Shown here piece after piece: positions 1 through 64,000 of a stretch of 64,000 nt of DNA. The position numbers and the translations under genes were made by a program. Under the pieces are notes generated by a model. It was given only the letters and a program-made list of their open reading frames with translations, was not told where the DNA came from and made no database searches. Numbering within the stretch: position 1 is the first letter of the stretch; each line of letters opens with the position of its first letter. Source of the stretch: Ktedonobacteraceae bacterium (GTDB lineage Bacteria > Chloroflexota > Ktedonobacteria > Ktedonobacterales > Ktedonobacteraceae); contig DASRBN010000005.1 in NCBI GenBank assembly GCA_035653615.1, positions 62,001 to 126,000 of the forward strand, written 5' to 3'.

Positions 1-309
1 GATCGGGACGGCTCTCGCTGCAACGCTTGCGCGATCCTATCATCCTGTGCAGGCCTGAAGACGAGAGCTCGTCAGAAGACAGAGGGACCCGGGTGCGGAT
101 GAGAAGCCCAGAGAACGAAGACAGGGCACTACAGACAACTCCTTCAGAAGTCTTTCTGAGATTGTCTGCCCAAAACATGCACTGCTTTGTTTTTCTCCTG
201 CTTGTTTTCTTACACAACTTTCGTCATGGTATCGGATGCCAGGGCGACTCCGTGGAACCGCAATCCTTTGTTGGGTACAAACATTATCAACTTTCTCAAC
301 AATAAGCCC
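1..309. other. Window-edge region with no supported gene
   Basis: Open frames exist on both strands, but none has a recognisable family motif, a ribosome binding site at a plausible start, or a neighbour that would explain it. The forward frame is open from position 3 to about 305 and is rich in charged residues. It could be the tail of a gene or mobile-element end lying outside the window. Nothing here is called. Confidence 0.4.
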
Positions 310-339
310 TTGACACTTACCCCGCTTCTCCGTTATACT
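310..339 (+). promoter_or_regulatory. Sigma-70-type promoter of the methionine operon
   Basis: A perfect -35 hexamer TTGACA at 310-315 and the -10 hexamer TATACT at 334-339 are separated by 18 bp. The expected start of transcription, near 346, lies about 45 nt before the first riboswitch helix at 390. This is the arrangement expected for a riboswitch-controlled leader. Confidence 0.8.
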
Positions 340-389
340 TACTAACAATACAGCAAGCACCTTACAATTGAACATACACAGCATTTGTT

Positions 390-493
390 CTCATCAAGAG
401 AGGTGGAGGGAAACGGCCCGGTGAAGCCCGGCAACCCATCTACAAAGTAGTAGAAAGGGTGCCAATTCCGGCGGAATTGTCCGCAAGATGAGG
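390..493 (+). promoter_or_regulatory. SAM-I riboswitch (S box)
   Basis: The leader shows the classical S-box layout. A P1 helix pairs CTCATC at 390-395 with GATGAG at 487-492. It is followed by the conserved AGAGGTGGAGGGA segment, the GGCCCGGTGAAGCCCGGCAACC block (409-436) that holds the kink-turn and pseudoknot region, and the AAGGGTGCCAATTCC segment near 456-470. SAM-I riboswitches bind S-adenosylmethionine and terminate transcription when it is plentiful. A terminator hairpin follows 20 nt downstream, and the controlled genes are metX and metY, which fits this role. Confidence 0.95.
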
Positions 494-513
494 GGAAAAA
501 GCTATGAAAGCTA

Positions 514-538
514 CCCCTGAACTACAGGGGTTTTTTAT
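514..538 (+). terminator. Intrinsic terminator of the SAM-I expression platform
   Basis: A 6-bp stem (CCCCTG at 514-519 with CAGGGG at 525-530) with a 5-nt loop is followed immediately by TTTTTTATT. It lies just after the aptamer and is the natural off-state terminator when SAM is bound. Confidence 0.85.
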
Positions 539-543
539 TGCTT

Positions 544-575
544 AAACCTTCGCTCTTGGGGTGAAGGTTTTTTTG
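544..575 (+). terminator. Second leader terminator
   Basis: AAACCTTC at 544-551 pairs with GAAGGTTT at 563-570 and runs into seven T residues (568-574). It lies downstream of the first terminator and still upstream of the metX ribosome binding site. It may back up the first hairpin or take part in the alternative folding of the expression platform. Which of these holds cannot be told from sequence. Confidence 0.65.
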
Positions 576-616
576 TCTCAATTTTTAGCAACCAGCAGGT
601 AAAGAAAGGAGAAGTC

Positions 617-1777
617 ATGGTGGCCCAGATTGACCGCAATGGCGTTCCGGTCAAGGTAGAAGCAGCGCCGGCGCAGGTACTGCCCGCATATACCACGCAT
701 ACCTTCGATTCACTCCCCCTACAGTTGGGTGGTCAACTGGGGCCAATCACATTGGCATATGAAACGTGGGGTACTCTGAGTGCCACGCGAGACAATGCTA
801 TCTTGATCACGCACGCCCTTACGGGCAGTTCGCACGCTCATGATCCTGAACATCCCGGCGATCCAAAGGCCGCGTGGTGGAATCCATTGATCGGAGAGGG
901 ACGCCCTTTCGATACGTCGCGCTACTTCGTGATCTGCTCGAATATCCTGGGAGGGTGTTATGGCAGCACCGGCCCTTCTTCGCTCAATCCACACACAGGC
1001 CGCCGCTACAACATGGATTTTCCTGTTGTCACCATTCGTGACATGGTCAACGCCCAAAAGAGGCTGATCGAATACCTTGGTATCAATCAGCTGGCAATGG
1101 TTGCCGGTGGCTCAATTGGCGGCCAGCAAGCGCTGGAATGGGCCATCACCTACCCTGAACTGGTGCAAAGCGCCGCGGTGGTAGCGGCGACGGCCCGGCT
1201 GACCGCGCAGGCCATCGCCTTCAGCGAGGTGCAGCGACAGGCAATCATGACGGACCCTCTCTGGCAGTGTGGCAACTACTTGCCGGGCGCAGGCCCATCT
1301 GCCGGCCTCGCCATCGCCCGTATGCTCGCCATGATTACCTACCAGAGCGAGGAAGCCATGGAGATGCGTTTCGCCCGCAAGCCTGCCACCCGCATGAGCG
1401 TTTCCTCGCCCAGCGGCGCGGCTGACCTGGGTACCCGTTTCGATGTAGAGGACTACCTGTACTACCAGGGAGATGCGCTGGTACGGCGTTTCGATGCCAA
1501 TAGTTACATCTACATCAGCCGTGCCATGGATTTGTATGACGTGAGCGCCGGCTATCCATCGATGGAAGCCGCGCTGCGCCGCCTGCGCAGCAAGCTCCTG
1601 TTTATCGGTATTCGCTCAGATTTTCTCTTCCCGGCAGCACATGTGCGCCGCCTGGCGGAGCAGGTTCGCGCCCTGGATGGTAACGCGAACTATATCGAAC
1701 TTGACTCACCGCACGGCCATGACGCCTTCCTCAAGGAATGGCAACAAATGGCCGCCGCACTTTCCACAATCATCTAG
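617..1777 (+). CDS. metX: Homoserine O-acetyltransferase
   Basis: Cytosolic alpha/beta-hydrolase enzyme, 386 aa, that acylates homoserine with acetyl-CoA, the committing step of methionine synthesis by the sulfhydrylation route. The nucleophile elbow GGSIGGQQALEW places the catalytic serine at S166. The acid is probably D335 in IRSDFLFP and the base H368 in SPHGHDAFL. The SNILGGCYGSTGPSS block near residues 108-122 is typical of MetX. The ATG follows AAAGGAG by the normal distance. It is the first gene after the SAM-I riboswitch and is followed after 17 nt by metY, so O-acetylhomoserine is made and used by adjacent genes. Some MetX-like proteins use succinyl-CoA; the partner gene favours acetyl here. 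Confidence 0.95.
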   Translation: MVAQIDRNGVPVKVEAAPAQVLPAYTTHTFDSLPLQLGGQLGPITLAYETWGTLSATRDNAILITHALTGSSHAHDPEHPGDPKAAWWNPLIGEGRPFDTSRYFVICSNILGGCYGSTGPSSLNPHTGRRYNMDFPVVTIRDMVNAQKRLIEYLGINQLAMVAGGSIGGQQALEWAITYPELVQSAAVVAATARLTAQAIAFSEVQRQAIMTDPLWQCGNYLPGAGPSAGLAIARMLAMITYQSEEAMEMRFARKPATRMSVSSPSGAADLGTRFDVEDYLYYQGDALVRRFDANSYIYISRAMDLYDVSAGYPSMEAALRRLRSKLLFIGIRSDFLFPAAHVRRLAEQVRALDGNANYIELDSPHGHDAFLKEWQQMAAALSTII

Positions 1778-1794
1778 TCTAAAGGAGAACATAA

Positions 1795-3117
<1,323 letters not shown>

Positions 3118-3142
3118 ACGCAGCTATTATTCTGGAGTCATT

Positions 3143-4633
3143 ATGGATAATCCTGTAAGCATCTTGAAATTTGGAGGCACCTCAGTAGGCACTGGCGAGC
3201 GCATTCGCCATGTCGCCCATATCATTGAGAAACAACTGCATGATCGTGAAGAAAATTTTCCCGTCGTCGTCGTCTCCGCTATGTCTGGCGTGACCGACCA
3301 GTTGCTGCGCATCGCTCATCACGCCTGGACGCATGAACACGACGCACGCGAACAAGAACTGCACGCCTTAAAACAGAGGCATCTCGAAGCCGCCTGCAAA
3401 GCCGTTCATAACCCTGAAAAACAACGCGCTTTGCTTCACGATCTCGAAGCCACCTTCACATCCCTGGAGCAAGACATAGCTAAGGTAGCATCACGCAATC
3501 TCCAGGAAAGTGAAACAGGCAAACTCAACACCGCGCTATACGGCGGTTCAGTCATCGCTGCCTGGGGTGAGCGCCTTTCAGTTCTGTTGCTGGCGGCCGC
3601 TGTATGTGACATAAATGTCCAGGCAGCACCGGTGCGGCGGGAGATCATCATTACCGGCCATCCGAAAGGTCAAGCGCCAACCTCACCCGCGTCAGTAGTT
3701 GGAGCCGAACCTCTATCTGAAGAGACGCGAGCCAATGCGCAGGCGCTGCTTTCCCCATTTCTTGAGCATCGCACCGTACCAATCGCGGCAGGCTTTATCG
3801 GCCGCACGAAGTCAGGCATCGTTACCACATTGGGGCGTAATGGCTCGGATTATTCCGCCTCGGTCATTGGAGCAGCCCTGGATTGTAGCGCCGTTTCGAT
3901 TTACACCGATGTCGATGGTATTCTGACCGCCGACCCACGTATCGTTCCCAATGCACGCCTGCTCCCGGAACTCTCGTACTCTGAAGCCGCCCGTTTATCC
4001 TGGTTTGGCGCCAAAGTGCTTCACCCCCGCACGCTGATGCCATTAGCGCATCGCAACATACCTGTGCATGTGCGCAACACTTTTCACCCGCATCGCCGCG
4101 GCACCATCGTTGGCCCGGAGGGCAGGTCGTCGAGCGCGGCCAGAGCAATTGCCATTCGCCGCCACCTGGCATTGATCACCGTAGAAAGCACAGCAATGTT
4201 CGGCATACCCGAAAACGCCGCGCAAGTTTTTGCCCTTGCGGCTCGTGCCGGTGCCGCGCCCGTTGCTATATGTTCATCATCCGGCTATCATCTTTCGTTT
4301 CTCGTGGAGGAGCAGGCTGGCGATTCCGTTGTGGCCCTCTTGCAGCATGATACGGGTAACTGGCGCGTCCTATGCCGGCGTGGACTGGCTGCCTGCGCCT
4401 GTATCGGTTCCGGCTTCACGGTCAGCCCGATGAGTCCTGCTCGTGCAATCTCTGCTCTCGCCCACGAACGCATCCCCGTTGTTGCGCAGGGCGTCTCCGA
4501 AGGCAGCATCATATTGATTATTGAAGATGAAGACACCGAGCCAGCCTTGCGCAGCCTGCACCGTGATTTGATCGCCCCCGTCATTCCCCTGGTGCGCAGC
4601 CACACAGAGGAGAAACACCGCGAAGTCATCTAA
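3143..4633 (+). CDS. lysC: Aspartate kinase
   Basis: Phosphorylates L-aspartate, the first step towards lysine, threonine and methionine. The protein is 496 aa from the ATG at 3143, chosen because GGAG lies at 3134-3137 and KFGGTSVG begins at residue 8; the longer frame from 3110 would overlap metY. The amino-acid kinase domain covers roughly residues 1-295, with VVVSAMSGVTD near 38-48, LGRNGSDYSA near 235-244 and VDGILTADPR near 258-267. The remainder contains paired ACT domains, the usual site of feedback inhibition. Placing it behind the SAM riboswitch suggests an isoenzyme devoted to methionine supply. Homoserine dehydrogenase is not fused to it and is not in the window. The symbol lysC is by function; thrA-type naming is equally possible. 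Confidence 0.93.
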   Translation: MDNPVSILKFGGTSVGTGERIRHVAHIIEKQLHDREENFPVVVVSAMSGVTDQLLRIAHHAWTHEHDAREQELHALKQRHLEAACKAVHNPEKQRALLHDLEATFTSLEQDIAKVASRNLQESETGKLNTALYGGSVIAAWGERLSVLLLAAAVCDINVQAAPVRREIIITGHPKGQAPTSPASVVGAEPLSEETRANAQALLSPFLEHRTVPIAAGFIGRTKSGIVTTLGRNGSDYSASVIGAALDCSAVSIYTDVDGILTADPRIVPNARLLPELSYSEAARLSWFGAKVLHPRTLMPLAHRNIPVHVRNTFHPHRRGTIVGPEGRSSSAARAIAIRRHLALITVESTAMFGIPENAAQVFALAARAGAAPVAICSSSGYHLSFLVEEQAGDSVVALLQHDTGNWRVLCRRGLAACACIGSGFTVSPMSPARAISALAHERIPVVAQGVSEGSIILIIEDEDTEPALRSLHRDLIAPVIPLVRSHTEEKHREVI

Positions 4634-4644
4634 GGAGAAATTCA

Positions 4645-5712
4645 ATGCCTCTTCAATCCCCTATTCCCGTAGCGGTTTTAGGCGCCACCGGCATGGTCGG
4701 CCAGCGTTTCATTGAACTGCTCTCCGCGCATCCCTGGTTTGACCTCGTTGCGCTGGCCGCCTCACAAGCCCATAGCGGCCGTCCCTATGGCGAGGCTGTA
4801 CGCTGGCGGCTTCCAGGCAGCGAAATGCCAGCCGCTGCCGCCTCGCTGCCCATCTTACCCTGTCGCCCCACAGCATTGCCAGATGTGAAGATCGTCTTTT
4901 CCGCGCTGCCCGGTGAAGTAGCCGGCGAAATCGAAGCCGACTTTGCACGCGCAGGCATGGCCGTCTTCAGCAACGCGAAGAATTATCGCATGGCCCCCGA
5001 TGTACCATTGGTCGTACCAGAGGTCAACGCTGATCACGCGGCATCTATTATATCGCAGCGCAAAACCCGCGGCTGGTCAGGTTCCATCGTTACCAACGCC
5101 AACTGTTCGGCAACGCCCCTGGTCATGGCGCTCAAACCCTTGCAGCAGGCATTCGGCGTCCGCAAAGTCCTGGTAACCACCCTGCAGTCCATCTCCGGCG
5201 CCGGCTATCCTGGCCTGCCCTCCTATGATATCCTCGACAATGCCATCCCTTTTATCGACGGCGAAGAAGAGAAGGTCGAGCACGAAACCCGCAAAATGCT
5301 CGGTACCTGGCAAGAAGGTTACGGCTTTATCGACGCTTCCACCATCGTCAGCGCCCAATGCAACCGCGTCGCCACCCGTGAGGGTCACCTGGAATGCGTC
5401 AGCGTCGAACTGGACACCCATGCCCGTGAAGAGGATATCATCGCCGCCTGGCAAAACTACCAGGCCGAACCGCAGCAACTTCGGTTGCCCAGCGCGCCCA
5501 CGCGTGCCTTAATCTACCGTACCGAACCAGACCGCCCCCAGACACTGCGCGACCGCGATGCCGGTCATGGTATGTCCATCACCATCGGCAGGCTGCGCCC
5601 CTGCCCCATCCTCAGCCACAAATTCGTGCTGCTCGGTCACAACACCATTCGCGGTGCCGCAGGAGGGTCGATTCTGAACGCGGAATTGTGCGTAAGCAGG
5701 GGTCTTATTTAA
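4645..5712 (+). CDS. asd: Aspartate-semialdehyde dehydrogenase
   Basis: Reduces aspartyl phosphate to aspartate semialdehyde with NADPH; 355 aa. The Rossmann motif GATGMVGQRF is at residues 13-22. The nucleophilic cysteine is C154 in TNANCSATPLV, and the catalytic histidine is probably H248 in REGHLECV. The pattern resembles the archaeal/fungal-type branch rather than the classical E. coli type. AAGGAG precedes the ATG, which lies 11 nt after the kinase stop, so kinase and dehydrogenase are co-transcribed. It ends the riboswitch-controlled operon. Confidence 0.93.
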   Translation: MPLQSPIPVAVLGATGMVGQRFIELLSAHPWFDLVALAASQAHSGRPYGEAVRWRLPGSEMPAAAASLPILPCRPTALPDVKIVFSALPGEVAGEIEADFARAGMAVFSNAKNYRMAPDVPLVVPEVNADHAASIISQRKTRGWSGSIVTNANCSATPLVMALKPLQQAFGVRKVLVTTLQSISGAGYPGLPSYDILDNAIPFIDGEEEKVEHETRKMLGTWQEGYGFIDASTIVSAQCNRVATREGHLECVSVELDTHAREEDIIAAWQNYQAEPQQLRLPSAPTRALIYRTEPDRPQTLRDRDAGHGMSITIGRLRPCPILSHKFVLLGHNTIRGAAGGSILNAELCVSRGLI

Positions 5713-5854
5713 GGAAATCTTGTGCCAGGGAAGCTTCAAGATGGCTCTCGGTAAAGGATACGATTGAAAATCAAGGCTTCCTCCAGGTGGTCTATCCTGA
5801 CTCTCAGATGGAGGTTGGAGTTCGCAGGCCCTGAAACAGACCGAGTATCCCTGG

Positions 5855-6886
5855 ATGTATGAGGTGTCCAAGTGCGCGCCGCAAGAAGCGCTCAGAGACC
5901 TGGAGAAAGCGTATAAGAACTTCTTCAGACGTGTGCAACTCAAGAAGGAAGGCAAGTGGAAGGGCAAACTCGGCTTTCCCACTTTCAAGAAGAAGAGCAA
6001 AGGCATCGGCTCCTTCCGTTTGACCGGAAGCATTCATGTCTTTGCCGATAGCATCCAGTTGCCACGTTTAGGCCGCTTGCGCTTGCATGAGCAGGACTAC
6101 CTCGCCACGTCAGCAAAAGTGCTTTCCGCTACCGTCTCAGAGGAGGCAGGACGCTGGTTTGTCAGTGTGCAGATAGAGGAAGAACAGGACGAATCGGACC
6201 GTACAGCCATGCCTGCTATCGGCGTTGATCTTGGCATTAAGACACTTGCCACGCTTTCCGATGGAACCACGTTCCACAACCCACGTGCCTTGAAGCACGC
6301 GCAGAAGAAACTCCGGCGTTTAGAGCGGCAAAAGTCACGACGCACAAAAGGAAGCCAGAACCGCGAGAAGACAGTCAAGCACCTCGCGAAAGTTCATGCT
6401 CGCATTGCACATATCCGCAAAGACGCGGCGCATCAACTCACGAGCTATCTGGTCAAAAACCACGCTCTGATAGCGATTGAAGATGTACATGTGGCTGGCA
6501 TGCTTAAAAATCACAAGCTTGCGCAAGCCGTGAGTGATAGCAACTTTGGCGAGATCAGGCGGCAACTGGAATACAAGTCCCTCTGGCATGGCACACATCT
6601 GGTCACTGTAGACCGCTTCTATCCATCAAGCAAGACCTGTTCAAGCTGTGGATGGGTGAATGAAAAGCTAACGCTGGCAGATCGTACCTTCATCTGTGAG
6701 CAATGTGGGCTTGCCATTGATCGTGACTTGAACGCGGCTATCAATTTAAAGATTGTGGCGGTAAGTTCTATCGACACACGAAACGCCTGTGGACAGAAGA
6801 GCACTGGCGCATTCAACGGAATGCGTGAAACTGTTCTGGTGGAAGCAGGAACCAATCATCTTTATGGCTTGTCCGTAAAAGTCTAA
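5855..6886 (+). CDS. tnpB: TnpB (IS200/IS605 OrfB) RNA-guided nuclease, N-terminally truncated
   Basis: This 343-aa frame carries the nuclease half of TnpB. The RuvC-like catalytic residues are visible as D125 in GVDLGIKTLA, E209 in IAIEDVHVAG and D291 in IDRDLNAAINL. A zinc ribbon has cysteines C262, C265, C281 and C284. The frame continues in phase upstream of this ATG to 5801 (reading WSSQALKQTEYPW) and then meets a stop at 5798, so roughly the first 60 residues of a normal 400-residue TnpB are missing. No tnpA lies beside it. It is probably an old, partly deleted copy. The three catalytic acidic residues and the zinc ligands remain, so selection may have held recently. Confidence 0.85.
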   Translation: MYEVSKCAPQEALRDLEKAYKNFFRRVQLKKEGKWKGKLGFPTFKKKSKGIGSFRLTGSIHVFADSIQLPRLGRLRLHEQDYLATSAKVLSATVSEEAGRWFVSVQIEEEQDESDRTAMPAIGVDLGIKTLATLSDGTTFHNPRALKHAQKKLRRLERQKSRRTKGSQNREKTVKHLAKVHARIAHIRKDAAHQLTSYLVKNHALIAIEDVHVAGMLKNHKLAQAVSDSNFGEIRRQLEYKSLWHGTHLVTVDRFYPSSKTCSSCGWVNEKLTLADRTFICEQCGLAIDRDLNAAINLKIVAVSSIDTRNACGQKSTGAFNGMRETVLVEAGTNHLYGLSVKV

Positions 6887-6887
6887 G

Positions 6888-7064
6888 TATTGGAGAACGG
6901 TAATTGAGCGCTACCATGATCAAAAACTCTCCTATGTGGATGCTTTTTCCATTGCCTTGATCCAGTCTCGACCCGACATCGACGCGGTTTTTGCTTTCGA
7001 TCATCATATGACACTTGCCGGTCTGCCCGTCCTACCAGGATGGCTAGATGGGAGCCACCGTTAA
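6888..7064 (+). pseudogene. C-terminal remnant of a PIN-domain (VapC-like) protein
   Basis: Immediately after the TnpB stop, another forward frame reads YHDQKLSYVDAFSIALIQSR and then a segment with AFDHHMTLAGLPVLPG before a stop at 7062-7064. This resembles the last third of PIN-domain ribonucleases: the conserved aspartate in SYVDAFS, the AVFAFDHHM strand, and a C-terminal Gly/Pro tail. There is no start codon, ribosome site or N-terminal half. The gene was probably cut when the TnpB element landed or decayed. No antitoxin gene is visible. Confidence 0.6.
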
Positions 7065-7151
7065 GTATAACCATTCTTGAGCCTGGTGGATTTTTCCAAC
7101 TGGACGAGGCTATACTGAAGGGACAGTACCTGGTGCCTGTCTTCCTTATCC

Positions 7152-8387
7152 TCACTGTCCGCTGATACTAATCGTCCCGGTCGCGTTATTTACATTAATC
7201 GGCACGGATGTCAGTGGCGTAGGAGCCGGACCGCTAACGACGGCCGCTCCCCTGGCCGGATCAAATTGCGCGCCGTGACATGGGCAGAGCAGGAGCTGGC
7301 TGCTCGGATCGTATGACACCGGGCACCCGGCGTGCGTGCAGGTGGCGTCGAAAGCCACAAACTGGCCATTGTTGAGATGGACAAGCACACCGGGATCGCC
7401 ATTCGACGGAATCGTGAAGCTCACAGAGCTATTCGCCGGCACTGCGCTTATCTGCGCAATCGTGCCAGGCGTACCACTTGCGGTCGCTGTCCCAGAAGTG
7501 CCACCCGAGCCGGAGCCGCTAGTGGGTGGGGGAAGTGCCCCTTCGTTAGAGCTATCGATGCGGTTCAGCACCTGCCAGACTGCCACAATCCCCAGCATAC
7601 TCGCCCCGCCAGTTACCAACCCCCACAAGAAATTGCGCCGGCTCTGCTGTTGCTGCCTTAACGCCGCCAATCGTGCCTTAGGCGCCACTTGTTTACCGCC
7701 TGGTGCAACTCTTCCCTGCGCCTGCTGCGCTCCTGAATTGGTAGCAAGCTGCGGTTGCTCGCGAACTCCCAGCAGGATATAGTATACCCGCGCCATCCGC
7801 AGTCGCCTTGCCGGTGAAGCCTTCTCAAGTAATCGCGCCACGAGCCATGTATCGAGGGCGGGCAGCCAGCACATCTCAGGCCCCGCAATCAGCATCGTGA
7901 TCCAGCAGAACACAAAGACGATATCAGCTCCATAAAAGTACGGATACACGCGCCAGCTGGCAGAAAGAAAGAACATCAGGCTCAATAAGAGTCCGAAGAA
8001 AGCCGCGGGACGCAGGAGCAACCCCAACAATGTTCCAAGACCTATAGCCAGCTCGCCAAACGCCACCAGCGCCCCAAAGAAAGTAGCGTGTGGAACCACA
8101 GCATAGACCAGAAAGTTATGAATCGGCGATCCGAACGCGAAGCCCAGGATTTGCTTGCCGATGTATCCCGGCGCCGAATGATTGAAATATTGTGGATCGG
8201 TCAATTTCTGAATTCCAGCATACACGAACGTCACACCCAGAAACAATCTAAGCGGCAGCAGAATCCACTCCGCCAGCCGCCTCATCTTATCGCCAGGACT
8301 ATCCGCTTGTGAACTATTCGGAACAGGGGGCGCGTCAGGCCCTCCCTGCTGCTGGCTAGAGGATTTCGGTTTATTCATTTGTTTCAT
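7152..8387 (-). CDS. DoxX-like membrane protein fused to a Rieske [2Fe-2S] domain
   Basis: A 411-aa two-part protein. Residues about 40-185 form a DoxX/thiosulfate:quinone oxidoreductase small-subunit-like membrane domain with four or more hydrophobic helices. After a polar linker, a Tat-like SRRNFLWGLVTGG motif (near 249-261) with a hydrophobic stretch anchors the rest. A low-complexity Ser/Gly/Thr linker (about 287-308) leads to a Rieske fold. The cluster ligands are C350 and H352 in CTHAGC, and C368 and H371 in CPCHG; C355 and C370 are placed for the usual disulfide. The likely role is electron transfer between a quinone or thiol donor and the cell-surface face. The substrate is unknown. 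The start is the ATG behind AGAGGT near 8404; a second ATG three codons in is possible. Confidence 0.88.
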   Translation of the reverse strand: MKQMNKPKSSSQQQGGPDAPPVPNSSQADSPGDKMRRLAEWILLPLRLFLGVTFVYAGIQKLTDPQYFNHSAPGYIGKQILGFAFGSPIHNFLVYAVVPHATFFGALVAFGELAIGLGTLLGLLLRPAAFFGLLLSLMFFLSASWRVYPYFYGADIVFVFCWITMLIAGPEMCWLPALDTWLVARLLEKASPARRLRMARVYYILLGVREQPQLATNSGAQQAQGRVAPGGKQVAPKARLAALRQQQQSRRNFLWGLVTGGASMLGIVAVWQVLNRIDSSNEGALPPPTSGSGSGGTSGTATASGTPGTIAQISAVPANSSVSFTIPSNGDPGVLVHLNNGQFVAFDATCTHAGCPVSYDPSSQLLLCPCHGAQFDPARGAAVVSGPAPTPLTSVPINVNNATGTISISGQ

Positions 8388-8551
8388 AAATGCTTTGTAC
8401 CTCTGTTGATAACATCATAAAAAGGGCTATTTGCGTTATCGCGTTCAGGACGAGGCCCTCCACTTCGACAGCTTTCGCTTTCTGAGTATACAAAGGAATT
8501 ATGAAGGAGTGATGAAGATTTTATCAATTTATCTAGACCAGATCAGATCGT

Positions 8552-10063
8552 CTATGTAACCTGCTTTTCTAAAGGAAGAGCTACCGTAAACGTTGTGCCG
8601 TTCCCGACCTCGCTCTCAACGGAAACAGTTCCTTTATGAGCCTGCACTATCCAATCGACGATAGCCAGCCCAAGTCCACTGCCACCTGCCGCCCGCGAAC
8701 GAGCGGCATCTGCCCGGTAAAAACGCTCGAAGATATGCTCCATGTGCTCAGGTGCTATCCCAATACCCGTATCGCGAACAATGAGCAATGCCTTATCCCC
8801 GCTGGCTTTGACAACCAGTGAAACCTTTCCACCCGGGTTGGTATAAACAAGCGCGTTTTGTAGCAGGTTCAAAATAACCTGGATCAGCCGCACTTCATCG
8901 CCCAGCACCAGCACAGGCTCCCGCGTATCGACTTCGACCACTATATTCCGGTCGCTTGCCAGTAACTCCGTTGACGCCGCGACATCCGTCGCCAGCAGGT
9001 CCAATCGCACCGGCTTGCGTTCCAGCAGCACCTGTCCCTCGTCAGCGCGTGCCAGGGTCAGCAGATCATTGAGTAGTTGAGCCAGCCGTTCAGATACACT
9101 ATTAACCTCGGACAGTACATGCACATATTCTTCCTCTCCGGCGCCTTGCGCGAGTACCACATCTGTCATACTGCGGATGGCAGCAACCGGAGTGCGTAGT
9201 TCGTGTGAGGCATCGGCCACGAAGCGACGCTGCTGCGTAAATGCCTTATCAAGCCGCTCGATCATTTCATTGAACGTCAGCGCCAGGTCCTGCACTTCAT
9301 CCCTGGCGCGCGGTACCGGCACGCGCTGGTGCAGGTCCTCCGCCTCGATCTGCTGCGCGGTGCGCGTTAAACGATGAATTGGCGCGAACGCACGTGCCGC
9401 CAACCAGTAGCTTCCCAACGCACCGAATAAAAGCACGAAAGGCACAATCAGCAAAAATTCAAACAAAATGCTGCGCAGCGTCTTATCTAACGACGCAAGC
9501 GGTTCCCCAACCTGTACAACGCCGAAAACTTTTCCATTTTCCTCCAGCGCCATACTATAAAGTCTGACCGGGTGACCATTCCGCGCGCTAACCGTTCCTT
9601 GCCATGATGTGCCATGCAATGGCTCTACAATACTTGCAGAAGGGACATCCAGGAACCGGAATGCAGGTGAGACATAAACAATCTGTCCATCGCTGTTCAA
9701 AACACGTACCAGCACACCGATATCAACATTCGGCCCCGGTTCCTGGTCTGTTTCTTGTTGTGTTGTGGAAGTTGCCTGTGGTGTTACGTTTGTGTGAGCA
9801 GCATCATCATTGTCAATCAGCCCTGGCAGTTCGCCGGAAACATCCGAAATCACAATCTTCCCATTCCGGTCGCTAATACCTGCCGCGATTTGTTCTGTGC
9901 GCTCTTGGAGACTGCTATCGAAGCTCGTCGACAGTGATGCTCTCACATTCACATAGAAGATGGCCCCGAAGATCAGAATCAGTATCGTAAAGACCGCAAT
10001 ATACCACAGCGTCAACTGCGCGCGTATCCCTGGATTCCTTACGCGACCGATTCGCCGCATCAT
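8552..10063 (-). CDS. Sensor histidine kinase
   Basis: A 503-aa membrane sensor. The first transmembrane helix is at about 16-40 and an extracytoplasmic sensor domain runs from about 41 to 200. The second helix is at about 201-222. A HAMP linker begins around RAFAPIHRL. The HisKA dimerisation helix has the phosphoacceptor H287 in SHELRTPVAA, and the C-terminal ATPase domain shows the N box (LLQNALVYTNPGG), G1 (RDTGIGI) and G2 (GGSGLGLAIV). Autophosphorylated H287 would pass phosphate to the response regulator whose gene lies one base upstream, so the two are translationally coupled. The stimulus is unknown; the sensor loop is rich in Asp, Thr and Gln and has no recognised fold. Confidence 0.93.
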   Translation of the reverse strand: MMRRIGRVRNPGIRAQLTLWYIAVFTILILIFGAIFYVNVRASLSTSFDSSLQERTEQIAAGISDRNGKIVISDVSGELPGLIDNDDAAHTNVTPQATSTTQQETDQEPGPNVDIGVLVRVLNSDGQIVYVSPAFRFLDVPSASIVEPLHGTSWQGTVSARNGHPVRLYSMALEENGKVFGVVQVGEPLASLDKTLRSILFEFLLIVPFVLLFGALGSYWLAARAFAPIHRLTRTAQQIEAEDLHQRVPVPRARDEVQDLALTFNEMIERLDKAFTQQRRFVADASHELRTPVAAIRSMTDVVLAQGAGEEEYVHVLSEVNSVSERLAQLLNDLLTLARADEGQVLLERKPVRLDLLATDVAASTELLASDRNIVVEVDTREPVLVLGDEVRLIQVILNLLQNALVYTNPGGKVSLVVKASGDKALLIVRDTGIGIAPEHMEHIFERFYRADAARSRAAGGSGLGLAIVDWIVQAHKGTVSVESEVGNGTTFTVALPLEKQVT

Positions 10064-10064
10064 C

Positions 10065-10736
10065 TCACGGCTCCTTTAACTGGTAACCAAATCCCCTGAT
10101 GGTCTGAATCACGTTAGGCTCTCCATTCTCACACAACTTACGCCTTAGATAGCGAATATAGACATCGATAACGTTCGAAAGATGTTCCGCCTCAACATTC
10201 CATAAATGTTCCGCGATCATCATGCGACTCAACACCTGTCGTGGGTTGCGCATCAGCAATTCCAGCAGCATATATTCCTTGCTTGTAAGTGTAATAGCTC
10301 GATCTCCCCGGTATACCTCGTGAGTCCCTATATTGAGAGTAATGTCCATAAATCGTAATTCCGTCGTCTTCGACGTACTTTCTCGCCGCAACAAAGCGCG
10401 CACGCGTGCCTCCAGTTCGCGAAAGGCAAAAGGCTTCGTCAGGTAATCATCGGCCCCCAGGTCCAGCCCATTCACCCGTTCATCGATACCATCCAGTGCT
10501 GTCAAAAACAGGATTGGCGTTTTCTTCCCCGCGTCTCGCAGCCGCCGGCAGACCTCAAACCCACTGAGGCCTGGTAACAGCACATCCAGGATGATCAAAT
10601 CATATGGTGCAGCAAAGCTATAGGAGAGCGCCTCCTCACCCTCCTCAACAAGATCAACAGCATAATGATTGCCCTCCAGCCCTTTCTTCAGACTGGGGCC
10701 TAAATGAGTATCATCTTCCGCGACTAATATCCTCAT
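10065..10736 (-). CDS. OmpR/PhoB-family response regulator
   Basis: A 223-aa DNA-binding regulator paired with the adjacent kinase. The receiver domain has acidic residues in VAEDD at the N terminus, the phosphoacceptor D51 in LIILDVLLPG, and the conserved lysine in DDYLTKPFAF. The C-terminal winged helix ends in VIQTIRGFGYQLKEP, typical of OmpR-type proteins. It is the promoter-proximal gene of the pair. The phosphofructokinase gene ends 7 nt upstream of its region, so all three may share a transcript, although their functions need not be linked. Confidence 0.94.
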   Translation of the reverse strand: MRILVAEDDTHLGPSLKKGLEGNHYAVDLVEEGEEALSYSFAAPYDLIILDVLLPGLSGFEVCRRLRDAGKKTPILFLTALDGIDERVNGLDLGADDYLTKPFAFRELEARVRALLRRESTSKTTELRFMDITLNIGTHEVYRGDRAITLTSKEYMLLELLMRNPRQVLSRMMIAEHLWNVEAEHLSNVIDVYIRYLRRKLCENGEPNVIQTIRGFGYQLKEP

Positions 10737-10743
10737 ATTTTTT

Positions 10744-11958
10744 TTACACCTGTGGCCGGTACGGGCCGGTAATATGCTCGAAATTGGGGCGATAACGCGT
10801 CGTATGGTAATCCTCCAGGCTTACCCGGCGCGCGGGCAAGTTCTTACCTGGAATATCGGTTGAGATAAACTGTCCATCCCGGTGTGCCGCCATGACTCCG
10901 TGGATACCCTGCCGCACCAGGCTCGTAACCACGTTAGCATAAAAGACCGCCATATGCTTATCGTACACCTCCGGCTCGCCGCTGCGCAAGAAATAGGTCA
11001 AATCGATGGGCAGAAAACGAATATTGGGAAGGCGCTTCGCAAGCTCGTCGGCAAGAAATTCGGCTACATTGGCCTTTTTGCGGTGTCCATAAGCATCGGC
11101 CGGGCCAGTTTCTGGCACCGGAACCCCCAGGTTAGCCCCCTCCGAAAGGATGACGGTCGAGTAATGGCGCGGATTATGCCGGTCCTGCAGAATAAGCTCC
11201 GCCAGCCTGTCGATATTAGCAGGCGCTTCAGGGATCAACACACGATCCGCCCATGTGGCTATGGCCGTTTCCAGCGCGGTAAACCCCGCGTCACGCCCAA
11301 ACATGCGGAATAGCACAGTCTCACTATGCGAGCCTGCCGTGGAGCGGATGCGCGTAATAAACTCCGCCGCCCGGCTGATGGCCGTCTGAAATCCGATGCA
11401 ATAATCCGTACCATGCACATCATTGTCCATCGTCTTGGGAATACCCCAGACAGGCACGCCCTTCGCCGCCAGTATTGCTCCATAACTCAAGGTATCGTCG
11501 CCGCCTATGACAACCAGTCCATCGAGTTCAAGAAACTTCAAATTCTCCAGCACCTCATTCGTCAGATCAACGCGATCATCGGGAGCGTGTCCGGCACCGT
11601 ATGCCGCGAGATATGGCGGAAGATCACCAACACGCACCCGTGCTGGATTCGTGCGTGTCGATTGCAGAATCGTACCTCCCTGGCGATCAATGGTACGCGT
11701 ATTGAGCCGGTTTAATGGCAAGATATAATTGCTGTCCCAGGTCTTGGGGTCATCCGCGTCGAAAATAAGGTTGTTCAGACCACGCGCGCGGTCAAGAAAA
11801 GTAATTCCTTCCCACCCCTCACGAATACCTGTAATACGAATGCCCAATGGTTCTGTGCTATAGACAAGCGCTTTGATAGCCGCATTCAACCCCGGTACGT
11901 CGCCACCGCCGGTCAATACACCGAGCGCGCGTACAGGTCTGGATAATTGTCCTGGCAT
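10744..11958 (-). CDS. pfkA: 6-phosphofructokinase with pyrophosphate-type signature
   Basis: Phosphorylates fructose 6-phosphate in glycolysis; 404 aa. The N-terminal GVLTGGGDVPGLNAAI motif and the substrate-binding PKTMDND motif with catalytic base D178 are clear. Two positions that separate ATP-dependent from PPi-dependent enzymes carry the PPi-type residues. D155 in GGDDT replaces the glycine of the ATP-type GGDGS, and K175 in PKTMD replaces the glycine of PGTID. By established family rules this predicts PPi as phosphoryl donor and a reversible, non-allosteric enzyme. The protein is also longer than the 320-aa bacterial ATP-PFKs. The reverse-strand upstream region carries a weak AGGACTTAG-like site before the ATG. 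The symbol follows the family name only. Confidence 0.88.
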   Translation of the reverse strand: MPGQLSRPVRALGVLTGGGDVPGLNAAIKALVYSTEPLGIRITGIREGWEGITFLDRARGLNNLIFDADDPKTWDSNYILPLNRLNTRTIDRQGGTILQSTRTNPARVRVGDLPPYLAAYGAGHAPDDRVDLTNEVLENLKFLELDGLVVIGGDDTLSYGAILAAKGVPVWGIPKTMDNDVHGTDYCIGFQTAISRAAEFITRIRSTAGSHSETVLFRMFGRDAGFTALETAIATWADRVLIPEAPANIDRLAELILQDRHNPRHYSTVILSEGANLGVPVPETGPADAYGHRKKANVAEFLADELAKRLPNIRFLPIDLTYFLRSGEPEVYDKHMAVFYANVVTSLVRQGIHGVMAAHRDGQFISTDIPGKNLPARRVSLEDYHTTRYRPNFEHITGPYRPQV

Positions 11959-12024
11959 CTAAGTCCTCGCTTCTTGTTCTATTTCTACTGCCTGCTCATC
12001 GTCATTTGGTGAAGGACCCCTTGC

Positions 12025-13206
12025 CTAGAAGGCAGGGGCTTCTATAGGAATTGCTCCCTGTTGGCTTCTTCCAAGCCGGAGTATATTTATGGCAGCGTTG
12101 GTATCTCTATCGAGAACTACCCCACAATGGACACAGATGTGTACCCGTTCATCCAGTTCTTTATGGGGGCATTCTTGCAAACAACTGCTGCAGATCTGGC
12201 TGGTTTTGTAGGGGTTGACTTTGAGCATGGTACGACCGGCGCATGCTGCCTTGTACGCAACCATGTGCTGAAACATTCCCCATCCAGCATCAAGAATTGA
12301 CTTGTTGAGTCCGGCCTTTGCACTAGCCCCGTTGGGAAGATATTTCCCCTGTTCGTCCTGTTTTGCCTTCGGGCGTTTCACCAGATTGTCTGTGTGCAAG
12401 TCTTCAAAGACAATCGTTTGATGACGCTCGACAAGCCTCTTTGCTTGCTTATGCAGGAAATCACGGCGTTGGTTGGCTCTCTTCCTTTGGGCCTTTGCTA
12501 CCAACCTACGGGCTTTTTCACGGCGGTGAGAACCCCGCTTGCGCCTGTCTTTGACCTGTTGCCGCCGTGCAAGGGATTGCTCTGCCTTCCGGTAGTGCCT
12601 CGGATTGTCGATAACGGTTCCATCAGAAAGAGCCGCAAAGTGGAGTAGCCCAAGATCAATGCCCACTTCCTCGCTTGACATGGGCAATGGTTCGGGAGCT
12701 TCACACTCGCAAGAAAAGACGGCGTACCATTGTCCGGCCTCGTACTTGATGGTACAGGTTTTGATGGTGCCCTCAATGGGCCGATGCAGCTTGATCTTGA
12801 TGGAGCCGATTTTCGAGAGCGTGACACGCTTCTCGGAAAGACTATAGCCTCCTTGTGGATAGGTGAAACTGTTGTAGCGGTTGCGTCCCTGAAAGCGTGG
12901 GGAGCCTGGCTTTTCCCCAGTAGCAACCCGCCGGAAGAAGGCTTTGAAGGCCCTATCCAGACGCAAAAGCACATCTTGCAACACCTGAGAGTGTATCTGC
13001 TGGTACTCTTCTCGCAAGATGCCTTTGATTTCAGGCAGATCGCGCTTCTGGTGGTAGTAGCTGATCGATTTGCCAGCCATTTTGTAGGCATCACGGCGTT
13101 CGGAGAGGGCAGCATTATACACTTCTCGACACCGTGCCAGTGTCCAGAACAGAGTACGCTCTTGCTCTTTGTTGGGGTAGAGCCGGTACTTAAATGCCTT
13201 TCTCAT
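12025..13206 (-). CDS. tnpB: TnpB (IS605 OrfB) RNA-guided endonuclease, full length
   Basis: A 393-aa TnpB starting at MRKAFKYRLYPNKEQ, the usual N terminus; the frame is open upstream but that part lies inside tnpA. RuvC motif I is in VGIDLGLLHF, motif II in IVFEDLHTDNL and motif III in LDRDTNAAINI. A four-cysteine zinc ribbon (CSSC and CVHC) lies between motifs II and III. TnpB proteins cut DNA guided by a reRNA (omegaRNA) transcribed from the element's right end. Here that end overlaps the tnpB stop and the CCCC...GGGG hairpin around 12017-12038. Nothing looks damaged, so this is probably an active or recently active copy. Confidence 0.93.
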   Translation of the reverse strand: MRKAFKYRLYPNKEQERTLFWTLARCREVYNAALSERRDAYKMAGKSISYYHQKRDLPEIKGILREEYQQIHSQVLQDVLLRLDRAFKAFFRRVATGEKPGSPRFQGRNRYNSFTYPQGGYSLSEKRVTLSKIGSIKIKLHRPIEGTIKTCTIKYEAGQWYAVFSCECEAPEPLPMSSEEVGIDLGLLHFAALSDGTVIDNPRHYRKAEQSLARRQQVKDRRKRGSHRREKARRLVAKAQRKRANQRRDFLHKQAKRLVERHQTIVFEDLHTDNLVKRPKAKQDEQGKYLPNGASAKAGLNKSILDAGWGMFQHMVAYKAACAGRTMLKVNPYKTSQICSSCLQECPHKELDERVHICVHCGVVLDRDTNAAINILRLGRSQQGAIPIEAPAF

Positions 13207-13601
13207 CGGTTCTTTTGTCCTTCCACATAGCGTTTCAGGGTTTCCAGTGTCACGCCCCCTACCGTGGCACAAAAATAGGTATTCGTCCACAAAGAGGGCA
13301 AGCGGCGTTTTAACGGTGGAAACTCTTGCCTCAAGTAGCGGCTACTTGTTCCCTTGATATACTTCACAAGCCGATGGATACCGAATTGTGGGTCACAACC
13401 GAGAAGCAAATGGACATGATCGGGCATGACTTCCATTTCAATCAGTTCTTGTCCCCACTTCTCTACTGTTTCCATGATGATAGTTTTGAGCCGTTCATCT
13501 ACAGGTGGCACAAGTACCTTACGTCGGTACTTAGGACAAAACACCACATGATAATGGCAGATGTACGCTATGTTGTTGTTTGTCTTCAGTTCATATTTCA
13601 T
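13203..13601 (-). CDS. tnpA: TnpA, Y1 HUH transposase of IS200/IS605
   Basis: A 132-aa REP-associated/IS200-type transposase. The HUH metal-binding motif is in MPDHVHLLLG, and the nucleophilic tyrosine is probably the one in KRYVEGQ near the C terminus. The start MKYELKTNNN was chosen because it matches the compact family length; upstream codons run into the element's left-end palindrome. Its last bases overlap the tnpB ATG (ATGA-type overlap), coupling the two. TnpA excises and inserts the element as single-stranded DNA. Confidence 0.93.
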   Translation of the reverse strand: MKYELKTNNNIAYICHYHVVFCPKYRRKVLVPPVDERLKTIIMETVEKWGQELIEMEVMPDHVHLLLGCDPQFGIHRLVKYIKGTSSRYLRQEFPPLKRRLPSLWTNTYFCATVGGVTLETLKRYVEGQKNR

Positions 13602-13614
13602 ACAAGATAGGATA

Positions 13615-13660
13615 CCACAGAGCAATAGATACACTTGCAAGTGTATCTATTGCTCTGTGG
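13615..13660. repeat. Perfect 46-bp palindrome upstream of tnpA
   Basis: The 23 bases at 13615-13637 are the exact reverse complement of 13638-13660, with no loop and no mismatch. The palindrome lies 14 bp upstream of the tnpA start, between the coding region and the left-end hairpins. In RNA it would make a very stable hairpin that could block readthrough transcription or hide the tnpA ribosome site, as known for IS200. In single-stranded DNA it would make a cruciform arm. Confidence 0.9.
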
Positions 13661-13715
13661 AGGGCCTTCTCTCCCCCTGCCTGAAGGCCAGGGGGCTTAC
13701 GGCACGTAAGCTAAG

Positions 13716-13999
13716 ATGAGAATCTGACATCGGCAAAGCATTCCTCTCCATTTCATGAAAAAAGCATACCACATTCGCACCGAATCGGAACAGAAGACCT
13801 ACCAGCACCAGGATCATTTATAAATCCAGTAGGGACAGGGACAAGCCATTGTCCCTATTGGACACGATGATGATGATTTCCCCATTCGATTGGAAAAATT
13901 CATCAGGAGCTAGTCGTGTTCGCTCGCCTTTTCAATTGCCCTGTACCAGCACGAGTGCTAGAGTTATGAGCGCTCTTGCAATCACCCTGTTGCCCCGCC
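13716..13999. other. Intergenic region with one hairpin
   Basis: No gene is visible. A perfect 8-bp inverted repeat (AGGGACAA-GCCA-TTGTCCCT, 13837-13856) lies in the middle without a following T-run. The rest shows no motif I recognise. Confidence 0.5.
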
Positions 14000-15022
14000 T
14001 CAATCTGACACCCTCGCCATAGGCGATGAGCCCGAAGTGCTCTGTTCCTTCGGCGCCAGGCGTGTTGGTCGCACTATCAACAGCGGCAATCTGGTAGTAT
14101 GCAGGACACGCTCCGTTATGCTACCAAGCGTCCACCGCTGCAGGCCACTATATCCATGTGTGGCCATAGCGATCATATCGCACCTGCCAAACGTCCCCGC
14201 ACCTTCCGCATCTTCACCATTTTCCGCCATGCGCACAATACCCCCGGCAATATCGTCATCAACAGTGACCGACCAGGTGATCGAGAGATGAAGATCATCT
14301 CCATAATTCGCGATCAGCCCTTTACGGATCTCTTGCACAGTAGCGCTCAGATTTTCTTTGGCCTTTTGCAAGATCATTGCGCGCTCGCTATAGCTCAACT
14401 GCTCTAGTGCCGGCATTACCACCACCTGCGTAAGATGGAGCGCGCCCCGCCCAGGAGCCGCCAGCCCTGCAATCAATTGCGCGGCTGGCGCGATTGCTGC
14501 CTCAGCGTGAGCAGAACCGTCCAGTGGAACCAGCGCTTTCAAAGAGCCGCTGCCATCCGGGTGCAAACCGGCCAGCGGCGGCTTCCCTTCGCGCAGGATG
14601 AGTACCGGAACCGGCGAAGCATGAGACACTTTCTCCGCGACACTTCCCATGATCCAGCGCGTCATGCCCGTGTAGCCATGGCTCGACAGAATGATCAGAT
14701 CCATACCATATGATTCGGCAGCCGAGAGTATATTCACAGCGGGTTGGCCGAAAAACACCAGTGTTCTGGTTTGTATATTCGCCAGGCTTTCCTCTTTCGC
14801 CAGGCGATCCAGGTAGTTCTTTGCCTCTTCAAGCTGGCTATCGATGGCCTGCTGCGTCACGAGTGGTTCAAGCGCCGTATATGAGGCAAACTGGTTGGAC
14901 ATACTCACAACCCGCAACAAAAAGATTGTGCTCCCGGAAGCACGCGCGAGACGTGCAGCAACCGCGACCGCCTCTTCCGCGCGCCGCGACCCATCGAGAG
15001 GAACCAGTATATTCTGATACAT
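14000..15022 (-). CDS. Tandem universal stress protein (two UspA domains)
   Basis: A 340-aa cytosolic protein with two UspA domains. The first begins MYQNILVPLDGSRRAEEA and the second at about residue 165 with LKALVPLDGSAHAEA. Both keep the ATP-binding loop: SSHGYTGMTRWIMGS in the first and ATHGYSGLQRWTLGS in the second, matching the G-x2-G-x9-G-S/T pattern of ATP-binding Usp proteins. The start at 15022 is supported by AAAGGAG just upstream; the open frame extends 11 codons further without such a site. Such proteins are induced by starvation or oxidative stress and act by binding nucleotide. No partner gene is adjacent. Confidence 0.92.
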   Translation of the reverse strand: MYQNILVPLDGSRRAEEAVAVAARLARASGSTIFLLRVVSMSNQFASYTALEPLVTQQAIDSQLEEAKNYLDRLAKEESLANIQTRTLVFFGQPAVNILSAAESYGMDLIILSSHGYTGMTRWIMGSVAEKVSHASPVPVLILREGKPPLAGLHPDGSGSLKALVPLDGSAHAEAAIAPAAQLIAGLAAPGRGALHLTQVVVMPALEQLSYSERAMILQKAKENLSATVQEIRKGLIANYGDDLHLSITWSVTVDDDIAGGIVRMAENGEDAEGAGTFGRCDMIAMATHGYSGLQRWTLGSITERVLHTTRLPLLIVRPTRLAPKEQSTSGSSPMARVSD

Positions 15023-15206
15023 AAACGAACTCCTTTCAGCATCGCCGGTGATCATTCATCACCAGTGTTTCTCTCCTGCGGTTGAGAAACCGAGGGCGGG
15101 TACCTTCTTCACCGGCTCGCCCTTATCCCTCTGCTCAGAGGATAGCGCGCTGAAATCACGGAGCAATCACATTCGGGGGATAGAATATCACAATGTGACA
15201 TATCGA

Positions 15207-15263
15207 TTTTGAGATTCTTCCCCTTCGTTCCTCAGGGCTTCGGCTTACTTCACTCAGCATGAC
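15207..15263. repeat. Family B repeat overlapping the end of the molybdenum hydroxylase gene
   Basis: Read on the minus strand this is GTCATGCTGAGTGAAGTAAG followed by CCGAAGCCCTGAGGAACGAAG and GGGAAGAATCTC. It is a variant of the dispersed GTCATTCTGAGCGCAGCGAAG repeat also found near 21.4, 25.2, 48.1 and 57.1 kb. Its first bases encode the last four residues and the stop of the gene ending at 15250. Confidence 0.75.
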
Positions 15264-17625
15264 GTAATAGCCTCCAAACCTTTTCCGGCTTCAGTGGCAT
15301 GTCGATCTCCTTGATCCCCAGTGGCTCAAGCGCGTCCAGTACCGCATTCACTATCGCGGGCGGAGCGCCAATGCAGCCTGCTTCGCCCACACCCTTTGCC
15401 CCGGTTGGATTGAAAGGCGAAGGCGTCTCGACAAAATCCGTCAGGAACTCAGGTATCTGCGTGGCAATCGGCAGCGCGTAATCCATCAATGTGCCCGTGA
15501 GAAGCTGCCCGTCCTCGTCATACTGCACCTCCTCATAGAGCGCCTGCCCAATGCCCTGGGCGATGCTACCGTGTATCTGCGATTCGGCAAGGTAGTGATT
15601 GAGTACGCGCCCGCAATCGTCAACCGCTACATATTTAAGAATATGCACCTCGCCGGTTTCAGTTTCTATCTCCACCACCGCTACATGCGTGCCAGAAGCA
15701 TAGGTCGCGCCCTGCGGACTGAAATCTCGCCATGCCGCCAGCCCCTCGATAGGAACGTCATTTGACGGATTGGCAGCCTCACGTTCAATCAAATCGGGCT
15801 GTTCCTCCACCAGCCGGGCAAGTTCTCCTAAGGCAATAGACCGCGCAGGCACCCCTCGTACCATCACACTGCCATTCTCCATCGCCAGGTCTGCCGGGGC
15901 CGCTTCCAATCTGCTTGCCGCCACTCGCATAGCCTTTTCGCGCACAGCCTCGGCTGCCAGCTGCACAGCAGAACCGGCGACCTGGGTGACACGGCTGCCA
16001 AATGTGCCAATGCTAAAACCCGGCAAGCTCGAATCGTTCATCTGCACTTCCACTTTTGAACCCGGTAGGCCAAATACACTTGCCGCGATCCGGGCAAAAG
16101 CCGTAAAATGTCCCTGGCCGTTATGTGCTACGCCGCTTTGAACCAGAATAGTTCCATCCCTGCGAATGCGTACCGTTGCTGCTTCGCGGAGCATGCCGGG
16201 CGGAGCCGCGTTATCGCCCGTCAGTTCAATAAAGCTGGATATCCCGATGCCGAGCAACCTGGGATCTCCTGACTTCCGCCTTCGCAATTGTTCTTTGCGC
16301 AAACTCGTGTACTCGGATAATTCTAAGGCCCTATCCAGTGCGGCAGCGTAATTGCCACTATCGTATCTGACACCCGTCACAGTCGTGTAAGGGAAAGCAT
16401 CCACTGAAATAAAGTTGCGCCGTCGCAGTTCGGCAGCATCGATCTTCAGTTCGCGCGCGATGCGATCCATAGTCCGTTCCACAATATATGTCGCTTCGGG
16501 CCGTCCCGCGCCCCTGTAAGGAGCGGTCGGCACCTTGTTGGTGAGCACTCCCACCACCTCGCTCTCCACCGCCTGTATTCGATATGGGCCGCACAGAAAA
16601 GACGGAGTGCGATTAGGAACCATGGCAGTTGCCCCGGCTAGAAACGCGCCAAGATCGGCAATCGTGCGTACTCTTAAGCCAAGAACCCGCCCATCAGCTT
16701 TGACTGCCGCCTCGATATAGTTTACCTGGCCGCGCCCATGCGTCTGAGCCTGCAAATTCTCGCTACGCCCCTCAATCCATTTCACCGCCCTCCCCAATCT
16801 CACTGCCAGCGCTGCCGCCACGATTTCCTCCCCTAAAAGCGCGTTTTTAGCGCCAAAAGCACCGCCTACATCCGCATTTCGCACTCGAATATGGCGCCGG
16901 TCCAGGTGCAAAAAAGTAGCCAGCGTATCTCGCGCCCTGAAAATGGATTGACAAGACAGCCAGGCCGCAAGCTCGCCACTGGCCGGGTCAAAGTCAAACA
17001 TGCAAGCTCGCGGCTCAATTGAGCTCGGCGCCAGCCGCTGGTTGACTACTCGCAGCCGCACAATCTGATCCGCCTGCTCGAAAGCGCTCGCGATATCGCC
17101 GCCCCTCATCTGCGAAGTGAAAGCAACATTTGAGCCTGTTTCCTCATACAGCAAAGGCGCATCCCCTTGCAGCGCTTGCTCCGCGTCCGTCACTGCCTCT
17201 AGAGGCTCATACTCAACCTCCACCAGGTCGCGCGCATCCATCGCGGCATACAGGCTTTCTGCCACCACAACAGCCACCGCATCGCCTGCGTAACGCGCTT
17301 TTCCTATAGCCATAGGACGCCGCTCCGGTTTCTTGAGGCCGGGCACAGGAATGGTATCGAGGACAGGCATGTCTTTTACCAGTTCCGCGCCCTCGAAGAC
17401 ACCAACTACCCCCGGCACAGCTCTGGCAGCATCAAGACGCATATTTTTGATCTCCGCGTGTCCATAGGGGCTACGAACTACCGCCATATAAAGCGCAGCA
17501 GGCCGACCCTCTGCCGGTCTCAAATCGTCAACGTACCGCCCGTGACCGGTTATCAGCGGATAATCCTCTTTGCGCCGTTCAAATCCCGTTGAAGAGCCTG
17601 TAGCATTCAATTGTTCTGCTTCCAT
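15250..17625 (-). CDS. Molybdenum hydroxylase large subunit (xanthine dehydrogenase / form II CoxL-like)
   Basis: A 791-aa molybdopterin-cytosine-dinucleotide-binding subunit of the xanthine oxidase family. The N-terminal domain begins near GFERRKEDYPLITGHGRYVDD, and the cofactor-binding part contains VGGAFGAKN and the PTAPYRGAGRPEATY loop. That loop matches the AYRGAGR signature of form II CoxL-like enzymes, not the Cys-containing AYXCSFR loop of true CO dehydrogenase, so the substrate is more likely an aldehyde, purine or other heterocycle. The conserved glutamate region GAKGVGEAGCIGAPPA is near the C terminus. The ATG at 17625 has only a weak AAGGGT site; the frame is open to 17889 but that part overlaps the divergent gene. 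FAD and 2Fe-2S subunits are not adjacent. The last codons derive from a dispersed repeat. A paralogue starts at 62197. Confidence 0.88.
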   Translation of the reverse strand: MEAEQLNATGSSTGFERRKEDYPLITGHGRYVDDLRPAEGRPAALYMAVVRSPYGHAEIKNMRLDAARAVPGVVGVFEGAELVKDMPVLDTIPVPGLKKPERRPMAIGKARYAGDAVAVVVAESLYAAMDARDLVEVEYEPLEAVTDAEQALQGDAPLLYEETGSNVAFTSQMRGGDIASAFEQADQIVRLRVVNQRLAPSSIEPRACMFDFDPASGELAAWLSCQSIFRARDTLATFLHLDRRHIRVRNADVGGAFGAKNALLGEEIVAAALAVRLGRAVKWIEGRSENLQAQTHGRGQVNYIEAAVKADGRVLGLRVRTIADLGAFLAGATAMVPNRTPSFLCGPYRIQAVESEVVGVLTNKVPTAPYRGAGRPEATYIVERTMDRIARELKIDAAELRRRNFISVDAFPYTTVTGVRYDSGNYAAALDRALELSEYTSLRKEQLRRRKSGDPRLLGIGISSFIELTGDNAAPPGMLREAATVRIRRDGTILVQSGVAHNGQGHFTAFARIAASVFGLPGSKVEVQMNDSSLPGFSIGTFGSRVTQVAGSAVQLAAEAVREKAMRVAASRLEAAPADLAMENGSVMVRGVPARSIALGELARLVEEQPDLIEREAANPSNDVPIEGLAAWRDFSPQGATYASGTHVAVVEIETETGEVHILKYVAVDDCGRVLNHYLAESQIHGSIAQGIGQALYEEVQYDEDGQLLTGTLMDYALPIATQIPEFLTDFVETPSPFNPTGAKGVGEAGCIGAPPAIVNAVLDALEPLGIKEIDMPLKPEKVWRLLRHAE

Positions 17626-17707
17626 ATTTTTACCCTTGCATGCATTCCTAATGTATGGTAGAGTTGAGTTCATAATTGGTCGATTGCAACCGAAAGGAGC
17701 TGGCACA

Positions 17708-18922
17708 ATGCTCTCAATGCCCGATTCGCACCAGCCTGTGCAGCATAGCAACACATCGACATCCGCGTGGACAAGGCGCCTGATCGTCCTGCTCACCATC
17801 CTCGCCGCTCTTGCCCTGGCCCTCGTCATACTCTGGGCCGCCAGCCATATTACCACATCGCTGCTCATCATCGCAGTAGCCGCCCTCATCGCCTATGCCA
17901 TCACACCACTGGTAGCCCTTTTCAGACGCTTCATACCGCGCCCGCTTGCCATTCTTGCCTCCTATCTCATCGTTCTGATCATTCTCGGCTTAGTTTTCTA
18001 CTTGATCATCACAACCATGATTGCCCAACTCTCTGCCCTGGCAAATAATGTCAGTATCTGGTTGACACCCACCAGTAATGGCGGAAATTCCCCCCTCGTC
18101 GGCATCTTGCTACGCTTAGGCCTGACCGCCAATCAGATTCAGTCCATCGCGCAGCAGCTCGGATCCCAGCTCACCAGTATTGCGGGCAGCGTTGCCGGTG
18201 GAATTTTGCCGGTCATTCAAGGGATCGCCAGCGGTATCCTCAACATCCTGCTTACCCTCGTCATCAGCATTTACCTGTTAGTAGATGGCAAGCGTATCAA
18301 TGAATGGTTGCGTACCCGGACGCCATTATCACAGAGAGGGCGTGTTGAAACGCTTATTACCGTCTTCCAGCATGTTGTTGGCAATTATATCCGCGGCCAG
18401 TTTACCCTGTCCATCGTCATCGGAATAATCGTCGGCATAGGTATGGCTATTCTGGGGCTGCGTTCTTATGCCGTTCTCCTCGGCGTTCTCTCTTTCGTCA
18501 CCGAATTTATTCCGGTACTCGGTACCATCATCTGCGGCACCGTCGCCGTCCTCCTGGCGCTCACACAGGGCTGGCTGACCGCCATCCTCGTCCTGGCCTA
18601 TTTCGTACTCGTACACATCTTCGAGGGCTATATCCTGGCCCCGCGTCTCGTTGGCAAGGCGGTAGGATTGAACCCCGCCATCTCCTTACTGGCCCTCAGC
18701 ATCGGCGCCGAACTCTTCGGACCGTGGGGCGCCATCTTCGCCTCCCCCATCGCCGGTCTGCTCCAGGCCCTCGCCGTTGCCCTCTGGATCAACTATCGCA
18801 GGACACACCGCGAAGAATTTCCAGTTGTGGAAGAGGAGACGCCGCAAGCCCCCGTTGGCATTGCCGTTGCCCCTACCATACCCGCTATCCAACCAGGCGA
18901 CAACAACGGGGCGAAGGAGTAA
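17708..18922 (+). CDS. AI-2E family transporter (TqsA/PerM-like)
   Basis: A 404-aa polytopic membrane protein with about eight hydrophobic segments, beginning with RRLIVLLTILAALALALVIL near residues 24-43. The central amphipathic region and the paired helices at about 230-330 (LSFVTEFIPVLGTIICG) match the AI-2E exporter/PerM family. Members export small molecules or exchange sodium and protons; the substrate here is not known. The ATG at 17708 is preceded by AAAGGAG; a longer frame from 17570 would overlap the divergent gene starting at 17625. The 82-bp gap must hold both promoters. Confidence 0.88.
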   Translation: MLSMPDSHQPVQHSNTSTSAWTRRLIVLLTILAALALALVILWAASHITTSLLIIAVAALIAYAITPLVALFRRFIPRPLAILASYLIVLIILGLVFYLIITTMIAQLSALANNVSIWLTPTSNGGNSPLVGILLRLGLTANQIQSIAQQLGSQLTSIAGSVAGGILPVIQGIASGILNILLTLVISIYLLVDGKRINEWLRTRTPLSQRGRVETLITVFQHVVGNYIRGQFTLSIVIGIIVGIGMAILGLRSYAVLLGVLSFVTEFIPVLGTIICGTVAVLLALTQGWLTAILVLAYFVLVHIFEGYILAPRLVGKAVGLNPAISLLALSIGAELFGPWGAIFASPIAGLLQALAVALWINYRRTHREEFPVVEEETPQAPVGIAVAPTIPAIQPGDNNGAKE

Positions 18923-18930
18923 AATAATAT

Positions 18931-18954
18931 AAGGGCGACCCTTGCGGTCACCCT
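18931..18954. repeat. Family C repeat
   Basis: AAGGGCGACCCTTGCGGTCACCCT, a short imperfect palindrome just after the transporter stop. A partial copy (GTGGTCGCCCTCCAGTTGCC) follows at about 19001-19020. Similar units occur at 35561-35584 and 54077-54099. Confidence 0.6.
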
Positions 18955-19053
18955 CCAGTTGCGGGTACCACTGACGAGTGCGCTCTACCAATCCGCATTC
19001 TACTGTGGTCGCCCTCCAGTTGCCCTGTTCTCATAGAAACTGAAAGGTCTTCA

Positions 19054-20214
19054 ATGCCCGACAACAATGTGTATCCTCGTTTCTCTGCTGTCGAGTTTGC
19101 CCGTCGTTATGCAGCTCTTCGTGCCACAATGCAAAAAGCCGGCCTCTCCGCGCTCATCGTTTCCGGTACAGTGAGTTCCTACAACGAAATAGCCTATCTC
19201 TCCAACTTCCTGGTAACTCGCGAGGCTATGCTTGTCTTTCCGCTTGAAGGTGATCCTGCCCTTTTCGTGCAAATGTACAATCATGTCCCCACCGCTCGCC
19301 AGATGGCCTGCATAAGCGATGTACGCTGGGGCGGGCCGGATACATCAGTGACAGCCGCCGGAAACGTGCTGGAAAGAGGATTTGGCGAGAGCCGTATTGG
19401 ACTGGTTGGAGCCATCTCCTACAAGCAATATGAAACACTCAGGCGCTTACTCCCAGGCGCAGCGCTCGTCGACTTTATGCCCCAGTTTATACAACTCCGT
19501 CTTATCAAGAGCGACGAAGAGATTGAATTTTTGCGCAAAGGCGCTCAATTCAGCGACCTGGCCATGCAAGCCCTCGAAAACGAAGCGCGTCCCGGAATTA
19601 CAGAACATCAATTGACAGCCATCGTCGAAAAAGCCTATCTTGGACTGGGGGGTAGAACCCATATTCACTACATGGCAACCACCTCCATGCGCAACCCTGC
19701 AGTATGCGTGCCCGCTCAGCACCAATCAGATCGCGTTATCGAAAATGGCGATGTTCTCCTGACCGAAATCAGCGCCCATTATCATAGCTATCCTGGGCAG
19801 ATACTCCGGCCTTTCGCCATTGGCACGCCTCCTACGCCGCAATACCGGCATATGTATGATGTTGCTTCAGAAGCATTTCATCGTATCGCAAGCGTCATTC
19901 GCCCAGGAGCTACTATTGATGACCTACTGGATGCAGCCGAATATATCCATTCCGCCGGATTCACCATCTACGATGACTTACTGCATGGTTTCGGCGGCGG
20001 TTACCTCCCGCCCGTTTTACGAACGAGGCGCACAAGCCCTCAACCTCCGGCGCCATTTATCTTTCAGGAAAACATGACTCTCGTAATCCAACCCAATGTC
20101 ATCACAGCAGATGAGCGTATGGGCGTTCAAGTTGGCGAACTGGTGCTGATAACTCACGACGGGATCGAATCGCTACATCACTATCCGCTACGTTTCGTAT
20201 TATGCGCTCAATAA
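19054..20214 (+). CDS. M24 (creatinase/aminopeptidase P fold) family protein with degenerate metal site
   Basis: A 386-aa protein with an N-terminal creatinase-type domain (about 1-150) and a C-terminal pita-bread domain (about 160-386). In active M24 metallopeptidases five ligands (Asp, Asp, His, Glu, Glu) hold two metals. Here the corresponding positions read E238 in GDVLLTEIS, G248 in YPGQIL, H311 in LLHGFGGG, Q346 in LVIQPN and G361 in VQVGEL. The histidine stays, but the second Asp and both Glu are lost and the first Asp is Glu. This is therefore probably not a prolidase; it could be a metal-independent hydrolase like creatinase, or a binding protein. GAAAGG precedes the ATG. Neighbours give no clue to substrate. 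Confidence 0.82.
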   Translation: MPDNNVYPRFSAVEFARRYAALRATMQKAGLSALIVSGTVSSYNEIAYLSNFLVTREAMLVFPLEGDPALFVQMYNHVPTARQMACISDVRWGGPDTSVTAAGNVLERGFGESRIGLVGAISYKQYETLRRLLPGAALVDFMPQFIQLRLIKSDEEIEFLRKGAQFSDLAMQALENEARPGITEHQLTAIVEKAYLGLGGRTHIHYMATTSMRNPAVCVPAQHQSDRVIENGDVLLTEISAHYHSYPGQILRPFAIGTPPTPQYRHMYDVASEAFHRIASVIRPGATIDDLLDAAEYIHSAGFTIYDDLLHGFGGGYLPPVLRTRRTSPQPPAPFIFQENMTLVIQPNVITADERMGVQVGELVLITHDGIESLHHYPLRFVLCAQ

Positions 20215-20304
20215 TAAATCGAAGATAGTTCTGTTCTTCGTTAATAATGCCGAAATAATGCCGATTTGGTTCTCCAGAATGCTGAAAAATCAGCTAGTTT
20301 GGTG

Positions 20305-20325
20305 TATACTTCATTATGAAGTATA
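20305..20325. promoter_or_regulatory. Perfect 9-3-9 inverted repeat, possible operator
   Basis: TATACTTCA-TTA-TGAAGTATA is a perfect dyad in the 270-bp gap before the membrane protein gene at 20484. Its size suits a dimeric repressor such as a TetR, PadR or GntR member. No regulator gene is adjacent, so the assignment rests on symmetry alone. Confidence 0.4.
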
Positions 20326-20483
20326 TCTCTTGCACATCATAAACAGTAGAGCTAAAGCCATAGGGAGAAAACATCAAATTGTGCTTTTGGTGTACCTGAA
20401 GTAAGGAAGACAGCATCCGTTATAGAGGGGTAACGTGATGCTTTTCGGGAATTGGATTATGCCATCCGCCAAAGGAGTAGAAC

Positions 20484-20885
20484 ATGGATTTCGGCAAATG
20501 GGTCCTTCAAATGGTCTTTGTATTGTTTGTCCTGATCGTTTTAGCCGCCGCCGGTGCGCTCACATTCCCTGGGATTTCTGGCCTTGGTGCGGTTGCCACG
20601 ACTCCGCCGGCCAACCTTTTCTTCCTCTTGCTCTCGATTATCGTCTTGACTTTGATGGCTTTTGCTCTTGGTAGAGGCGTAAAGGGCATAAAAAGTACCT
20701 TCGAAGGCGTTCTACTCGCCTTTGCCAGCAGCATCATGCTCGGTGGAATCTTATCCCTCCTGGCCGTCTTTAAATTCCCCTATTCCATACAAATGAATCT
20801 GACCTGGTTGGGGCCAAACTGGTATGATCCATGGATCGCCGCTTTCCTGGTCGGCGCTCCGATCTTGCTGGTTTACGTTGTGTGA
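20484..20885 (+). CDS. Small hypothetical membrane protein
   Basis: A 133-aa protein with four predicted transmembrane segments (about 7-27, 44-64, 75-95 and 115-133) and almost no polar loops. The ATG follows AAAGGAG by a good distance, so translation is likely. I do not recognise a family. It stands alone, with an inverted repeat upstream and a deacetylase remnant on the other strand downstream. Confidence 0.75.
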   Translation: MDFGKWVLQMVFVLFVLIVLAAAGALTFPGISGLGAVATTPPANLFFLLLSIIVLTLMAFALGRGVKGIKSTFEGVLLAFASSIMLGGILSLLAVFKFPYSIQMNLTWLGPNWYDPWIAAFLVGAPILLVYVV

Positions 20886-20910
20886 AGGCTGCATAGAGTA
20901 TGGCCTCGAG

Positions 20911-21225
20911 CTAGTGACCAGTTGGCGTTAGCGGTGATAAGTTCACTGCTTTCCGTGCCTTCAATTTGTATGTATCGTTAATGAGCTGTATTACCGTCAC
21001 CAGTTTAAAACCATGGTGCTGTAATGCCTCGATAATAACGGGTAGAGCTGCAACAGTCTCCGAGCGGTTCCCTCCGCCGTCATGCATCAGAATAATGCTG
21101 CCATTGCGAGCAGCCGCCAGCGCAGTATTAACGATGCTTGATACTCCCAGGCGCTTCCAATCATTGGTATCCGCGCTCCACATCACTTTCCCAGAACGTG
21201 GTACACTTGTGAATAGGATACCCAT
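20911..21225 (-). pseudogene. C-terminal remnant of a polysaccharide deacetylase (NodB fold)
   Basis: About 104 residues match the second half of NodB-type deacetylases: VMWSADTNDWKRLG, then NGSIILMHDGGGNRSETV with the conserved His/Asp region, and ALQHHGFKLVTVIQLI. The N-terminal metal-binding half and the RPPYG motif are absent. A different frame upstream (ending near 21183) hints at a frameshift. The missing part is replaced by family B repeats at about 21376-21451. The encoded piece cannot form the active site alone. Confidence 0.7.
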
Positions 21226-21375
21226 ACAGGATAGCGGCTCACCTTACGAACCCTTGTGGTTGCCCTGAAGCGGGTTGCTGCCTTTAAATATGTATGGAGC
21301 GGCCACCAGCGCCGATAATGAAGTTTACTAATCAAAATCGGTAATCCGAGCAGCCTGGCCCTGTCATTCTTCGCT

Positions 21376-21451
21376 GTCCTGTCATTCTGAGCGCAGCGAA
21401 GAATCTGCATCGTGGCCATCGAGATTCTTCGCTGCGCTCAGAATGACAGGG
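21376..21451. repeat. Inverted pair of family B repeats
   Basis: A copy of CCTGTCATTCTGAGCGCAGC continuing GAAGAATCT (21378-21406) is followed after about 13 bp by its exact reverse complement (21421-21450), so the whole forms a long hairpin. It lies between the deacetylase remnant and the pgm/manB gene. Upstream of it at 21330-21345 is AATCAAAATCGGTAA, a segment that recurs before other family B copies. Confidence 0.85.
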
Positions 21452-21546
21452 CTAGAGAGTGCTTCCCGATTTTGCCTGTTAAAATTCATCAACGATGTGT
21501 ACGATCAATCGGCCTCTACGGTCGCCTTGAAAGGAGCTACTATACA

Positions 21547-22908
21547 ATGACCACCACCGGCAATATCATTGATCCCAGCATCTTTAAAGCCTACGATGTG
21601 CGCGGCGTTTATGGACAGGACCTCAATGAGGAGATCGTTTATCGCATCGGGCGGGCCGCCGCCATCTATTTGAATGTCCCGGAGATTGTAGTCAGCCGTG
21701 ATATGCGTGTCTCATCTCCTCAACTGGCTGCTGCCCTCATCCGCGGCATCACCGATCAAGGCATCAACGTTGCCGATTGCGGCCTGACCACTACCGACGA
21801 ACTGTATTTCATCGTCGGCAACTATAATTATCCGGCAGGCATCATGATTACGGCATCGCACAACCCCAAGCAATATAACGGCATGAAATTCTGCCGCGCC
21901 GGGGCCGCCCCCATTAGCCTCGATACCGGCCTCGCTGATATACGCGACCTGGCAATACAGGGCAACTTTCCTGAACCACAAAACAAGGGCCAGGTCACTC
22001 ATCGCGATGCCACCGATGACTACATCCAGCACGCCCTTTCCTACATCGACATCAGCAAGATTCGACCGCTCAAAGTCGTCGTCGATGCCGGCAACGGCAT
22101 GGCCGGCATGATTATGCCCCGCGTATTCCAGCACCTGTCGGCCCAACTCGTTCCTCTCTACTTTGAACTCGATGGCACGTTCCCGAACCATCCTCCCAGC
22201 CCGATTGAGCCGGAAAATCTTGAAGCCCTGCGCAAGAAAGTCATCGAGGTCGGAGCCGAATTTGGAGCCGCCTTCGATGGCGATGCCGACCGCATGTTCC
22301 CCGTCGATGAGCATGGCAACATCGTCGATGGCTCCATGGTCATGCTACTCGTCTCCGACAGCATCCTGCGCAAGCATCCCGGTTCCACCATCCTCTACAA
22401 CCTCATCCTCTCGAAGAGCGTCCCAGCCTTGATTGAAAGAGAGGGTGGCAGGGCAGTTCGCACGCGCGTCGGGCACTCGTTTATCAAAGCCGAAATGCGT
22501 AAAGAGAATGCCATCTTCGGCGGTGAGCATTCCGGCCATTTCTACTTCCGCGACAACTGGTACGCAGACTCCGGCCTCATCGCCTTCCTGCTTATCCTCG
22601 AACTCCTCTCCGTCGAAAACAAGCCGCTCTCCCAGCTCATCCGCCCCCTGGATACCTGGGTTCGCAGTGGAGAGATCAACACCCACGTCAACGATGTTCA
22701 GGGCAAGCTCAAGGCCATCGAAGAGCATTTCGGCAAAGACGCCCAATCGCTCGATCACCTGGATGGCATCACCATCGACTATGGCGACTGGTGGTTCAAT
22801 GTCCGCCCATCCAATACCGAACCCTTGCTACGTCTCAATCTCGAAGCAAACACACAATCCCTCATGGAGCAGAAACGTGACGAAGTCCTTGAATTCATCC
22901 GCAGTTAA
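21547..22908 (+). CDS. manB: Phosphomannomutase/phosphoglucomutase
   Basis: A 453-aa alpha-D-phosphohexomutase that interconverts the 1- and 6-phosphates of glucose or mannose, feeding sugar-nucleotide synthesis. The phosphoserine is in MITASHNPKQYNG, the metal loop is DGDADRMFPVD, the sugar-specificity loop is in FGGEHSGHFYF, and the phosphate-binding loop is RPSNTEPLLRLN near the C terminus. The four-domain length is complete. AAAGGAG precedes the ATG at 21547; the open frame upstream comes from repeat sequence and is not used. The dual name reflects that GEHSGH-type enzymes often accept both sugars. The symbol is by family. Confidence 0.93.
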   Translation: MTTTGNIIDPSIFKAYDVRGVYGQDLNEEIVYRIGRAAAIYLNVPEIVVSRDMRVSSPQLAAALIRGITDQGINVADCGLTTTDELYFIVGNYNYPAGIMITASHNPKQYNGMKFCRAGAAPISLDTGLADIRDLAIQGNFPEPQNKGQVTHRDATDDYIQHALSYIDISKIRPLKVVVDAGNGMAGMIMPRVFQHLSAQLVPLYFELDGTFPNHPPSPIEPENLEALRKKVIEVGAEFGAAFDGDADRMFPVDEHGNIVDGSMVMLLVSDSILRKHPGSTILYNLILSKSVPALIEREGGRAVRTRVGHSFIKAEMRKENAIFGGEHSGHFYFRDNWYADSGLIAFLLILELLSVENKPLSQLIRPLDTWVRSGEINTHVNDVQGKLKAIEEHFGKDAQSLDHLDGITIDYGDWWFNVRPSNTEPLLRLNLEANTQSLMEQKRDEVLEFIRS

Positions 22909-22974
22909 TAGATCACTCAGCAAAATCGGTAAGCACCGGTGACGCATGTCATAGTGACGCGCCTCGCGGCGAAG

Positions 22975-23026
22975 CCGCGTAGGGGCCGATTTATCGTACA
23001 CACCGCCGATTTATCGGCCCCCCGGC
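22975..23026. repeat. Family A repeat
   Basis: Core TAGGGGCCGATTTATCG at 22980-22996, a short spacer, then CGCCGATTTATCGGCCCC. The two halves are inverted and form a hairpin. It lies between manB and the dehydrogenase gene. Confidence 0.75.
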
Positions 23027-23062
23027 GCCAATTCACAAAGCTAATATAGGAGACTCTCTTTT

Positions 23063-24097
23063 ATGACTGCCACGAACGACAAACCCATTGTAGTCCTCAG
23101 CCTGGCTCGCCTCGGCGCAGGCTGGTTGGAACGTTTACAGCAAATCTCACCCAACCTGCGTATTGAAAAGCGCTCGCCCGGCGATTTGAATACCATCCCC
23201 ACAGACCTGTGGCGAGAAACCCAGATTCTCTACACCTTCGGCTGGAATCTGCCTGCCCCTGACCAGGTTCCTAACCTGCGCTGGGTGCAACTCTACTCGG
23301 CAGGCGTAAACCAGGTCGTGAATCAGCCCCTTTTCAAAACTGATGTTATCTTCACCACTTCCAGCGGTATTCATGCCGTCAACATCGCCGAATACGTCTT
23401 TACCATGATCCTGGCCTGGTTCCATCGTCTCCCCAGCCTGCTTGAATGGCAGCAAACAGGAGTATGGCCGCCCGAGGCACAATCTCGCTCGGTCTTTCTC
23501 CCCCAGGAATTATGGGGCAAAACCATCGGCATCGTCGGCTACGGCAGCATCGGTCGCCAGGTCGCGCGCCTGGCCGCCGCCTTCGGCATGCGCATCCTCG
23601 CCATGCAGCGCGGCGCCGACCACCGCGATCATGGCTTTCAATTTCCCGGTGTTGGCGACCCCGACGGCTCGCTGCCCGCGCGCTATTACGTCCCGGATCA
23701 ACTCCATGCCATGCTAGGTGAATGCGATATCGTCGTCATCTCCCTTCCATCAACCTCCAGCACACGCGGCCTGTTCAATCGAGCCGCTTTCCAGTCCATG
23801 AAAAACAGCGCTTTCCTCGTCAACATCGCTCGCGGTGACGTCTGCAATCAAGCCGATCTCATTCAAGCCCTGGAAGAGAAACAGATCGCAGGAGCCGCTC
23901 TCGACGTATTCGAACAGGAACCGCTCCCAAGCGATAGCCCCTTATGGCATCTTCCCAACGTCTTTCTCAGCCCCCACATCTCCGGCCTCACCCCCGAATA
24001 TGACAACCGCGTCTCAATGATCTTCGCCGAAAATTTGTGCCGCTACCTCGCCGGCCAGCCCCTCTACAACCTCGTAGACAAAGAACAGGAGTATTAA
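23063..24097 (+). CDS. D-isomer-specific 2-hydroxyacid dehydrogenase family protein
   Basis: A 344-aa NAD(P)-dependent oxidoreductase. The Rossmann motif is IGIVGYGSIGRQVARLAAAF (about 155-174). The catalytic arginine is in LVNIARGDVCNQADL, the glutamate is in ALDVFEQEPLP, and the histidine is in LSPHISGLTPEYDNR. The divergent N-terminal substrate domain and the insert around residues 185-215 place it nearer the glyoxylate/hydroxypyruvate reductase-like group than lactate dehydrogenase or SerA; the substrate cannot be fixed. AGGAG is 11 nt before the ATG. Confidence 0.9.
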   Translation: MTATNDKPIVVLSLARLGAGWLERLQQISPNLRIEKRSPGDLNTIPTDLWRETQILYTFGWNLPAPDQVPNLRWVQLYSAGVNQVVNQPLFKTDVIFTTSSGIHAVNIAEYVFTMILAWFHRLPSLLEWQQTGVWPPEAQSRSVFLPQELWGKTIGIVGYGSIGRQVARLAAAFGMRILAMQRGADHRDHGFQFPGVGDPDGSLPARYYVPDQLHAMLGECDIVVISLPSTSSTRGLFNRAAFQSMKNSAFLVNIARGDVCNQADLIQALEEKQIAGAALDVFEQEPLPSDSPLWHLPNVFLSPHISGLTPEYDNRVSMIFAENLCRYLAGQPLYNLVDKEQEY

Positions 24098-24186
24098 TGT
24101 CTTCCTCTATCCTGGACTGCTCGTACACAATGTAATAGAATCTGAAAAGAAGGAAAAACTAGCAACAAAAAGAAGGAGACAAACAC

Positions 24187-24393
24187 ATGCAAAATACTCA
24201 GAACAGGTGCAGCCAATTGCGCCGGCTCCATACAAACCTCATGCTAGAAATCAATACCATGAAACAAAACATCAGCATGGAAGAGTACGACGGCGTAGCC
24301 AACCCTATCGAGACTGTCAGCATTCTCAAAAGCCTGCAAAATACCCTCCAACTTGTAGAAAATGAACTCAAGAAGTGCCCTCCTGAGCCGTAG
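24187..24393 (+). CDS. Small hypothetical protein
   Basis: A 68-aa acidic, mainly helical protein (LRRLHTNLMLEINTMKQN and SILKSLQNTLQLVENELKK look like two amphipathic helices). AAGGAG lies about 8 nt before the ATG, so it is probably translated. I do not recognise a family. It sits alone between the dehydrogenase gene and the dps gene. Confidence 0.65.
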   Translation: MQNTQNRCSQLRRLHTNLMLEINTMKQNISMEEYDGVANPIETVSILKSLQNTLQLVENELKKCPPEP

Positions 24394-24448
24394 GGCCTGG
24401 AACTTTTCCGCTCGTAGAAACGTAGAATGGACGTGGGTTACTCCACAA

Positions 24449-24466
24449 ACCGGTACTTTTACCGGT
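24449..24466. promoter_or_regulatory. Inverted repeat upstream of dps, possible operator
   Basis: ACCGGTA-CTTT-TACCGGT is a perfect 7-4-7 dyad about 120 bp before the dps start. It could be an operator or a short RNA hairpin. No T-run follows, so it is not a typical terminator. Confidence 0.35.
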
Positions 24467-24584
24467 ACATATACGTAGCTTTAACGTTCCAACCTTGCTC
24501 CTGAAACTGCTCTGCGCAACTCCCTTACCTGTCCATTTTCAGGAGCAAACTGTTTTTACAGCTTCCATCAGGAGAACACATATC

Positions 24585-25142
24585 ATGACAACCAGACAAG
24601 CAACGAAAACCCAATCCAACGGCAAGGTCAAGCTATTCCCTGCGCCCGCACAATTGGCGACACCTACGGACCTGACATCCCAGGAGTCACAGGCAATCAC
24701 CGAAGCGCTCAATCCTCTCATCGCCGACCTGTTTGCTCTCTATGTCAAAACCAAGAACTTCCACTGGCACCTGTCCGGCTCGCACTTCCGCGACTACCAC
24801 CTGCTTTTTGACGAGCAGGCCGACCAGGTCTTCGATGCCGTTGATACCCTGGCAGAACGTGTGCGCCGTGTCGGTGGCACCACCATTCGCAGTATCAGCC
24901 ATATCAGCCAGTTGCAGACAATTGAGGACGATAACAACGAGTTTGTCCCTCCTGGCGAAATGGCCAGGCGCTTGATGCAGGACAACGCCCACCTCGCTAA
25001 GAAGCAGCGGGAAGCGCATCAGGTATGCGAGCGCTGTCGCGATGTAGCCACAGCCAGTCAACTAGAAATCCTTATTGACGAGAGCGAACGCCGCAAGTGG
25101 TTCCTCTTCGAGATCGTGCAAGGATTGAACAATACCGACTGA
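24585..25142 (+). CDS. dps: Dps family DNA-protection / iron-storage protein
   Basis: A 185-aa ferritin-like protein. Dps forms dodecamers that oxidise and store iron and shield DNA from peroxide. The ferroxidase ligands are recognisable in KNFHWHLSG (His) and LLFDEQADQVFDAVDTLAER (Asp and Glu), at the usual spacing for ligands contributed by two subunits. A Lys/Gln-rich tail of about 30 residues precedes the fold and could bind DNA. GGAG precedes the ATG at 24585. Length agrees with Dps rather than ferritin. Confidence 0.93.
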   Translation: MTTRQATKTQSNGKVKLFPAPAQLATPTDLTSQESQAITEALNPLIADLFALYVKTKNFHWHLSGSHFRDYHLLFDEQADQVFDAVDTLAERVRRVGGTTIRSISHISQLQTIEDDNNEFVPPGEMARRLMQDNAHLAKKQREAHQVCERCRDVATASQLEILIDESERRKWFLFEIVQGLNNTD

Positions 25143-25182
25143 CATCGTGCTGTCCTGAGATAGCCCAGGTAACAGGTCGATG

Positions 25183-25351
25183 ATGATGAATATTCACCAT
25201 CAAGATCGGCAAGAAGAGCAGCCACATCCTGTCATTCTGAGCGCAGCGAAGAATCTCAAGTCAGGCGCCGGTCCTGTCATTCTGAGCGCAGCGAAGAATC
25301 TCAGTGTTCTTCGCCAGAGATTCTTCGCTGCGCTCAGAATGACAGGACCGG
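25183..25351. repeat. Cluster of three family B repeats
   Basis: After GAATATTCACCATCAAGATCGG (25187-25208) come two direct copies of the CCTGTCATTCTGAGCGCAGC repeat (25228-25257 and 25273-25303), then one inverted copy (25317-25347). The inverted one can pair with either direct copy. The cluster fills the gap between dps and the convergent propeller gene and may act as a bidirectional terminator. Confidence 0.85.
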
Positions 25352-25393
25352 CAGACGCCACAAACAATGGCCCTATTCATTTGTTCAAACTCA

Positions 25394-27385
25394 TTATTTA
25401 GCGGCAGGCTTCCCCAGGATTTGCCTGTGGTTAAAAGCGTACAGGTTGCGATCATCCGAACCCATATACACCACCCCATCAGCTACTCGTGGAGACGAAA
25501 CAATCATTCCGCCCGTTGTATAGCTCCAGAGCCGCTCACCGCTCTCCGCATTAAGCGCATACAACGTATGATCCTGCGACCCAACATATACTACGCCATC
25601 TGCCAGTGCCGGCGACGAATCAATAATTCCTCCGCTCCTGAAGCTCCACCATTCCTCGCCCGAGTCGGTATCGAGCGCGTATAATCTATGATCGTGCGAG
25701 CCGAAATACACGATCCCATTAGCGACTGCCGGCGACGAATGAATCATATCGCCAGCTTCATACTTCCATACTTCCATGCCGCTAGCAGCATCCAGCGCAT
25801 AAAAGTTGTGATCGCGCGAACCAAAGTAGACTCTGCCCTCCGCAATTGCCGGTGAAGATAGCACAGCACCTTCCGTTTCATAGCTCCATATCTCTTTGCC
25901 CGTCATCATATCCAGCGTGTATAGCTTATAATCATATGAGCCGAAGTAGACCTTTCCATTGTCTACCGCGGCCGAGGAGTAAATAGGCCCACCGGTCGTA
26001 TAACTCCACAACCTCTCACCTGTATTCACATCAAACGCGTAAAAGGTATGATCGTGCGAACCAATCAGCACCATCCCTTGCGCAATTACAGGCGAAGCCG
26101 TAACGTTCCCGCCGGTTGCCGCGCTCCACAACCTGGCTCCCGTACTACCTGCCAGGGCATAGACCAGGTTATCATTCGAGCCGATATAGACCACTTCATC
26201 CACAACTGCCGGTGAAGAATAGATGCTACCTCCCGTCACGTAATTCCACTGCTCATCACCACTCATCGCATCTAATGCATAGACTCTATGGTCGTGCGAG
26301 CCAACGTAGACCAGCCCATTTGCCACCGCCGGCGACGACTGCACGCTTCCTGCCGTCGTATAGCTCCACAGCCTGTCGCTGGTAAATGCATAAAGCTTGC
26401 CATCGCGCGAACCCACATACACTACCCCGTTTGCGACGGCCGCCGCTGCCTCGATGGCATCTCCGGTAGCATAGCTCCACAGCCTTTCGCCTGTTATGGT
26501 AGAGAGCGCGTACAGGTTCGTATCCCAGGAGCCAACATAAAGCACCTCATCGGCAATGACAGGAGCAGCATCGATGGCACCCCCGGCCAGGAAATTCCAC
26601 AGTGACTCGCCGCGAACCGCATCCAGCGCGTGCAACCTGCTGTCGTGCGACCCAATATAGACGACTCCATTGCTCACTACCGGCGAAGAAAGAATAATAT
26701 CTCCCGTCTCATAGCTCCATAACTCCGCGCCCGTACCAGCATCCAGCGCGTAGATGCTATGATCTTGCGAGCCGAAGTACACAACCCCATTGGCTACCGC
26801 CGGTGAAGAACTGATCCTCCCACCCGTCGTAAAAGTCCATACCTTCGCGCCGGTAGAAGCATCCAGCGCGTACAGCGTCCCATCCCAGCACCCGAAGTAA
26901 ACCATCCCATCAGCGATTGCAGGCGTAGACTGAATACCTCCCTCTGCCTCAAAACGCCAGCGCAGGTCGCCCGTGCTGGCATCCAGCGCGTACAGCGAAT
27001 GATCGGTCGAACCTGCATACACCAACCCATCTGCGACAATCGGAGCAGCGTCGATAGCATCCTTCGTGGTGTAGCTCCACAATAGACCACCTGATCTGGC
27101 CTCAAGCGCCACCAGCGTGCCATCAAATGAGCCGGCATACACCACATCGTCAGCCACTGCCGGAGCAGTTTCGACAGTATTGCCCATCAAATACCTCCAG
27201 CCTAACTGCCTGCTGCCGGCATCCAGCGCGTACAAGTTATGGTCGCTTGAGCCGAAATAGATCGTTCCATTGGCCACAACCGGCGAGGAACTGATCGCCC
27301 CCCCTGTAGCATAAGTCCAGTCCAGCCGCAACTCCGGCACATTTTCAGGATAAATTACCCGGTTGCCAGCAGCGTTCTGCGTCAT
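25394..27385 (-). CDS. PQQ-like beta-propeller repeat protein, 16 repeats
   Basis: A 663-aa protein made almost entirely of about 40-residue repeats of the form SSPAVANGVVYFGS, then HxLYALDAxTGxxLW, then SYTTGG. I count 16 such units; the eighth is shortened at GKLYAFTSDRLW. Sixteen units would suit two eight-bladed propellers or one large array. There is no signal peptide, membrane anchor or lipobox; the N terminus MTQNAAGNRVIYPENVP goes straight into the first repeat, so the protein appears cytosolic. PQQ-type repeats of this kind often only bind proteins, as in BamB, and no PQQ dehydrogenase residues are visible. GGGAGGA precedes the ATG. Highly similar repeats suggest recent internal duplication. 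Confidence 0.88.
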   Translation of the reverse strand: MTQNAAGNRVIYPENVPELRLDWTYATGGAISSSPVVANGTIYFGSSDHNLYALDAGSRQLGWRYLMGNTVETAPAVADDVVYAGSFDGTLVALEARSGGLLWSYTTKDAIDAAPIVADGLVYAGSTDHSLYALDASTGDLRWRFEAEGGIQSTPAIADGMVYFGCWDGTLYALDASTGAKVWTFTTGGRISSSPAVANGVVYFGSQDHSIYALDAGTGAELWSYETGDIILSSPVVSNGVVYIGSHDSRLHALDAVRGESLWNFLAGGAIDAAPVIADEVLYVGSWDTNLYALSTITGERLWSYATGDAIEAAAAVANGVVYVGSRDGKLYAFTSDRLWSYTTAGSVQSSPAVANGLVYVGSHDHRVYALDAMSGDEQWNYVTGGSIYSSPAVVDEVVYIGSNDNLVYALAGSTGARLWSAATGGNVTASPVIAQGMVLIGSHDHTFYAFDVNTGERLWSYTTGGPIYSSAAVDNGKVYFGSYDYKLYTLDMMTGKEIWSYETEGAVLSSPAIAEGRVYFGSRDHNFYALDAASGMEVWKYEAGDMIHSSPAVANGIVYFGSHDHRLYALDTDSGEEWWSFRSGGIIDSSPALADGVVYVGSQDHTLYALNAESGERLWSYTTGGMIVSSPRVADGVVYMGSDDRNLYAFNHRQILGKPAAK

Positions 27386-27459
27386 GTCGTCCTCCCTTCA
27401 TTTTGCATCTAAAACCAATCATTATACGAGCAAAACGGCCAACAAAGTTTCTCTGCTAC

Positions 27460-28596
27460 CTATATCGCTGATCCCTCTTGAAACCGTTCAAGCCCGAATG
27501 GCAGGATCACATCCGGCGTCTTTCCTGTCGTTATCAACTCAGCAATCGCCTTGCCCGTGATTGCGCTCAACTCGAAGCCACCCGCGCCATGCCCGGTCGC
27601 CAGGATAACATTCTCCCAGCCAGGCGCTTTACCAAGAATAGGATACGTATCCCGCGACATCGGACGCAAACCCGCCCACATGTTCACCAGCGCTGCTCCT
27701 TCAAGTTCGGGGATCAACCGGATAGCAGACGAAAGCAGCCAGTACAGACCACCGGCGGTATTCCTTTTATCAAACCCAACACTCTCAACCGTGGCACCAA
27801 CATAGATCGTATTATCGACCTTGGGCACCAGGTACACGCCATTGCCAAAGATCGTATGGTTGAGCGGCGTAGCCGGCTGTCTCAGCGAAAGAATCTGGCC
27901 GCGCGCCGGAAAAACAGGAATGCTCAACCCCAACCATCGCCCAATATGCTCAGACCATGCTCCTGCCGCGATCACAACTTGTTTGCATTCAATCATCTCT
28001 CCAGTTGCTATTTCAATCCCCGTAACCCTCTCTGAATTCTGCTCCAGGCCGATTACTTCGGTATGCTCTAAAATTTGAACCCCATTCTTGCGCGCTGCCT
28101 CGGCATACGCCATCGTCATCAAACTCGGTCGAATACTCGCCGCGTGGGGAATGTACAGCGCGCGCTTGAACGCCGGATGCAGCAATGGCTCAAACCGGTG
28201 TAGCTCATCGCCTGTTATCCACGCGACATCGGGCGCATGCTTTTTCCACACCTCCGCATACTTCTCCGCTTCAGCCTCTTCATCTGCATCCTCTACCAGG
28301 TGCAGCGCACCTGTACGAAAATACTCGACCAGCACGCCACTCACAGCCTCGATCTCAACAATCACCTCCCCTGTAATTGACCAGCTTGCCAGAAACAGCT
28401 TTGCCCCCTCCTCAGGACCGGTAAGTACCCCTGCCGGAGCAAGTAATCCTGCCGCCGCGCTCGAAGCCTCAGCCGCGACCTCTTCTCGTTCTAGAACAGT
28501 GACCTGCACCCCAGCCTTACTCAACTGGTAAGCAATCGAACAGCCGCTCACTCCCCCGCCAATAATGGCAACATCTGTTGTTCTACTCATAATCAT
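27460..28596 (-). CDS. FAD-dependent oxidase, glycine oxidase (ThiO)-like
   Basis: A 378-aa D-amino-acid-oxidase-fold flavoprotein. The dinucleotide motif is VAIIGGGVSGCSIAYQLSKA at residues about 8-27, followed by the FAD-ribose acid in VTVLERE. ASSAAAGLLAPAG (near 45-57) and the C-terminal block TGHGAGGFELSAITGKAIAE match glycine oxidases that form iminoglycine for the thiazole of thiamine. No other thiamine gene is adjacent, so a general sarcosine or amino-acid oxidase remains possible. GGAGGGAG lies upstream. An alternative ATG two codons later is also possible. Confidence 0.85.
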   Translation of the reverse strand: MIMSRTTDVAIIGGGVSGCSIAYQLSKAGVQVTVLEREEVAAEASSAAAGLLAPAGVLTGPEEGAKLFLASWSITGEVIVEIEAVSGVLVEYFRTGALHLVEDADEEAEAEKYAEVWKKHAPDVAWITGDELHRFEPLLHPAFKRALYIPHAASIRPSLMTMAYAEAARKNGVQILEHTEVIGLEQNSERVTGIEIATGEMIECKQVVIAAGAWSEHIGRWLGLSIPVFPARGQILSLRQPATPLNHTIFGNGVYLVPKVDNTIYVGATVESVGFDKRNTAGGLYWLLSSAIRLIPELEGAALVNMWAGLRPMSRDTYPILGKAPGWENVILATGHGAGGFELSAITGKAIAELITTGKTPDVILPFGLERFQEGSAI

Positions 28597-28773
28597 CTTT
28601 CATCTCCCTCCAACCTTATTGTAGCATGAAATCTGGCAATCGCTCCGCTCCGCCCCTGTCACATCCTTTCCCCAACAAACGTGATACACACAGGCAGGCT
28701 TTCATTGGACGTATTCCCTATATTATAAAGGGACTGTTTCTATAACATACACGTATTGAGGAGGAGGTAGGAA

Positions 28774-29937
28774 GTGTCAATAGCTGAACCCATGCCGCAG
28801 CAGCCCCCGACCCTGGGCGATGTGGAAAATTGTGATGCCAAAGACCCTATTGAAACGGCGAAAGCCGCAGGTTTGCGTTACGTCACCGATGCCATGCCCG
28901 GCATCCGCCGCAAGCGTGTCGGCAAGCACTTCAGCTACATAGGGCTCGATGGCAAACCCATTCGCGACCCCGCTGAACTACAGCGCATCAAGTCGCTTGG
29001 CATTCCACCCGCCTGGACCAACGTCTGGATCTGCCCAAAGCCTAACGGCCATATCCAGGCCACCGGCAGAGACGCCAAAGGACGCAAGCAATACCGCTAT
29101 CATCCGCGCTGGCGCCAGGTACGCGACGAAACCAAATATGATCACATGATTTCGTTTGCCCAGATGCTGCCCAGGCTGCGCGCGCGGGTCGCCCATGACC
29201 TATCTCTCTCCGGTATGCCCCGCGACAAGCTACTTGCCACCATCGTCAGGTTGCTCGATACCACCCTTATTCGCGTCGGCAACGAAGAGTATGCCCGCGA
29301 GAACAATTCCTACGGCCTGACCACACTGCGCAATGAGCATGTCGAAGTCTCAGGCTCGAAGGTCGAATTCCATTTTCGTGGCAAGAGCGGCAAAGAGCAC
29401 GTCATCGATATCCGCGACCGCCAGCTTGCCAGAATCGTCAAGCGCTCTAAAGACCTGCCTGGCCACGTACTTTTTGAATACATCAACGAAAATGGAGACC
29501 TGCGCACAGTTGAATCAAGCGACGTAAATGATTACTTGCAAGAGATATCCGGCCAGGACATCACCGCCAAAGATTTTCGCACCTGGGGCGGCACAGTTGC
29601 CGCGACCGAAGCCCTGCAATCCATAGGCGGTTTTGACACCCAGACTCAGGCCAAAAAAAACGTCGTCCAGGCCATAAAAGTAGCCGCCCAGGAGCTTGGT
29701 AATACTCCCGCCATCTGCCGCAAATGCTACGTCCATCCCGCCATCATCGACTCCTACATGAACGGCTCCCTGCTCAACTACATCAAACAATATCACGAAC
29801 AACACAGTAGGGGCGGGAGTGGTGGTGGAGGCGGGGAGGAGGTGCTTGCACCGCCCTCCTCTGATGAACAGGAGAGTTTACGCCCAGAAGAATCTCTGGT
29901 ACTGGCATTTTTACAACAAGAATCAGAGAAACAATAA
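28774..29937 (+). CDS. DNA topoisomerase IB (eukaryote/poxvirus type)
   Basis: A 387-aa bacterial TopIB, which relaxes supercoils through a 3'-phosphotyrosyl intermediate. The nucleophile is probably Y319 in CRKCYVHPAII. Other active-site elements are R167 in LIRVGNEEYA, a lysine in GKSGKEH (K204/K207) and R269 in DFRTWGGTVAA. The N-terminal domain with HFSYIGLDGKPIRD is typical of bacterial TopIB. A Gly-rich stretch at about 348-356 precedes an acidic tail. The start is GTG with GAGGAGGAGG upstream; the next ATG (codon 7) has no such site. The gene lies 5' of recQ in the same direction, separated by a family A repeat. Confidence 0.93.
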   Translation: MSIAEPMPQQPPTLGDVENCDAKDPIETAKAAGLRYVTDAMPGIRRKRVGKHFSYIGLDGKPIRDPAELQRIKSLGIPPAWTNVWICPKPNGHIQATGRDAKGRKQYRYHPRWRQVRDETKYDHMISFAQMLPRLRARVAHDLSLSGMPRDKLLATIVRLLDTTLIRVGNEEYARENNSYGLTTLRNEHVEVSGSKVEFHFRGKSGKEHVIDIRDRQLARIVKRSKDLPGHVLFEYINENGDLRTVESSDVNDYLQEISGQDITAKDFRTWGGTVAATEALQSIGGFDTQTQAKKNVVQAIKVAAQELGNTPAICRKCYVHPAIIDSYMNGSLLNYIKQYHEQHSRGGSGGGGGEEVLAPPSSDEQESLRPEESLVLAFLQQESEKQ

Positions 29938-29974
29938 CGTAGCACCGCGCTCTGTAACCAATACCCGCAACCCC

Positions 29975-30058
29975 GTAGGGGCCGGTTTACCGTACACATC
30001 GCCGATTTATCGGCCCGTGCGGAATTGCCGGAATACGTTAGGAAAACCCCATGCTCGG
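29975..30058. repeat. Family A repeat before recQ
   Basis: GTAGGGGCCGGTTTACCG, then CGCCGATTTATCGGCCCG, then the conserved tail GGAATTGCCGGAATACGTTA with GGAAAACCCC. The same tail, in the form TTGCCGGATTATGTTG, follows other copies near 43.7, 49.7 and 57.3 kb. Confidence 0.7.
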
Positions 30059-30075
30059 CCCAACTAGATGAACAG

Positions 30076-31728
30076 ATGATAATGACACAACAGCATAAAG
30101 CCAGGCGCCAATTGCGCCGCATCGCTCACGAAAAATTCGGGTACGAAAACCTCCGTCCGGGGCAGGAACCGGCAATTCAGGCCGTCATCGATGGACATGA
30201 TACGCTTGCCGTCATGCCCACCGGCTCGGGCAAATCCATGATTTACCAGGCCGCCGGCTTGCTTATGCATGGGCCAACCATCATCGTCTCCCCCCTCATC
30301 GCCCTGCAACGCGACCAGGTCGAATCCATTGAAGAGCAGCAAGTGGGCAGCGCTGCCCTATTGAACTCCACTATCCACGCAGGTGAATGGCGTGAGGTAA
30401 TAGAATCGTTCAACCACGGCAATCTCCAGTTTCTCTTCCTCGCCCCCGAACAGTTCAATAACGAGGAAACGCTTGCCCAACTGAAAGCCGCTCATCCCAC
30501 GCTTTTCGTCGTCGATGAAGCCCACTGTATCAGTGAATGGGGCCACGATTTTCGCCCCGAATACCTGCGCCTGGGCAGCGTCATCGAAGAACTCGGTCAT
30601 CCCAGAGTGCTTGCCCTCACCGCCACTGCCGCCCTGCCCGTCCGCACCGAGATACTGGAGCGCCTGAATATGCGCGACCCTCGCGTTGTCGTGCAGGGCT
30701 TTGACCGCCCCAACATCTGGCTCGGCGTCGAAATGTTCCACGATGAAACTCAGAAAATGCAAGCACTGGTCGAGAGAGTCGCCAGCGCTGAAAAACCTGG
30801 CATCGTCTACGTCGCCACACGCAAACATGCGGAAGAAGTCGCTCATGCTTTGCAAGCGCATAACGAAAAAGCCCTCTTTTATCACGCTGGCATGAAGACG
30901 AAGGAACGCCATGCCGTACAGCAGGCCTTCATGGATGGCGAAGTCGACGTAATCGTTGCCACCACCGCCTTTGGCATGGGCGTCAACAAAGAAAACGTCC
31001 GTTTCGTCTACCACTACGATATCAGCGATTCCGTTGACTCCTACTATCAAGAAATTGGGCGCGCCGGGCGCGATGGCATCGATGCCGGGGCCATCCTCTT
31101 TTACGACCCCAAAGACCTCGGCCTCCAGCAATTCCTCACCGGCAGCGGTAAAATCGACGCCGACCAGGTTGAGCTGGTAACCACCGTCATCCAGGAACAT
31201 GGAGAACCGGTCAGTCCAGGCGAATTGCGCGAAGAACTGCATCTTTCAGAAACGAAATTGATGCAGATACTTACCAGCCTCGAAGAAATCGGCGTCGTCG
31301 AAATGCTCCCCAACGGCGATGTCGCTCCTGCCGACCATCCTCCAGACCTCAGCGAAGTGAAAGATTCCGCGATGCAGATGCAGCAATCCCGCCGCCAGTT
31401 CGACCAATCACGCATCGACATGATGCGCGGCTATGCCGAGACGACGGACTGCCGCCGCGGATACCTGCTCAACTACTTCGGCGAACCTTTTGAGGGACGC
31501 TGTGGCTTCTGCGATAACTGCGATGCAGGCATTTCCGAAGCAGAAAACACGGAGAATGAACCATTTCCGCTCAACAGCCGTGTCATACATAGAACCTGGG
31601 GCGAAGGTCTTGTGTTGCGATACGAGAATGGCAAAATGGTCATCCTCTTCGATGAAGTCGGCTACAAAACCCTCGCGGTCGATATTGTGATCGAAAAAGG
31701 TCTGCTTGAGCCTGTGCAGGAGGAATAA
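30076..31728 (+). CDS. recQ: RecQ family ATP-dependent DNA helicase
   Basis: A 550-aa 3'-5' DNA helicase. Walker A is in MPTGSGKSMIY and Walker B in VVDEAHCISEWGHDFRPEY, which includes the RecQ aromatic-rich loop. Motif III is in LALTATAAL, and motif VI is in QEIGRAGRDG. A four-cysteine zinc module (DCRRGYLLNYFGE then CGFCDNCD) lies at the end of the helicase part, followed by a short domain with RVIHRTWGEGLVLRYENGK, like the DUF3553 tail known from UvrD/PcrA. No HRDC domain is present. The start was set at 30076 because upstream codons lie in repeat sequence; no strong ribosome site is seen, and 30082 is equally possible. The next gene's ribosome site lies inside the recQ 3' end. Confidence 0.92.
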   Translation: MIMTQQHKARRQLRRIAHEKFGYENLRPGQEPAIQAVIDGHDTLAVMPTGSGKSMIYQAAGLLMHGPTIIVSPLIALQRDQVESIEEQQVGSAALLNSTIHAGEWREVIESFNHGNLQFLFLAPEQFNNEETLAQLKAAHPTLFVVDEAHCISEWGHDFRPEYLRLGSVIEELGHPRVLALTATAALPVRTEILERLNMRDPRVVVQGFDRPNIWLGVEMFHDETQKMQALVERVASAEKPGIVYVATRKHAEEVAHALQAHNEKALFYHAGMKTKERHAVQQAFMDGEVDVIVATTAFGMGVNKENVRFVYHYDISDSVDSYYQEIGRAGRDGIDAGAILFYDPKDLGLQQFLTGSGKIDADQVELVTTVIQEHGEPVSPGELREELHLSETKLMQILTSLEEIGVVEMLPNGDVAPADHPPDLSEVKDSAMQMQQSRRQFDQSRIDMMRGYAETTDCRRGYLLNYFGEPFEGRCGFCDNCDAGISEAENTENEPFPLNSRVIHRTWGEGLVLRYENGKMVILFDEVGYKTLAVDIVIEKGLLEPVQEE

Positions 31729-31733
31729 CAACT

Positions 31734-33113
31734 ATGGCAAAAAAACAGTACGATCTGTTGGTCATCGGCTCCGGCGCCGCGGGTAGCTCCGCCGTCACTT
31801 CTATAGACAAAAAAGGCCTGCGCATCGCGCTTGTCGAGCGAGGCAAACTCGGCGGCACCTGCCTCAACTATGGCTGCGACCCGACCAAAACGCTGCTCTA
31901 CACCGCGAACCTGCTCTACGAAACACGTCATGCCTCTCAATATGGCCTCGACATCCCCGAATCCCAGGTCGATTGGCCCGCCGTTCAGCAACGCGTGCAA
32001 GACATTATCATTCGCCTGCGCGGGGGAACGCCCGAAGAGGCACGCGCCAGATTTGCTCAACAGGGCATTGACACCCTCGAAGGCGAGGCCAAATTTCTCT
32101 CACCTCACGAAATAAGCGTATCAGGTTACGATGATACCTTTTCCGCCGAGCGCATCATCATCGCTACCGGCAGTGAAACGCTGATCCCACCGATTGAAGG
32201 CCTCGATGAAGCCGGCTATATCACCAACGTCCAGGCGGTATCACTGCCCTCTCTGCCGCGTCGCATGGCAATCGCGGGGGGCGGCGCCATCGGCATCGAA
32301 TTTGCCCAGATGTTCCGCCGCTTCGGCGTCGAAGTCACCGTCCTGGAACGCAGTCCCGACATCCTCGATACCGAAGATCGCGAACTGGCCGGTAAGCTCT
32401 GCGAATTGCTCACGAAAGAAGGCATCCATCTGAAAACTGGTGCCGAACTCAAACGAGTTCAGAAGAAAGGTGCTTGCAAGCTCCTCACCGTTCAATGCGG
32501 CGAGCAAGATCAGGAAGAACTTGAGGTCGACGAACTGCTAATCGCGGTCGGCCGTCGTGCCTCCTTCACTTCACTCAACCTTGAAGCTGCCGGCGTGCAA
32601 ACCTCCAAAAAAGGCATCATCGTCGATGAACACTTACGTACCTCTGTGCCTCATATCTGGGCCGCGGGCGATGTCGCCAGCCCCTATCAATTCACCCATG
32701 TCGCCTCCGAACAGGGCAAACTGGCAGCTCATAACGCCTTCAGCAGCAATCCCTATGCATTTGATGATCGCGTCATACCCTGGGGCATCTTCACCTACCC
32801 ATCCCTTGCTCATGTCGGAAAAACCGAACAGCAACTTCAACAGGAACATGTAGAATATCGCTCGACCTGTGTCCCTTTCAGCGAAAATGAACGCGCCCTC
32901 ATCGACGGAAAAACCGACGGCCTGATAAAGCTGCTCGTAGACAGCAGGGGAAATATCCTCGGCGGCCATATCCTCGGCACCAGGGCCGGCGATCTGCTGG
33001 CCCCCATCGTCCTGGCCATGCACGCCTCATTACCTGTCCAGGCCCTTGCCTCCACCATTCTTCCCTACCCCACCATCTCCGAAATTGTGCGCCTGGCTGC
33101 AGGGAAGCTCTAG
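31734..33113 (+). CDS. Pyridine nucleotide-disulfide oxidoreductase (MerA/Lpd-like), unusual active site
   Basis: A 459-aa flavoprotein with an FAD motif LLVIGSGAAGSSA, a redox disulfide C43/C48 in GGTCLNYGCDPTK, an NAD(P)H domain with AIAGGGAIGIEFAQ, and the second FAD motif VPHIWAAGDVA. In dihydrolipoamide dehydrogenase the interface carries His-Pro with a catalytic His-Glu pair. Here the segment reads ILPYPTISE, so Y445 occupies the catalytic histidine position, as in mercuric reductase. Unlike MerA, it has no N-terminal metal domain and no C-terminal Cys-Cys pair. The substrate is therefore uncertain; low-molecular-weight disulfides or quinones are possible. It starts 6 nt after recQ with AGGAGG and is almost certainly co-transcribed. 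Confidence 0.87.
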   Translation: MAKKQYDLLVIGSGAAGSSAVTSIDKKGLRIALVERGKLGGTCLNYGCDPTKTLLYTANLLYETRHASQYGLDIPESQVDWPAVQQRVQDIIIRLRGGTPEEARARFAQQGIDTLEGEAKFLSPHEISVSGYDDTFSAERIIIATGSETLIPPIEGLDEAGYITNVQAVSLPSLPRRMAIAGGGAIGIEFAQMFRRFGVEVTVLERSPDILDTEDRELAGKLCELLTKEGIHLKTGAELKRVQKKGACKLLTVQCGEQDQEELEVDELLIAVGRRASFTSLNLEAAGVQTSKKGIIVDEHLRTSVPHIWAAGDVASPYQFTHVASEQGKLAAHNAFSSNPYAFDDRVIPWGIFTYPSLAHVGKTEQQLQQEHVEYRSTCVPFSENERALIDGKTDGLIKLLVDSRGNILGGHILGTRAGDLLAPIVLAMHASLPVQALASTILPYPTISEIVRLAAGKL

Positions 33114-33142
33114 CGCCCAGAATCCACGAAGGAGGGTCAATA

Positions 33143-34129
33143 ATGCCATCTCATGTGAAGCAATCACACAACCAGAAGAGATGGAGATTCAACAAGCGCA
33201 TCCAGGCTGTCTTTCACCCCTTGAATCCCCTGAAGAATTTTATCATCAAGTTCAACAATGACTGGTCGATGAATCTCGCCGGCCTGCTGGCTTACAATCT
33301 GCTTATGGCCATGATACCTATCGCGGTAGCCATTATCGCTATCACCGGCCAGATCCTCAGATTGCCGGGTGTGCAAGCATCCATCACAAAAGCAGTCTCC
33401 GGTGTGTTCCCAGGCATAATCTCTAAGGAAAACGCTCTGACCATTGCTTTACATGAGGTCGCTAACGAAACAGGAATTCTGCTCGTGATTGCCCTGGTCG
33501 TCGCCTTTTTCTTAGGTTCTCGCCTCTTTGTCGTACTCGATGAGTGCTTTGCCATCATCTACGGCGTGCAAAATCGCTCATTTATTCCCCAGAATCTCAT
33601 GGCCATAGGCATGCTGCTGCTATTTATTGTTCTCATCCCCCTGATGGTTTTTACCTCGATCGCATCCAGGTTTATATTCACCCTCATCAACAATCAATTT
33701 CTCTATGCAGGCGCTGTCGGTAATGCTATCGTCACCATCGGTGGGTACGTGACCAGTTTCATCGTCTCCTTTATTCTCTTTGAAGCCATCTATTTGATCG
33801 TGCCAAATCAGCACATCAGCTTTCGCTATAGCTGGCAAGGAGCTTTGCTGGCCGCCTTCGGAGTAGAAATCTACTTCTTGCTCTTTCCATTCTATGCCAC
33901 GCATTTCCTCGTCGGCATCAGCGGACCGGTAGGTTTTGCCATCATTCTGCTGCTCTTTTTCTACTTTTTTGCTGTGATTCTTTTGCTCGGCGCAGAGATC
34001 AATGCCATGATCCAGGGAGTACGGCCAATCCCCGATTATCTCCCCACCTTCATCAGCAAGATGGTGGGCAGGATCAATAGCGAGGCTCCCGGACAGAGAG
34101 CAGCATCCTCCGATTCACCCGATTCTTAG
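33143..34129 (+). CDS. YihY/UPF0761 family inner membrane protein
   Basis: A 328-aa membrane protein with about six hydrophobic segments from residue 42 to 300. It has the N-terminal FIIKFNNDWSMNLAGLLAYN pattern and the late LLFFYFFAVILLLGAEINAM segment typical of the YihY family (once misnamed ribonuclease BN). The function is unknown; some members may be transporters. The ATG follows GAAGGAGGG and lies 29 nt after the flavoprotein stop, so it may complete a recQ operon. A terminator-like hairpin lies at 34262-34283. Confidence 0.9.
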   Translation: MPSHVKQSHNQKRWRFNKRIQAVFHPLNPLKNFIIKFNNDWSMNLAGLLAYNLLMAMIPIAVAIIAITGQILRLPGVQASITKAVSGVFPGIISKENALTIALHEVANETGILLVIALVVAFFLGSRLFVVLDECFAIIYGVQNRSFIPQNLMAIGMLLLFIVLIPLMVFTSIASRFIFTLINNQFLYAGAVGNAIVTIGGYVTSFIVSFILFEAIYLIVPNQHISFRYSWQGALLAAFGVEIYFLLFPFYATHFLVGISGPVGFAIILLLFFYFFAVILLLGAEINAMIQGVRPIPDYLPTFISKMVGRINSEAPGQRAASSDSPDS

Positions 34130-34131
34130 CT

Positions 34132-34254
34132 TTACGGCTTTTTCAATCGTACTTCCATACCAATCTCCTGAGCCGCGATTTCGCATCCACTGGAGGCGCT
34201 CTCAGCGGCCAGGCGCTCAAACTGCTCCCTGGTATAGGCGCGCTGCCGCGGCAT
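34132..34254 (-). pseudogene. C-terminal fragment of a methyltransferase-like protein
   Basis: A 40-residue minus-strand frame starts MPRQRAYTREQFERLAAES, continues with SGCEIAAQEIGMEV and ends RLKKP. It resembles the last segment of small class I SAM-dependent methyltransferases (YTxEEFExLAxxxxFxxCEI...GxEVxLxK). No cofactor domain is present and a terminator-like hairpin abuts its 5' side, so it appears to be the stub of a deleted gene. The family match is from memory and needs a search. Confidence 0.4.
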
Positions 34255-34261
34255 TCCTGGT

Positions 34262-34291
34262 GGGGCGATTTTAGGATCGCCCCTACTTTTA
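34262..34291 (+). terminator. Terminator-like hairpin after yihY
   Basis: GGGGCGAT (34262-34269) pairs with ATCGCCCC (34276-34283) around a 6-nt loop, followed by TACTTTTATT. It could end the recQ-yihY transcript. It also resembles half of the family A repeat, so it may have arisen from one. Confidence 0.5.
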
Positions 34292-34327
34292 TTGCCCATG
34301 TACCTGTTTTATTCTGTCCAGCATTGC

Positions 34328-35509
34328 TTACAGCGACAGCATTCTCTGCAATGCTACCCTCGCCCAGTGCGCCGTCTCCTCGTCCACGCTCACCTGGTTA
34401 ATCACCTTGCCCTCAACCAGTCCCTCAAGCACCCAGGCAAGATAGGCCGGGTGTATGCGGTACATCGTAGAACACGGACACACAACCGGGTCAAGACAGA
34501 AAATCAGCTGCTCCGGGTGCTCTTTCGCCAGTCGATGCACCAGGTTGATCTCGGTTCCCACCGCCCACTGACTGCCCGCCGGAGCCTGCTCGATCTGCTG
34601 GATGATATACTCGGTCGAACCGTACAGATCAGCCGCTTCTACCACCTCGCGGCGGCACTCGGGATGTACCAGCACCTTGATGCCAGGATATTCAGCACGT
34701 GCCTTCGCGACCTGCTGCACATTGAAACGCATATGCGTCGTACAATAGCCCTTCCACAGGATGATCCTGGCCCGCTCGATCTCCTCCTCAGCATCTATCG
34801 AGGCCAGCGGGTCTTTTGGATTCCACACCGCCATCTGCTCCTCCGGAATGCCATACTTCAGCGCCGTATTGCGTCCAAGATGCTCATCCGGGAAGAATAG
34901 TACGCGCTTGCCCTGAGTAAATGCCCACTTTATCACCGCAGGAGCATTCGACGAGGTGCAGACAATACCCCCGTTGCGCCCGCAAAATGCCTTCAGATTG
35001 GCAGCCGAGTTCATATACGTGACCGGAATAATCCCCGCATCCTCCCCCAATATTTCTTCAAGCATCGCCCAGCACTCTTCGACCTCGGCAATATTCGCCA
35101 TATCGGCCATCGAGCAACCGGCGGCAGGGTTAGGCAAAATCACCTTCTGGTGTGGCGCGCTGAGGATATCCGCGCTCTCGGCCATGAAATGCACCCCGCA
35201 GAACACGATATAATCCGCCTGCGGGCGAGCTGCCGCCAGCTGCGCCAGCTTGAACGAATCGCCGCGATAATCGGCGTATTTGATGATCTCATCGCGCTGG
35301 TAGTGATGCCCCAGGATCACAAGCCGCTCTCCCAATGTAGCTTTTGCAGCCGCGATGCGCTGATCCAGCTCCTCCCCTGACATCTCCGCGTACTTCAACG
35401 GCACATGATCAATGCGCACTCCATGGCTATGCTCCCCCCGCGTGCGAGGAGACAAAAGCGGCAGAATGCGCTCTTCCTTGCTTTCCGCACAAACTGCTTG
35501 AATTGCCAT
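34328..35509 (-). CDS. nadA: Quinolinate synthase A
   Basis: A 393-aa 4Fe-4S enzyme that condenses iminoaspartate (from NadB) with dihydroxyacetone phosphate to give quinolinate. ILGHHYQRDEIIKYAD is the N-terminal signature. The three cluster cysteines are in AAGCSMADM, GIVCTSSNAP and VVCPCSTMYR, and VHPECRREV is a further conserved block. AAAGGAG precedes the ATG. It is the last gene of the nadB-nadC-nadA operon; a family C repeat lies in the 85-bp gap behind nadC. Confidence 0.95.
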   Translation of the reverse strand: MAIQAVCAESKEERILPLLSPRTRGEHSHGVRIDHVPLKYAEMSGEELDQRIAAAKATLGERLVILGHHYQRDEIIKYADYRGDSFKLAQLAAARPQADYIVFCGVHFMAESADILSAPHQKVILPNPAAGCSMADMANIAEVEECWAMLEEILGEDAGIIPVTYMNSAANLKAFCGRNGGIVCTSSNAPAVIKWAFTQGKRVLFFPDEHLGRNTALKYGIPEEQMAVWNPKDPLASIDAEEEIERARIILWKGYCTTHMRFNVQQVAKARAEYPGIKVLVHPECRREVVEAADLYGSTEYIIQQIEQAPAGSQWAVGTEINLVHRLAKEHPEQLIFCLDPVVCPCSTMYRIHPAYLAWVLEGLVEGKVINQVSVDEETAHWARVALQRMLSL

Positions 35510-35560
35510 AGAAAATCTCCTTTGTTAGCGTCTGGCAACCATAAACGCTTCGTATGTAAC

Positions 35561-35584
35561 AAGGGCGATCCTTGTGATTGCCCT
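35561..35584. repeat. Family C repeat between nadC and nadA
   Basis: AAGGGCGATCCTTGTGATTGCCCT forms an imperfect hairpin within the operon. It could influence the relative amounts of NadC and NadA by mRNA processing or partial termination. Confidence 0.55.
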
Positions 35585-35594
35585 GCTCGATTGC

Positions 35595-36440
35595 TTATTC
35601 TACAAACTCCAGCGAAACATCAAAATTCGGAGCCGAATGCGTCAGCGCGCCCAGCGAGATGAAATCCACACCCGTTGCTGCCACCGCTGCCAGGCGCGCG
35701 GGATTCGTGCCAATATTTCCCGAGGCCTCGATCAATACTCCCGGGTTCATACGGCGTACCAGCCTGACCGCTTCACTCATCACCTCAATACTCATATTAT
35801 CCAGCAGCACCACATCTGCCCCCGCTTCCAGCGCCTCCCGCACCTCCGCCAGCGTCTCGCACTCTACCTCGATCTTCAGCAGGTGAGGAGCCGCCTTGCG
35901 CGCTGCCGTAACAGCCTCGGCGATTCCTCCCGCTGCCTTGATATGGTTGTCTTTAATCAGCACGCCATCGTTCAGACCAGAGCGATGATTCTGACCTCCA
36001 CCCAGGCGCACAGCCTCCTTCTCCAGAGCGCGCAGCCCAGGCGTCGTCTTACGAGTGTCCAGAATACGTACCCCGGTGCCCTCAATCGCATCTACGCATT
36101 GCGCGGTCAGGCTAGCAATGCCGGAAAGATGCCCCAGGAAGTTCATCGCCACACGCTCGGCGCTCAAAATTGAACGCGCCGGGCCGCTCAATCGCGCCAG
36201 AACCTGCCCGGCATGCACAGGCGCTCCATCCTTTACCATCTGCTCGACCGCGATCCGCGCGTCAAGTTCTTGGAAAGTCGCAATAGCCACTTCGAGTCCG
36301 GCAATAACGCCGTCCTGGCGGGCCAGGATATGCGCCTGCGCCTGTCGTCCCTCTGGAACCGTACTCAAAGTCGTAATATCGAATTCCGCTCCATCTTCGG
36401 CCAGCGCCTGCCGAATACTATCAATAGGTGGTTTAGGCAT
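35595..36440 (-). CDS. nadC: Nicotinate-nucleotide pyrophosphorylase (carboxylating)
   Basis: A 281-aa quinolinate phosphoribosyltransferase that converts quinolinate and PRPP to nicotinate mononucleotide. Characteristic blocks are ERVAMNFLGHLSGIA, ILDTRKTTPGLRALEK, RLGGGQNHRSGLNDGVLIKDN and the C-terminal sheet with VLLDNMS. The start at 36440 has AAGGAG about 9 nt upstream, inside the end of nadB; the two genes overlap by 8 bp, so translation is coupled. The longer frame to 36479 lies within nadB and is not used. Confidence 0.95.
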   Translation of the reverse strand: MPKPPIDSIRQALAEDGAEFDITTLSTVPEGRQAQAHILARQDGVIAGLEVAIATFQELDARIAVEQMVKDGAPVHAGQVLARLSGPARSILSAERVAMNFLGHLSGIASLTAQCVDAIEGTGVRILDTRKTTPGLRALEKEAVRLGGGQNHRSGLNDGVLIKDNHIKAAGGIAEAVTAARKAAPHLLKIEVECETLAEVREALEAGADVVLLDNMSIEVMSEAVRLVRRMNPGVLIEASGNIGTNPARLAAVAATGVDFISLGALTHSAPNFDVSLEFVE

Positions 36441-38178
36441 GGTACGCCATCTCCTTTGTAGAGGTGCCGGGAGTCCCATCTCCCGGCACCCGGCGACCCT
36501 GAATATTGCCGCTCAGCAATGTTTCGTCGCCCTCCTCTTGTGCCGCCTGGAACACATAGTGATGTCCTGCCAGTTCCTCATCCATAGCCGGAAAATCGTC
36601 GCGCCAGTGGCTCCCTCGACTCTCGCGTCGTTGCAAAGCTGCCTCAACCACCAGCCCGGCCACGATAAGCATATTCCTCGTCTCAAGCCAACGGGGAAGC
36701 GCCTGTTCTTCTTCCGGCCTCTCGGCCATACTCCTGCGTAGCGCATCAATCGCCCGTTTCGCCTCCATCAACCCAGCCTCGTCGCGACGCAGCGAAACAT
36801 GCTTCCACATGATCTTCTTCAACTCGCTCCGTGTGTCTGTCACTGTAGGGATGGTGCAGTGTGATATGCGAACCCTTGTGGCCGCTCGTTGCTGTTCCAT
36901 CTCATCAAGCGCAAGCGTAATTGTGGTTGCCTGCCTTCGGAATTGCATTTCTCCTGCCAGCGCTTCATGCTTCTCTACCAACCCATCGGCCAATCGCAGC
37001 CCAAAGACCAGTCCCTCAAGCAACGAATTACTCGCCAGCCGGTTCGCGCCATGCACGCCCGTGCAGGAAACCTCTCCCACCGCATACAGGCCATCAACCG
37101 TCGTGCGGCCATAGCTATCAACCATCACTCCGCCCATGCAGTAATGGGCCGCTGGAGCAACAGGCAACAGGTCTGTGGCAAGATCGAGTCCATAGCCGCG
37201 ACAGATGGCAGAAATGGTGGGGAAACGCTCGTGCATGCGTTGCGCAGGCAGGTGGCGCAGGTCAAGGTACTGGCAATCGGTTCCCTCGGATAGCATCTCG
37301 CTCAGTATCGAGCGGGCAACCACATCGCGAGGCGCAAGCTCCGCCAATGGAGAATAGCGAAGCATGAATCGCTCGCCCGCGTGATTGCGCAGGTAAGCTC
37401 CTTCGCCGCGTACCGCCTCTGATATCAGATGCGAACCACCACCGGCTACCAGCACCGTCGGATGGAACTGCATAAACTCCAGGTCGGTCACAGCAGCACC
37501 CGCCCTCCATGCCAGCGCCAGCCCATCCGCCGTCGCACCAGCCGGATTCGAGGTATGCTGCCATAAGCTTCCCGCGCCCCCGCTCGCCAGGACTATCGCG
37601 TCCGACTTCACGCTGAATACGTTTCCCTCGCGGTCGATTGCCTCCAGCCCGGTACATACTCCCTCTTCAACGATCAGACGGTTTACAAAAGTTTCTTCAT
37701 ATAGCACAATCGAGGAACGCTTGAGTAGCTCCTTCATCAACGCGCGTTCAATTTCTGCGCCTGTAGCATCTCCGCCCGCGTGCAAAACGCGCCAGCGGCT
37801 ATGCGCCGCCTCTCGCCCCAGCAACAATCCATCATCCGTGGTATGTTCATCGCCGGAGTGCGCTCGATCAAACCGCACACCCATCGCGATCAGCCACCGC
37901 ACCGCTGCCGGAGCCTCTTCTACCAGGATGCGCACCGCCTGCTCATCACAAAGCCCGGCGCCTGCCGCAATTGTATCCTGGAAATGCAATTCGGGGCTAT
38001 CATCGTCTCCCAATGCCACTGCCAGCCCGCCCTGTGCATAGCGTGTATTGCTCTCCCCAAGTTGCCCCTTGGTGAAAAGCGCAACCCGCATCTGCTCCGG
38101 CAGGCGCAAAGCGACCGAGAGTCCTGCAATGCCACCTCCGATTATCGCCACATCGTATGATTGGCTATCCGCGATCAT
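36433..38178 (-). CDS. nadB: L-aspartate oxidase
   Basis: A 581-aa FAD enzyme of the succinate dehydrogenase/fumarate reductase flavoprotein family that oxidises L-aspartate to iminoaspartate, the first step of NAD synthesis. The FAD motif VAIIGGGIAGLSVALRLPEQ lies at the N terminus. The substrate and FAD region includes SNTRYAQGGLAVALG and HSRWRVLHAGGDATG. HYCMGGVMVDSYGRT and the EVSCTGVHGANRLASNSLLE block identify NadB. The ATG at 38178 follows GAAGGAG; a TTG five codons earlier is less likely because that ribosome site would lie inside it. It is the first gene of the operon, with several inverted repeats upstream. Confidence 0.95.
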   Translation of the reverse strand: MIADSQSYDVAIIGGGIAGLSVALRLPEQMRVALFTKGQLGESNTRYAQGGLAVALGDDDSPELHFQDTIAAGAGLCDEQAVRILVEEAPAAVRWLIAMGVRFDRAHSGDEHTTDDGLLLGREAAHSRWRVLHAGGDATGAEIERALMKELLKRSSIVLYEETFVNRLIVEEGVCTGLEAIDREGNVFSVKSDAIVLASGGAGSLWQHTSNPAGATADGLALAWRAGAAVTDLEFMQFHPTVLVAGGGSHLISEAVRGEGAYLRNHAGERFMLRYSPLAELAPRDVVARSILSEMLSEGTDCQYLDLRHLPAQRMHERFPTISAICRGYGLDLATDLLPVAPAAHYCMGGVMVDSYGRTTVDGLYAVGEVSCTGVHGANRLASNSLLEGLVFGLRLADGLVEKHEALAGEMQFRRQATTITLALDEMEQQRAATRVRISHCTIPTVTDTRSELKKIMWKHVSLRRDEAGLMEAKRAIDALRRSMAERPEEEQALPRWLETRNMLIVAGLVVEAALQRRESRGSHWRDDFPAMDEELAGHHYVFQAAQEEGDETLLSGNIQGRRVPGDGTPGTSTKEMAYHA

Positions 38179-38193
38179 TTCTTTCTCCTTCAA

Positions 38194-38276
38194 TAAGTGT
38201 ATTTAGTACACTTACATAAGTGTAAAAAAAACACTTTGTCCGCGGACAAAAGAAAAAAGTGTTTTCTGTACACTAA
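38194..38276. promoter_or_regulatory. Nested inverted-repeat cluster upstream of nadB, probable operator region
   Basis: Several dyads are packed here. AGTGTA-TTTAG-TACACT is at 38196-38212 and ACACTT-ACAT-AAGTGT at 38208-38223. The perfect 16-bp palindrome TTTGTCCGCGGACAAA is at 38235-38250, flanked by AAACACTTT and AAGTGTTTT arms, and TGTACACT is at 38267-38274. The recurring half-site is AGTGT/ACACT. By position this should control the nadB-nadC-nadA operon. A NAD-responsive repressor of the NrtR, NiaR or NadQ type is a reasonable guess, but I cannot match the motif to a specific regulator. Confidence 0.65.
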
Positions 38277-38349
38277 CTGATTAATGCCAAGTATACCAGG
38301 GAATTTTCCAAAATTCAAGGGGAAAAGAACGATAGAACGATCCTTCTTC

Positions 38350-38438
38350 TTGACAATCATGTAATCTGAGAGATACCTTTAAACTGTTGTATTTCTTCTC
38401 TTCCGCCTCTGGAAGAGCCATTCTCAAGGGGGAGTAAA
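38350..38438 (+). promoter_or_regulatory. Promoter and leader hairpin of the first S53 peptidase gene
   Basis: TTGACA at 38350-38355 is followed after 18 bp by a weak -10, TACCTT at 38374-38379. A perfect 7-bp hairpin (CTCTTCC-GCCTCT-GGAAGAG, 38398-38417) lies before the ribosome site AAGGGGGAG. The same order and near-identical hairpin are found before the second S53 gene at 41193-41280. Confidence 0.6.
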
Positions 38439-38441
38439 CAT

Positions 38442-39821
38442 TTGAAACACATTACTAGCAGCCAGCCACAAGGCCACTTTGTAAGAGTATCATTTGCTCT
38501 GGCTATCGCCCTCAGCCTCATCTCTGTCTTTGCCGGTACTGGCCCCGTGTCGGCATCCAGCAGCCCGCCGAAACACAAATCGTTCTCGATCAACTATCAT
38601 GGACACCCGGCCAGACTCTATGAACCGAATTCGACAACCCCGCCTACCGATGCCCAGTGCCGCCAGCAATACGGTATACCTTGCTACAGTCCGCAGGAAA
38701 TGCGCACGGCATACGACCTGAATCCCATCCTGAACGCGGGCTATGATGGGACCGGCCAGACCATTATCATCATCGACTCCTTCGGTAGCCCCACCATAAA
38801 GAGTGATTTGAAGACCTTTGATGCCGGCTATGGCCTGCCAGACCCTCCCTCATTCAAAATACTTCATCCGGTTGGCTCAGTACCTTTCAATCCCAATGAT
38901 GGCACGATGGTCTCCTGGGCCGTTGAGACTTCGCTCGATGTCGAATGGGCCCATGCCATGGCTCCTGGCGCCAACATTGTACTCATGACCAGCCCCGTAG
39001 CGGAGACGCAGGGTGTAATGGGTATGCCCAAATTCTTGCACCTGGAAAAATATGCCCTCGATCATCACCTGGGCAATATTATCTCGCAAAGCTGGGCTAC
39101 GACTGAAAACACCCTCTTCGCGAATAAGGCCGGTAAAATAGTGCTGAAGGACTTCGAGGCCTTCTACCAGCAGGCCGCGCAGGACAACGTCACCGTTTTT
39201 GCCTCCTCCGGCGATACCGGTGTGGCTAATCCCGATGTCAACGGGCAGATTTACCCTTTCCCTACCGTCAATTTTCCCGCGTCATCTCCCTATGTCACAG
39301 CCGTCGGCGGCACCAGCCTCTATGCCGACACACAGGGCAACTACCAGTCCGAAAATGGCTGGAGCGGCTCCGGCGGGGGCATCAGCCAGTACTTCGCCGA
39401 ACCTGACTACGAGGTGAACTACCTGCCCCCATCCATCCAAAGCCAGTTGAACAACCATCGCGGCCTGCCCGACATCTCCTACAACGCCGACCCCAGCACC
39501 TCCATTTTGTATTACGCCAGTTTCATACCGGGTCAGTCCGGCTACTACTTCGTCGGTGGCACCAGCGAAGGCTCACCCCAGTGGGCCGGCATCATTGCCG
39601 ATGCCAACGACTTTGCCGGATATCCCCTCGGCTTCTTGAATCCGAAGTTATATGCCCTGGGAGCCGGTTCGCAGTACAATACTCTCTACCACGACATTCT
39701 GGTAGGTAATAATAGTAACGATGGCATTCAGGGCTACAACTGTGGCCCCGGTTGGGACTTTGTTACCGGCTGGGGAACCCTCGATGCCGCGCAGCTTATT
39801 CATGCCCTCGTCGGAAAATAG
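38442..39821 (+). CDS. Secreted S53 (sedolisin-like) serine-carboxyl peptidase
   Basis: A 459-aa exported acid protease. A signal peptide with hydrophobic core FALAIALSLISVFAG (about 18-32) is followed by a likely cleavage near VSAS. The catalytic glutamate and aspartate are E162 and D166 in VETSLDVEWAHAM, the oxyanion aspartate is D258 in SSGDTGVANP, and the nucleophile is S375 in VGGTSEGSPQ; this is the Glu-Asp-Ser arrangement of sedolisins. The usual long N-terminal prodomain is missing: only about 60 residues separate the signal from the catalytic domain (TAYDLNPILNAGYDGTGQT). The start is TTG, since AAGGGGGAG lies just upstream and no ATG gives a signal peptide. A close paralogue lies at 41284. 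Confidence 0.9.
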   Translation: MKHITSSQPQGHFVRVSFALAIALSLISVFAGTGPVSASSSPPKHKSFSINYHGHPARLYEPNSTTPPTDAQCRQQYGIPCYSPQEMRTAYDLNPILNAGYDGTGQTIIIIDSFGSPTIKSDLKTFDAGYGLPDPPSFKILHPVGSVPFNPNDGTMVSWAVETSLDVEWAHAMAPGANIVLMTSPVAETQGVMGMPKFLHLEKYALDHHLGNIISQSWATTENTLFANKAGKIVLKDFEAFYQQAAQDNVTVFASSGDTGVANPDVNGQIYPFPTVNFPASSPYVTAVGGTSLYADTQGNYQSENGWSGSGGGISQYFAEPDYEVNYLPPSIQSQLNNHRGLPDISYNADPSTSILYYASFIPGQSGYYFVGGTSEGSPQWAGIIADANDFAGYPLGFLNPKLYALGAGSQYNTLYHDILVGNNSNDGIQGYNCGPGWDFVTGWGTLDAAQLIHALVGK

Positions 39822-39848
39822 TCTGTTCGTAGCCTGTATCCATCCTTA

Positions 39849-39897
39849 TACGTGCCTGCGATTTCATTGCCTCAAATGAGATTGCAGGCATACGTAG
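39849..39897. repeat. Long imperfect hairpin between peptidase and propeller genes
   Basis: TACGTGCCTGCGATTTCATT pairs with AAATGAGATTGCAGGCATAC plus GTA, with small mismatches and a short loop. It lies after the peptidase stop and before the propeller ribosome site, without a T-run. It may protect the peptidase mRNA 3' end or form a factor-dependent terminator. Confidence 0.55.
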
Positions 39898-39931
39898 GTA
39901 ATGTCGCATGCGATAGCAGGAGGTAACTTCC

Positions 39932-41134
39932 ATGAACCGTCTCATCTCACTGATCGCTCTGCCTGGTCTCGCCCTTGTCTTGCTACTCGCTCTTCCGCCA
40001 GCCCATATACTGGCAGCTAGCTCTGCAGGCCTGACTTCTTCCCGCGCGCATTCCGGCATCTCTAAAAATCACAAGCACTGGCAGGTGATCCCCAGCCCGA
40101 ATGTTGGTAGTACCGGTAGTGATCTTCTCGCCATCTCCTCGATCTCTACCGGCGATATCTGGTCGGTTGGCGTCTTCTATACTCCACAGTACACGCCTCA
40201 AACCCTGGTTGAACATTGGAACGGCACAGCCTGGCAGGTTGTCCCCAGCCCGAATAATGGCCAGGACGAAAACCAGTTAAATGGAGTGGCCGCCATTTCC
40301 AGCACCAATGTCTGGGCCGTTGGATACTACAAAAATGGAGTTCTACGAACGCTCATTGAACACTGGGATGGCACGCAATGGAGCATTATCCCCAGTCCCA
40401 ATGCCGGAAACTCAGACAACCAGCTCGAAGGCATCTGGGCACTCTCCCAGAACGATATCTGGGCCGTAGGAACATACTTCGATATTTCCAAAAACAGCAA
40501 CCTCACTCTGGTCGAACATTGGAATGGCTCAAAATGGAAACTGGTTTCCAGCCCCAATACCGGCGAGAGCATCAATGTTCTTACCGCGGTCACCGCCGTT
40601 TCCAAAAATAACATCTGGGCTGTTGGCTATGGCGAAACCCCAGGATACATCACCCTGGTCGAACATTGGGATGGCACGCGGTGGAGTATCATCGCCAGCC
40701 CCAATCCCGGTAACAGCAACAGCTCTCTGGAAGGGCTGACGGTTGTTGCCGCCAATAACATCTGGGCTGCCGGTTTCTACTACGACAACAATTCAAATAC
40801 CGATAAGACGCTCATCGAACACTGGGACGGCACGCAATGGAGCATTATCCCCAGCCCGAACGTGGGTACGGACTTTTGCCAGCTCTACGGCGTCGCAGCT
40901 ATTTCAGCGCGTAATATCTGGGCAGTGGGAGTCGATACACGTGTTCCCCCAGTGTTTACCCTGGCCGAACACTGGAATGGCACAAAATGGAGCATTGTCA
41001 AAAGCCCCAACGTCAGCAAAACATACAACGGCCTCTCCGCAGTCATTGCGGTTTCAGGCAATCTCTGGGCCGTCGGCGAATATTTCAATACTTCGGAATA
41101 CGCCTATGATACTTTAATCGAGTATTATGGATAG
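39932..41134 (+). CDS. Secreted seven-repeat beta-propeller protein (WxVVPSPN repeats)
   Basis: A 400-aa exported protein. The signal peptide LISLIALPGLALVLLLALPP runs to about residue 29 (AHILAA cleavage region). The remainder is seven repeats of about 50 residues with the pattern WxIIPSPNxG, a variable part, GVxAISxxNIWAVG, then TLxEHWDGT. Seven such units fit one closed seven-bladed propeller; the first begins with KHWQVIPSPN and the last ends TLIEYYG. No catalytic motif is visible, so binding of polymer or protein at the cell surface is likely. GGAGG precedes the ATG. It sits between two S53 peptidases and may be expressed with the first. Confidence 0.85.
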   Translation: MNRLISLIALPGLALVLLLALPPAHILAASSAGLTSSRAHSGISKNHKHWQVIPSPNVGSTGSDLLAISSISTGDIWSVGVFYTPQYTPQTLVEHWNGTAWQVVPSPNNGQDENQLNGVAAISSTNVWAVGYYKNGVLRTLIEHWDGTQWSIIPSPNAGNSDNQLEGIWALSQNDIWAVGTYFDISKNSNLTLVEHWNGSKWKLVSSPNTGESINVLTAVTAVSKNNIWAVGYGETPGYITLVEHWDGTRWSIIASPNPGNSNSSLEGLTVVAANNIWAAGFYYDNNSNTDKTLIEHWDGTQWSIIPSPNVGTDFCQLYGVAAISARNIWAVGVDTRVPPVFTLAEHWNGTKWSIVKSPNVSKTYNGLSAVIAVSGNLWAVGEYFNTSEYAYDTLIEYYG

Positions 41135-41192
41135 CATACCAGGACGCCCATAAAAGGAATATCCACGCCCGCCCATTTCCCGCCTTTTTCCC

Positions 41193-41280
41193 TTGACAAT
41201 TCCTGAGTTTGAAGGGTATGCTTCTTGTATCCTTTTATTTCAGCTCTTCCGTTGCCAGAAGAGCCATTCACAGGGGGAAA
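41193..41280 (+). promoter_or_regulatory. Promoter and leader hairpin of the second S53 peptidase gene
   Basis: TTGACA at 41193-41198 and TATGCT at 41217-41222 have an 18-bp spacer. A hairpin with stem CTCTTC/GAAGAG (41244-41263) is followed by GCCATTCACAGGGGG, matching the leader of the first S53 gene almost base for base. The conservation of this noncoding stretch argues for shared control. Confidence 0.65.
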
Positions 41281-41283
41281 ATT

Positions 41284-42654
41284 TTGATTCACTCAACCCG
41301 CGCCACGGCTCGCGAACACGTTTCCATCGTGTCTTTCGTCGTAGCCATTACCATCAGCCTTTTGTCTATTTTTGCTGCTACCAGCACCGCCTGGGCCGCC
41401 AGCAGTACGGCGAGAAACATCTCTTTCAACCCGAAGCTGCCTCCGCTGGTCACTGCCGGACCAAATTCGTCCACTCCGCCCACGGACTCTCAGTGTCATT
41501 CGCAGTATCACCATCCCTGCTACAGTCCGCAGGAAATGCGCACTGCCTACGACCTCAACCCGATTCTCAATGCCGGATATAACGGCTCCGGCCAGACCAT
41601 CATCATCATCGACTCCTATGGCAGCCCTACTATCCAGAGCGACCTGAAGACCTTCGATGCCGGTTATGGTCTGCCAGATCCGCCATCCTTCCAGGTGCTT
41701 CACCCACTTGGCACAAAACCATGGGATCCACACGATCAAACCATGGTCTCCTGGGCATACGAGACCTCGCTGGATGTCGAATGGGCGCATGCCATGGCTC
41801 CTGGCGCCAATATCGTCCTCATGACCAGCCCTGTCGCCGAGACGCAAGGCGTCCCTGGTATGCCGCAATTCTTGAAGCTGGAAAAGTACGCTCTCAAGCA
41901 TAAGCTCGGCAACATCATCTCGCAGAGCTGGGCCACCACGGAAAATACCCTCTTCGCCAATAAAAAGGGCTTAAAGGTGCTCAGTGACTTCGAGAACTTT
42001 TATGCCAGCGCTGTAAAGCAGAACGTCACCATCTTCTCTTCGTCCGGCGATTCCGGTGTGGGTAATCCCGATACGCATGGCCAGATCTATCCATTCCCCA
42101 CCGTCAACTATCCTGCCTCTTCCCCATACGTAACGGCTGTTGGGGGTACCGACCTCACCGCCGATACGCAAGGAAACTACCAGTCTGAGGTTGGCTGGAG
42201 CGGCTCCGGCGGCGGTATCAGCCAGTACTTCGCCGAACCTGACTACGAGGTGAGCTACTTGCCACCATCCATTCAGAGCCAGTTGAACAACCATCGTGGC
42301 TTACCCGACATCTCCTATAATGCTGACCCCAGTACGTCCATCGTGATTTACGGCAGTTTCCTCGGAACCGGAACCTGGTACTTCATCGGTGGCACCAGCG
42401 AGGGATCGCCACAATGGGCCGGCATCATTGCCGATGCCAATCAGTTTGCCGGCCATCCGCTCGGCTTCCTGAATCCACAACTCTATGCTCTGGGAGCCGG
42501 TTCGCAGTACAACACCCTCTATCACGACATTTTGACGGGCAACAATAGCAGCCACGGCATTCAGGGCTACAACGCCGGACCCGGTTGGGACTTTGTCACC
42601 GGCTGGGGCACACTCGACGCCGCGCAACTCATTCACGCCCTCGTCGGAAAATAG
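41284..42654 (+). CDS. Secreted S53 (sedolisin-like) peptidase, paralogue
   Basis: A 456-aa paralogue of the protein at 38442. The signal peptide contains SIVSFVVAITISLLSIFAAT, with probable cleavage after TAWA. The catalytic residues are E160 and D164 in YETSLDVEWAHAM, D256 in SSSGDSGVGNP and S372 in FIGGTSEGSPQ. The catalytic domain is nearly identical to its partner, while the region after the signal peptide (STARNISFNPKLPPLVTAGP) differs. The TTG at 41284 was chosen by analogy with the paralogue: both have AGGGGG a few bases before a TTG, and the longer frame from 41209 would put about 25 residues before the signal. The duplication includes the promoter region. Confidence 0.9.
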   Translation: MIHSTRATAREHVSIVSFVVAITISLLSIFAATSTAWAASSTARNISFNPKLPPLVTAGPNSSTPPTDSQCHSQYHHPCYSPQEMRTAYDLNPILNAGYNGSGQTIIIIDSYGSPTIQSDLKTFDAGYGLPDPPSFQVLHPLGTKPWDPHDQTMVSWAYETSLDVEWAHAMAPGANIVLMTSPVAETQGVPGMPQFLKLEKYALKHKLGNIISQSWATTENTLFANKKGLKVLSDFENFYASAVKQNVTIFSSSGDSGVGNPDTHGQIYPFPTVNYPASSPYVTAVGGTDLTADTQGNYQSEVGWSGSGGGISQYFAEPDYEVSYLPPSIQSQLNNHRGLPDISYNADPSTSIVIYGSFLGTGTWYFIGGTSEGSPQWAGIIADANQFAGHPLGFLNPQLYALGAGSQYNTLYHDILTGNNSSHGIQGYNAGPGWDFVTGWGTLDAAQLIHALVGK

Positions 42655-42672
42655 GCTAGCATCTGACTAAAG

Positions 42673-42713
42673 AGGGTTGAGTATAGCGCCCGCGCTGTAC
42701 CCAACCCTTTCTA
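42673..42713. terminator. Bidirectional terminator between convergent genes
   Basis: AGGGTTG (42673-42679) pairs with CAACCCT (42702-42708), with further inner pairing of GTA/TAC and AGCG/CGCT. TTTCT follows on the plus strand. It separates the second S53 gene from the convergent S51 gene, which ends at 42714. Confidence 0.7.
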
Positions 42714-43424
42714 TCAGGATGCAAAATCATCTCTGAAGCTCTTGCCAGCTTCATACTCAGTCGCTTCCCCACCACGATATATGGTTACCATGCCCTCGCC
42801 ATAAACATGCCAGCCCGTCTTCCTGCCATCACCGCCATCATCGATCATCCCCGTCCGCTCATCGATACCCAACAACACAGCACCAGGCAGATACCGGGTT
42901 AAAAGTTTGGCCCAACCCTTGCCAAAAGTATTGTGATGCGGCAACACACAGCTATTCGGCACAAGCCCCAATCCTTGAATAGCCTGAGACCTGGCAGGAT
43001 CATAGTAATACTGGCATAGCACCATCGCGCCCGCGCTGCTGCCCGCGATCACCGCTCCGGCCTCGTAAGCCTGGAGCATAGCCTGCAAGCTGAGACTATT
43101 GGACAGCGTCTCCCCCAGGTAGCCGGCAAAACCGCCCAGCATATAAATCAAACGCGACTGGCGAATCACATCCGCGATAGCCGGATCATTGGCCGTAGTC
43201 TTATCGATGAGAGGAACAAGCTCAACTCGCGTTGCCCCCAGGCTCTGAAACCACGTGACACCGTTGCTACCCGCGCGCTGCCAATTATTATCGGGAGCAG
43301 CTGCGGCGGGAATAATGCTAATCAGCGCATCTGCTCCTCCGGCCAGTTCAATTGCTCGCATATCCGGCTCGGCCATCTTCCCGCCAAATTCGGCCCCACC
43401 TTCTAAAAGAATGTAACCCGTCAT
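42714..43424 (-). CDS. S51 family serine peptidase (peptidase E / cyanophycinase-like)
   Basis: A 236-aa protein with the class I glutamine-amidotransferase-like fold. The nucleophile is S130 in VIAGSSAGAMVLC. MLGGFAGYLGETL precedes it and supplies the conserved glycine loop. GLGLVPNSCVLPHHNTFGKG and LLGIDERTGMI follow the family order. Members include dipeptidase E (Asp-X dipeptides) and cyanophycinase; the length is nearer to dipeptidase E. No cyanophycin synthetase is in the window, so the substrate stays open. GGAG precedes the ATG. Confidence 0.82.
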   Translation of the reverse strand: MTGYILLEGGAEFGGKMAEPDMRAIELAGGADALISIIPAAAAPDNNWQRAGSNGVTWFQSLGATRVELVPLIDKTTANDPAIADVIRQSRLIYMLGGFAGYLGETLSNSLSLQAMLQAYEAGAVIAGSSAGAMVLCQYYYDPARSQAIQGLGLVPNSCVLPHHNTFGKGWAKLLTRYLPGAVLLGIDERTGMIDDGGDGRKTGWHVYGEGMVTIYRGGEATEYEAGKSFRDDFAS

Positions 43425-43504
43425 ATCATCTCCTCGCTCTCTTGTATCATATATAATGCTTCATAATTAGCCCTGCACTTTCCATTGTACTATCTTAAAC
43501 GCAA

Positions 43505-43750
43505 GACAGGCAAAGGCATATCCTGCCGGCAGCCGGGGCGAATGGGTGGGGTAATCCTTCCCACCACTCATCCACCGCAATCCCCGCCCCTACTGCTAAT
43601 ACCATTGTTGCTCTTATGAATTTTCACGAAATGACCCGGCAACAGGGCGATGAATTGGCGCCACGGCGGAGCCGTAGGGCCGATTCATCGTGCCCACCGC
43701 CGATTCATCGGCCCCGCGTCCATTACCGGACTATGTTTTGAAAACCCACC
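43505..43750. repeat. Intergenic repeat block with a family A repeat
   Basis: The 400-bp gap between the S51 and methyltransferase genes holds a GC-rich imperfect palindrome (GGGGCGAATGGGTGGGGTAA ... CCACCGCAATCCCCGCCCCT, 43537-43592). A complete family A unit follows (GCCGTAGGGCCGATTCATCG, 43671-43690; CGCCGATTCATCGGCCCC, 43699-43716), and then the tail CGTCCATTACCGGACTATGTT. No gene is visible in it. Confidence 0.7.
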
Positions 43751-43826
43751 AGAGCATCCAGCATTTGATATAATCACTGGTATAGACTGGAAAGCACCGG
43801 GTAGAAAGAACATCAGAGGAACAACA

Positions 43827-44579
43827 ATGGATTGGATTGAACCATTTTATACAAAGCGCAGCCAATGGATGGGACCCACAGGTATTTTTGATCACCATCG
43901 TGCGCGAGCAGCATCCCTCGAACGTTACAGCGGGCCAGGCAAAAAACGCATCCTGGAATTGGGCGCGGGCGCTGGAGGCACAGCAGCAGCAATGGCTGAT
44001 CTTGGGCATAGCGTGATCGCCGTAGAGTTAAGTCCACTTCGTGCCGCCTTTGCGCGAGAGTTGGCTCAGGAACCACGACAGGGACAACTTACTATCATCG
44101 AAGGCGATTACTATACGCTGAATTTCCCCATGCAATTTGATCTGATCTGCCACTGGGATAGCTTTGGCATGGGTTCAGATTCAGACAATCGACGGCTGCT
44201 CCGGCGTATGGCAGAAGACTGGTTAGCCCCTGATGGATGCGTGCTAATGGATATCTTCAACCCGTCGTGGTGGATACAACAGGCAGGAACAGAGGAACGA
44301 GATGACCGCCGTGGACTCATGCGAGGCTATGACTTCGATCCCATTGGGAGCCGCTTTCTTGATCAATGGTGGCCAATTGGAGAAAAAGGACAGTTGATTA
44401 CTCAAACCGTTCGTTGCTACGCCCCCACAGATTTTCTGTTGTTGCTCGAAGGAACCGGACTCACAGTAGAGATATTCGTAGTTGCTGAGAATATCTTCCA
44501 GGTAGAAGAGAGCAGTACAATGGCCCATGCCTTGTGGAATGAGGCCAGCTATTTTGTGAAGCTGGTACTCGCAAACTAA
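43827..44579 (+). CDS. Class I SAM-dependent methyltransferase
   Basis: A 250-aa protein. Motif I is ILELGAGAGGTAAAMADLG (about 45-63), with VIAVELS as the acidic loop of motif II and FDLICHWDSFGMG as a motif-IV-like segment. APDGCVLMDIFNP is the motif V/VI strand. The acceptor is unknown. The ATG at 43827 has AGAGG upstream and gives a normal N terminus; the longer frame begins in repeat sequence. It is followed after 114 bp by the yjbQ-like gene, which may have its own promoter. Confidence 0.85.
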   Translation: MDWIEPFYTKRSQWMGPTGIFDHHRARAASLERYSGPGKKRILELGAGAGGTAAAMADLGHSVIAVELSPLRAAFARELAQEPRQGQLTIIEGDYYTLNFPMQFDLICHWDSFGMGSDSDNRRLLRRMAEDWLAPDGCVLMDIFNPSWWIQQAGTEERDDRRGLMRGYDFDPIGSRFLDQWWPIGEKGQLITQTVRCYAPTDFLLLLEGTGLTVEIFVVAENIFQVEESSTMAHALWNEASYFVKLVLAN

Positions 44580-44621
44580 AGAACTTCCTCGTTCAACATG
44601 TCAATCATTGCCTGCATTTCG

Positions 44622-44627
44622 TATAAT
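44622..44627 (+). promoter_or_regulatory. Possible -10 element for the YjbQ gene
   Basis: A consensus TATAAT lies 67 bp before the start of the YjbQ gene. The corresponding -35 region (TGTCAA at 44599-44604, 17-bp spacer) is poor. It is the only good promoter-like match in the gap. Confidence 0.35.
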
Positions 44628-44693
44628 ATGCGCAGAGAAGCACTGAATAAACCAGGCGCTAAACGCCGCGAGAACCTTTGTCGAGGATAGCCT

Positions 44694-45083
44694 ATGAAGA
44701 CCGTCACCATCAAAACAAACAAAAAAGATCAAGTAGTTGACATAACGGAAACAGCGGAAACCTGCTTGCGAGAGGCGCAGGCAGAAAGCGGCGTCTGCGT
44801 CGTCTTCGCGGCCCATACAACCTGCGCGCTGACCACCGCAGACCTCGACCCTGGAACCGACCTTGACCTCCTGGCCGCGCTGCGCCATCTTTTGCCGCAG
44901 ATGTCCTATCGTCACCCACACGACCCCACACACGCGCCCGATCACCTCATCTCATCCATCATCGGCCCATCGCTTGCCATCCCCTTTCAAAACCGACGAC
45001 TCCTTCTCGGCACCTGGCAACGCGTCATTCTAATCGAACTGGATGGGCCACGACAACGAACAGTGCATATTGCCAGCTTTTAG
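44694..45083 (+). CDS. YjbQ/UPF0047 family protein
   Basis: A 129-aa protein of the YjbQ family. Conserved parts are FAAHTTCALTTADLDPGTDLD, the histidine-rich region HPHDPTHAPDHL, and IPFQNRRLLLGTWQRVILIE with DGPRQRTV. Family members have weak thiamine-phosphate synthase activity in vitro; the true role is not settled. The canonical HTTAAL motif reads HTTCAL here. GAGG lies before the ATG. It is convergent with the DUF5808-like gene that ends 9 bp away. Confidence 0.9.
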   Translation: MKTVTIKTNKKDQVVDITETAETCLREAQAESGVCVVFAAHTTCALTTADLDPGTDLDLLAALRHLLPQMSYRHPHDPTHAPDHLISSIIGPSLAIPFQNRRLLLGTWQRVILIELDGPRQRTVHIASF

Positions 45084-45092
45084 GGAGAATGT

Positions 45093-45410
45093 TTACAATC
45101 CAGTCCTGGCTCCCTGGCCATCATTCCTTGGATGAAACAGCGGATAAAAATTGATCGTCCAACCCATCCCAAATGCTGTTGGCACCAGTAGCTGCGGATT
45201 ATCCTTGTTCCAGAAAGTAGCCTGCAGCTTGTCAATAGTCGGCACGCGCAAGTCATATGGAATGCCCAGGACTGACCCATGCCAGGTGCGTTCTTCTGGC
45301 GACCGATTCAGTTGCTGGTTGATCGCTAACCCGAATAGCGCCAAAAGCACCGCAATCCAAAGAATGTTACCCGGACTCAGAAATTTGCCCCTCTTTTTTC
45401 TCTTTGGCAT
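45093..45410 (-). CDS. DUF5808-like small membrane-anchored protein
   Basis: A 105-aa protein with a Lys/Arg-rich N terminus (MPKRKKRGKF), one hydrophobic helix (ILWIAVLLALFGLAI, about 16-30) and a C-terminal motif FWNKDNPQLLVPTAFGMGWT followed by INFYP. That motif, WNxDNPxLxVPxxFGxGWTxNF, is the mark of DUF5808. The function is unknown. GGAGC precedes the ATG. A second protein with the same motif is encoded at 47108-47476. Confidence 0.78.
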   Translation of the reverse strand: MPKRKKRGKFLSPGNILWIAVLLALFGLAINQQLNRSPEERTWHGSVLGIPYDLRVPTIDKLQATFWNKDNPQLLVPTAFGMGWTINFYPLFHPRNDGQGARTGL

Positions 45411-45490
45411 ACTCTTAGCTCCTTTTCTATAGACGCTTTATGTCGTACCGATTTGATTATGATGCCGTTTTGCCTGTTGTGCAAATCGGA

Positions 45491-46378
45491 CTATTCCTGC
45501 GAAAAATCATATTCATTAAAATCGCACACCGCCCGGTAGCCTATGCGCTGGTAAATGCTATTCGAGGTCGGATTGGAAAGATCGGTAAAGAGGCTGCATC
45601 GTTCCCAACCGCTATCAAGCAAGTGCTGGCTAAGAGCGGCAACGCTGCGCGAAGCGTATCCCTGTCCCCGCAATTCCGGTGGCGTGTAAACAAAACTGAT
45701 GCTGATAATGTGCCCAACCGGGCGTGTTGTGTTTAGCATCGAAACAATAGCCCCATCCGGCAACTCCCACAGGTAGAATTCATGGTTACCGATTCGCCTT
45801 CGCGCCAGAGAATCCGCCTCCTCGTCACTGATAGACTCTCGTAGCGCCTCTTGCATAAAGGCTTTCACCCAGCGAGCTACCAGAACTGTATCATCTGGAG
45901 TCGCGACTCGCAATCGGCCAGGTCCTGGCCGCGGTGCGATAACGTGCGTCAACTCAAAGAGCCGCTCGCGTGTACGCACATGAGCCTTTTCGCCTGTCAA
46001 ACTGGTCCATGTCTGAGCGAAGAGATCTGAGAGGTAAGACGGTCCTATCACGCCCGGAACCCTCCATCCATCCTCGCGCAGATTATAAATGATCAGCGAA
46101 GGCGCCTCGCCAAAAGCATCGACCAGGTTGCTGGTTACCACCAGCCTGAAAAGGGGCGTCATCAACGCCGCCATAATCAGTTCTCCCTCATCTTCGACCG
46201 TTGCCAGGTAAGGCGGAATCTCAATATGCTCAGGAAACTGCTGCAGGCGTAGCGCGATACCAAGGAGCAGGTTGTTCAGTACCTCGTTGCGTTCCAGTTC
46301 AGCTTGTGCCCGCGCAAGAAAATCGCCGGCCTGCTTGTACGTTGTGATATTCACAAACCCGTCCTCTCCTGCTTTCAT
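45491..46378 (-). CDS. GNAT family N-acetyltransferase
   Basis: A 295-aa protein with a C-terminal GNAT domain. The acetyl-CoA loop is in VYTPPELRGQGYASRSVAAL (about 235-254), followed by SNPTSNSIYQRIGYRAVCDF, the usual final strand and helix. The first 140 residues form a second, degenerate GNAT-like half without the loop, as in several two-domain acetyltransferases. The substrate is unknown. The ATG at 46378 is given, but AGGAGAGG inside the frame with a GTG at 46354 is an equally good start. Confidence 0.85.
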   Translation of the reverse strand: MKAGEDGFVNITTYKQAGDFLARAQAELERNEVLNNLLLGIALRLQQFPEHIEIPPYLATVEDEGELIMAALMTPLFRLVVTSNLVDAFGEAPSLIIYNLREDGWRVPGVIGPSYLSDLFAQTWTSLTGEKAHVRTRERLFELTHVIAPRPGPGRLRVATPDDTVLVARWVKAFMQEALRESISDEEADSLARRRIGNHEFYLWELPDGAIVSMLNTTRPVGHIISISFVYTPPELRGQGYASRSVAALSQHLLDSGWERCSLFTDLSNPTSNSIYQRIGYRAVCDFNEYDFSQE

Positions 46379-46402
46379 ATAAAATATCTTCTTCCTTGAA
46401 AT

Positions 46403-47077
46403 CTAAAAATAATTCCGCAGTTCCGCGAAACGTGAGAGCGTCAGCAGTCTTCCATCGTCCACAGGCGTCACCTCTTCATGCTCCATGTGCCACGTATGAG
46501 GGTGCGGCACAAACACCGCGCGCAATCCGGCTGCCAGCGCGGGGTTAATATCAGAACGCGGAGAATTGCCAATCATCCAGGTCATATTTGCATCAAGCCC
46601 CAGGCGTCGTACAATCTCCTCATACGTCGCCACATTTTTCTCATGCGCCACGACCACCTCTCGGAAAAACCGCTCGACGCCCGACTGCTCGACCTTAAAC
46701 AGTTGCTCCTCGCGGTCGCCTTTCGTCAGCAGAATCAGATCATGGCGCGCGGATAAATACTCCAGCGTCTCCTCAACGCCCTCAAGGAATTCTAACGGGT
46801 GTGCCCGAATCTGCTCTCCAAACTTTCGCACGTGCTGCAAGTCCTCTTCGCGGAACTCATTTTCCGCCAGGTGCCGGTACGTCTCCTCCAGGCTTTTAGT
46901 GAAATTTGCCGACCCGATGCCGTTGGCTCGTTCAAACTCGTCGATCACCGCTCGTACCTCGTCCGGCGTCAGGCGAGAATGATTGAGAAACTCAATAAAT
47001 TCATGAATGGCCCGTTCAAAGTAAATATTATTCTCCCAAAGCGTATCATCGGCATCAATCAAGAAATGGTAGCGCAT
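46403..47077 (-). CDS. HAD superfamily hydrolase
   Basis: A 224-aa phosphatase-like protein. Motif I is FLIDADDTLWEN with D8 and D10, motif II is LILLTKGD, motif III is the lysine in VVVAHEKN, and motif IV is WMIGNSPRSDINPAL. The helical cap between motifs I and II is of the C1 type, as in phosphoglycolate phosphatase or pyrimidine nucleotidases. The substrate is unknown. AAAGGTGAT precedes the ATG. It lies 24 bp upstream of the GNAT gene in the same direction, so they are probably co-transcribed. Confidence 0.9.
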   Translation of the reverse strand: MRYHFLIDADDTLWENNIYFERAIHEFIEFLNHSRLTPDEVRAVIDEFERANGIGSANFTKSLEETYRHLAENEFREEDLQHVRKFGEQIRAHPLEFLEGVEETLEYLSARHDLILLTKGDREEQLFKVEQSGVERFFREVVVAHEKNVATYEEIVRRLGLDANMTWMIGNSPRSDINPALAAGLRAVFVPHPHTWHMEHEEVTPVDDGRLLTLSRFAELRNYF

Positions 47078-47107
47078 CCTATCACCTTTCTAATTCATTG
47101 TTTATGA

Positions 47108-47476
47108 CTATGGCGAGCATCCAAACGTATGACATCCGGTGGGTGCCAGACCAGAGGCGAGCACAGGCAAGAGAATCCCAAACACCAGCACTATCAGGAC
47201 CATCCCAATCAGCACGAACCTGGCCTGCGGGTGGCCAAAATTCATCGTCCATCCCCAACCGAAGCGCTTCGGAACAAACAGAGCAGGATCGTCGGGATTG
47301 TTGTAAAAGACCTCCGCGTACCAGTACCGGTCATCATCACGAAAAATGACATCGCTACTCCTGCGATCAGCGAACGTATTTGCCTTTGTCGGGAAGCGCT
47401 GGGGATGCCAGAAAAGGGCCAGGACGACCGCAATCAGCAGTACACACATCAGCAAGAGAAAGAGCCACAAACTCAT
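47108..47476 (-). CDS. DUF5808-like membrane protein
   Basis: A 122-aa protein with a hydrophobic N-terminal helix (LWLFLLLMCVLLIAVVLALF), a central soluble part and a second C-terminal helix (FVLIGMVLIVLVFGILLPVL). The soluble part contains YNNPDDPALFVPKRFGWGWT followed by MNFG, the DUF5808 motif also seen at 45093-45410. It lies upstream of the HAD and GNAT genes in the same direction. The function is unknown. Confidence 0.75.
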   Translation of the reverse strand: MSLWLFLLLMCVLLIAVVLALFWHPQRFPTKANTFADRRSSDVIFRDDDRYWYAEVFYNNPDDPALFVPKRFGWGWTMNFGHPQARFVLIGMVLIVLVFGILLPVLASGLAPTGCHTFGCSP

Positions 47477-47697
47477 AAAGCTTCTTCTTTCAAGGCAAAA
47501 AGATAGCGCAAATCACATAATTCAGCCAGGTAAACGAATACTCGTGCTCATTCTCAAATTACGCCGCAGTTCCGTCGCTGTCAAGAGCTATTCCCAGCAA
47601 TCCTTTGCTATAATCCAATTGGAGCCATTTAGTCCGAAACGACTATGCGGCCAGCAAAAAAAGTTCGCGCAAAATTCATACAAGGAGAAACATAACA

Positions 47698-47985
47698 ATG
47701 TATATCGTAGTCAACAAGATAGCTGTACCGCCAGAACACCGCCAGCGGGCGCTCGAAGGTTTTAAGCACGCCCTTCCCAGCATGAAGCGCTTCAGCGGCT
47801 TCCTCGGATTCGAATTGTGGACCGCCGAAGATGGCACCATTCTCGGCGTCTCCCGTTGGGAATCAAAAGAGGCAGTAGACGAATACCTGCAACACGACCT
47901 CTTCCGCCAGCATCACGGCGGCCCTGCGCGCCAGCAAGAAGACCCCTCGATTACAACCCGTTATACCGCCGAAGTTTTGAGCTAG
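47698..47985 (+). CDS. Antibiotic biosynthesis monooxygenase (ABM) domain protein
   Basis: A 95-aa ferredoxin-like fold protein of the ABM/IsdG group. MYIVVNKIAVPPEHRQRALE, GFLGFELWTAEDG and VSRWESKEAVDEYLQHD follow the family order. Such proteins act as cofactor-free monooxygenases or haem-degrading enzymes; the Asn-Trp-His haem-degrading triad cannot be assigned with confidence (N6 and W83-type positions are not clear), so no specific activity is claimed. AAGGAG precedes the ATG. Confidence 0.82.
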   Translation: MYIVVNKIAVPPEHRQRALEGFKHALPSMKRFSGFLGFELWTAEDGTILGVSRWESKEAVDEYLQHDLFRQHHGGPARQQEDPSITTRYTAEVLS

Positions 47986-47989
47986 CTAA

Positions 47990-48310
47990 CGATGAATCGG
48001 CCCCCGGTCCAGCCGTGGCCGATTCATCATAACCACCACGGTGATGAATATTTACCAGCAAAATCGGCAAGCTCCTCTACGTCGTGTCATGCTGAGCGCA
48101 AGAAGCCGCAAGCCCTGAGCGGAGCGAATAGGGAAGAATCGCTGTCTGGGACCATGTTCTTCTGAGTGGAGCGAAGAATCGCTGTCTGGAGCCATGTCAT
48201 TCTAAGTGGAGCGAATGGGGAAGAATCGGTGTCTGGGGCCATGTCATTCTGAGCGCAGCGAAGAATCTGTCTCGCCCGGCACCGAGATTCTTCGCTCCGT
48301 TCAGAACGAC
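47990..48310. repeat. Array of family A and family B repeats
   Basis: It opens with a rearranged family A unit (GATGAATCGGCCCCCGG ... GGCCGATTCATC, 47991-48029). TATTTACCAGCAAAATCGGC (48047-48066) follows, then four degenerate family B units in a row, each ending GAAGAATC and separated by GCTGTCTGGGxCCATG. A final inverted copy (GAGATTCTTCGCTCCGTTCAG) ends at about 48305. Peptides encoded by these units are not real genes. Confidence 0.8.
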
Positions 48311-48430
48311 ACAGCACGCGTGTCACATGCATTTGAACCACGTCTTAACTGCATCATCAGCCCTCCGGATGGTCGGATCAATTTGCTCAAACTCATTATC
48401 ATCCCCTGCCATCGCAGGGGCAGAAAAATC

Positions 48431-48658
48431 CTACGCTGTCCTTCTCATCTCCTGAAATTCGCGCTCTCCATTGCTGTTCTTTTGAACATAGATTCCTACG
48501 TGCTCGAAACCTGCGCGCTCATATACCTTGATCGCACGCTGATTGAACGTGAGGACGAAAAGGCGGAAGTAATCAGGGGCAAACTGTTTTCTGGCAAAAT
48601 CGAGACCTGCGTTAACCAACGTCAGACCCAGCTTCTTGCCTGTCAGGTCTGGTATCCT
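48431..48658 (-). pseudogene. C-terminal remnant of a GNAT acetyltransferase
   Basis: The minus-strand frame reads IPDLTGKKLGLTLVNAGLDF, then LFVLTFNQRAIKVYERAGFE, ending EFQEMRRTA. This is the acetyl-CoA-binding and final part of a GNAT acetyltransferase. It breaks off at its 5' side exactly where a 100-bp inverted-repeat element begins (48659). The residues translated through that element are not acetyltransferase-like. The first half of the gene is not found in the window. Confidence 0.7.
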
Positions 48659-48758
48659 GCTGAAATTCGACAAGCGGATGGCAAAAGCTGCCAGGAATGA
48701 GGACAGGTACCAGATGCTGTTCCTACCGCATTGCCCGATTCGCTTGTCGAATTTCAGC
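48659..48758. repeat. 100-bp element with 18-bp perfect terminal inverted repeats
   Basis: GCTGAAATTCGACAAGCG at 48659-48676 is the exact reverse complement of 48741-48758. The 64 bp between also show partial inverted similarity, so the whole can fold into one long hairpin. It borders the truncated acetyltransferase. It has the form of a small MITE-like element or a diverged repeat, and encodes nothing. Confidence 0.7.
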
Positions 48759-48812
48759 ATGACGAAGCATATTGAGTACTCGGGTTATCCCGGCTTTGTA
48801 CCGCTATGCCCT

Positions 48813-49580
48813 CTATTTCCGTGAATGATCCGCGATAAACGCAAGCACGCGCTGCCACGCATCCGCCGATGCCTCGGCATACTGGTCGGCACGGCGATCA
48901 AAGAAACTGTGCGGCGCCTCTGGATAGATAGTAATCGAGTGCTCAATCCCCGCCTTGTGCAGTTCCTGGTTAAACTTCTCTACATCGCTCACAGGAATGC
49001 CCTGGTCCGCTCCACCAAAAAGACCCAGCACCGGGTATTTAATATTTTTGGCCTGCTCAAGTAGCGTAGCACCGCCAAATGCCGGCAAAGCCCTGGTAAG
49101 TCCGGCATAAAATCCAATTGCCCCGGCCAAACCCACCGGGCGTGTAGCCGTCAGCAGCGACAAGGTTCCACCCATGCAAAAGCCAACCGTGAACGTCGGG
49201 TTGTTCGCGCCCTCGCCCTGGCGCAAGTAATCGAACGCCGCGTTCGCATCCGCTTCAAGACCTGCCGCTTGCATCTGCTGCACATGCGGCCAGAATTCGA
49301 ACGAGTCGTCGCGCGGCCCCGTACCCGCCGTCCGGCCAAAATAATCGATCGCGATAGCAGTGGTTCCCGTCTCCCCGAAGCGAATCGCCAGCTCCTTGTA
49401 GAACTGGTGCAGCCCTCGCACATCTGGAAAGATCACTATCTGCGCCCCCGTTGGTTTCTCAGGATGGCCTACATACGCCGCAAAACGATTACCATCCGCT
49501 GCCGTCAAAATAATATCCTCACCACGAGCAGACCCGCTTACCGGTGGCACCGGAGGACGCGCATCGTTGTCATAGCACAT
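48813..49580 (-). CDS. Dienelactone hydrolase family protein
   Basis: A 255-aa alpha/beta hydrolase. The Cys-Asp-His triad is visible as C135 in VGFCMGGTLS, D192 in FGGADQGIPV and H224 in EAPHSFFDRR. The oxyanion and substrate region includes VIFPDVRGLHQFY. Family members open dienelactones in aromatic degradation, but many act on other esters, and no aromatic pathway gene is nearby. AAGGAG precedes the ATG. Confidence 0.9.
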   Translation of the reverse strand: MCYDNDARPPVPPVSGSARGEDIILTAADGNRFAAYVGHPEKPTGAQIVIFPDVRGLHQFYKELAIRFGETGTTAIAIDYFGRTAGTGPRDDSFEFWPHVQQMQAAGLEADANAAFDYLRQGEGANNPTFTVGFCMGGTLSLLTATRPVGLAGAIGFYAGLTRALPAFGGATLLEQAKNIKYPVLGLFGGADQGIPVSDVEKFNQELHKAGIEHSITIYPEAPHSFFDRRADQYAEASADAWQRVLAFIADHSRK

Positions 49581-49965
49581 ACTCTAAACTCCTTACATCT
49601 GAAAAATAATAGCCAGAACATTTCGGCTGCCAGAAAGATATGTTAGCCTCCTGCCTATAAGTATAGTACCAGGAGCCGTTTCATGTACAGCCCGTAGGGG
49701 CCGATTTATCGGCCTCGCGCCCCATGCCGGATGATGTTGCAACCCATGAACGGCCCGCCCGAGATTACCCGGTTTATCGCTCTCTAAAGAGCCTAGAGCT
49801 ACTGTGCGCCGTTTGTGATATAGCGCGGCGTGGCCGTGATGAGTTTGTGAGTGGCCCGCCTTATGCTTCTGTCATTAGGTAATTGTATCTAGCAGGAGCC
49901 AGGGCACTCCCTCTTCTGGCATAGATGAGGAAAGCGTCCGACGACATTGCTGAGAGGAGGTCGAC
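49581..49965. other. Intergenic region with a partial family A repeat
   Basis: A short family A unit (CCGTAGGGGCCGATTTATCG with GCC following, then CCCCATGCCGGATGATGTTG) lies at 49691-49740. The rest, including about 200 bp before the ferredoxin-flavoprotein gene, shows no gene; a promoter for the next operon is expected here but I cannot point to a convincing one. Confidence 0.55.
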
Positions 49966-51939
49966 ATGGCCTATCGTTTTCAGGTCAATCGACAAACATG
50001 TATTAATTGTGGTATCTGTATGGACTTATGTCCTGTACGTTGTCTCGACATGACGCGGCCCTCTGGAGAGGGCGAAATCGGCGCTGAGCAAGATCTCCGC
50101 AGCCCCATCCCCGGTCCTTTTGCTGAGCGCCCCTGGATGATGCTCGTCCCGGTGCAGGTCGCGCAATGTGTGGGATGCCAGGTATGTGTCCAGGAATGCC
50201 CCACCAACGCCATCACCATTGAGAGCAGTATCAAGGAACTGTCCTACGCAAAACGCGGCCCTGTTGCCTATATGCCTCCCGAACATGGCTGGCAGCCCCT
50301 TGACGCCTACACGCGCGCGAACCCCGAAGAGCCTGGCGAGACGCCCTGGGGCGAAAATCATGCCTGGCGCGTCGCCGAGCGCAAGGCCACATGGCAGAGC
50401 TGGCGCACCTGGTTGGGTGAGCGCAAAGAAGACCTGCGCGCCCCCTGCCAGGCTGCCTGTCCCGTCGGCACCAACGCCGGCCTCTATGTCAGCCTCATCG
50501 CCGAGGGGCGCTATGACGAAGCATTGCGCGTCGCATCCGAGCCGAATCCGTTCCCGGCCATCTGTGGACGTGTCTGCACAGCCCCTTGCGAGGATGCCTG
50601 CCGTCGTGGCGAGTTCGATCTTCCCATCGCCATTCGCGATCTCAAGCGCTTCGCCACCGATCACGGTACAACCATGAAGCGCCGCATTGCACCCCCGAAG
50701 CACAAGTATCTCGAACGCGTCGCCATCATCGGCGCCGGCCCTACCGGACTGAGCGCGGCCTACTACCTGGCGCGGCGTGGCTATAGCGTCACCGTCTTCG
50801 ATGCCATGCCCGTTGCCGGAGGCATGATGGCCATCGGCATCCCCGACTATCGCCTGCCACGCACCGAACTGAATCGTGACATCGACGCCATCCGCGAACT
50901 GGGTGTCGAAATGCGCCTCAATACCGCCATTGGCCGCGATATCGGCCTGGATGACCTGCAGCGCGACTATGACGCTGTCTTGATTGCAGTCGGCGCACAG
51001 CGCAGCCAGCGCTTAGGTATTCCCGGCGAAGGAGAGCTAAAAGGAGTCATCCCAGCCACCACCTTCCTGAAGGATTTTAACCTCGACCCCAATACCCGGT
51101 TGGAGGGCGAAGTCGCCGTGGTTGGCGGTGGCAGCACTGCCATGGATGCCGCCCGATCAGCGCTCCGGGCAGGCGCCAGCAAGGTTCACATCCTCTATCG
51201 TCGCAGTCGTGTCGAAATGCCTGCTCAGACCGAAGAGGTCCGCGCAGCCCTGGCAGAAGGCATTGCGCTCCACGAACTCGTGACCCCCGTTCAGATTCTC
51301 AGTTTCGATGGCCACGTACATGCCGTTCGCTGTCAGCGCATGGCGCTCTCCGACCCCGACGAAAAAGGACGCCGCAGGCCCGTTCCGGTCCTGGGCACCG
51401 AATTTGATCTGCCCGTCGACATCGTCCTGGTCGCCATCGGCGAAGCGCCCGACCCGTCCTTCTTACCGGAGGGAACCAGCGTCGGCGTCGCTCCCTGGGG
51501 TGGTCTGCTCATCAATCAAGCAACGCTCGCTACCGGCGCTCCTGGCGTCTTCGCTGCCGGCGACGTCACCTATGGGCCAAAATCCATCATTCACGCCGCC
51601 GCCCATGGTCGCAAGGCTGCCAGATCGATCCATGCCTACCTGGCCAAAATCCCACCACATAGGGTGCATGAGATGCCGGATGATGAATTCGAGACGGAAT
51701 CAATGCTTCCGCCGGATGGCAGAATCACACTGGACCTCCGCCCGATGGCGCGCGAAATCATGCCATTGCGTAACGGCGATGCCTCTCGCGACCGCTCCAT
51801 CGAATTTGCCACGGGCTTTATGGAAGAACAGGCGCGGCGTGAGGCAAGTCGTTGCTTGCGCTGCGACCTCGCCTACCTCTGTCCATCTATTCACGTCATC
51901 TCGGTTGATACAGTCGTCTCAACCACCAGGCGTCAATGA
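49966..51939 (+). CDS. Ferredoxin-GltD-type FAD oxidoreductase
   Basis: A 657-aa iron-sulfur flavoprotein. Two 4Fe-4S motifs lie at the N terminus: C12, C15, C18 and C22 in CINCGICMDLCP, then C68, C71, C74 and C78 in CVGCQVCVQECP. A GltD-type cluster domain follows (CQAACPVGTNAGLYVSLIAE and AICGRVCTAPCEDACR), then FAD and NAD(P)H domains (VAIIGAGPTGLSAAYYLARR and EVAVVGGGSTAMDAARSAL). It ends with a further cysteine pair, SRCLRCDLAYLC. This is the glutamate-synthase small-subunit fold, but no GltB is present, so it probably moves electrons between NADPH and ferredoxin or a partner. GAGGAGG precedes the ATG. Two paralogous membrane protein genes follow in the same direction and are likely partners. 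Confidence 0.9.
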   Translation: MAYRFQVNRQTCINCGICMDLCPVRCLDMTRPSGEGEIGAEQDLRSPIPGPFAERPWMMLVPVQVAQCVGCQVCVQECPTNAITIESSIKELSYAKRGPVAYMPPEHGWQPLDAYTRANPEEPGETPWGENHAWRVAERKATWQSWRTWLGERKEDLRAPCQAACPVGTNAGLYVSLIAEGRYDEALRVASEPNPFPAICGRVCTAPCEDACRRGEFDLPIAIRDLKRFATDHGTTMKRRIAPPKHKYLERVAIIGAGPTGLSAAYYLARRGYSVTVFDAMPVAGGMMAIGIPDYRLPRTELNRDIDAIRELGVEMRLNTAIGRDIGLDDLQRDYDAVLIAVGAQRSQRLGIPGEGELKGVIPATTFLKDFNLDPNTRLEGEVAVVGGGSTAMDAARSALRAGASKVHILYRRSRVEMPAQTEEVRAALAEGIALHELVTPVQILSFDGHVHAVRCQRMALSDPDEKGRRRPVPVLGTEFDLPVDIVLVAIGEAPDPSFLPEGTSVGVAPWGGLLINQATLATGAPGVFAAGDVTYGPKSIIHAAAHGRKAARSIHAYLAKIPPHRVHEMPDDEFETESMLPPDGRITLDLRPMAREIMPLRNGDASRDRSIEFATGFMEEQARREASRCLRCDLAYLCPSIHVISVDTVVSTTRRQ

Positions 51940-52008
51940 AATTGTCTACTTCTATAATCGAGAGGGGCAAAGACATCTCACCCCTCTCATAACAAAGGAG
52001 GTGCTGCT

Positions 52009-52659
52009 GTGTCAGTACAAGATCTGACCAATGCTATTGTTCAAGGTATCAACGCCGGCGGCGAACAGTTCCTGGAAGGGACGCTTGCCGCCATGCTGCC
52101 CATCATGTGGTTAGCCATTCTAGGCTTGCACCTGGGTCGTCCCTATATCCTCGATATGATCGATCGCTTTACCCTGCGCCTGGGTGCCGATCTGCTCTGG
52201 CTCATCTATATCGGCCTGCGCGACTTCCTGATCGTCTCAGGCGTGGTCATGAGCTTCATGTTCTTCTTCCCCGATGTAGTGGTCACCGACCAGTTGCCGC
52301 TCACAGGTGGTCTGGCCGCCTGCTGCCTCTTCGGCATTTTGCTGGTCAAACTGATGGGCGACCCCGATCACAACCTGCGCGATTTCCAGTTCGTCACGGG
52401 CCTGCTCGGTCTGGGAGCCGTCTTCTACTTCGTACCCTACCTGCTGGGTGTGCAGGCCAATGCCATTGCCGCCGGTCAGATGGCCAGTATCAGCAATTTC
52501 CTGGTCACAAATTCTAATCCCAACTGGGCGGTGGGCATTGGCTACGTCTCGATTGCCTTGCTGGCTATCATGGGCGCAATCGCCACTGGCTATACCCTCC
52601 TCACCGGAGGCCGTGCTGAAGTCCCCGAAGCATCGCAAGACAGCGCTGCGGGCCAATAA
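52009..52659 (+). CDS. Hypothetical multi-pass membrane protein, paralogue A
   Basis: A 216-aa protein with about five transmembrane helices. It shares with the next gene the order MWLAILGLHLGRPY, LRLGADLLWLIYIGLRD, a SFMFFFPDVVV helix end, and a late TNSNP motif before the last helix. I do not recognise a family. No haem-ligand pair is certain, although the histidine of LHLGRPY is conserved in both. The start is GTG behind AAAGGAGG. Being downstream of the ferredoxin-flavoprotein suggests a membrane anchor or ion-translocating partner. This is inference. Confidence 0.82.
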   Translation: MSVQDLTNAIVQGINAGGEQFLEGTLAAMLPIMWLAILGLHLGRPYILDMIDRFTLRLGADLLWLIYIGLRDFLIVSGVVMSFMFFFPDVVVTDQLPLTGGLAACCLFGILLVKLMGDPDHNLRDFQFVTGLLGLGAVFYFVPYLLGVQANAIAAGQMASISNFLVTNSNPNWAVGIGYVSIALLAIMGAIATGYTLLTGGRAEVPEASQDSAAGQ

Positions 52660-52719
52660 GACGGCCAGGTGCTTGTTGAGCGTCATGAGAAAAGACAAAC
52701 AAAGAAAAGGAGCAAATCA

Positions 52720-53385
52720 ATGAAACCCGATGATGTCGCCAATGCCATCACCCAGGCCCTCATCACAGGCGGCGCCCAATGGCTTATCAGTACTGTGGTC
52801 GCCTTTCTGCCCGCCATGTGGACTCTGGCCCTGATCTTACATCTTGGCCGGCCCTACGTCCTGCGCACGCTGCGTCGCTGCGGCCTGCGCTTAGGCGCCG
52901 ATGTGTGGTGGATGTCCTACCTGCTCATGCGTGATGCCGTCTTATTGATCACCTTTGCTATGAGCTGGATCTTCTTCCTGCCCAATATCGTCGTCAATGC
53001 CGCGCTGCCCATCACCGGACCATTAGCCGCCTTGCTATTGCTGCTGGCGCTCGGTGTCAAACTCTCGAGGCGCGTCGATGATGATGTCAACGCCTACCGG
53101 CTCGCCACCATCTTCCTGGTACTGGGCGCGACCCTCTATTATGGACCGCAGGTCTTCGCCGTCGAAGCCACCAGCCAGGCCTATCTCGCGGGTTTCGGCC
53201 AGGTCTTCACCAGCAACAGCAATCCGCCCGCTGCCCTCTGGATCATGTGGATCTCCCTGGCCGGTGTCGCCGTAGTTGCACTCTGGCTCTTCGCGCGTGC
53301 CCTGGTCTCCGCCAACCGCACCATGGCAAAACAACTGGCGAAAACAGCTCATCGACGAACGCCGGAAGCCTCACCCGTCAACTAG
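52720..53385 (+). CDS. Hypothetical multi-pass membrane protein, paralogue B
   Basis: A 221-aa membrane protein homologous to the preceding one: MWTLALILHLGRPY, LRLGADVWWMSYLLMRD, SWIFFLPNIVV and TSNSNPPAALWIMW align along the whole length. About five transmembrane helices are expected; the C terminus is basic (NRTMAKQLAKTAHRR). AAAAGGAG precedes the ATG, 60 bp after gene A. The pair arose by tandem duplication and may form a heterodimer in the membrane with the flavoprotein docked at the cytosolic face. Confidence 0.82.
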   Translation: MKPDDVANAITQALITGGAQWLISTVVAFLPAMWTLALILHLGRPYVLRTLRRCGLRLGADVWWMSYLLMRDAVLLITFAMSWIFFLPNIVVNAALPITGPLAALLLLLALGVKLSRRVDDDVNAYRLATIFLVLGATLYYGPQVFAVEATSQAYLAGFGQVFTSNSNPPAALWIMWISLAGVAVVALWLFARALVSANRTMAKQLAKTAHRRTPEASPVN

Positions 53386-53399
53386 CTGCCAACCCTCTA

Positions 53400-53438
53400 G
53401 AGCAATGAGTTGAGCCTACCTGCCTCAACTCATTGCTC
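53400..53438. terminator. Perfect 15-bp hairpin after the three-gene cluster
   Basis: GAGCAATGAGTTGAG (53400-53414) pairs completely with CTCAACTCATTGCTC (53424-53438) around a 9-nt loop. There is no strong T-run, so it may be a factor-dependent terminator or an mRNA-stabilising end structure. It closes the flavoprotein/membrane gene cluster. Confidence 0.6.
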
Positions 53439-53624
53439 CTGGTCCTACAGGGTGGGGTATAGGGACCGGATTTATCGCGTCCAGGATGGGGCCGCCTGCT
53501 CAAAGTTTGACACTATTCAAACCAATATGCTAGCATGAAGTGACACTGCAACCAGCCTCGCACGAAACAGGGGGTGTGGACCAGATCAACATCAAATTTT
53601 ATTACATGTTCTAGAGGAGTACGT

Positions 53625-54044
53625 ATGCGTGACAGAAATGACTGGAACCGTCAGGTAATTGAAGAATTCCGCGCCAATAAGGGGAAGGTTGGTGGTATAT
53701 GGGAAGGTAGACCCTTGCTTTTGCTCACAACCACCGGCGCAAAGAGCGGCCAGCCCCGTACCAGACCGGTAATGTATATGCGCGACGGCGACCGCCTGTT
53801 TGTCTTCGCCTCCAAAGGCGGCGCGCCAACCAACCCCGACTGGTATCACAACCTGCTCGTTCACCCCGAAGTCACCGTCGAAGTCGACGGTGAGACCTAC
53901 GATGCCATCGCCACTCCTATCACAGGCGAGGAGCGCGACCGCATCTATGCTCAATGGGCGCAAATGTATCCACAGTTCGGCGAATACCAGAAGAAAACAA
54001 CACGTAAGATTCCCGTGATCGCGCTGGATCGCCGCAACGCCTGA
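53625..54044 (+). CDS. Ddn-like nitroreductase family protein (deazaflavin type)
   Basis: A 139-aa split-barrel protein. Its GRPLLLLTTTGAKSGQPRTR segment (about 26-45) and the block NPDWYHNLLVHPEVTVEVDG match the Ddn family, known in actinobacteria to use coenzyme F420 to reduce nitro compounds and quinones. F420 use here is predicted from the family, not proven; no F420 synthesis gene is in the window. AGAGGAG precedes the ATG at 53625; the longer frame from 53574 has no ribosome site. Confidence 0.88.
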   Translation: MRDRNDWNRQVIEEFRANKGKVGGIWEGRPLLLLTTTGAKSGQPRTRPVMYMRDGDRLFVFASKGGAPTNPDWYHNLLVHPEVTVEVDGETYDAIATPITGEERDRIYAQWAQMYPQFGEYQKKTTRKIPVIALDRRNA

Positions 54045-54076
54045 TATTCCGTCAAGCCACAATCGGCGGAAACCGC

Positions 54077-54099
54077 AAGGGCCGCCCTTGTGGTCGCCC
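54077..54099. repeat. Family C repeat
   Basis: AAGGGCCGCCCTTGTGGTCGCCC, an imperfect palindrome between the convergent Ddn-like and MFS genes. Confidence 0.5.
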
Positions 54100-54124
54100 G
54101 CCCCCCGCTCGCTAAGCCCCACGA

Positions 54125-55516
54125 TTACTTGTGCTGTTCGCGCACGAACAGGATACCTACTGCCGCCACGACCAGGAAAAACGTCGCACAGGCGAACACC
54201 AGGCGATACCCAAATTGTAAATTGCCCTGACCCCCGGCAATGTTGATCATCGCGCTGCCAAGCAGCGGAGCGATAATCGCCGGTATGGTCGTCGAGGCGT
54301 TCCATAACCCCAGGTGTTTCCCGGCCTCTTTCAGCGATGGCAACGCGTCAATCGTCAGTGCCCAATCCACACTCGAAAACGCCCCGTAACCCAATCCAAA
54401 CAGTATGCCTATCGGCCACAGCCAGATGCCAAGGTTGCCCGAAGCCACCACGAAGATGAAAGCCGTCGCCGCCATGAACATCGTCGCGATACACACAACC
54501 GGCGCGCGCCTCTTCATTCTATCCGAGAGTACCCCGGACAGAATCCCGCTGACTACGCCGCCGCCCAGCGCCAGCACCGCGATCAACGCGGTCGTCGCCA
54601 CAAAGTTCCCCACGTTTTGCACTCGCGCGAAGTAATACTCCACATAGGTCATGAACAGCGTAATTCCCAGCATTATCGCTGTGCGCGTCAGAAAGACTAC
54701 CGTGAAATTATACTTCTTCCACGGCTCTACCCAGTGATGTATCATCCGCCAGCAGAATCCAAGGAACGTTTTTTCGCTCATAATGGGGGGAACTGTATGC
54801 CGGTAAGGAGTTTCCCGCACGCTCAGTACCGTAATCACGATACCAACCGTCATCAGCGCCGCTGTCACCATATAATAGATACCCGCGTTCTGGCGTACCA
54901 GAAAAGGGTTAAAGGCATGCTGGTTCACCCCACCAAGCAGATAAGCGGCCAGCCCCAGGCTCGCCACGCTTCCCAGAATAGACAATCCCCCTACGTAGCC
55001 CGAGGCCATTCCTCGCTGCTCCTCCGGTACCTGGTCCGGTACAAGGCTTTGATAAGCCGGGTTTATCGTATTCATACCTACATGCAGCAGGGCCAGCCCT
55101 GCCAGAAAGTAGGCCAGCGTACTCCCATTCACCAGCAAGGGCGTACTGGCAATCACCAGCAGCCCACCGGCAATCAGATAAGGACGACGGCGCCCAAACT
55201 TGCCCCCTGTACGGTCGGAGAACGTTCCAATCAGCGGCGGCATCAGCAGCGATATCACCGACGCCGCCATCACCAGCCAGCTCAGCACCGTTGCTTGCTC
55301 AGCACTTCCCACCTGGTTCGATGGAAAAAATAGCAGGATTTGCGTCGGAATGACAATCGGCAGCAGCGCCGAGATTTCAGTATTAAGCGGAAACCATAAT
55401 ATATTCAGTAGCAGTTGTTTCTTATGTGAAAGTCGTGCCACCTTCACATGCTCTTTCACCTCCTGGTCGTTATCTGTATCGTGTTTCTTTATTGATGATG
55501 TCAAACGTTCAGACAT
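54125..55516 (-). CDS. MFS transporter, second of a tandem pair
   Basis: A 463-aa transporter with about twelve hydrophobic helices. The cytosolic loop between helices 2 and 3 reads GTFSDRTGGKFGRRRPYLIA, the DR.G.RRPY form seen in glycoside/cation symporter-like and SLC45-like proteins. The start MSERLTSS at 55516 overlaps the end of the upstream MFS gene by 8 bp; the frame is open further upstream but inside that gene. The substrate is unknown, sugar being a fair guess from the loop type. Sequence similarity to its neighbour is high throughout (YYFARVQNVGNFVATTALIA versus YYFAHVQHVGNFVTTTALVA). Confidence 0.85.
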   Translation of the reverse strand: MSERLTSSIKKHDTDNDQEVKEHVKVARLSHKKQLLLNILWFPLNTEISALLPIVIPTQILLFFPSNQVGSAEQATVLSWLVMAASVISLLMPPLIGTFSDRTGGKFGRRRPYLIAGGLLVIASTPLLVNGSTLAYFLAGLALLHVGMNTINPAYQSLVPDQVPEEQRGMASGYVGGLSILGSVASLGLAAYLLGGVNQHAFNPFLVRQNAGIYYMVTAALMTVGIVITVLSVRETPYRHTVPPIMSEKTFLGFCWRMIHHWVEPWKKYNFTVVFLTRTAIMLGITLFMTYVEYYFARVQNVGNFVATTALIAVLALGGGVVSGILSGVLSDRMKRRAPVVCIATMFMAATAFIFVVASGNLGIWLWPIGILFGLGYGAFSSVDWALTIDALPSLKEAGKHLGLWNASTTIPAIIAPLLGSAMINIAGGQGNLQFGYRLVFACATFFLVVAAVGILFVREQHK

Positions 55517-56969
55517 TTTCAGCCTCATTTTTTTCAGCCTCACTTTGCTGTTCATCCGCATCTTGATCTTGTTCGTTCCCTTTAGGCTTGCGATTCTCAC
55601 GCACAAAAAGAACGCATATTGCAGCGACAATCAGGAATAACGCAGCAATGAAAAAGATTGTGCGATATCCTATGTCCAGCGCGTTGAAATGGTTCGCAAT
55701 CGTGAGAATGATGCCGCCAAACAAAGGGGCCAAAATAGCCGGTATCGTCGCAGAAGCGCTCCACAAGCCCAGGTCTTTCCCCGCTTCCTTTAACGATGGC
55801 AAAGCGTCAATCGATAAGGCCCAGTCCACGCTTGAAAATGCCCCATATCCCAACCCGAAGCATACTCCCAGCGGCCACAGTACTATCTCCAGGCTCCCTA
55901 TCCCATTCGCCGGAAGAAAGACGAACGCCATCGAGGCAAAACTCATAAAGATCGTCGCAACCGACACAATCGGCGCGCGTCGCCTCAGGTGATCCGAAAG
56001 TATCCCAAATACAATGCCGCTCACCACACCTCCACCCAGCGCAAAGACCGCAACCAGGGCCGTCGTTGTCACAAAATTTCCTACATGCTGCACATGCGCG
56101 AAGTAATACTCCACAAAGGTCATAAACATCGCCAGTGCCAGCATAATGGATGCGCGTGTCAAGAACACCACCGTGAAATTGTGCTTGCGCCAGGGGTCGA
56201 TCCAGCTATGCACGAACCATTGCTTAAACTGCTCTCCTTTCGGCTCGCTCGTCCTGGTCGCTGATTTTGGCTTCGCTTGAACAGCCGCCTCAGGCACGCC
56301 AAAGATCGTCACCAGGATACCCACGACCATCAAGCCAATCGTCACAATGAAGAAAATACCTGCATTGTAGCGTATTATATCAGAGTTATGAGTATGTTGA
56401 CTGACTCCACCCAGCAGGTAGGCCGCCAGCCCCAGGCTCACCAGGTTGCCCAGAATAGTTAGCGCCCCCACGAATGCCGACGCCTCTCCTCGCTGCCGTT
56501 CCGGCACCCGATCCGGCACCAGGCTTTGATACGCAGGCATCAACGTATTATTCCCTATATGCAGCAGCGAAAGTCCTACAAGAAACACGATCAGGGTGTT
56601 GTTTATCACCAACAGCGGCAAGCTGGCAATCAGCAGTACTCCACCCGCTACAATATAGGGATGGCGTCGTCCAAACCTGCTCGCCGTGTTATCCGAGAGC
56701 GAACCCACCAGCGGCGGCATCAATAGCGATACAACAGAAGCTATCGTTGTAAGCCACCCCAGAAATGTCCCCTGTATCGCATCACCTACATGCGTAGCGG
56801 GCAAAAAGATCAGAATCACTGTGGGAACCACCACCGGCAGCAATGCAGCGTTCAGTGCATTTACCGGCAACCACAGGATGTTAATGGCCAGTTCTTGCGG
56901 AATTGATACCCGCTTTTTCCCCTTGCCTCTATCTCTTTCTTTATCCCCTCCTCCATCCTTCCTCTCCAT
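55509..56969 (-). CDS. MFS transporter, first of a tandem pair
   Basis: A 486-aa twelve-helix transporter, paralogous to the product of the next gene. It has a charged N-terminal tail (MERKDGGGDKERDRGKGKKR), the loop GSLSDNTASRFGRRHPYIVA, and a charged C-terminal tail rich in Glu and Asn. The two genes overlap, so they are co-translated; two related transporters may form a heteromer or serve related substrates. A site like AGGAAGAGG precedes the ATG. Confidence 0.85.
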   Translation of the reverse strand: MERKDGGGDKERDRGKGKKRVSIPQELAINILWLPVNALNAALLPVVVPTVILIFLPATHVGDAIQGTFLGWLTTIASVVSLLMPPLVGSLSDNTASRFGRRHPYIVAGGVLLIASLPLLVINNTLIVFLVGLSLLHIGNNTLMPAYQSLVPDRVPERQRGEASAFVGALTILGNLVSLGLAAYLLGGVSQHTHNSDIIRYNAGIFFIVTIGLMVVGILVTIFGVPEAAVQAKPKSATRTSEPKGEQFKQWFVHSWIDPWRKHNFTVVFLTRASIMLALAMFMTFVEYYFAHVQHVGNFVTTTALVAVFALGGGVVSGIVFGILSDHLRRRAPIVSVATIFMSFASMAFVFLPANGIGSLEIVLWPLGVCFGLGYGAFSSVDWALSIDALPSLKEAGKDLGLWSASATIPAILAPLFGGIILTIANHFNALDIGYRTIFFIAALFLIVAAICVLFVRENRKPKGNEQDQDADEQQSEAEKNEAENV

Positions 56970-57083
56970 CCTTACCTCTTCCTATCTAGCATCATCTAAT
57001 ATAGCATATCATCCCGTATCTGACACAAACATACCCCACCCCTCTAACAACCGGTCGCCCCGATACTGATAAATGTATAGGCT

Positions 57084-57185
57084 CGTTGTCATTCTGAGTG
57101 AAACGAAGAATCCCGCTCGCCTGACCGCGATTCTTCCCTGTGCGCTCCGCTCAGCGCTTCGACCCTTTCACTCGCAATGACAATT
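57084..57185. repeat. Family B repeat pair
   Basis: GTCATTCTGAGTGAAACGAAG followed by AATCCC is followed by a diverged inverted copy ending CACTCGCAATGACAA. It is part of the 550-bp gap between the MFS pair and the following gene. Confidence 0.7.
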
Positions 57186-57298
57186 CCAGAATTCTTTCTC
57201 ACGTTTATATCACGTAGCGGAACAAAGATTGGTCGAACTCCGGCATGAAGGAAAGTGCTGATTCTATGCTCATACCCGCTCCTGTGCCATGCCCCCTT

Positions 57299-57375
57299 GC
57301 CGTAGGGGCCGATTCATCGCGCCCAGCGCCGATTGATCGGCCCCGCGTCCGTTGCCGGATTATGTTGTCAAACAC
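57299..57375. repeat. Family A repeat with tail
   Basis: CCGTAGGGGCCGATTCATCG, then CGCCGATTGATCGGCCCC, then CGTCCGTTGCCGGATTATGT with TGTCAAAC. This is the fullest copy of the unit and its tail in the window. The remaining sequence from 57376 to 57521 shows no feature. Confidence 0.75.
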
Positions 57376-57521
57376 GATCATCGGCTCTCAGGCTACCCGC
57401 ACTATTTTGTGAAAACTGACTATAAGATTAACGACCGTATCATCCTTGCAGCTTGTTACTATCATAATCCATAGATGATTCCGTATGAGAAGGTTGAAAA
57501 ACTTGTAGATTGCAGACAATA

Positions 57522-58088
57522 TCACTGCTCAGGTGCAGGGGCAATAGACACGTCTGGCTTTTTCCGCACAAACATTGAGCGCCGCAAAAGCAGCACCGGT
57601 ATCAGCCACAGCGGATAAATCAAGTATGGCAAATTAGAGGCCCAATAGGAGATATCATTAGTGACGCTGGGCAAACCGGCAAAGATATCGCCCAGAAAGA
57701 AACCCACAATCGCATAGAAAATCATCGCACCCGTCATCAGCCCCACCGGAATCACCCACGCTCGCCTCATCCACAGACCCAATCCCGTAATAAAATAAAG
57801 CGGCCCTAGCAAAAAGGCATCCTCAACAGCCCCGGCCAGTATCCCCGGGTCCACCTTATAGTAGCTGTTATCCCCGTTCAAAATGTAGTCATACCAGATC
57901 TGCCCCAAAAAATTGCTATCAGGCCCGATAGTCACCTTATGAAGCGCGAAAAGCACATAATAGAACTGGGGAATAGCGGTAATGATTCCCAGCAGTAGCG
58001 AAAAACAAGCCAGAATAGAGAGCCAGAGCGGCCGCCTGGCCCTCGATGTCGTGTCTATATGCGAATTCTGATCGATGCGTGCAGCCAT
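57522..58088 (-). CDS. Hypothetical four-helix membrane protein
   Basis: A 188-aa protein with four hydrophobic segments (about 22-45, 88-106, 111-132 and 150-168). The spacing and the motif YDYILNGDNSYYKVDP faintly recall EXPERA/emopamil-binding domains, but I would not assign that. The ATG at 58088 has GAAAGGA upstream; the frame is open 16 codons further without a site. Confidence 0.7.
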   Translation of the reverse strand: MAARIDQNSHIDTTSRARRPLWLSILACFSLLLGIITAIPQFYYVLFALHKVTIGPDSNFLGQIWYDYILNGDNSYYKVDPGILAGAVEDAFLLGPLYFITGLGLWMRRAWVIPVGLMTGAMIFYAIVGFFLGDIFAGLPSVTNDISYWASNLPYLIYPLWLIPVLLLRRSMFVRKKPDVSIAPAPEQ

Positions 58089-58173
58089 AACCCGATCCTT
58101 TCTCACTGTTATGGGACAATTATATTCCATTATCACTCTGCACTCATCAAATCATCAAGGGCAAACGTTCCCT

Positions 58174-58641
58174 TTAAGAAAGCGGTTTCTTATTTGACTG
58201 GTAGGTTCCCGGCTGCGAGCGGAAACCAATCGCAAGGCGGTTCCAGCCATTGATCGCTACAATCGCCAGCGTCAGATTCACCAGTTCCTCCTCGCTGAAG
58301 TGCTTGCGCACCTCATCATAAACGGCATCGGACGCGTGGCCCTGGCTGATCAGCGTAAGCTCCTCCGTCCACAGCAGCGCAGCACGCTCGCGTTCGCTAT
58401 AAAACGGCGTCTCGCGCCATGCATTCAGCTCATAGAGCCGCTGTTCGCTCTCACCCATCGCGCGAGCATCCTTACTATGCATATCGATGCAGTACGCGCA
58501 CCCATTGATCTGTGAGGCGCGCATCTTGACCAGTTCCAGCAGCAAGGGTTCCAGCCCGCAGTTATCGACATAGTTTTGCAGTCCAGCCATAGCCCTGTAG
58601 CCCTCTGGCGCAACCCTCGCATATTTCAAACGTTCTTCCAT
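58174..58641 (-). CDS. Carboxymuconolactone decarboxylase / AhpD-like protein
   Basis: A 155-aa all-helical protein. The redox motif is C48 and C51 in NGCAYCIDMHSKDA, with H55 as the proton relay, as in AhpD-type alkylhydroperoxidases. LVKMRASQINGC is typical of the core. The FYSERERAALLWTEELTLI and LVNLTLAIVAINGWNRLAIG blocks complete the fold. It probably reduces peroxides, or acts as a small disulfide reductase. GGAAGGAG precedes the ATG. Tandem 10-bp repeats lie just upstream. Confidence 0.9.
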   Translation of the reverse strand: MEERLKYARVAPEGYRAMAGLQNYVDNCGLEPLLLELVKMRASQINGCAYCIDMHSKDARAMGESEQRLYELNAWRETPFYSERERAALLWTEELTLISQGHASDAVYDEVRKHFSEEELVNLTLAIVAINGWNRLAIGFRSQPGTYQSNKKPLS

Positions 58642-58665
58642 CGTATAAAGCTCCTTCCTTTGTAT

Positions 58666-58695
58666 TTAAACATACGTTTACATACACAAACATAC
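58666..58695. promoter_or_regulatory. Three tandem 10-bp repeats upstream of the AhpD-like gene
   Basis: TTAAACATAC, GTTTACATAC and ACAAACATAC lie end to end, all sharing ACATAC. The 10-bp phase puts the same sequence on one face of the helix, which suits cooperative binding of a regulator. They begin about 25 bp upstream of the start codon. Confidence 0.45.
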
Positions 58696-58899
58696 CATAA
58701 TAATGGATTTGTTCACAGAGCCAATTTTCGCTATAATAACCACGCCGTTTAGCAGGAAACAAATCATGCCGAAGCGCGCCGACTCCATCAAGCGACCAGA
58801 AATCAGAATCCTTTCCTTTCCAGCGCCGAAGTGCTATACTGAACCAGAAACACAACCGTAATGTTTCGCCCATTAGCCACTCAAAGCAAGGAGGCCCAC

Positions 58900-59988
58900 A
58901 TGTCTTCATCCGCTTCACCCAACCCCGCCGCACAAACCTCTTCTGTACCCCCTTTATTGCAGGTATATGTGGTACCCGACGCGCAGTACCCAAACGTTAT
59001 CGCCAACGTCATCAACCAGGCCCAGCAGTACGTCTGGCTCGAGATGTATATGCTCACCGACCCCGAAATCATCACCGCCCTTGCCGCCGCCTCTCAGCGC
59101 CGCGCAGCCCAGCCAGCCGGCGCACAGGCTAACATCGACGTCAGAGTAATCCTGGAGTCACAGCCATATGGTCTCCCTCCCTCCCCGGCTCTTATCAATC
59201 CGCTTGCGACCTTCGGCACCCCCAACGTCCAGGTTCGTCCCAGCCCCTCATCGGCTTTCCTACCCTTGAAATGGGCTCCGCAAACCCATTTTTATAACCA
59301 CGCCAAGTTAGCCATAATCGATGATGTCGCCTACGTCATGTCCTCGAACCTCAGCAAGTCAGGAACCGGCAATATCGTGAACTGGGGCACATTTCACGGC
59401 GACCGTGACTACATCGTCATGGATCAGGACCCCCACGACGTTCAGACCCTCAAAACCATCTTCACCGCCGACTGGGCGGGACAAAATTGGAACTCGCAGC
59501 AGCAACCGGCATCTGTTGGGCAACTGCTCCCAACCAACCTGGTCGTCAGCCCCTACAACGCGCACAACGTCCTGCTCAGCCTCATCCAGAGCGCCCAACA
59601 CACCCTGCAAATCGAATGCGAAGAGGTCAGCGATTCAAGCCAGGAGACCGGCCCCTCAGACATTGAACAGGCCCTGCTCAGCCTCGCATCGCGTGTCCCG
59701 GTGCAGCTAATTGTGCCCCAGGACACCGCCGGCAACCTCTCGCCCGCGCTTCTAAAAGTCCTCCAGGTGCGCGTACACGACCCCACCCTCTACATGCACG
59801 CCAAAATGATGCTCATCGACGGCCATACCGCATACATCGGCTCCCAGAATCTCAGCGCCGGTTCCCTCAAACACAACCGCGAATTCGGCGTAATTCTAAC
59901 CGCCCAGCAATACCCCAACGCCCTCACCACCCTCAGCAGCACTTTTGCCACCGATTGGGCGGCATCCCAGCCACCATCTTCCTCCTGA
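58900..59988 (+). CDS. Phospholipase D-like (cardiolipin synthase type) protein
   Basis: A 362-aa protein with two HKD motifs. The first is NHAKLAIIDDVAYVMSSNLS with H134, K136 and D141; the second is YMHAKMMLIDGHTAYIGSQN. Two motifs in one chain form one active site, as in cardiolipin synthases and other phospholipase D enzymes. No membrane helices or signal peptide are visible, unlike typical cardiolipin synthase, so a soluble phosphodiesterase is possible. AAGGAGG precedes the ATG at 58900. Confidence 0.88.
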   Translation: MSSSASPNPAAQTSSVPPLLQVYVVPDAQYPNVIANVINQAQQYVWLEMYMLTDPEIITALAAASQRRAAQPAGAQANIDVRVILESQPYGLPPSPALINPLATFGTPNVQVRPSPSSAFLPLKWAPQTHFYNHAKLAIIDDVAYVMSSNLSKSGTGNIVNWGTFHGDRDYIVMDQDPHDVQTLKTIFTADWAGQNWNSQQQPASVGQLLPTNLVVSPYNAHNVLLSLIQSAQHTLQIECEEVSDSSQETGPSDIEQALLSLASRVPVQLIVPQDTAGNLSPALLKVLQVRVHDPTLYMHAKMMLIDGHTAYIGSQNLSAGSLKHNREFGVILTAQQYPNALTTLSSTFATDWAASQPPSSS

Positions 59989-60109
59989 GCCATGCCGGTA
60001 TATCGGGCATGTAATATCGTGTTCAGTTGAATTTTCTGTGAAGGGATGGAACCTTATTACCCCTTCTACCAAATATGGTCAGCCCATCCACAAACCGGAG
60101 AAAAGCAAT

Positions 60110-60748
60110 ATGACCGCTATCTATCTCGAACTCACCCCCAAAAAAGTCATCGCCTGGTCGCTCGAATGGCCCGGTTGGTGCCGCATTCGCCCGAACGAGA
60201 ATGCCGCCATACAGGCCTTAATCGATACCGAACCGCGCTACCGGCGAATCACGGAACGGGCAGGATTGGAATTTACTCCTGGCGACCTCGTCGTCGTCGA
60301 ACGACTCCAGGGCGATAGCAACACTGCCTGGGGCGTACCTTCCGTTCTCGCCCCTGCCGAAACCAGCCCCATCGACGCCGCCACCGCGCAACGCAACGTC
60401 GCCCTACTGCGCGCCGCCTGGGACATGCTCGAAGAAGTCGTCGCCACCTCGCCTGCCGAACTACGCAAAGGCCCACGCGGCGGTGGTCGCGACCGCGACG
60501 AAGTCCGCCAGCACGTCATCGAAGCCGAGCGCACCTACGCCCGCAAAATCGGCGTGCGCCATAAACCCTTCGCAATGAGCGACAATCTCGCCCTGACAGC
60601 CATGCGTGACGAAATCGCATCGGTACTGAGCCAGCCCTCCACCGGAGAACCTCTCGTTCCTGGCGGATGGAACGCCAGCTATGCTGTACGCCGTATAGCC
60701 TGGCACGTCGTCGACCACATCTGGGAAATAGAAGATCGTAGAGGCTAA
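60110..60748 (+). CDS. DinB-like helical protein
   Basis: A 212-aa protein. The N-terminal part (about 1-80) is unrecognised. The rest has the features of the DinB/YfiT four-helix family: ALLRAAWDMLEEVVATSP, a histidine in VRQHVIEAERTYARKIG, and the C-terminal RIAWHVVDHIWEIEDR with two more histidines. DinB-fold proteins bind a divalent metal through three histidines, and some are thiol-dependent transferases. The activity here is unknown. CGGAG lies before the ATG. Confidence 0.75.
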   Translation: MTAIYLELTPKKVIAWSLEWPGWCRIRPNENAAIQALIDTEPRYRRITERAGLEFTPGDLVVVERLQGDSNTAWGVPSVLAPAETSPIDAATAQRNVALLRAAWDMLEEVVATSPAELRKGPRGGGRDRDEVRQHVIEAERTYARKIGVRHKPFAMSDNLALTAMRDEIASVLSQPSTGEPLVPGGWNASYAVRRIAWHVVDHIWEIEDRRG

Positions 60749-60791
60749 GGGTGATTTTGGATGGGGATATAGGAACCAGAGGAATAAACTC

Positions 60792-62036
60792 ATGACCCAA
60801 CCACTCCAGTGCATAAAGGTAGATGCCTCAACGCTCCAACACTCTATCGAGGTCTTAGGAGCTATTGGTCAACAGCCCGGGGGAGGAATTGTGCGCCCCG
60901 TCTATAGCCCTGCCTGGGTAGAGGCTCGCAGGCAACTCGCAACCCTCATGCGCGCCGCCGGTCTCGATGTACGCGAAGACGCGGTGGGCAATCTTTTCGG
61001 ACGCCTCGCTGGCAGTGATGAGGGCCATACCATTCTCACCGGTTCTCACTTCGACACCGTCCCTCTCGGCGGCAAGTTCGATGGTGCGCTCGGCATCCTG
61101 GCAGGAATTGTTGCCCTACAAGCGCTCTGTGAGCATCTCGGAACACCCCGGCGCTCCCTTGAAGTAGTTGCCTTATGTGAAGAGGAAGGCAGCCGTTTCC
61201 CGGCACATTGTTGGGGGACAAAAGCGATCCTGGGACGCATTGATCCTGTTGAGCTTGAGCAGGTACGCGATACACAAGGCATCACGATTGCCGAAGCCAT
61301 GCAGGCTATCGGTCTGGCTCCTGAGCGATACCGAGAAGCTATCCGCACCGATGTAGCGGCATTCTTGGAATTGCACATTGAGCAGGGTCGCATCCTCTTT
61401 GATGAAGGGATAAATCTTGGCATCGTCACTGCCATTACAGGCTTGCAACACTTCTGGATCACGGTCAAGGGCCGGGCTGACCATGCAGGCACCACGCCGA
61501 TGGATTTGCGACTTGATGCGCTGCAAGGAGCAGCCCATATGGCTCTAGAGATCACGCGCCTCGTCGAACAAGCTGGAAGGCCCGCGGTCGTCACAATAGG
61601 GAAATGGGAGGTCAAACCAGGAGCGGTCAATGTTGTTCCTGGCGAGGTCGGCTTTTCTATTGATCTGCGCCATCCCGAAGAAGAAACCTTGCAACAACTC
61701 TCCGCTGCCATCCAAACGCAATGCGAAGCAATCGCACAAGAACGTCACCTTTCCATCTCCATCGAACTCACCGGCAAGAGCGCACCTCAGAAAATGGACC
61801 CCGGATTGCAAGCGACACTCGTCAAAGCAGCTGAAGCGTGCGGAGCAACCTGGAAATCGCTGCCAAGCGGTGCCGGCCACGATAGTCAGATCATGGCACG
61901 CCACCTGCCGACCGCCATGCTCTTCGTCCCCAGCCTAGAAGGGCGTTCCCACAGCCCCGCCGAATGCACAACCATCGACGATGCAGCTCGTGGAGCGAGT
62001 GTGCTGGCAACCGCGTTGTCTTCATTAGCATACTGA
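60792..62036 (+). CDS. M20 family amidohydrolase (N-carbamoyl-L-amino acid hydrolase / allantoate amidohydrolase)
   Basis: A 414-aa metal-dependent amidase. The metal ligands lie in TGSHFDTVPLGGKFDGALG, ALCEEEGSRFPAHCWGT, LELHIEQGRILFDEG and a late SGAGHDSQIMA. The dimerisation domain contains HFWITVKGRADHAGTTPMDL. This pattern belongs to the HyuC/AllC/UAH group, which cleaves carbamoyl or ureido amide bonds in pyrimidine, hydantoin or allantoin breakdown. The next gene encodes a xanthine-dehydrogenase-like subunit, which supports a purine or related nitrogen-scavenging role, but the two groups of M20 enzymes cannot be told apart by eye. Confidence 0.9.
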   Translation: MTQPLQCIKVDASTLQHSIEVLGAIGQQPGGGIVRPVYSPAWVEARRQLATLMRAAGLDVREDAVGNLFGRLAGSDEGHTILTGSHFDTVPLGGKFDGALGILAGIVALQALCEHLGTPRRSLEVVALCEEEGSRFPAHCWGTKAILGRIDPVELEQVRDTQGITIAEAMQAIGLAPERYREAIRTDVAAFLELHIEQGRILFDEGINLGIVTAITGLQHFWITVKGRADHAGTTPMDLRLDALQGAAHMALEITRLVEQAGRPAVVTIGKWEVKPGAVNVVPGEVGFSIDLRHPEEETLQQLSAAIQTQCEAIAQERHLSISIELTGKSAPQKMDPGLQATLVKAAEACGATWKSLPSGAGHDSQIMARHLPTAMLFVPSLEGRSHSPAECTTIDDAARGASVLATALSSLAY

Positions 62037-62121
62037 AGCATATCCTCTTGCTCCCCCGACCAGATTTCTTCCCAGGAATCAACCACCGTCCCAAACGTCC
62101 CAAATGTCCCAAAACCAACAC

Positions 62122-62150
62122 TTGACATTTATCGGAAAATCAACTAAGTT
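62122..62150 (+). promoter_or_regulatory. Possible promoter before the second molybdenum hydroxylase gene
   Basis: TTGACA at 62122-62127 has a good -35 match. A weak TAAGTT at 62145-62150 follows with a 17-bp spacer. Three near-copies of GTCCCAAA lie just upstream (62090-62112). Confidence 0.4.
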
Positions 62151-62196
62151 TCAAACCATCAACAACCACAGAGCAACTATCCAGGAGGAGGACCGC

Positions 62197-64000
62197 ATGA
62201 AAGAAACGCCCGTACCGGCAGGACTCGAACGCCGCAAAGAAGATATCGGACTCATTACCGGCCATGACCGCTTTGTGGATGATCTGAAATCACCCCAGCA
62301 TCGCTCCTCCCCGCTGCACATGGCCCTGGTTCGCAGCCCCTATGCCCATGCGCAAATCAAAAACATCGACCTCGACACCGTCCGCGCCCTCCCAGACGTC
62401 GTTGCCGCTTTAAGTGGGGACGAGCTAGTAAGCAGCATGCCCACGCTAGAACTGATTACCACGTTACCCGGCCTCAAAGTACCCCGGCGGCAGCCATTAG
62501 CGCTTGATCGCGTGCGCTACGTCGGCGACCCGGTAGCTGTCATACTGGCCGAAGACCGCTATATTGCTGAAGATGCGCTTGATCTCGTTGAGGTCGACTA
62601 TGAAGTGTTGCCCACTGTGATCGATCCAGAGGCCGCGCTTGCTCCCGACGCTCCTCTGCTCTACCAGGAACTCGGCTCAAATGTTGCCATCCAGATACCC
62701 AGCGGAGGTGGCGATATCGACGCCGCCTTCGCTCAAGCAGATGATATCGTTCGCCTGCGCGTTGTTAACCAGCGCGTGTCCCCCAGTTCGCTTGAAGCAC
62801 GCGCCTGCCTCTTCGATTACGATACTGCCACGGGCCAACTCTCTGCCTGGCTCTCCTCTCAGACCATCTACCAGGCCCGGCGTGCTCTGGCCGCCGCTTT
62901 AGGCCTCAACCAGGACAAAATTCATGTTTACGCTGCCCAGGTTGGCGGAGCCTTCGGCGCCAAAGTGGGCATCAGTGGAGAAGAGATCATCGCTGCCATG
63001 CTCACAGTCAAATATGGCCGTCCGGTAAAATGGATTGAAACCCGTAGCGAAAATCTCCAGGCCCAGACGCATGGACGTGGCCAGGTGAATTATATCGAGG
63101 CAGCCGTACAGAAAGATGGGCGGCTTCTCGGCCTGAAAGTGCGTACCGTGGCCGACTTCGGCGCTTTCCTGGCCTATACCACTCCTATCTCTCCCAATAC
63201 TACCGCGCGCATGCTCAATGGCCCCTACCAGATACAGGCTCTCGATTTCCAGGCAGTGGGCGTCTTTACCAATACCGTGCCGACCGCGGCCTATCGCGGA
63301 GCGGGCAGACCCGAGGCGACCTACCTGCTAGAACGAACCATAGACGCTATTGCCCGCCATCTCCACATCGATCCCGCTGAGGTGCGTCGTCGCAACCTGA
63401 TTGCCCCGGACGCTTTCCCCTACCACACCGTACATGGAGCAACCTACGACAGCGGCAACTACCAGGCCGCCCTCGAGCGAGCGCTAGAACTTGCCGACTA
63501 CACCGGCTGGCGCGAAAAACAGCAAGAACGCCACAAAGCTCGGAGTAGTTCGCTGTTGGGCATCGGAGTCTCTACCTTTGTAGAAATATCCGGTGGCCCA
63601 TTCGGCCCCAGCGGCCCTGGCATACCGCAAGATGCCGCCACTGTGCGCATTCGCCGCGACGGAAAAATCCTCGTGGAGAGCGGCGTGGCGCATAACGGCC
63701 AGGGGCACTTCACCGCCTTCGCGCAGATCGCCGCCCAGACCTTCGACCTGCCAGGCTCACAGGTAGAGGTACAGATGAACAATACCGCCTTGCCCGCTTA
63801 TAGCATTGGCACCTTTGGCAGCCGCACCACGCAAATTGGAGGCGCTGCCGTTGCCCTGGCGGCGCAGGCCGCGAAAGAAAAAGCTCTCCAGGCCGCGGCA
63901 AAGCTGTTAGAAGCGGCTCCGGCGGACCTTGAAATGAGCCACGGTCAGGTTCGAGTGCGCGGAGTGCCAGGGCGAGCCATTAGCCTGGGCGAACTCGCAC
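62197..64000 (+). CDS. Molybdenum hydroxylase large subunit, paralogue (3' end beyond window)
   Basis: At least 601 residues of an open frame that runs off the window. It aligns along its whole length with the protein encoded at 15250-17625: GLERRKEDIGLITGHDRFVDD, VGGAFGAKVGISGEEIIAAM and PTAAYRGAGRPEATYLLERT. The AYRGAGR loop again places it with form II CoxL-like or xanthine-dehydrogenase-like enzymes that bind Mo-molybdopterin. AGGAGGAGG gives a strong ribosome site before the ATG. FAD and 2Fe-2S subunits may follow beyond position 64000. The M20 amidohydrolase gene lies 160 bp upstream in the same direction. Confidence 0.93.
   Translation, partial: MKETPVPAGLERRKEDIGLITGHDRFVDDLKSPQHRSSPLHMALVRSPYAHAQIKNIDLDTVRALPDVVAALSGDELVSSMPTLELITTLPGLKVPRRQPLALDRVRYVGDPVAVILAEDRYIAEDALDLVEVDYEVLPTVIDPEAALAPDAPLLYQELGSNVAIQIPSGGGDIDAAFAQADDIVRLRVVNQRVSPSSLEARACLFDYDTATGQLSAWLSSQTIYQARRALAAALGLNQDKIHVYAAQVGGAFGAKVGISGEEIIAAMLTVKYGRPVKWIETRSENLQAQTHGRGQVNYIEAAVQKDGRLLGLKVRTVADFGAFLAYTTPISPNTTARMLNGPYQIQALDFQAVGVFTNTVPTAAYRGAGRPEATYLLERTIDAIARHLHIDPAEVRRRNLIAPDAFPYHTVHGATYDSGNYQAALERALELADYTGWREKQQERHKARSSSLLGIGVSTFVEISGGPFGPSGPGIPQDAATVRIRRDGKILVESGVAHNGQGHFTAFAQIAAQTFDLPGSQVEVQMNNTALPAYSIGTFGSRTTQIGGAAVALAAQAAKEKALQAAAKLLEAAPADLEMSHGQVRVRGVPGRAISLGELA

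Follow-up and report, generated by a model that had tools for sequence, protein, structure and literature searches.

The peptidase-propeller-peptidase cluster is best explained overall, with a probability of about 0.65, by a lineage-specific tandem duplication of a peptidase gene along with its promoter and 5' leader, a leader that stabilizes the mRNA or acts in translation initiation, and a propeller gene that sits between the copies incidentally. The cluster lies in the window, the whole stretch of 64,000 nucleotides that was analyzed, which comes from the 6.59-Mb genome, in 44 contigs, of a soil-dwelling member of the Ktedonobacter family. On the plus strand the order is peptidase copy 1 (TTG start, 38442-39821), the propeller gene (ATG start, 39932-41134) and peptidase copy 2 (TTG start, 41284-42654). 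The arrangement given in the preliminary description, two S53 peptidase genes flanking an exported protein with a predicted seven-bladed propeller, is present. Its features were real and in part overstated, and the cluster as a whole is mostly ordinary.

Two S53 peptidases from a tandem duplication

Copy 1 (38442-39821) encodes a 459 aa peptidase of the S53 family (kumamolisin/sedolisin type) with a signal peptide, and copy 2 (41284-42654) encodes one of 456 aa, likewise with a signal peptide. The TTG starts proposed for both genes held up. The TTG at 38442 is the sole start codon of copy 1 that retains the signal peptide. For copy 2 the start at 41209 in the list of open reading frames was rejected, as homology with copy 1 and the Shine-Dalgarno CAGGGGGAA both indicate 41284. 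Both peptidases matched kumamolisin by sequence, as did the structural model of copy 1 (pLDDT 91) by fold. Foldseek comparison of this model to 1sio gave an E-value of 9.5e-29 and a TMt of 0.86, placing it in the subtilisin-like S53 fold. The peptidases share the catalytic fold, the Glu-Asp-Ser triad, the oxyanion Asp and the C-terminal HDI...GPGWD region with kumamolisin and sedolisin (MEROPS S53; PDB 1t1e, 1sio). The active-site residues E162, D166, D258 and S375 of copy 1 were invariant in an alignment of 77 relatives and were also identified by alignment to kumamolisin. Both copies have these residues intact and are presumably exported and active. Given the link between S53 enzymes and acidic settings (PMC6411800), we infer that their likely role is that of extracellular acid endopeptidases.

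The two copies had been described as near-identical, which is too strong: they share 78% amino acid and 75% nucleotide identity, with amino acid identity falling to 38% over the first ~58 residues. The dS between them was 1.26 and they were placed as sisters on the tree with 100% support. Together the amino acid identity, the dS and the sister placement show a single old duplication that is specific to this lineage. In the proposed mechanism, a gene for a prodomain-less secreted S53 acid peptidase would have been duplicated in tandem with its promoter and a 5' leader of ~50 nt, and selection would have held promoter and leader similar while the synonymous sites came close to saturation. The leader pair can be regarded as a small natural experiment on what stays conserved after the duplication of a secreted-protease gene. 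The named relatives nearest to the peptidases are Ktedonobacteraceae.

Two other tandem S53 pairs were seen in this genome. A different pair occurs at locus L006 (1492-2826 and 2867-4204) and has counterpart pairs in three other genomes (G026, G013 and G014), so that this type of arrangement is conserved, unlike the pair in the window. A third pair, of short, prodomain-less S53 genes, occurs at locus L009 (1510-2685 and 2754-3983).

Lack of the prodomain among the S53 relatives

The PF09286 (Pro-kuma_activ) prodomain is common among characterised S53 members. The preliminary description had noted that the window peptidases have almost no prodomain, and this was correct. Only ~80 aa (81 in copy 1), signal peptide included, precede the catalytic domain, neither peptidase matched PF09286, and the copy 1 model showed no prodomain. 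Kumamolisin, in contrast, carries a long activation prodomain, with the catalytic match in 1t1e beginning at residue ~183. We filed the window peptidases as S53 on the view that the catalytic domain, rather than the prodomain, would define the family by sequence.

The prodomain was absent from 70 of the 77 S53 relatives, with PF09286 matched in the other seven. On a quick tree the six members with long N-termini made up two small groups; the pair from the window lay deep among the short ones. From these counts and the tree position, the lack of a prodomain is a trait of a large family and not a peculiarity of this cluster. There are 18 S53 genes in this genome, eight with a fused PF09286 prodomain and ten without. 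A prodomain acting in trans was considered and rejected, as all eight PF09286 matches lie just upstream of S53 catalytic domains in the same open frame; no orphan PF09286 prodomain was found in this genome. The prodomain-less set is broad, including members from Chloroflexota, Actinomycetota, Planctomycetota, Verrucomicrobiota, Legionella and Thermoplasmatota, and how such peptidases fold and avoid early activation is a testable question. A search of the open-access literature, whose outcome is no evidence of novelty, turned up no papers on S53 clades that lack the prodomain or on such peptidases of the S53 family in Ktedonobacter.

Promoters and conserved 5' leaders

A duplicated promoter had been proposed for the two peptidase genes. 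TTGACA with an 18-bp spacer was indeed present at both, while the -10 of copy 1 was poor. Promoter P1 (38350-38379, plus strand) has the weak -10 TACCTT (3/6 match), and P2 (41193-41222, plus strand) has TATGCT; TTGACAAT is conserved between them. A consensus promoter scan reported only P2. Downstream, both genes carry the leader core CTCTTC...GAAGAGCCATTC-CA-GGGG, as originally described. The core of copy 1 (38387-38434, plus strand) has stem arms at 38398-38404 (CTCTTCC) and 38411-38417 (GGAAGAG) and the Shine-Dalgarno AAGGGGGAG at 38426-38434. In copy 2 (41233-41280, plus strand) the arms are at 41243-41249 (GCTCTTC) and 41258-41264 (GAAGAGC) and the Shine-Dalgarno CAGGGGGAA is at 41271-41279.

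The leader cores are identical at 36 of 48 positions. The 12/48 that differ (25%) compare with 125/280 third codon positions (45%; Fisher p = 0.011), and 33 of 42 leader bases are identical compared with 49% at fourfold sites (binomial 8e-5), both being comparisons of two sequences only that were chosen after the leader had been seen. The leader forms a sharp conserved island, with flanking coding and upstream DNA about 45-55% identical. Differences in the leader fell 4/4/4 over the codon positions as compared to 37/23/125 in the genes, so the leader does not evolve like coding DNA. Since it has changed less than third codon positions the leader is probably constrained, although two leader sequences alone do not firmly distinguish constraint from a slow local rate of divergence or from gene conversion of part of the region. 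The leader conservation had been taken to mean shared regulation of the two copies. This reading is plausible and is supported by a promoter and leader that stayed similar while neighboring neutral sites diverged.

The proposed CTCTTC/GAAGAG hairpin folds in both leaders, as a 7-bp hairpin in copy 1. Its predicted stability, however, was that of dinucleotide shuffles (z -0.06 and -0.67), and both arms are invariant between the copies, giving no covariation to support a hairpin over a sequence motif. A covariance model built on the leader (R1) was run against 29 genomes of the same family (E up to 10) and against 47 genomes of the class, among which the 29 are counted (E up to 0.1); neither search gave a convincing third copy. 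The leader was not recognisably shared by the closest relatives of the peptidases. A dispersed regulatory element was rejected, as R1 finds only these two convincing sites in the genomes searched and a match at E 2.1 was taken as chance. A known leader or riboswitch was likewise rejected: no Rfam match was above threshold, the sub-threshold ones being MIR397 and the L20 leader. A third close paralogue (62%) has its Shine-Dalgarno inside a strong GGCTCTTCTCG...CGAGAAAGGAGCC hairpin (L005 1464-1503), and this may be the same leader in diverged form.

Possible functions of the leader

Going by the predicted transcription starts, about 12-14 nt would separate the 5' end of the mRNA from the stem-loop, which lies just upstream of the G-rich Shine-Dalgarno. 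The leader would most likely protect the mRNA and/or set translation initiation at the TTG start. Tentatively, and at somewhat under even odds, we take mRNA stabilization of the aprE type to be its most likely function, by analogy. The Bacillus subtilis aprE (subtilisin) leader likewise combines a short 5'-proximal stem-loop and a strong ribosome-binding site ahead of an extracellular protease gene, and the anatomy of the leaders described here fits this type of stabilizer. The aprE leader mRNA is described as stabilized by its 5' stem-loop and ribosome binding (Hambraeus et al. 2002, as cited in PMC7509114). B. subtilis, however, belongs to a different phylum and its protease to a different family, so that the likeness is one of anatomy from which the function here would follow by inference only.

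A serious alternative, although a less likely one, is that nothing in the leader is functional apart from promoter and ribosome site. Its conservation would then be only what is left of a promoter and ribosome-binding site common to both copies, with some chance identity added, or a small patch of gene conversion, and the stem-loop would be functionless. The p-value of 0.011 against third positions is modest and comes from a comparison picked post hoc, the hairpin z-scores are near 0, and the family and class genomes held no further copies, all consistent with this reading. It accounts poorly for the sharpness of the island against its diverged flanks, and neither the arms nor the CCATTC box belong to the usual promoter or Shine-Dalgarno.

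It is considerably less probable that the leader is a translational switch, a thermometer or conditional start in which the Shine-Dalgarno is taken up by pairing with a 5' pyrimidine tract or with a second hairpin. The Shine-Dalgarno was ~65% paired in the ensemble in both leaders and opened gradually with temperature, and the third paralogue buries its own in a strong hairpin. The pairing partner differs between the copies, however, being a local hairpin in copy 1 and the 5' tract in copy 2, and covariation was again lacking. The unrelated propeller mRNA was equally paired (0.25 unpaired). With only a shallow opening from 20 to 60 C and pairing that is not peculiar to the peptidase genes, a thermometer was rejected.

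It is very improbable that the leader is instead coding, with the true start of copy 2 upstream at 41209 or 41218 and, in copy 1, either a leader peptide or an N-terminus that is frameshifted. The same frame does give LYFFSSASGRAILKGE-stop for copy 1 and FYFSSSVARRAIHRGK for copy 2, but the differences show no codon-position bias and both TTG codons directly follow a Shine-Dalgarno. In addition, the upstream start of copy 2 overlaps the promoter -10, and a stop codon precedes the TTG in copy 1.

The propeller and its place in the cluster

The gene between the peptidases (39932-41134, plus strand) encodes an exported protein of 400 aa with the repeat WxxxPSPN...WAVG...TLxEHWNGT. The seven-bladed propeller of the preliminary description was borne out: seven ~50-aa repeats are predicted to form seven blades of four strands each, and in the model (28 strands, pLDDT 87) the repeats close into a ring. 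YCF48 and CylK propellers were among the best PDB fold matches, but at 12-16% identity the likeness is of fold only. The propeller is one of ~20 paralogues in this genome, and the others have no S53 gene in the flanks examined (mostly 7-8 kb).

Hairpins follow both peptidase genes. The copy 1/propeller intergenic region (z -3.98) contains a 17-bp hairpin without a U-tract (39852-39890, plus strand), a candidate terminator or attenuator. A strong hairpin followed by UUUCU (42673-42710, plus strand; z -5.53) is the likely terminator of copy 2. The presence of these hairpins suggests that the copies are transcribed separately, and read-through may reach the propeller gene. As no obvious promoter precedes it, the propeller gene may be co-transcribed with copy 1, which would leave some functional link possible. 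The 39852-39890 hairpin was also considered as a dispersed repeat and rejected, with only one 25-nt partial match elsewhere.

The preliminary description had suggested that peptidases and propeller might form a functional unit, and had named a lack of conserved gene order in relatives as part of what would speak against it. Conserved gene order was not found, and the trio as a functional unit is not supported. No propeller was found beside S53 genes in 15 loci of the same family (flanks of mostly ~8 kb on each side, a few of the loci being on short contigs or close to a contig end), at five loci of the peptidases' own prodomain-less paralogues in this genome, or, by profile search, at other S53 loci with shorter flanks, with one weak exception. 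At this exception, locus L066 (6358-9266) from Streptosporangiaceae, two propeller-like genes are near an S53 gene.

It is therefore doubtful, and we rate it as quite improbable, that the propeller is dedicated to the two prodomain-less peptidases as their folding partner, their inhibitor or a receptor for their substrate. The genes are adjacent on the same strand, both proteins are apparently exported, no promoter-like site was seen directly before the propeller gene, YCF48 bound to peptide was among the top fold matches, and L066 offers a second case of neighboring genes. Against this, the association is not conserved in same-family S53 loci, the propellers at L066 are on the opposite strand and about 1.8 kb or more away, and ~20 propellers of this genome lie away from any S53 gene. 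The proposal also assumed that an S53 peptidase without a prodomain needs a substitute partner, and the 70 of 77 relatives that lack one undercut this premise and argue against the propeller as a general folding partner. Nearly all S53 loci also have no propeller nearby. With ~20 propellers and ten prodomain-less S53 genes among several thousand genes, chance adjacency is not very unlikely (estimated at a few per cent). The least probable reading is that a lineage-private cis-acting RNA leader co-controls the two peptidases and that the propeller, acting in trans, stands in for the missing prodomain in this lineage only. The propeller between the copies is probably incidental, a member of a large family of exported propellers, and would be a chance neighbor of the duplicated peptidase gene.

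Upstream of the cluster, three palindromic repeats of the AGTGTA...TACACT type and a TTTGTCCG/CGGACAAA palindrome occur at 38192-38280 in the window. They lie directly upstream of minus-strand nadB-nadC-nadA (gene names by reading of the open reading frames), and by sequence and position this looks like an operator array of some NAD-synthesis regulator.
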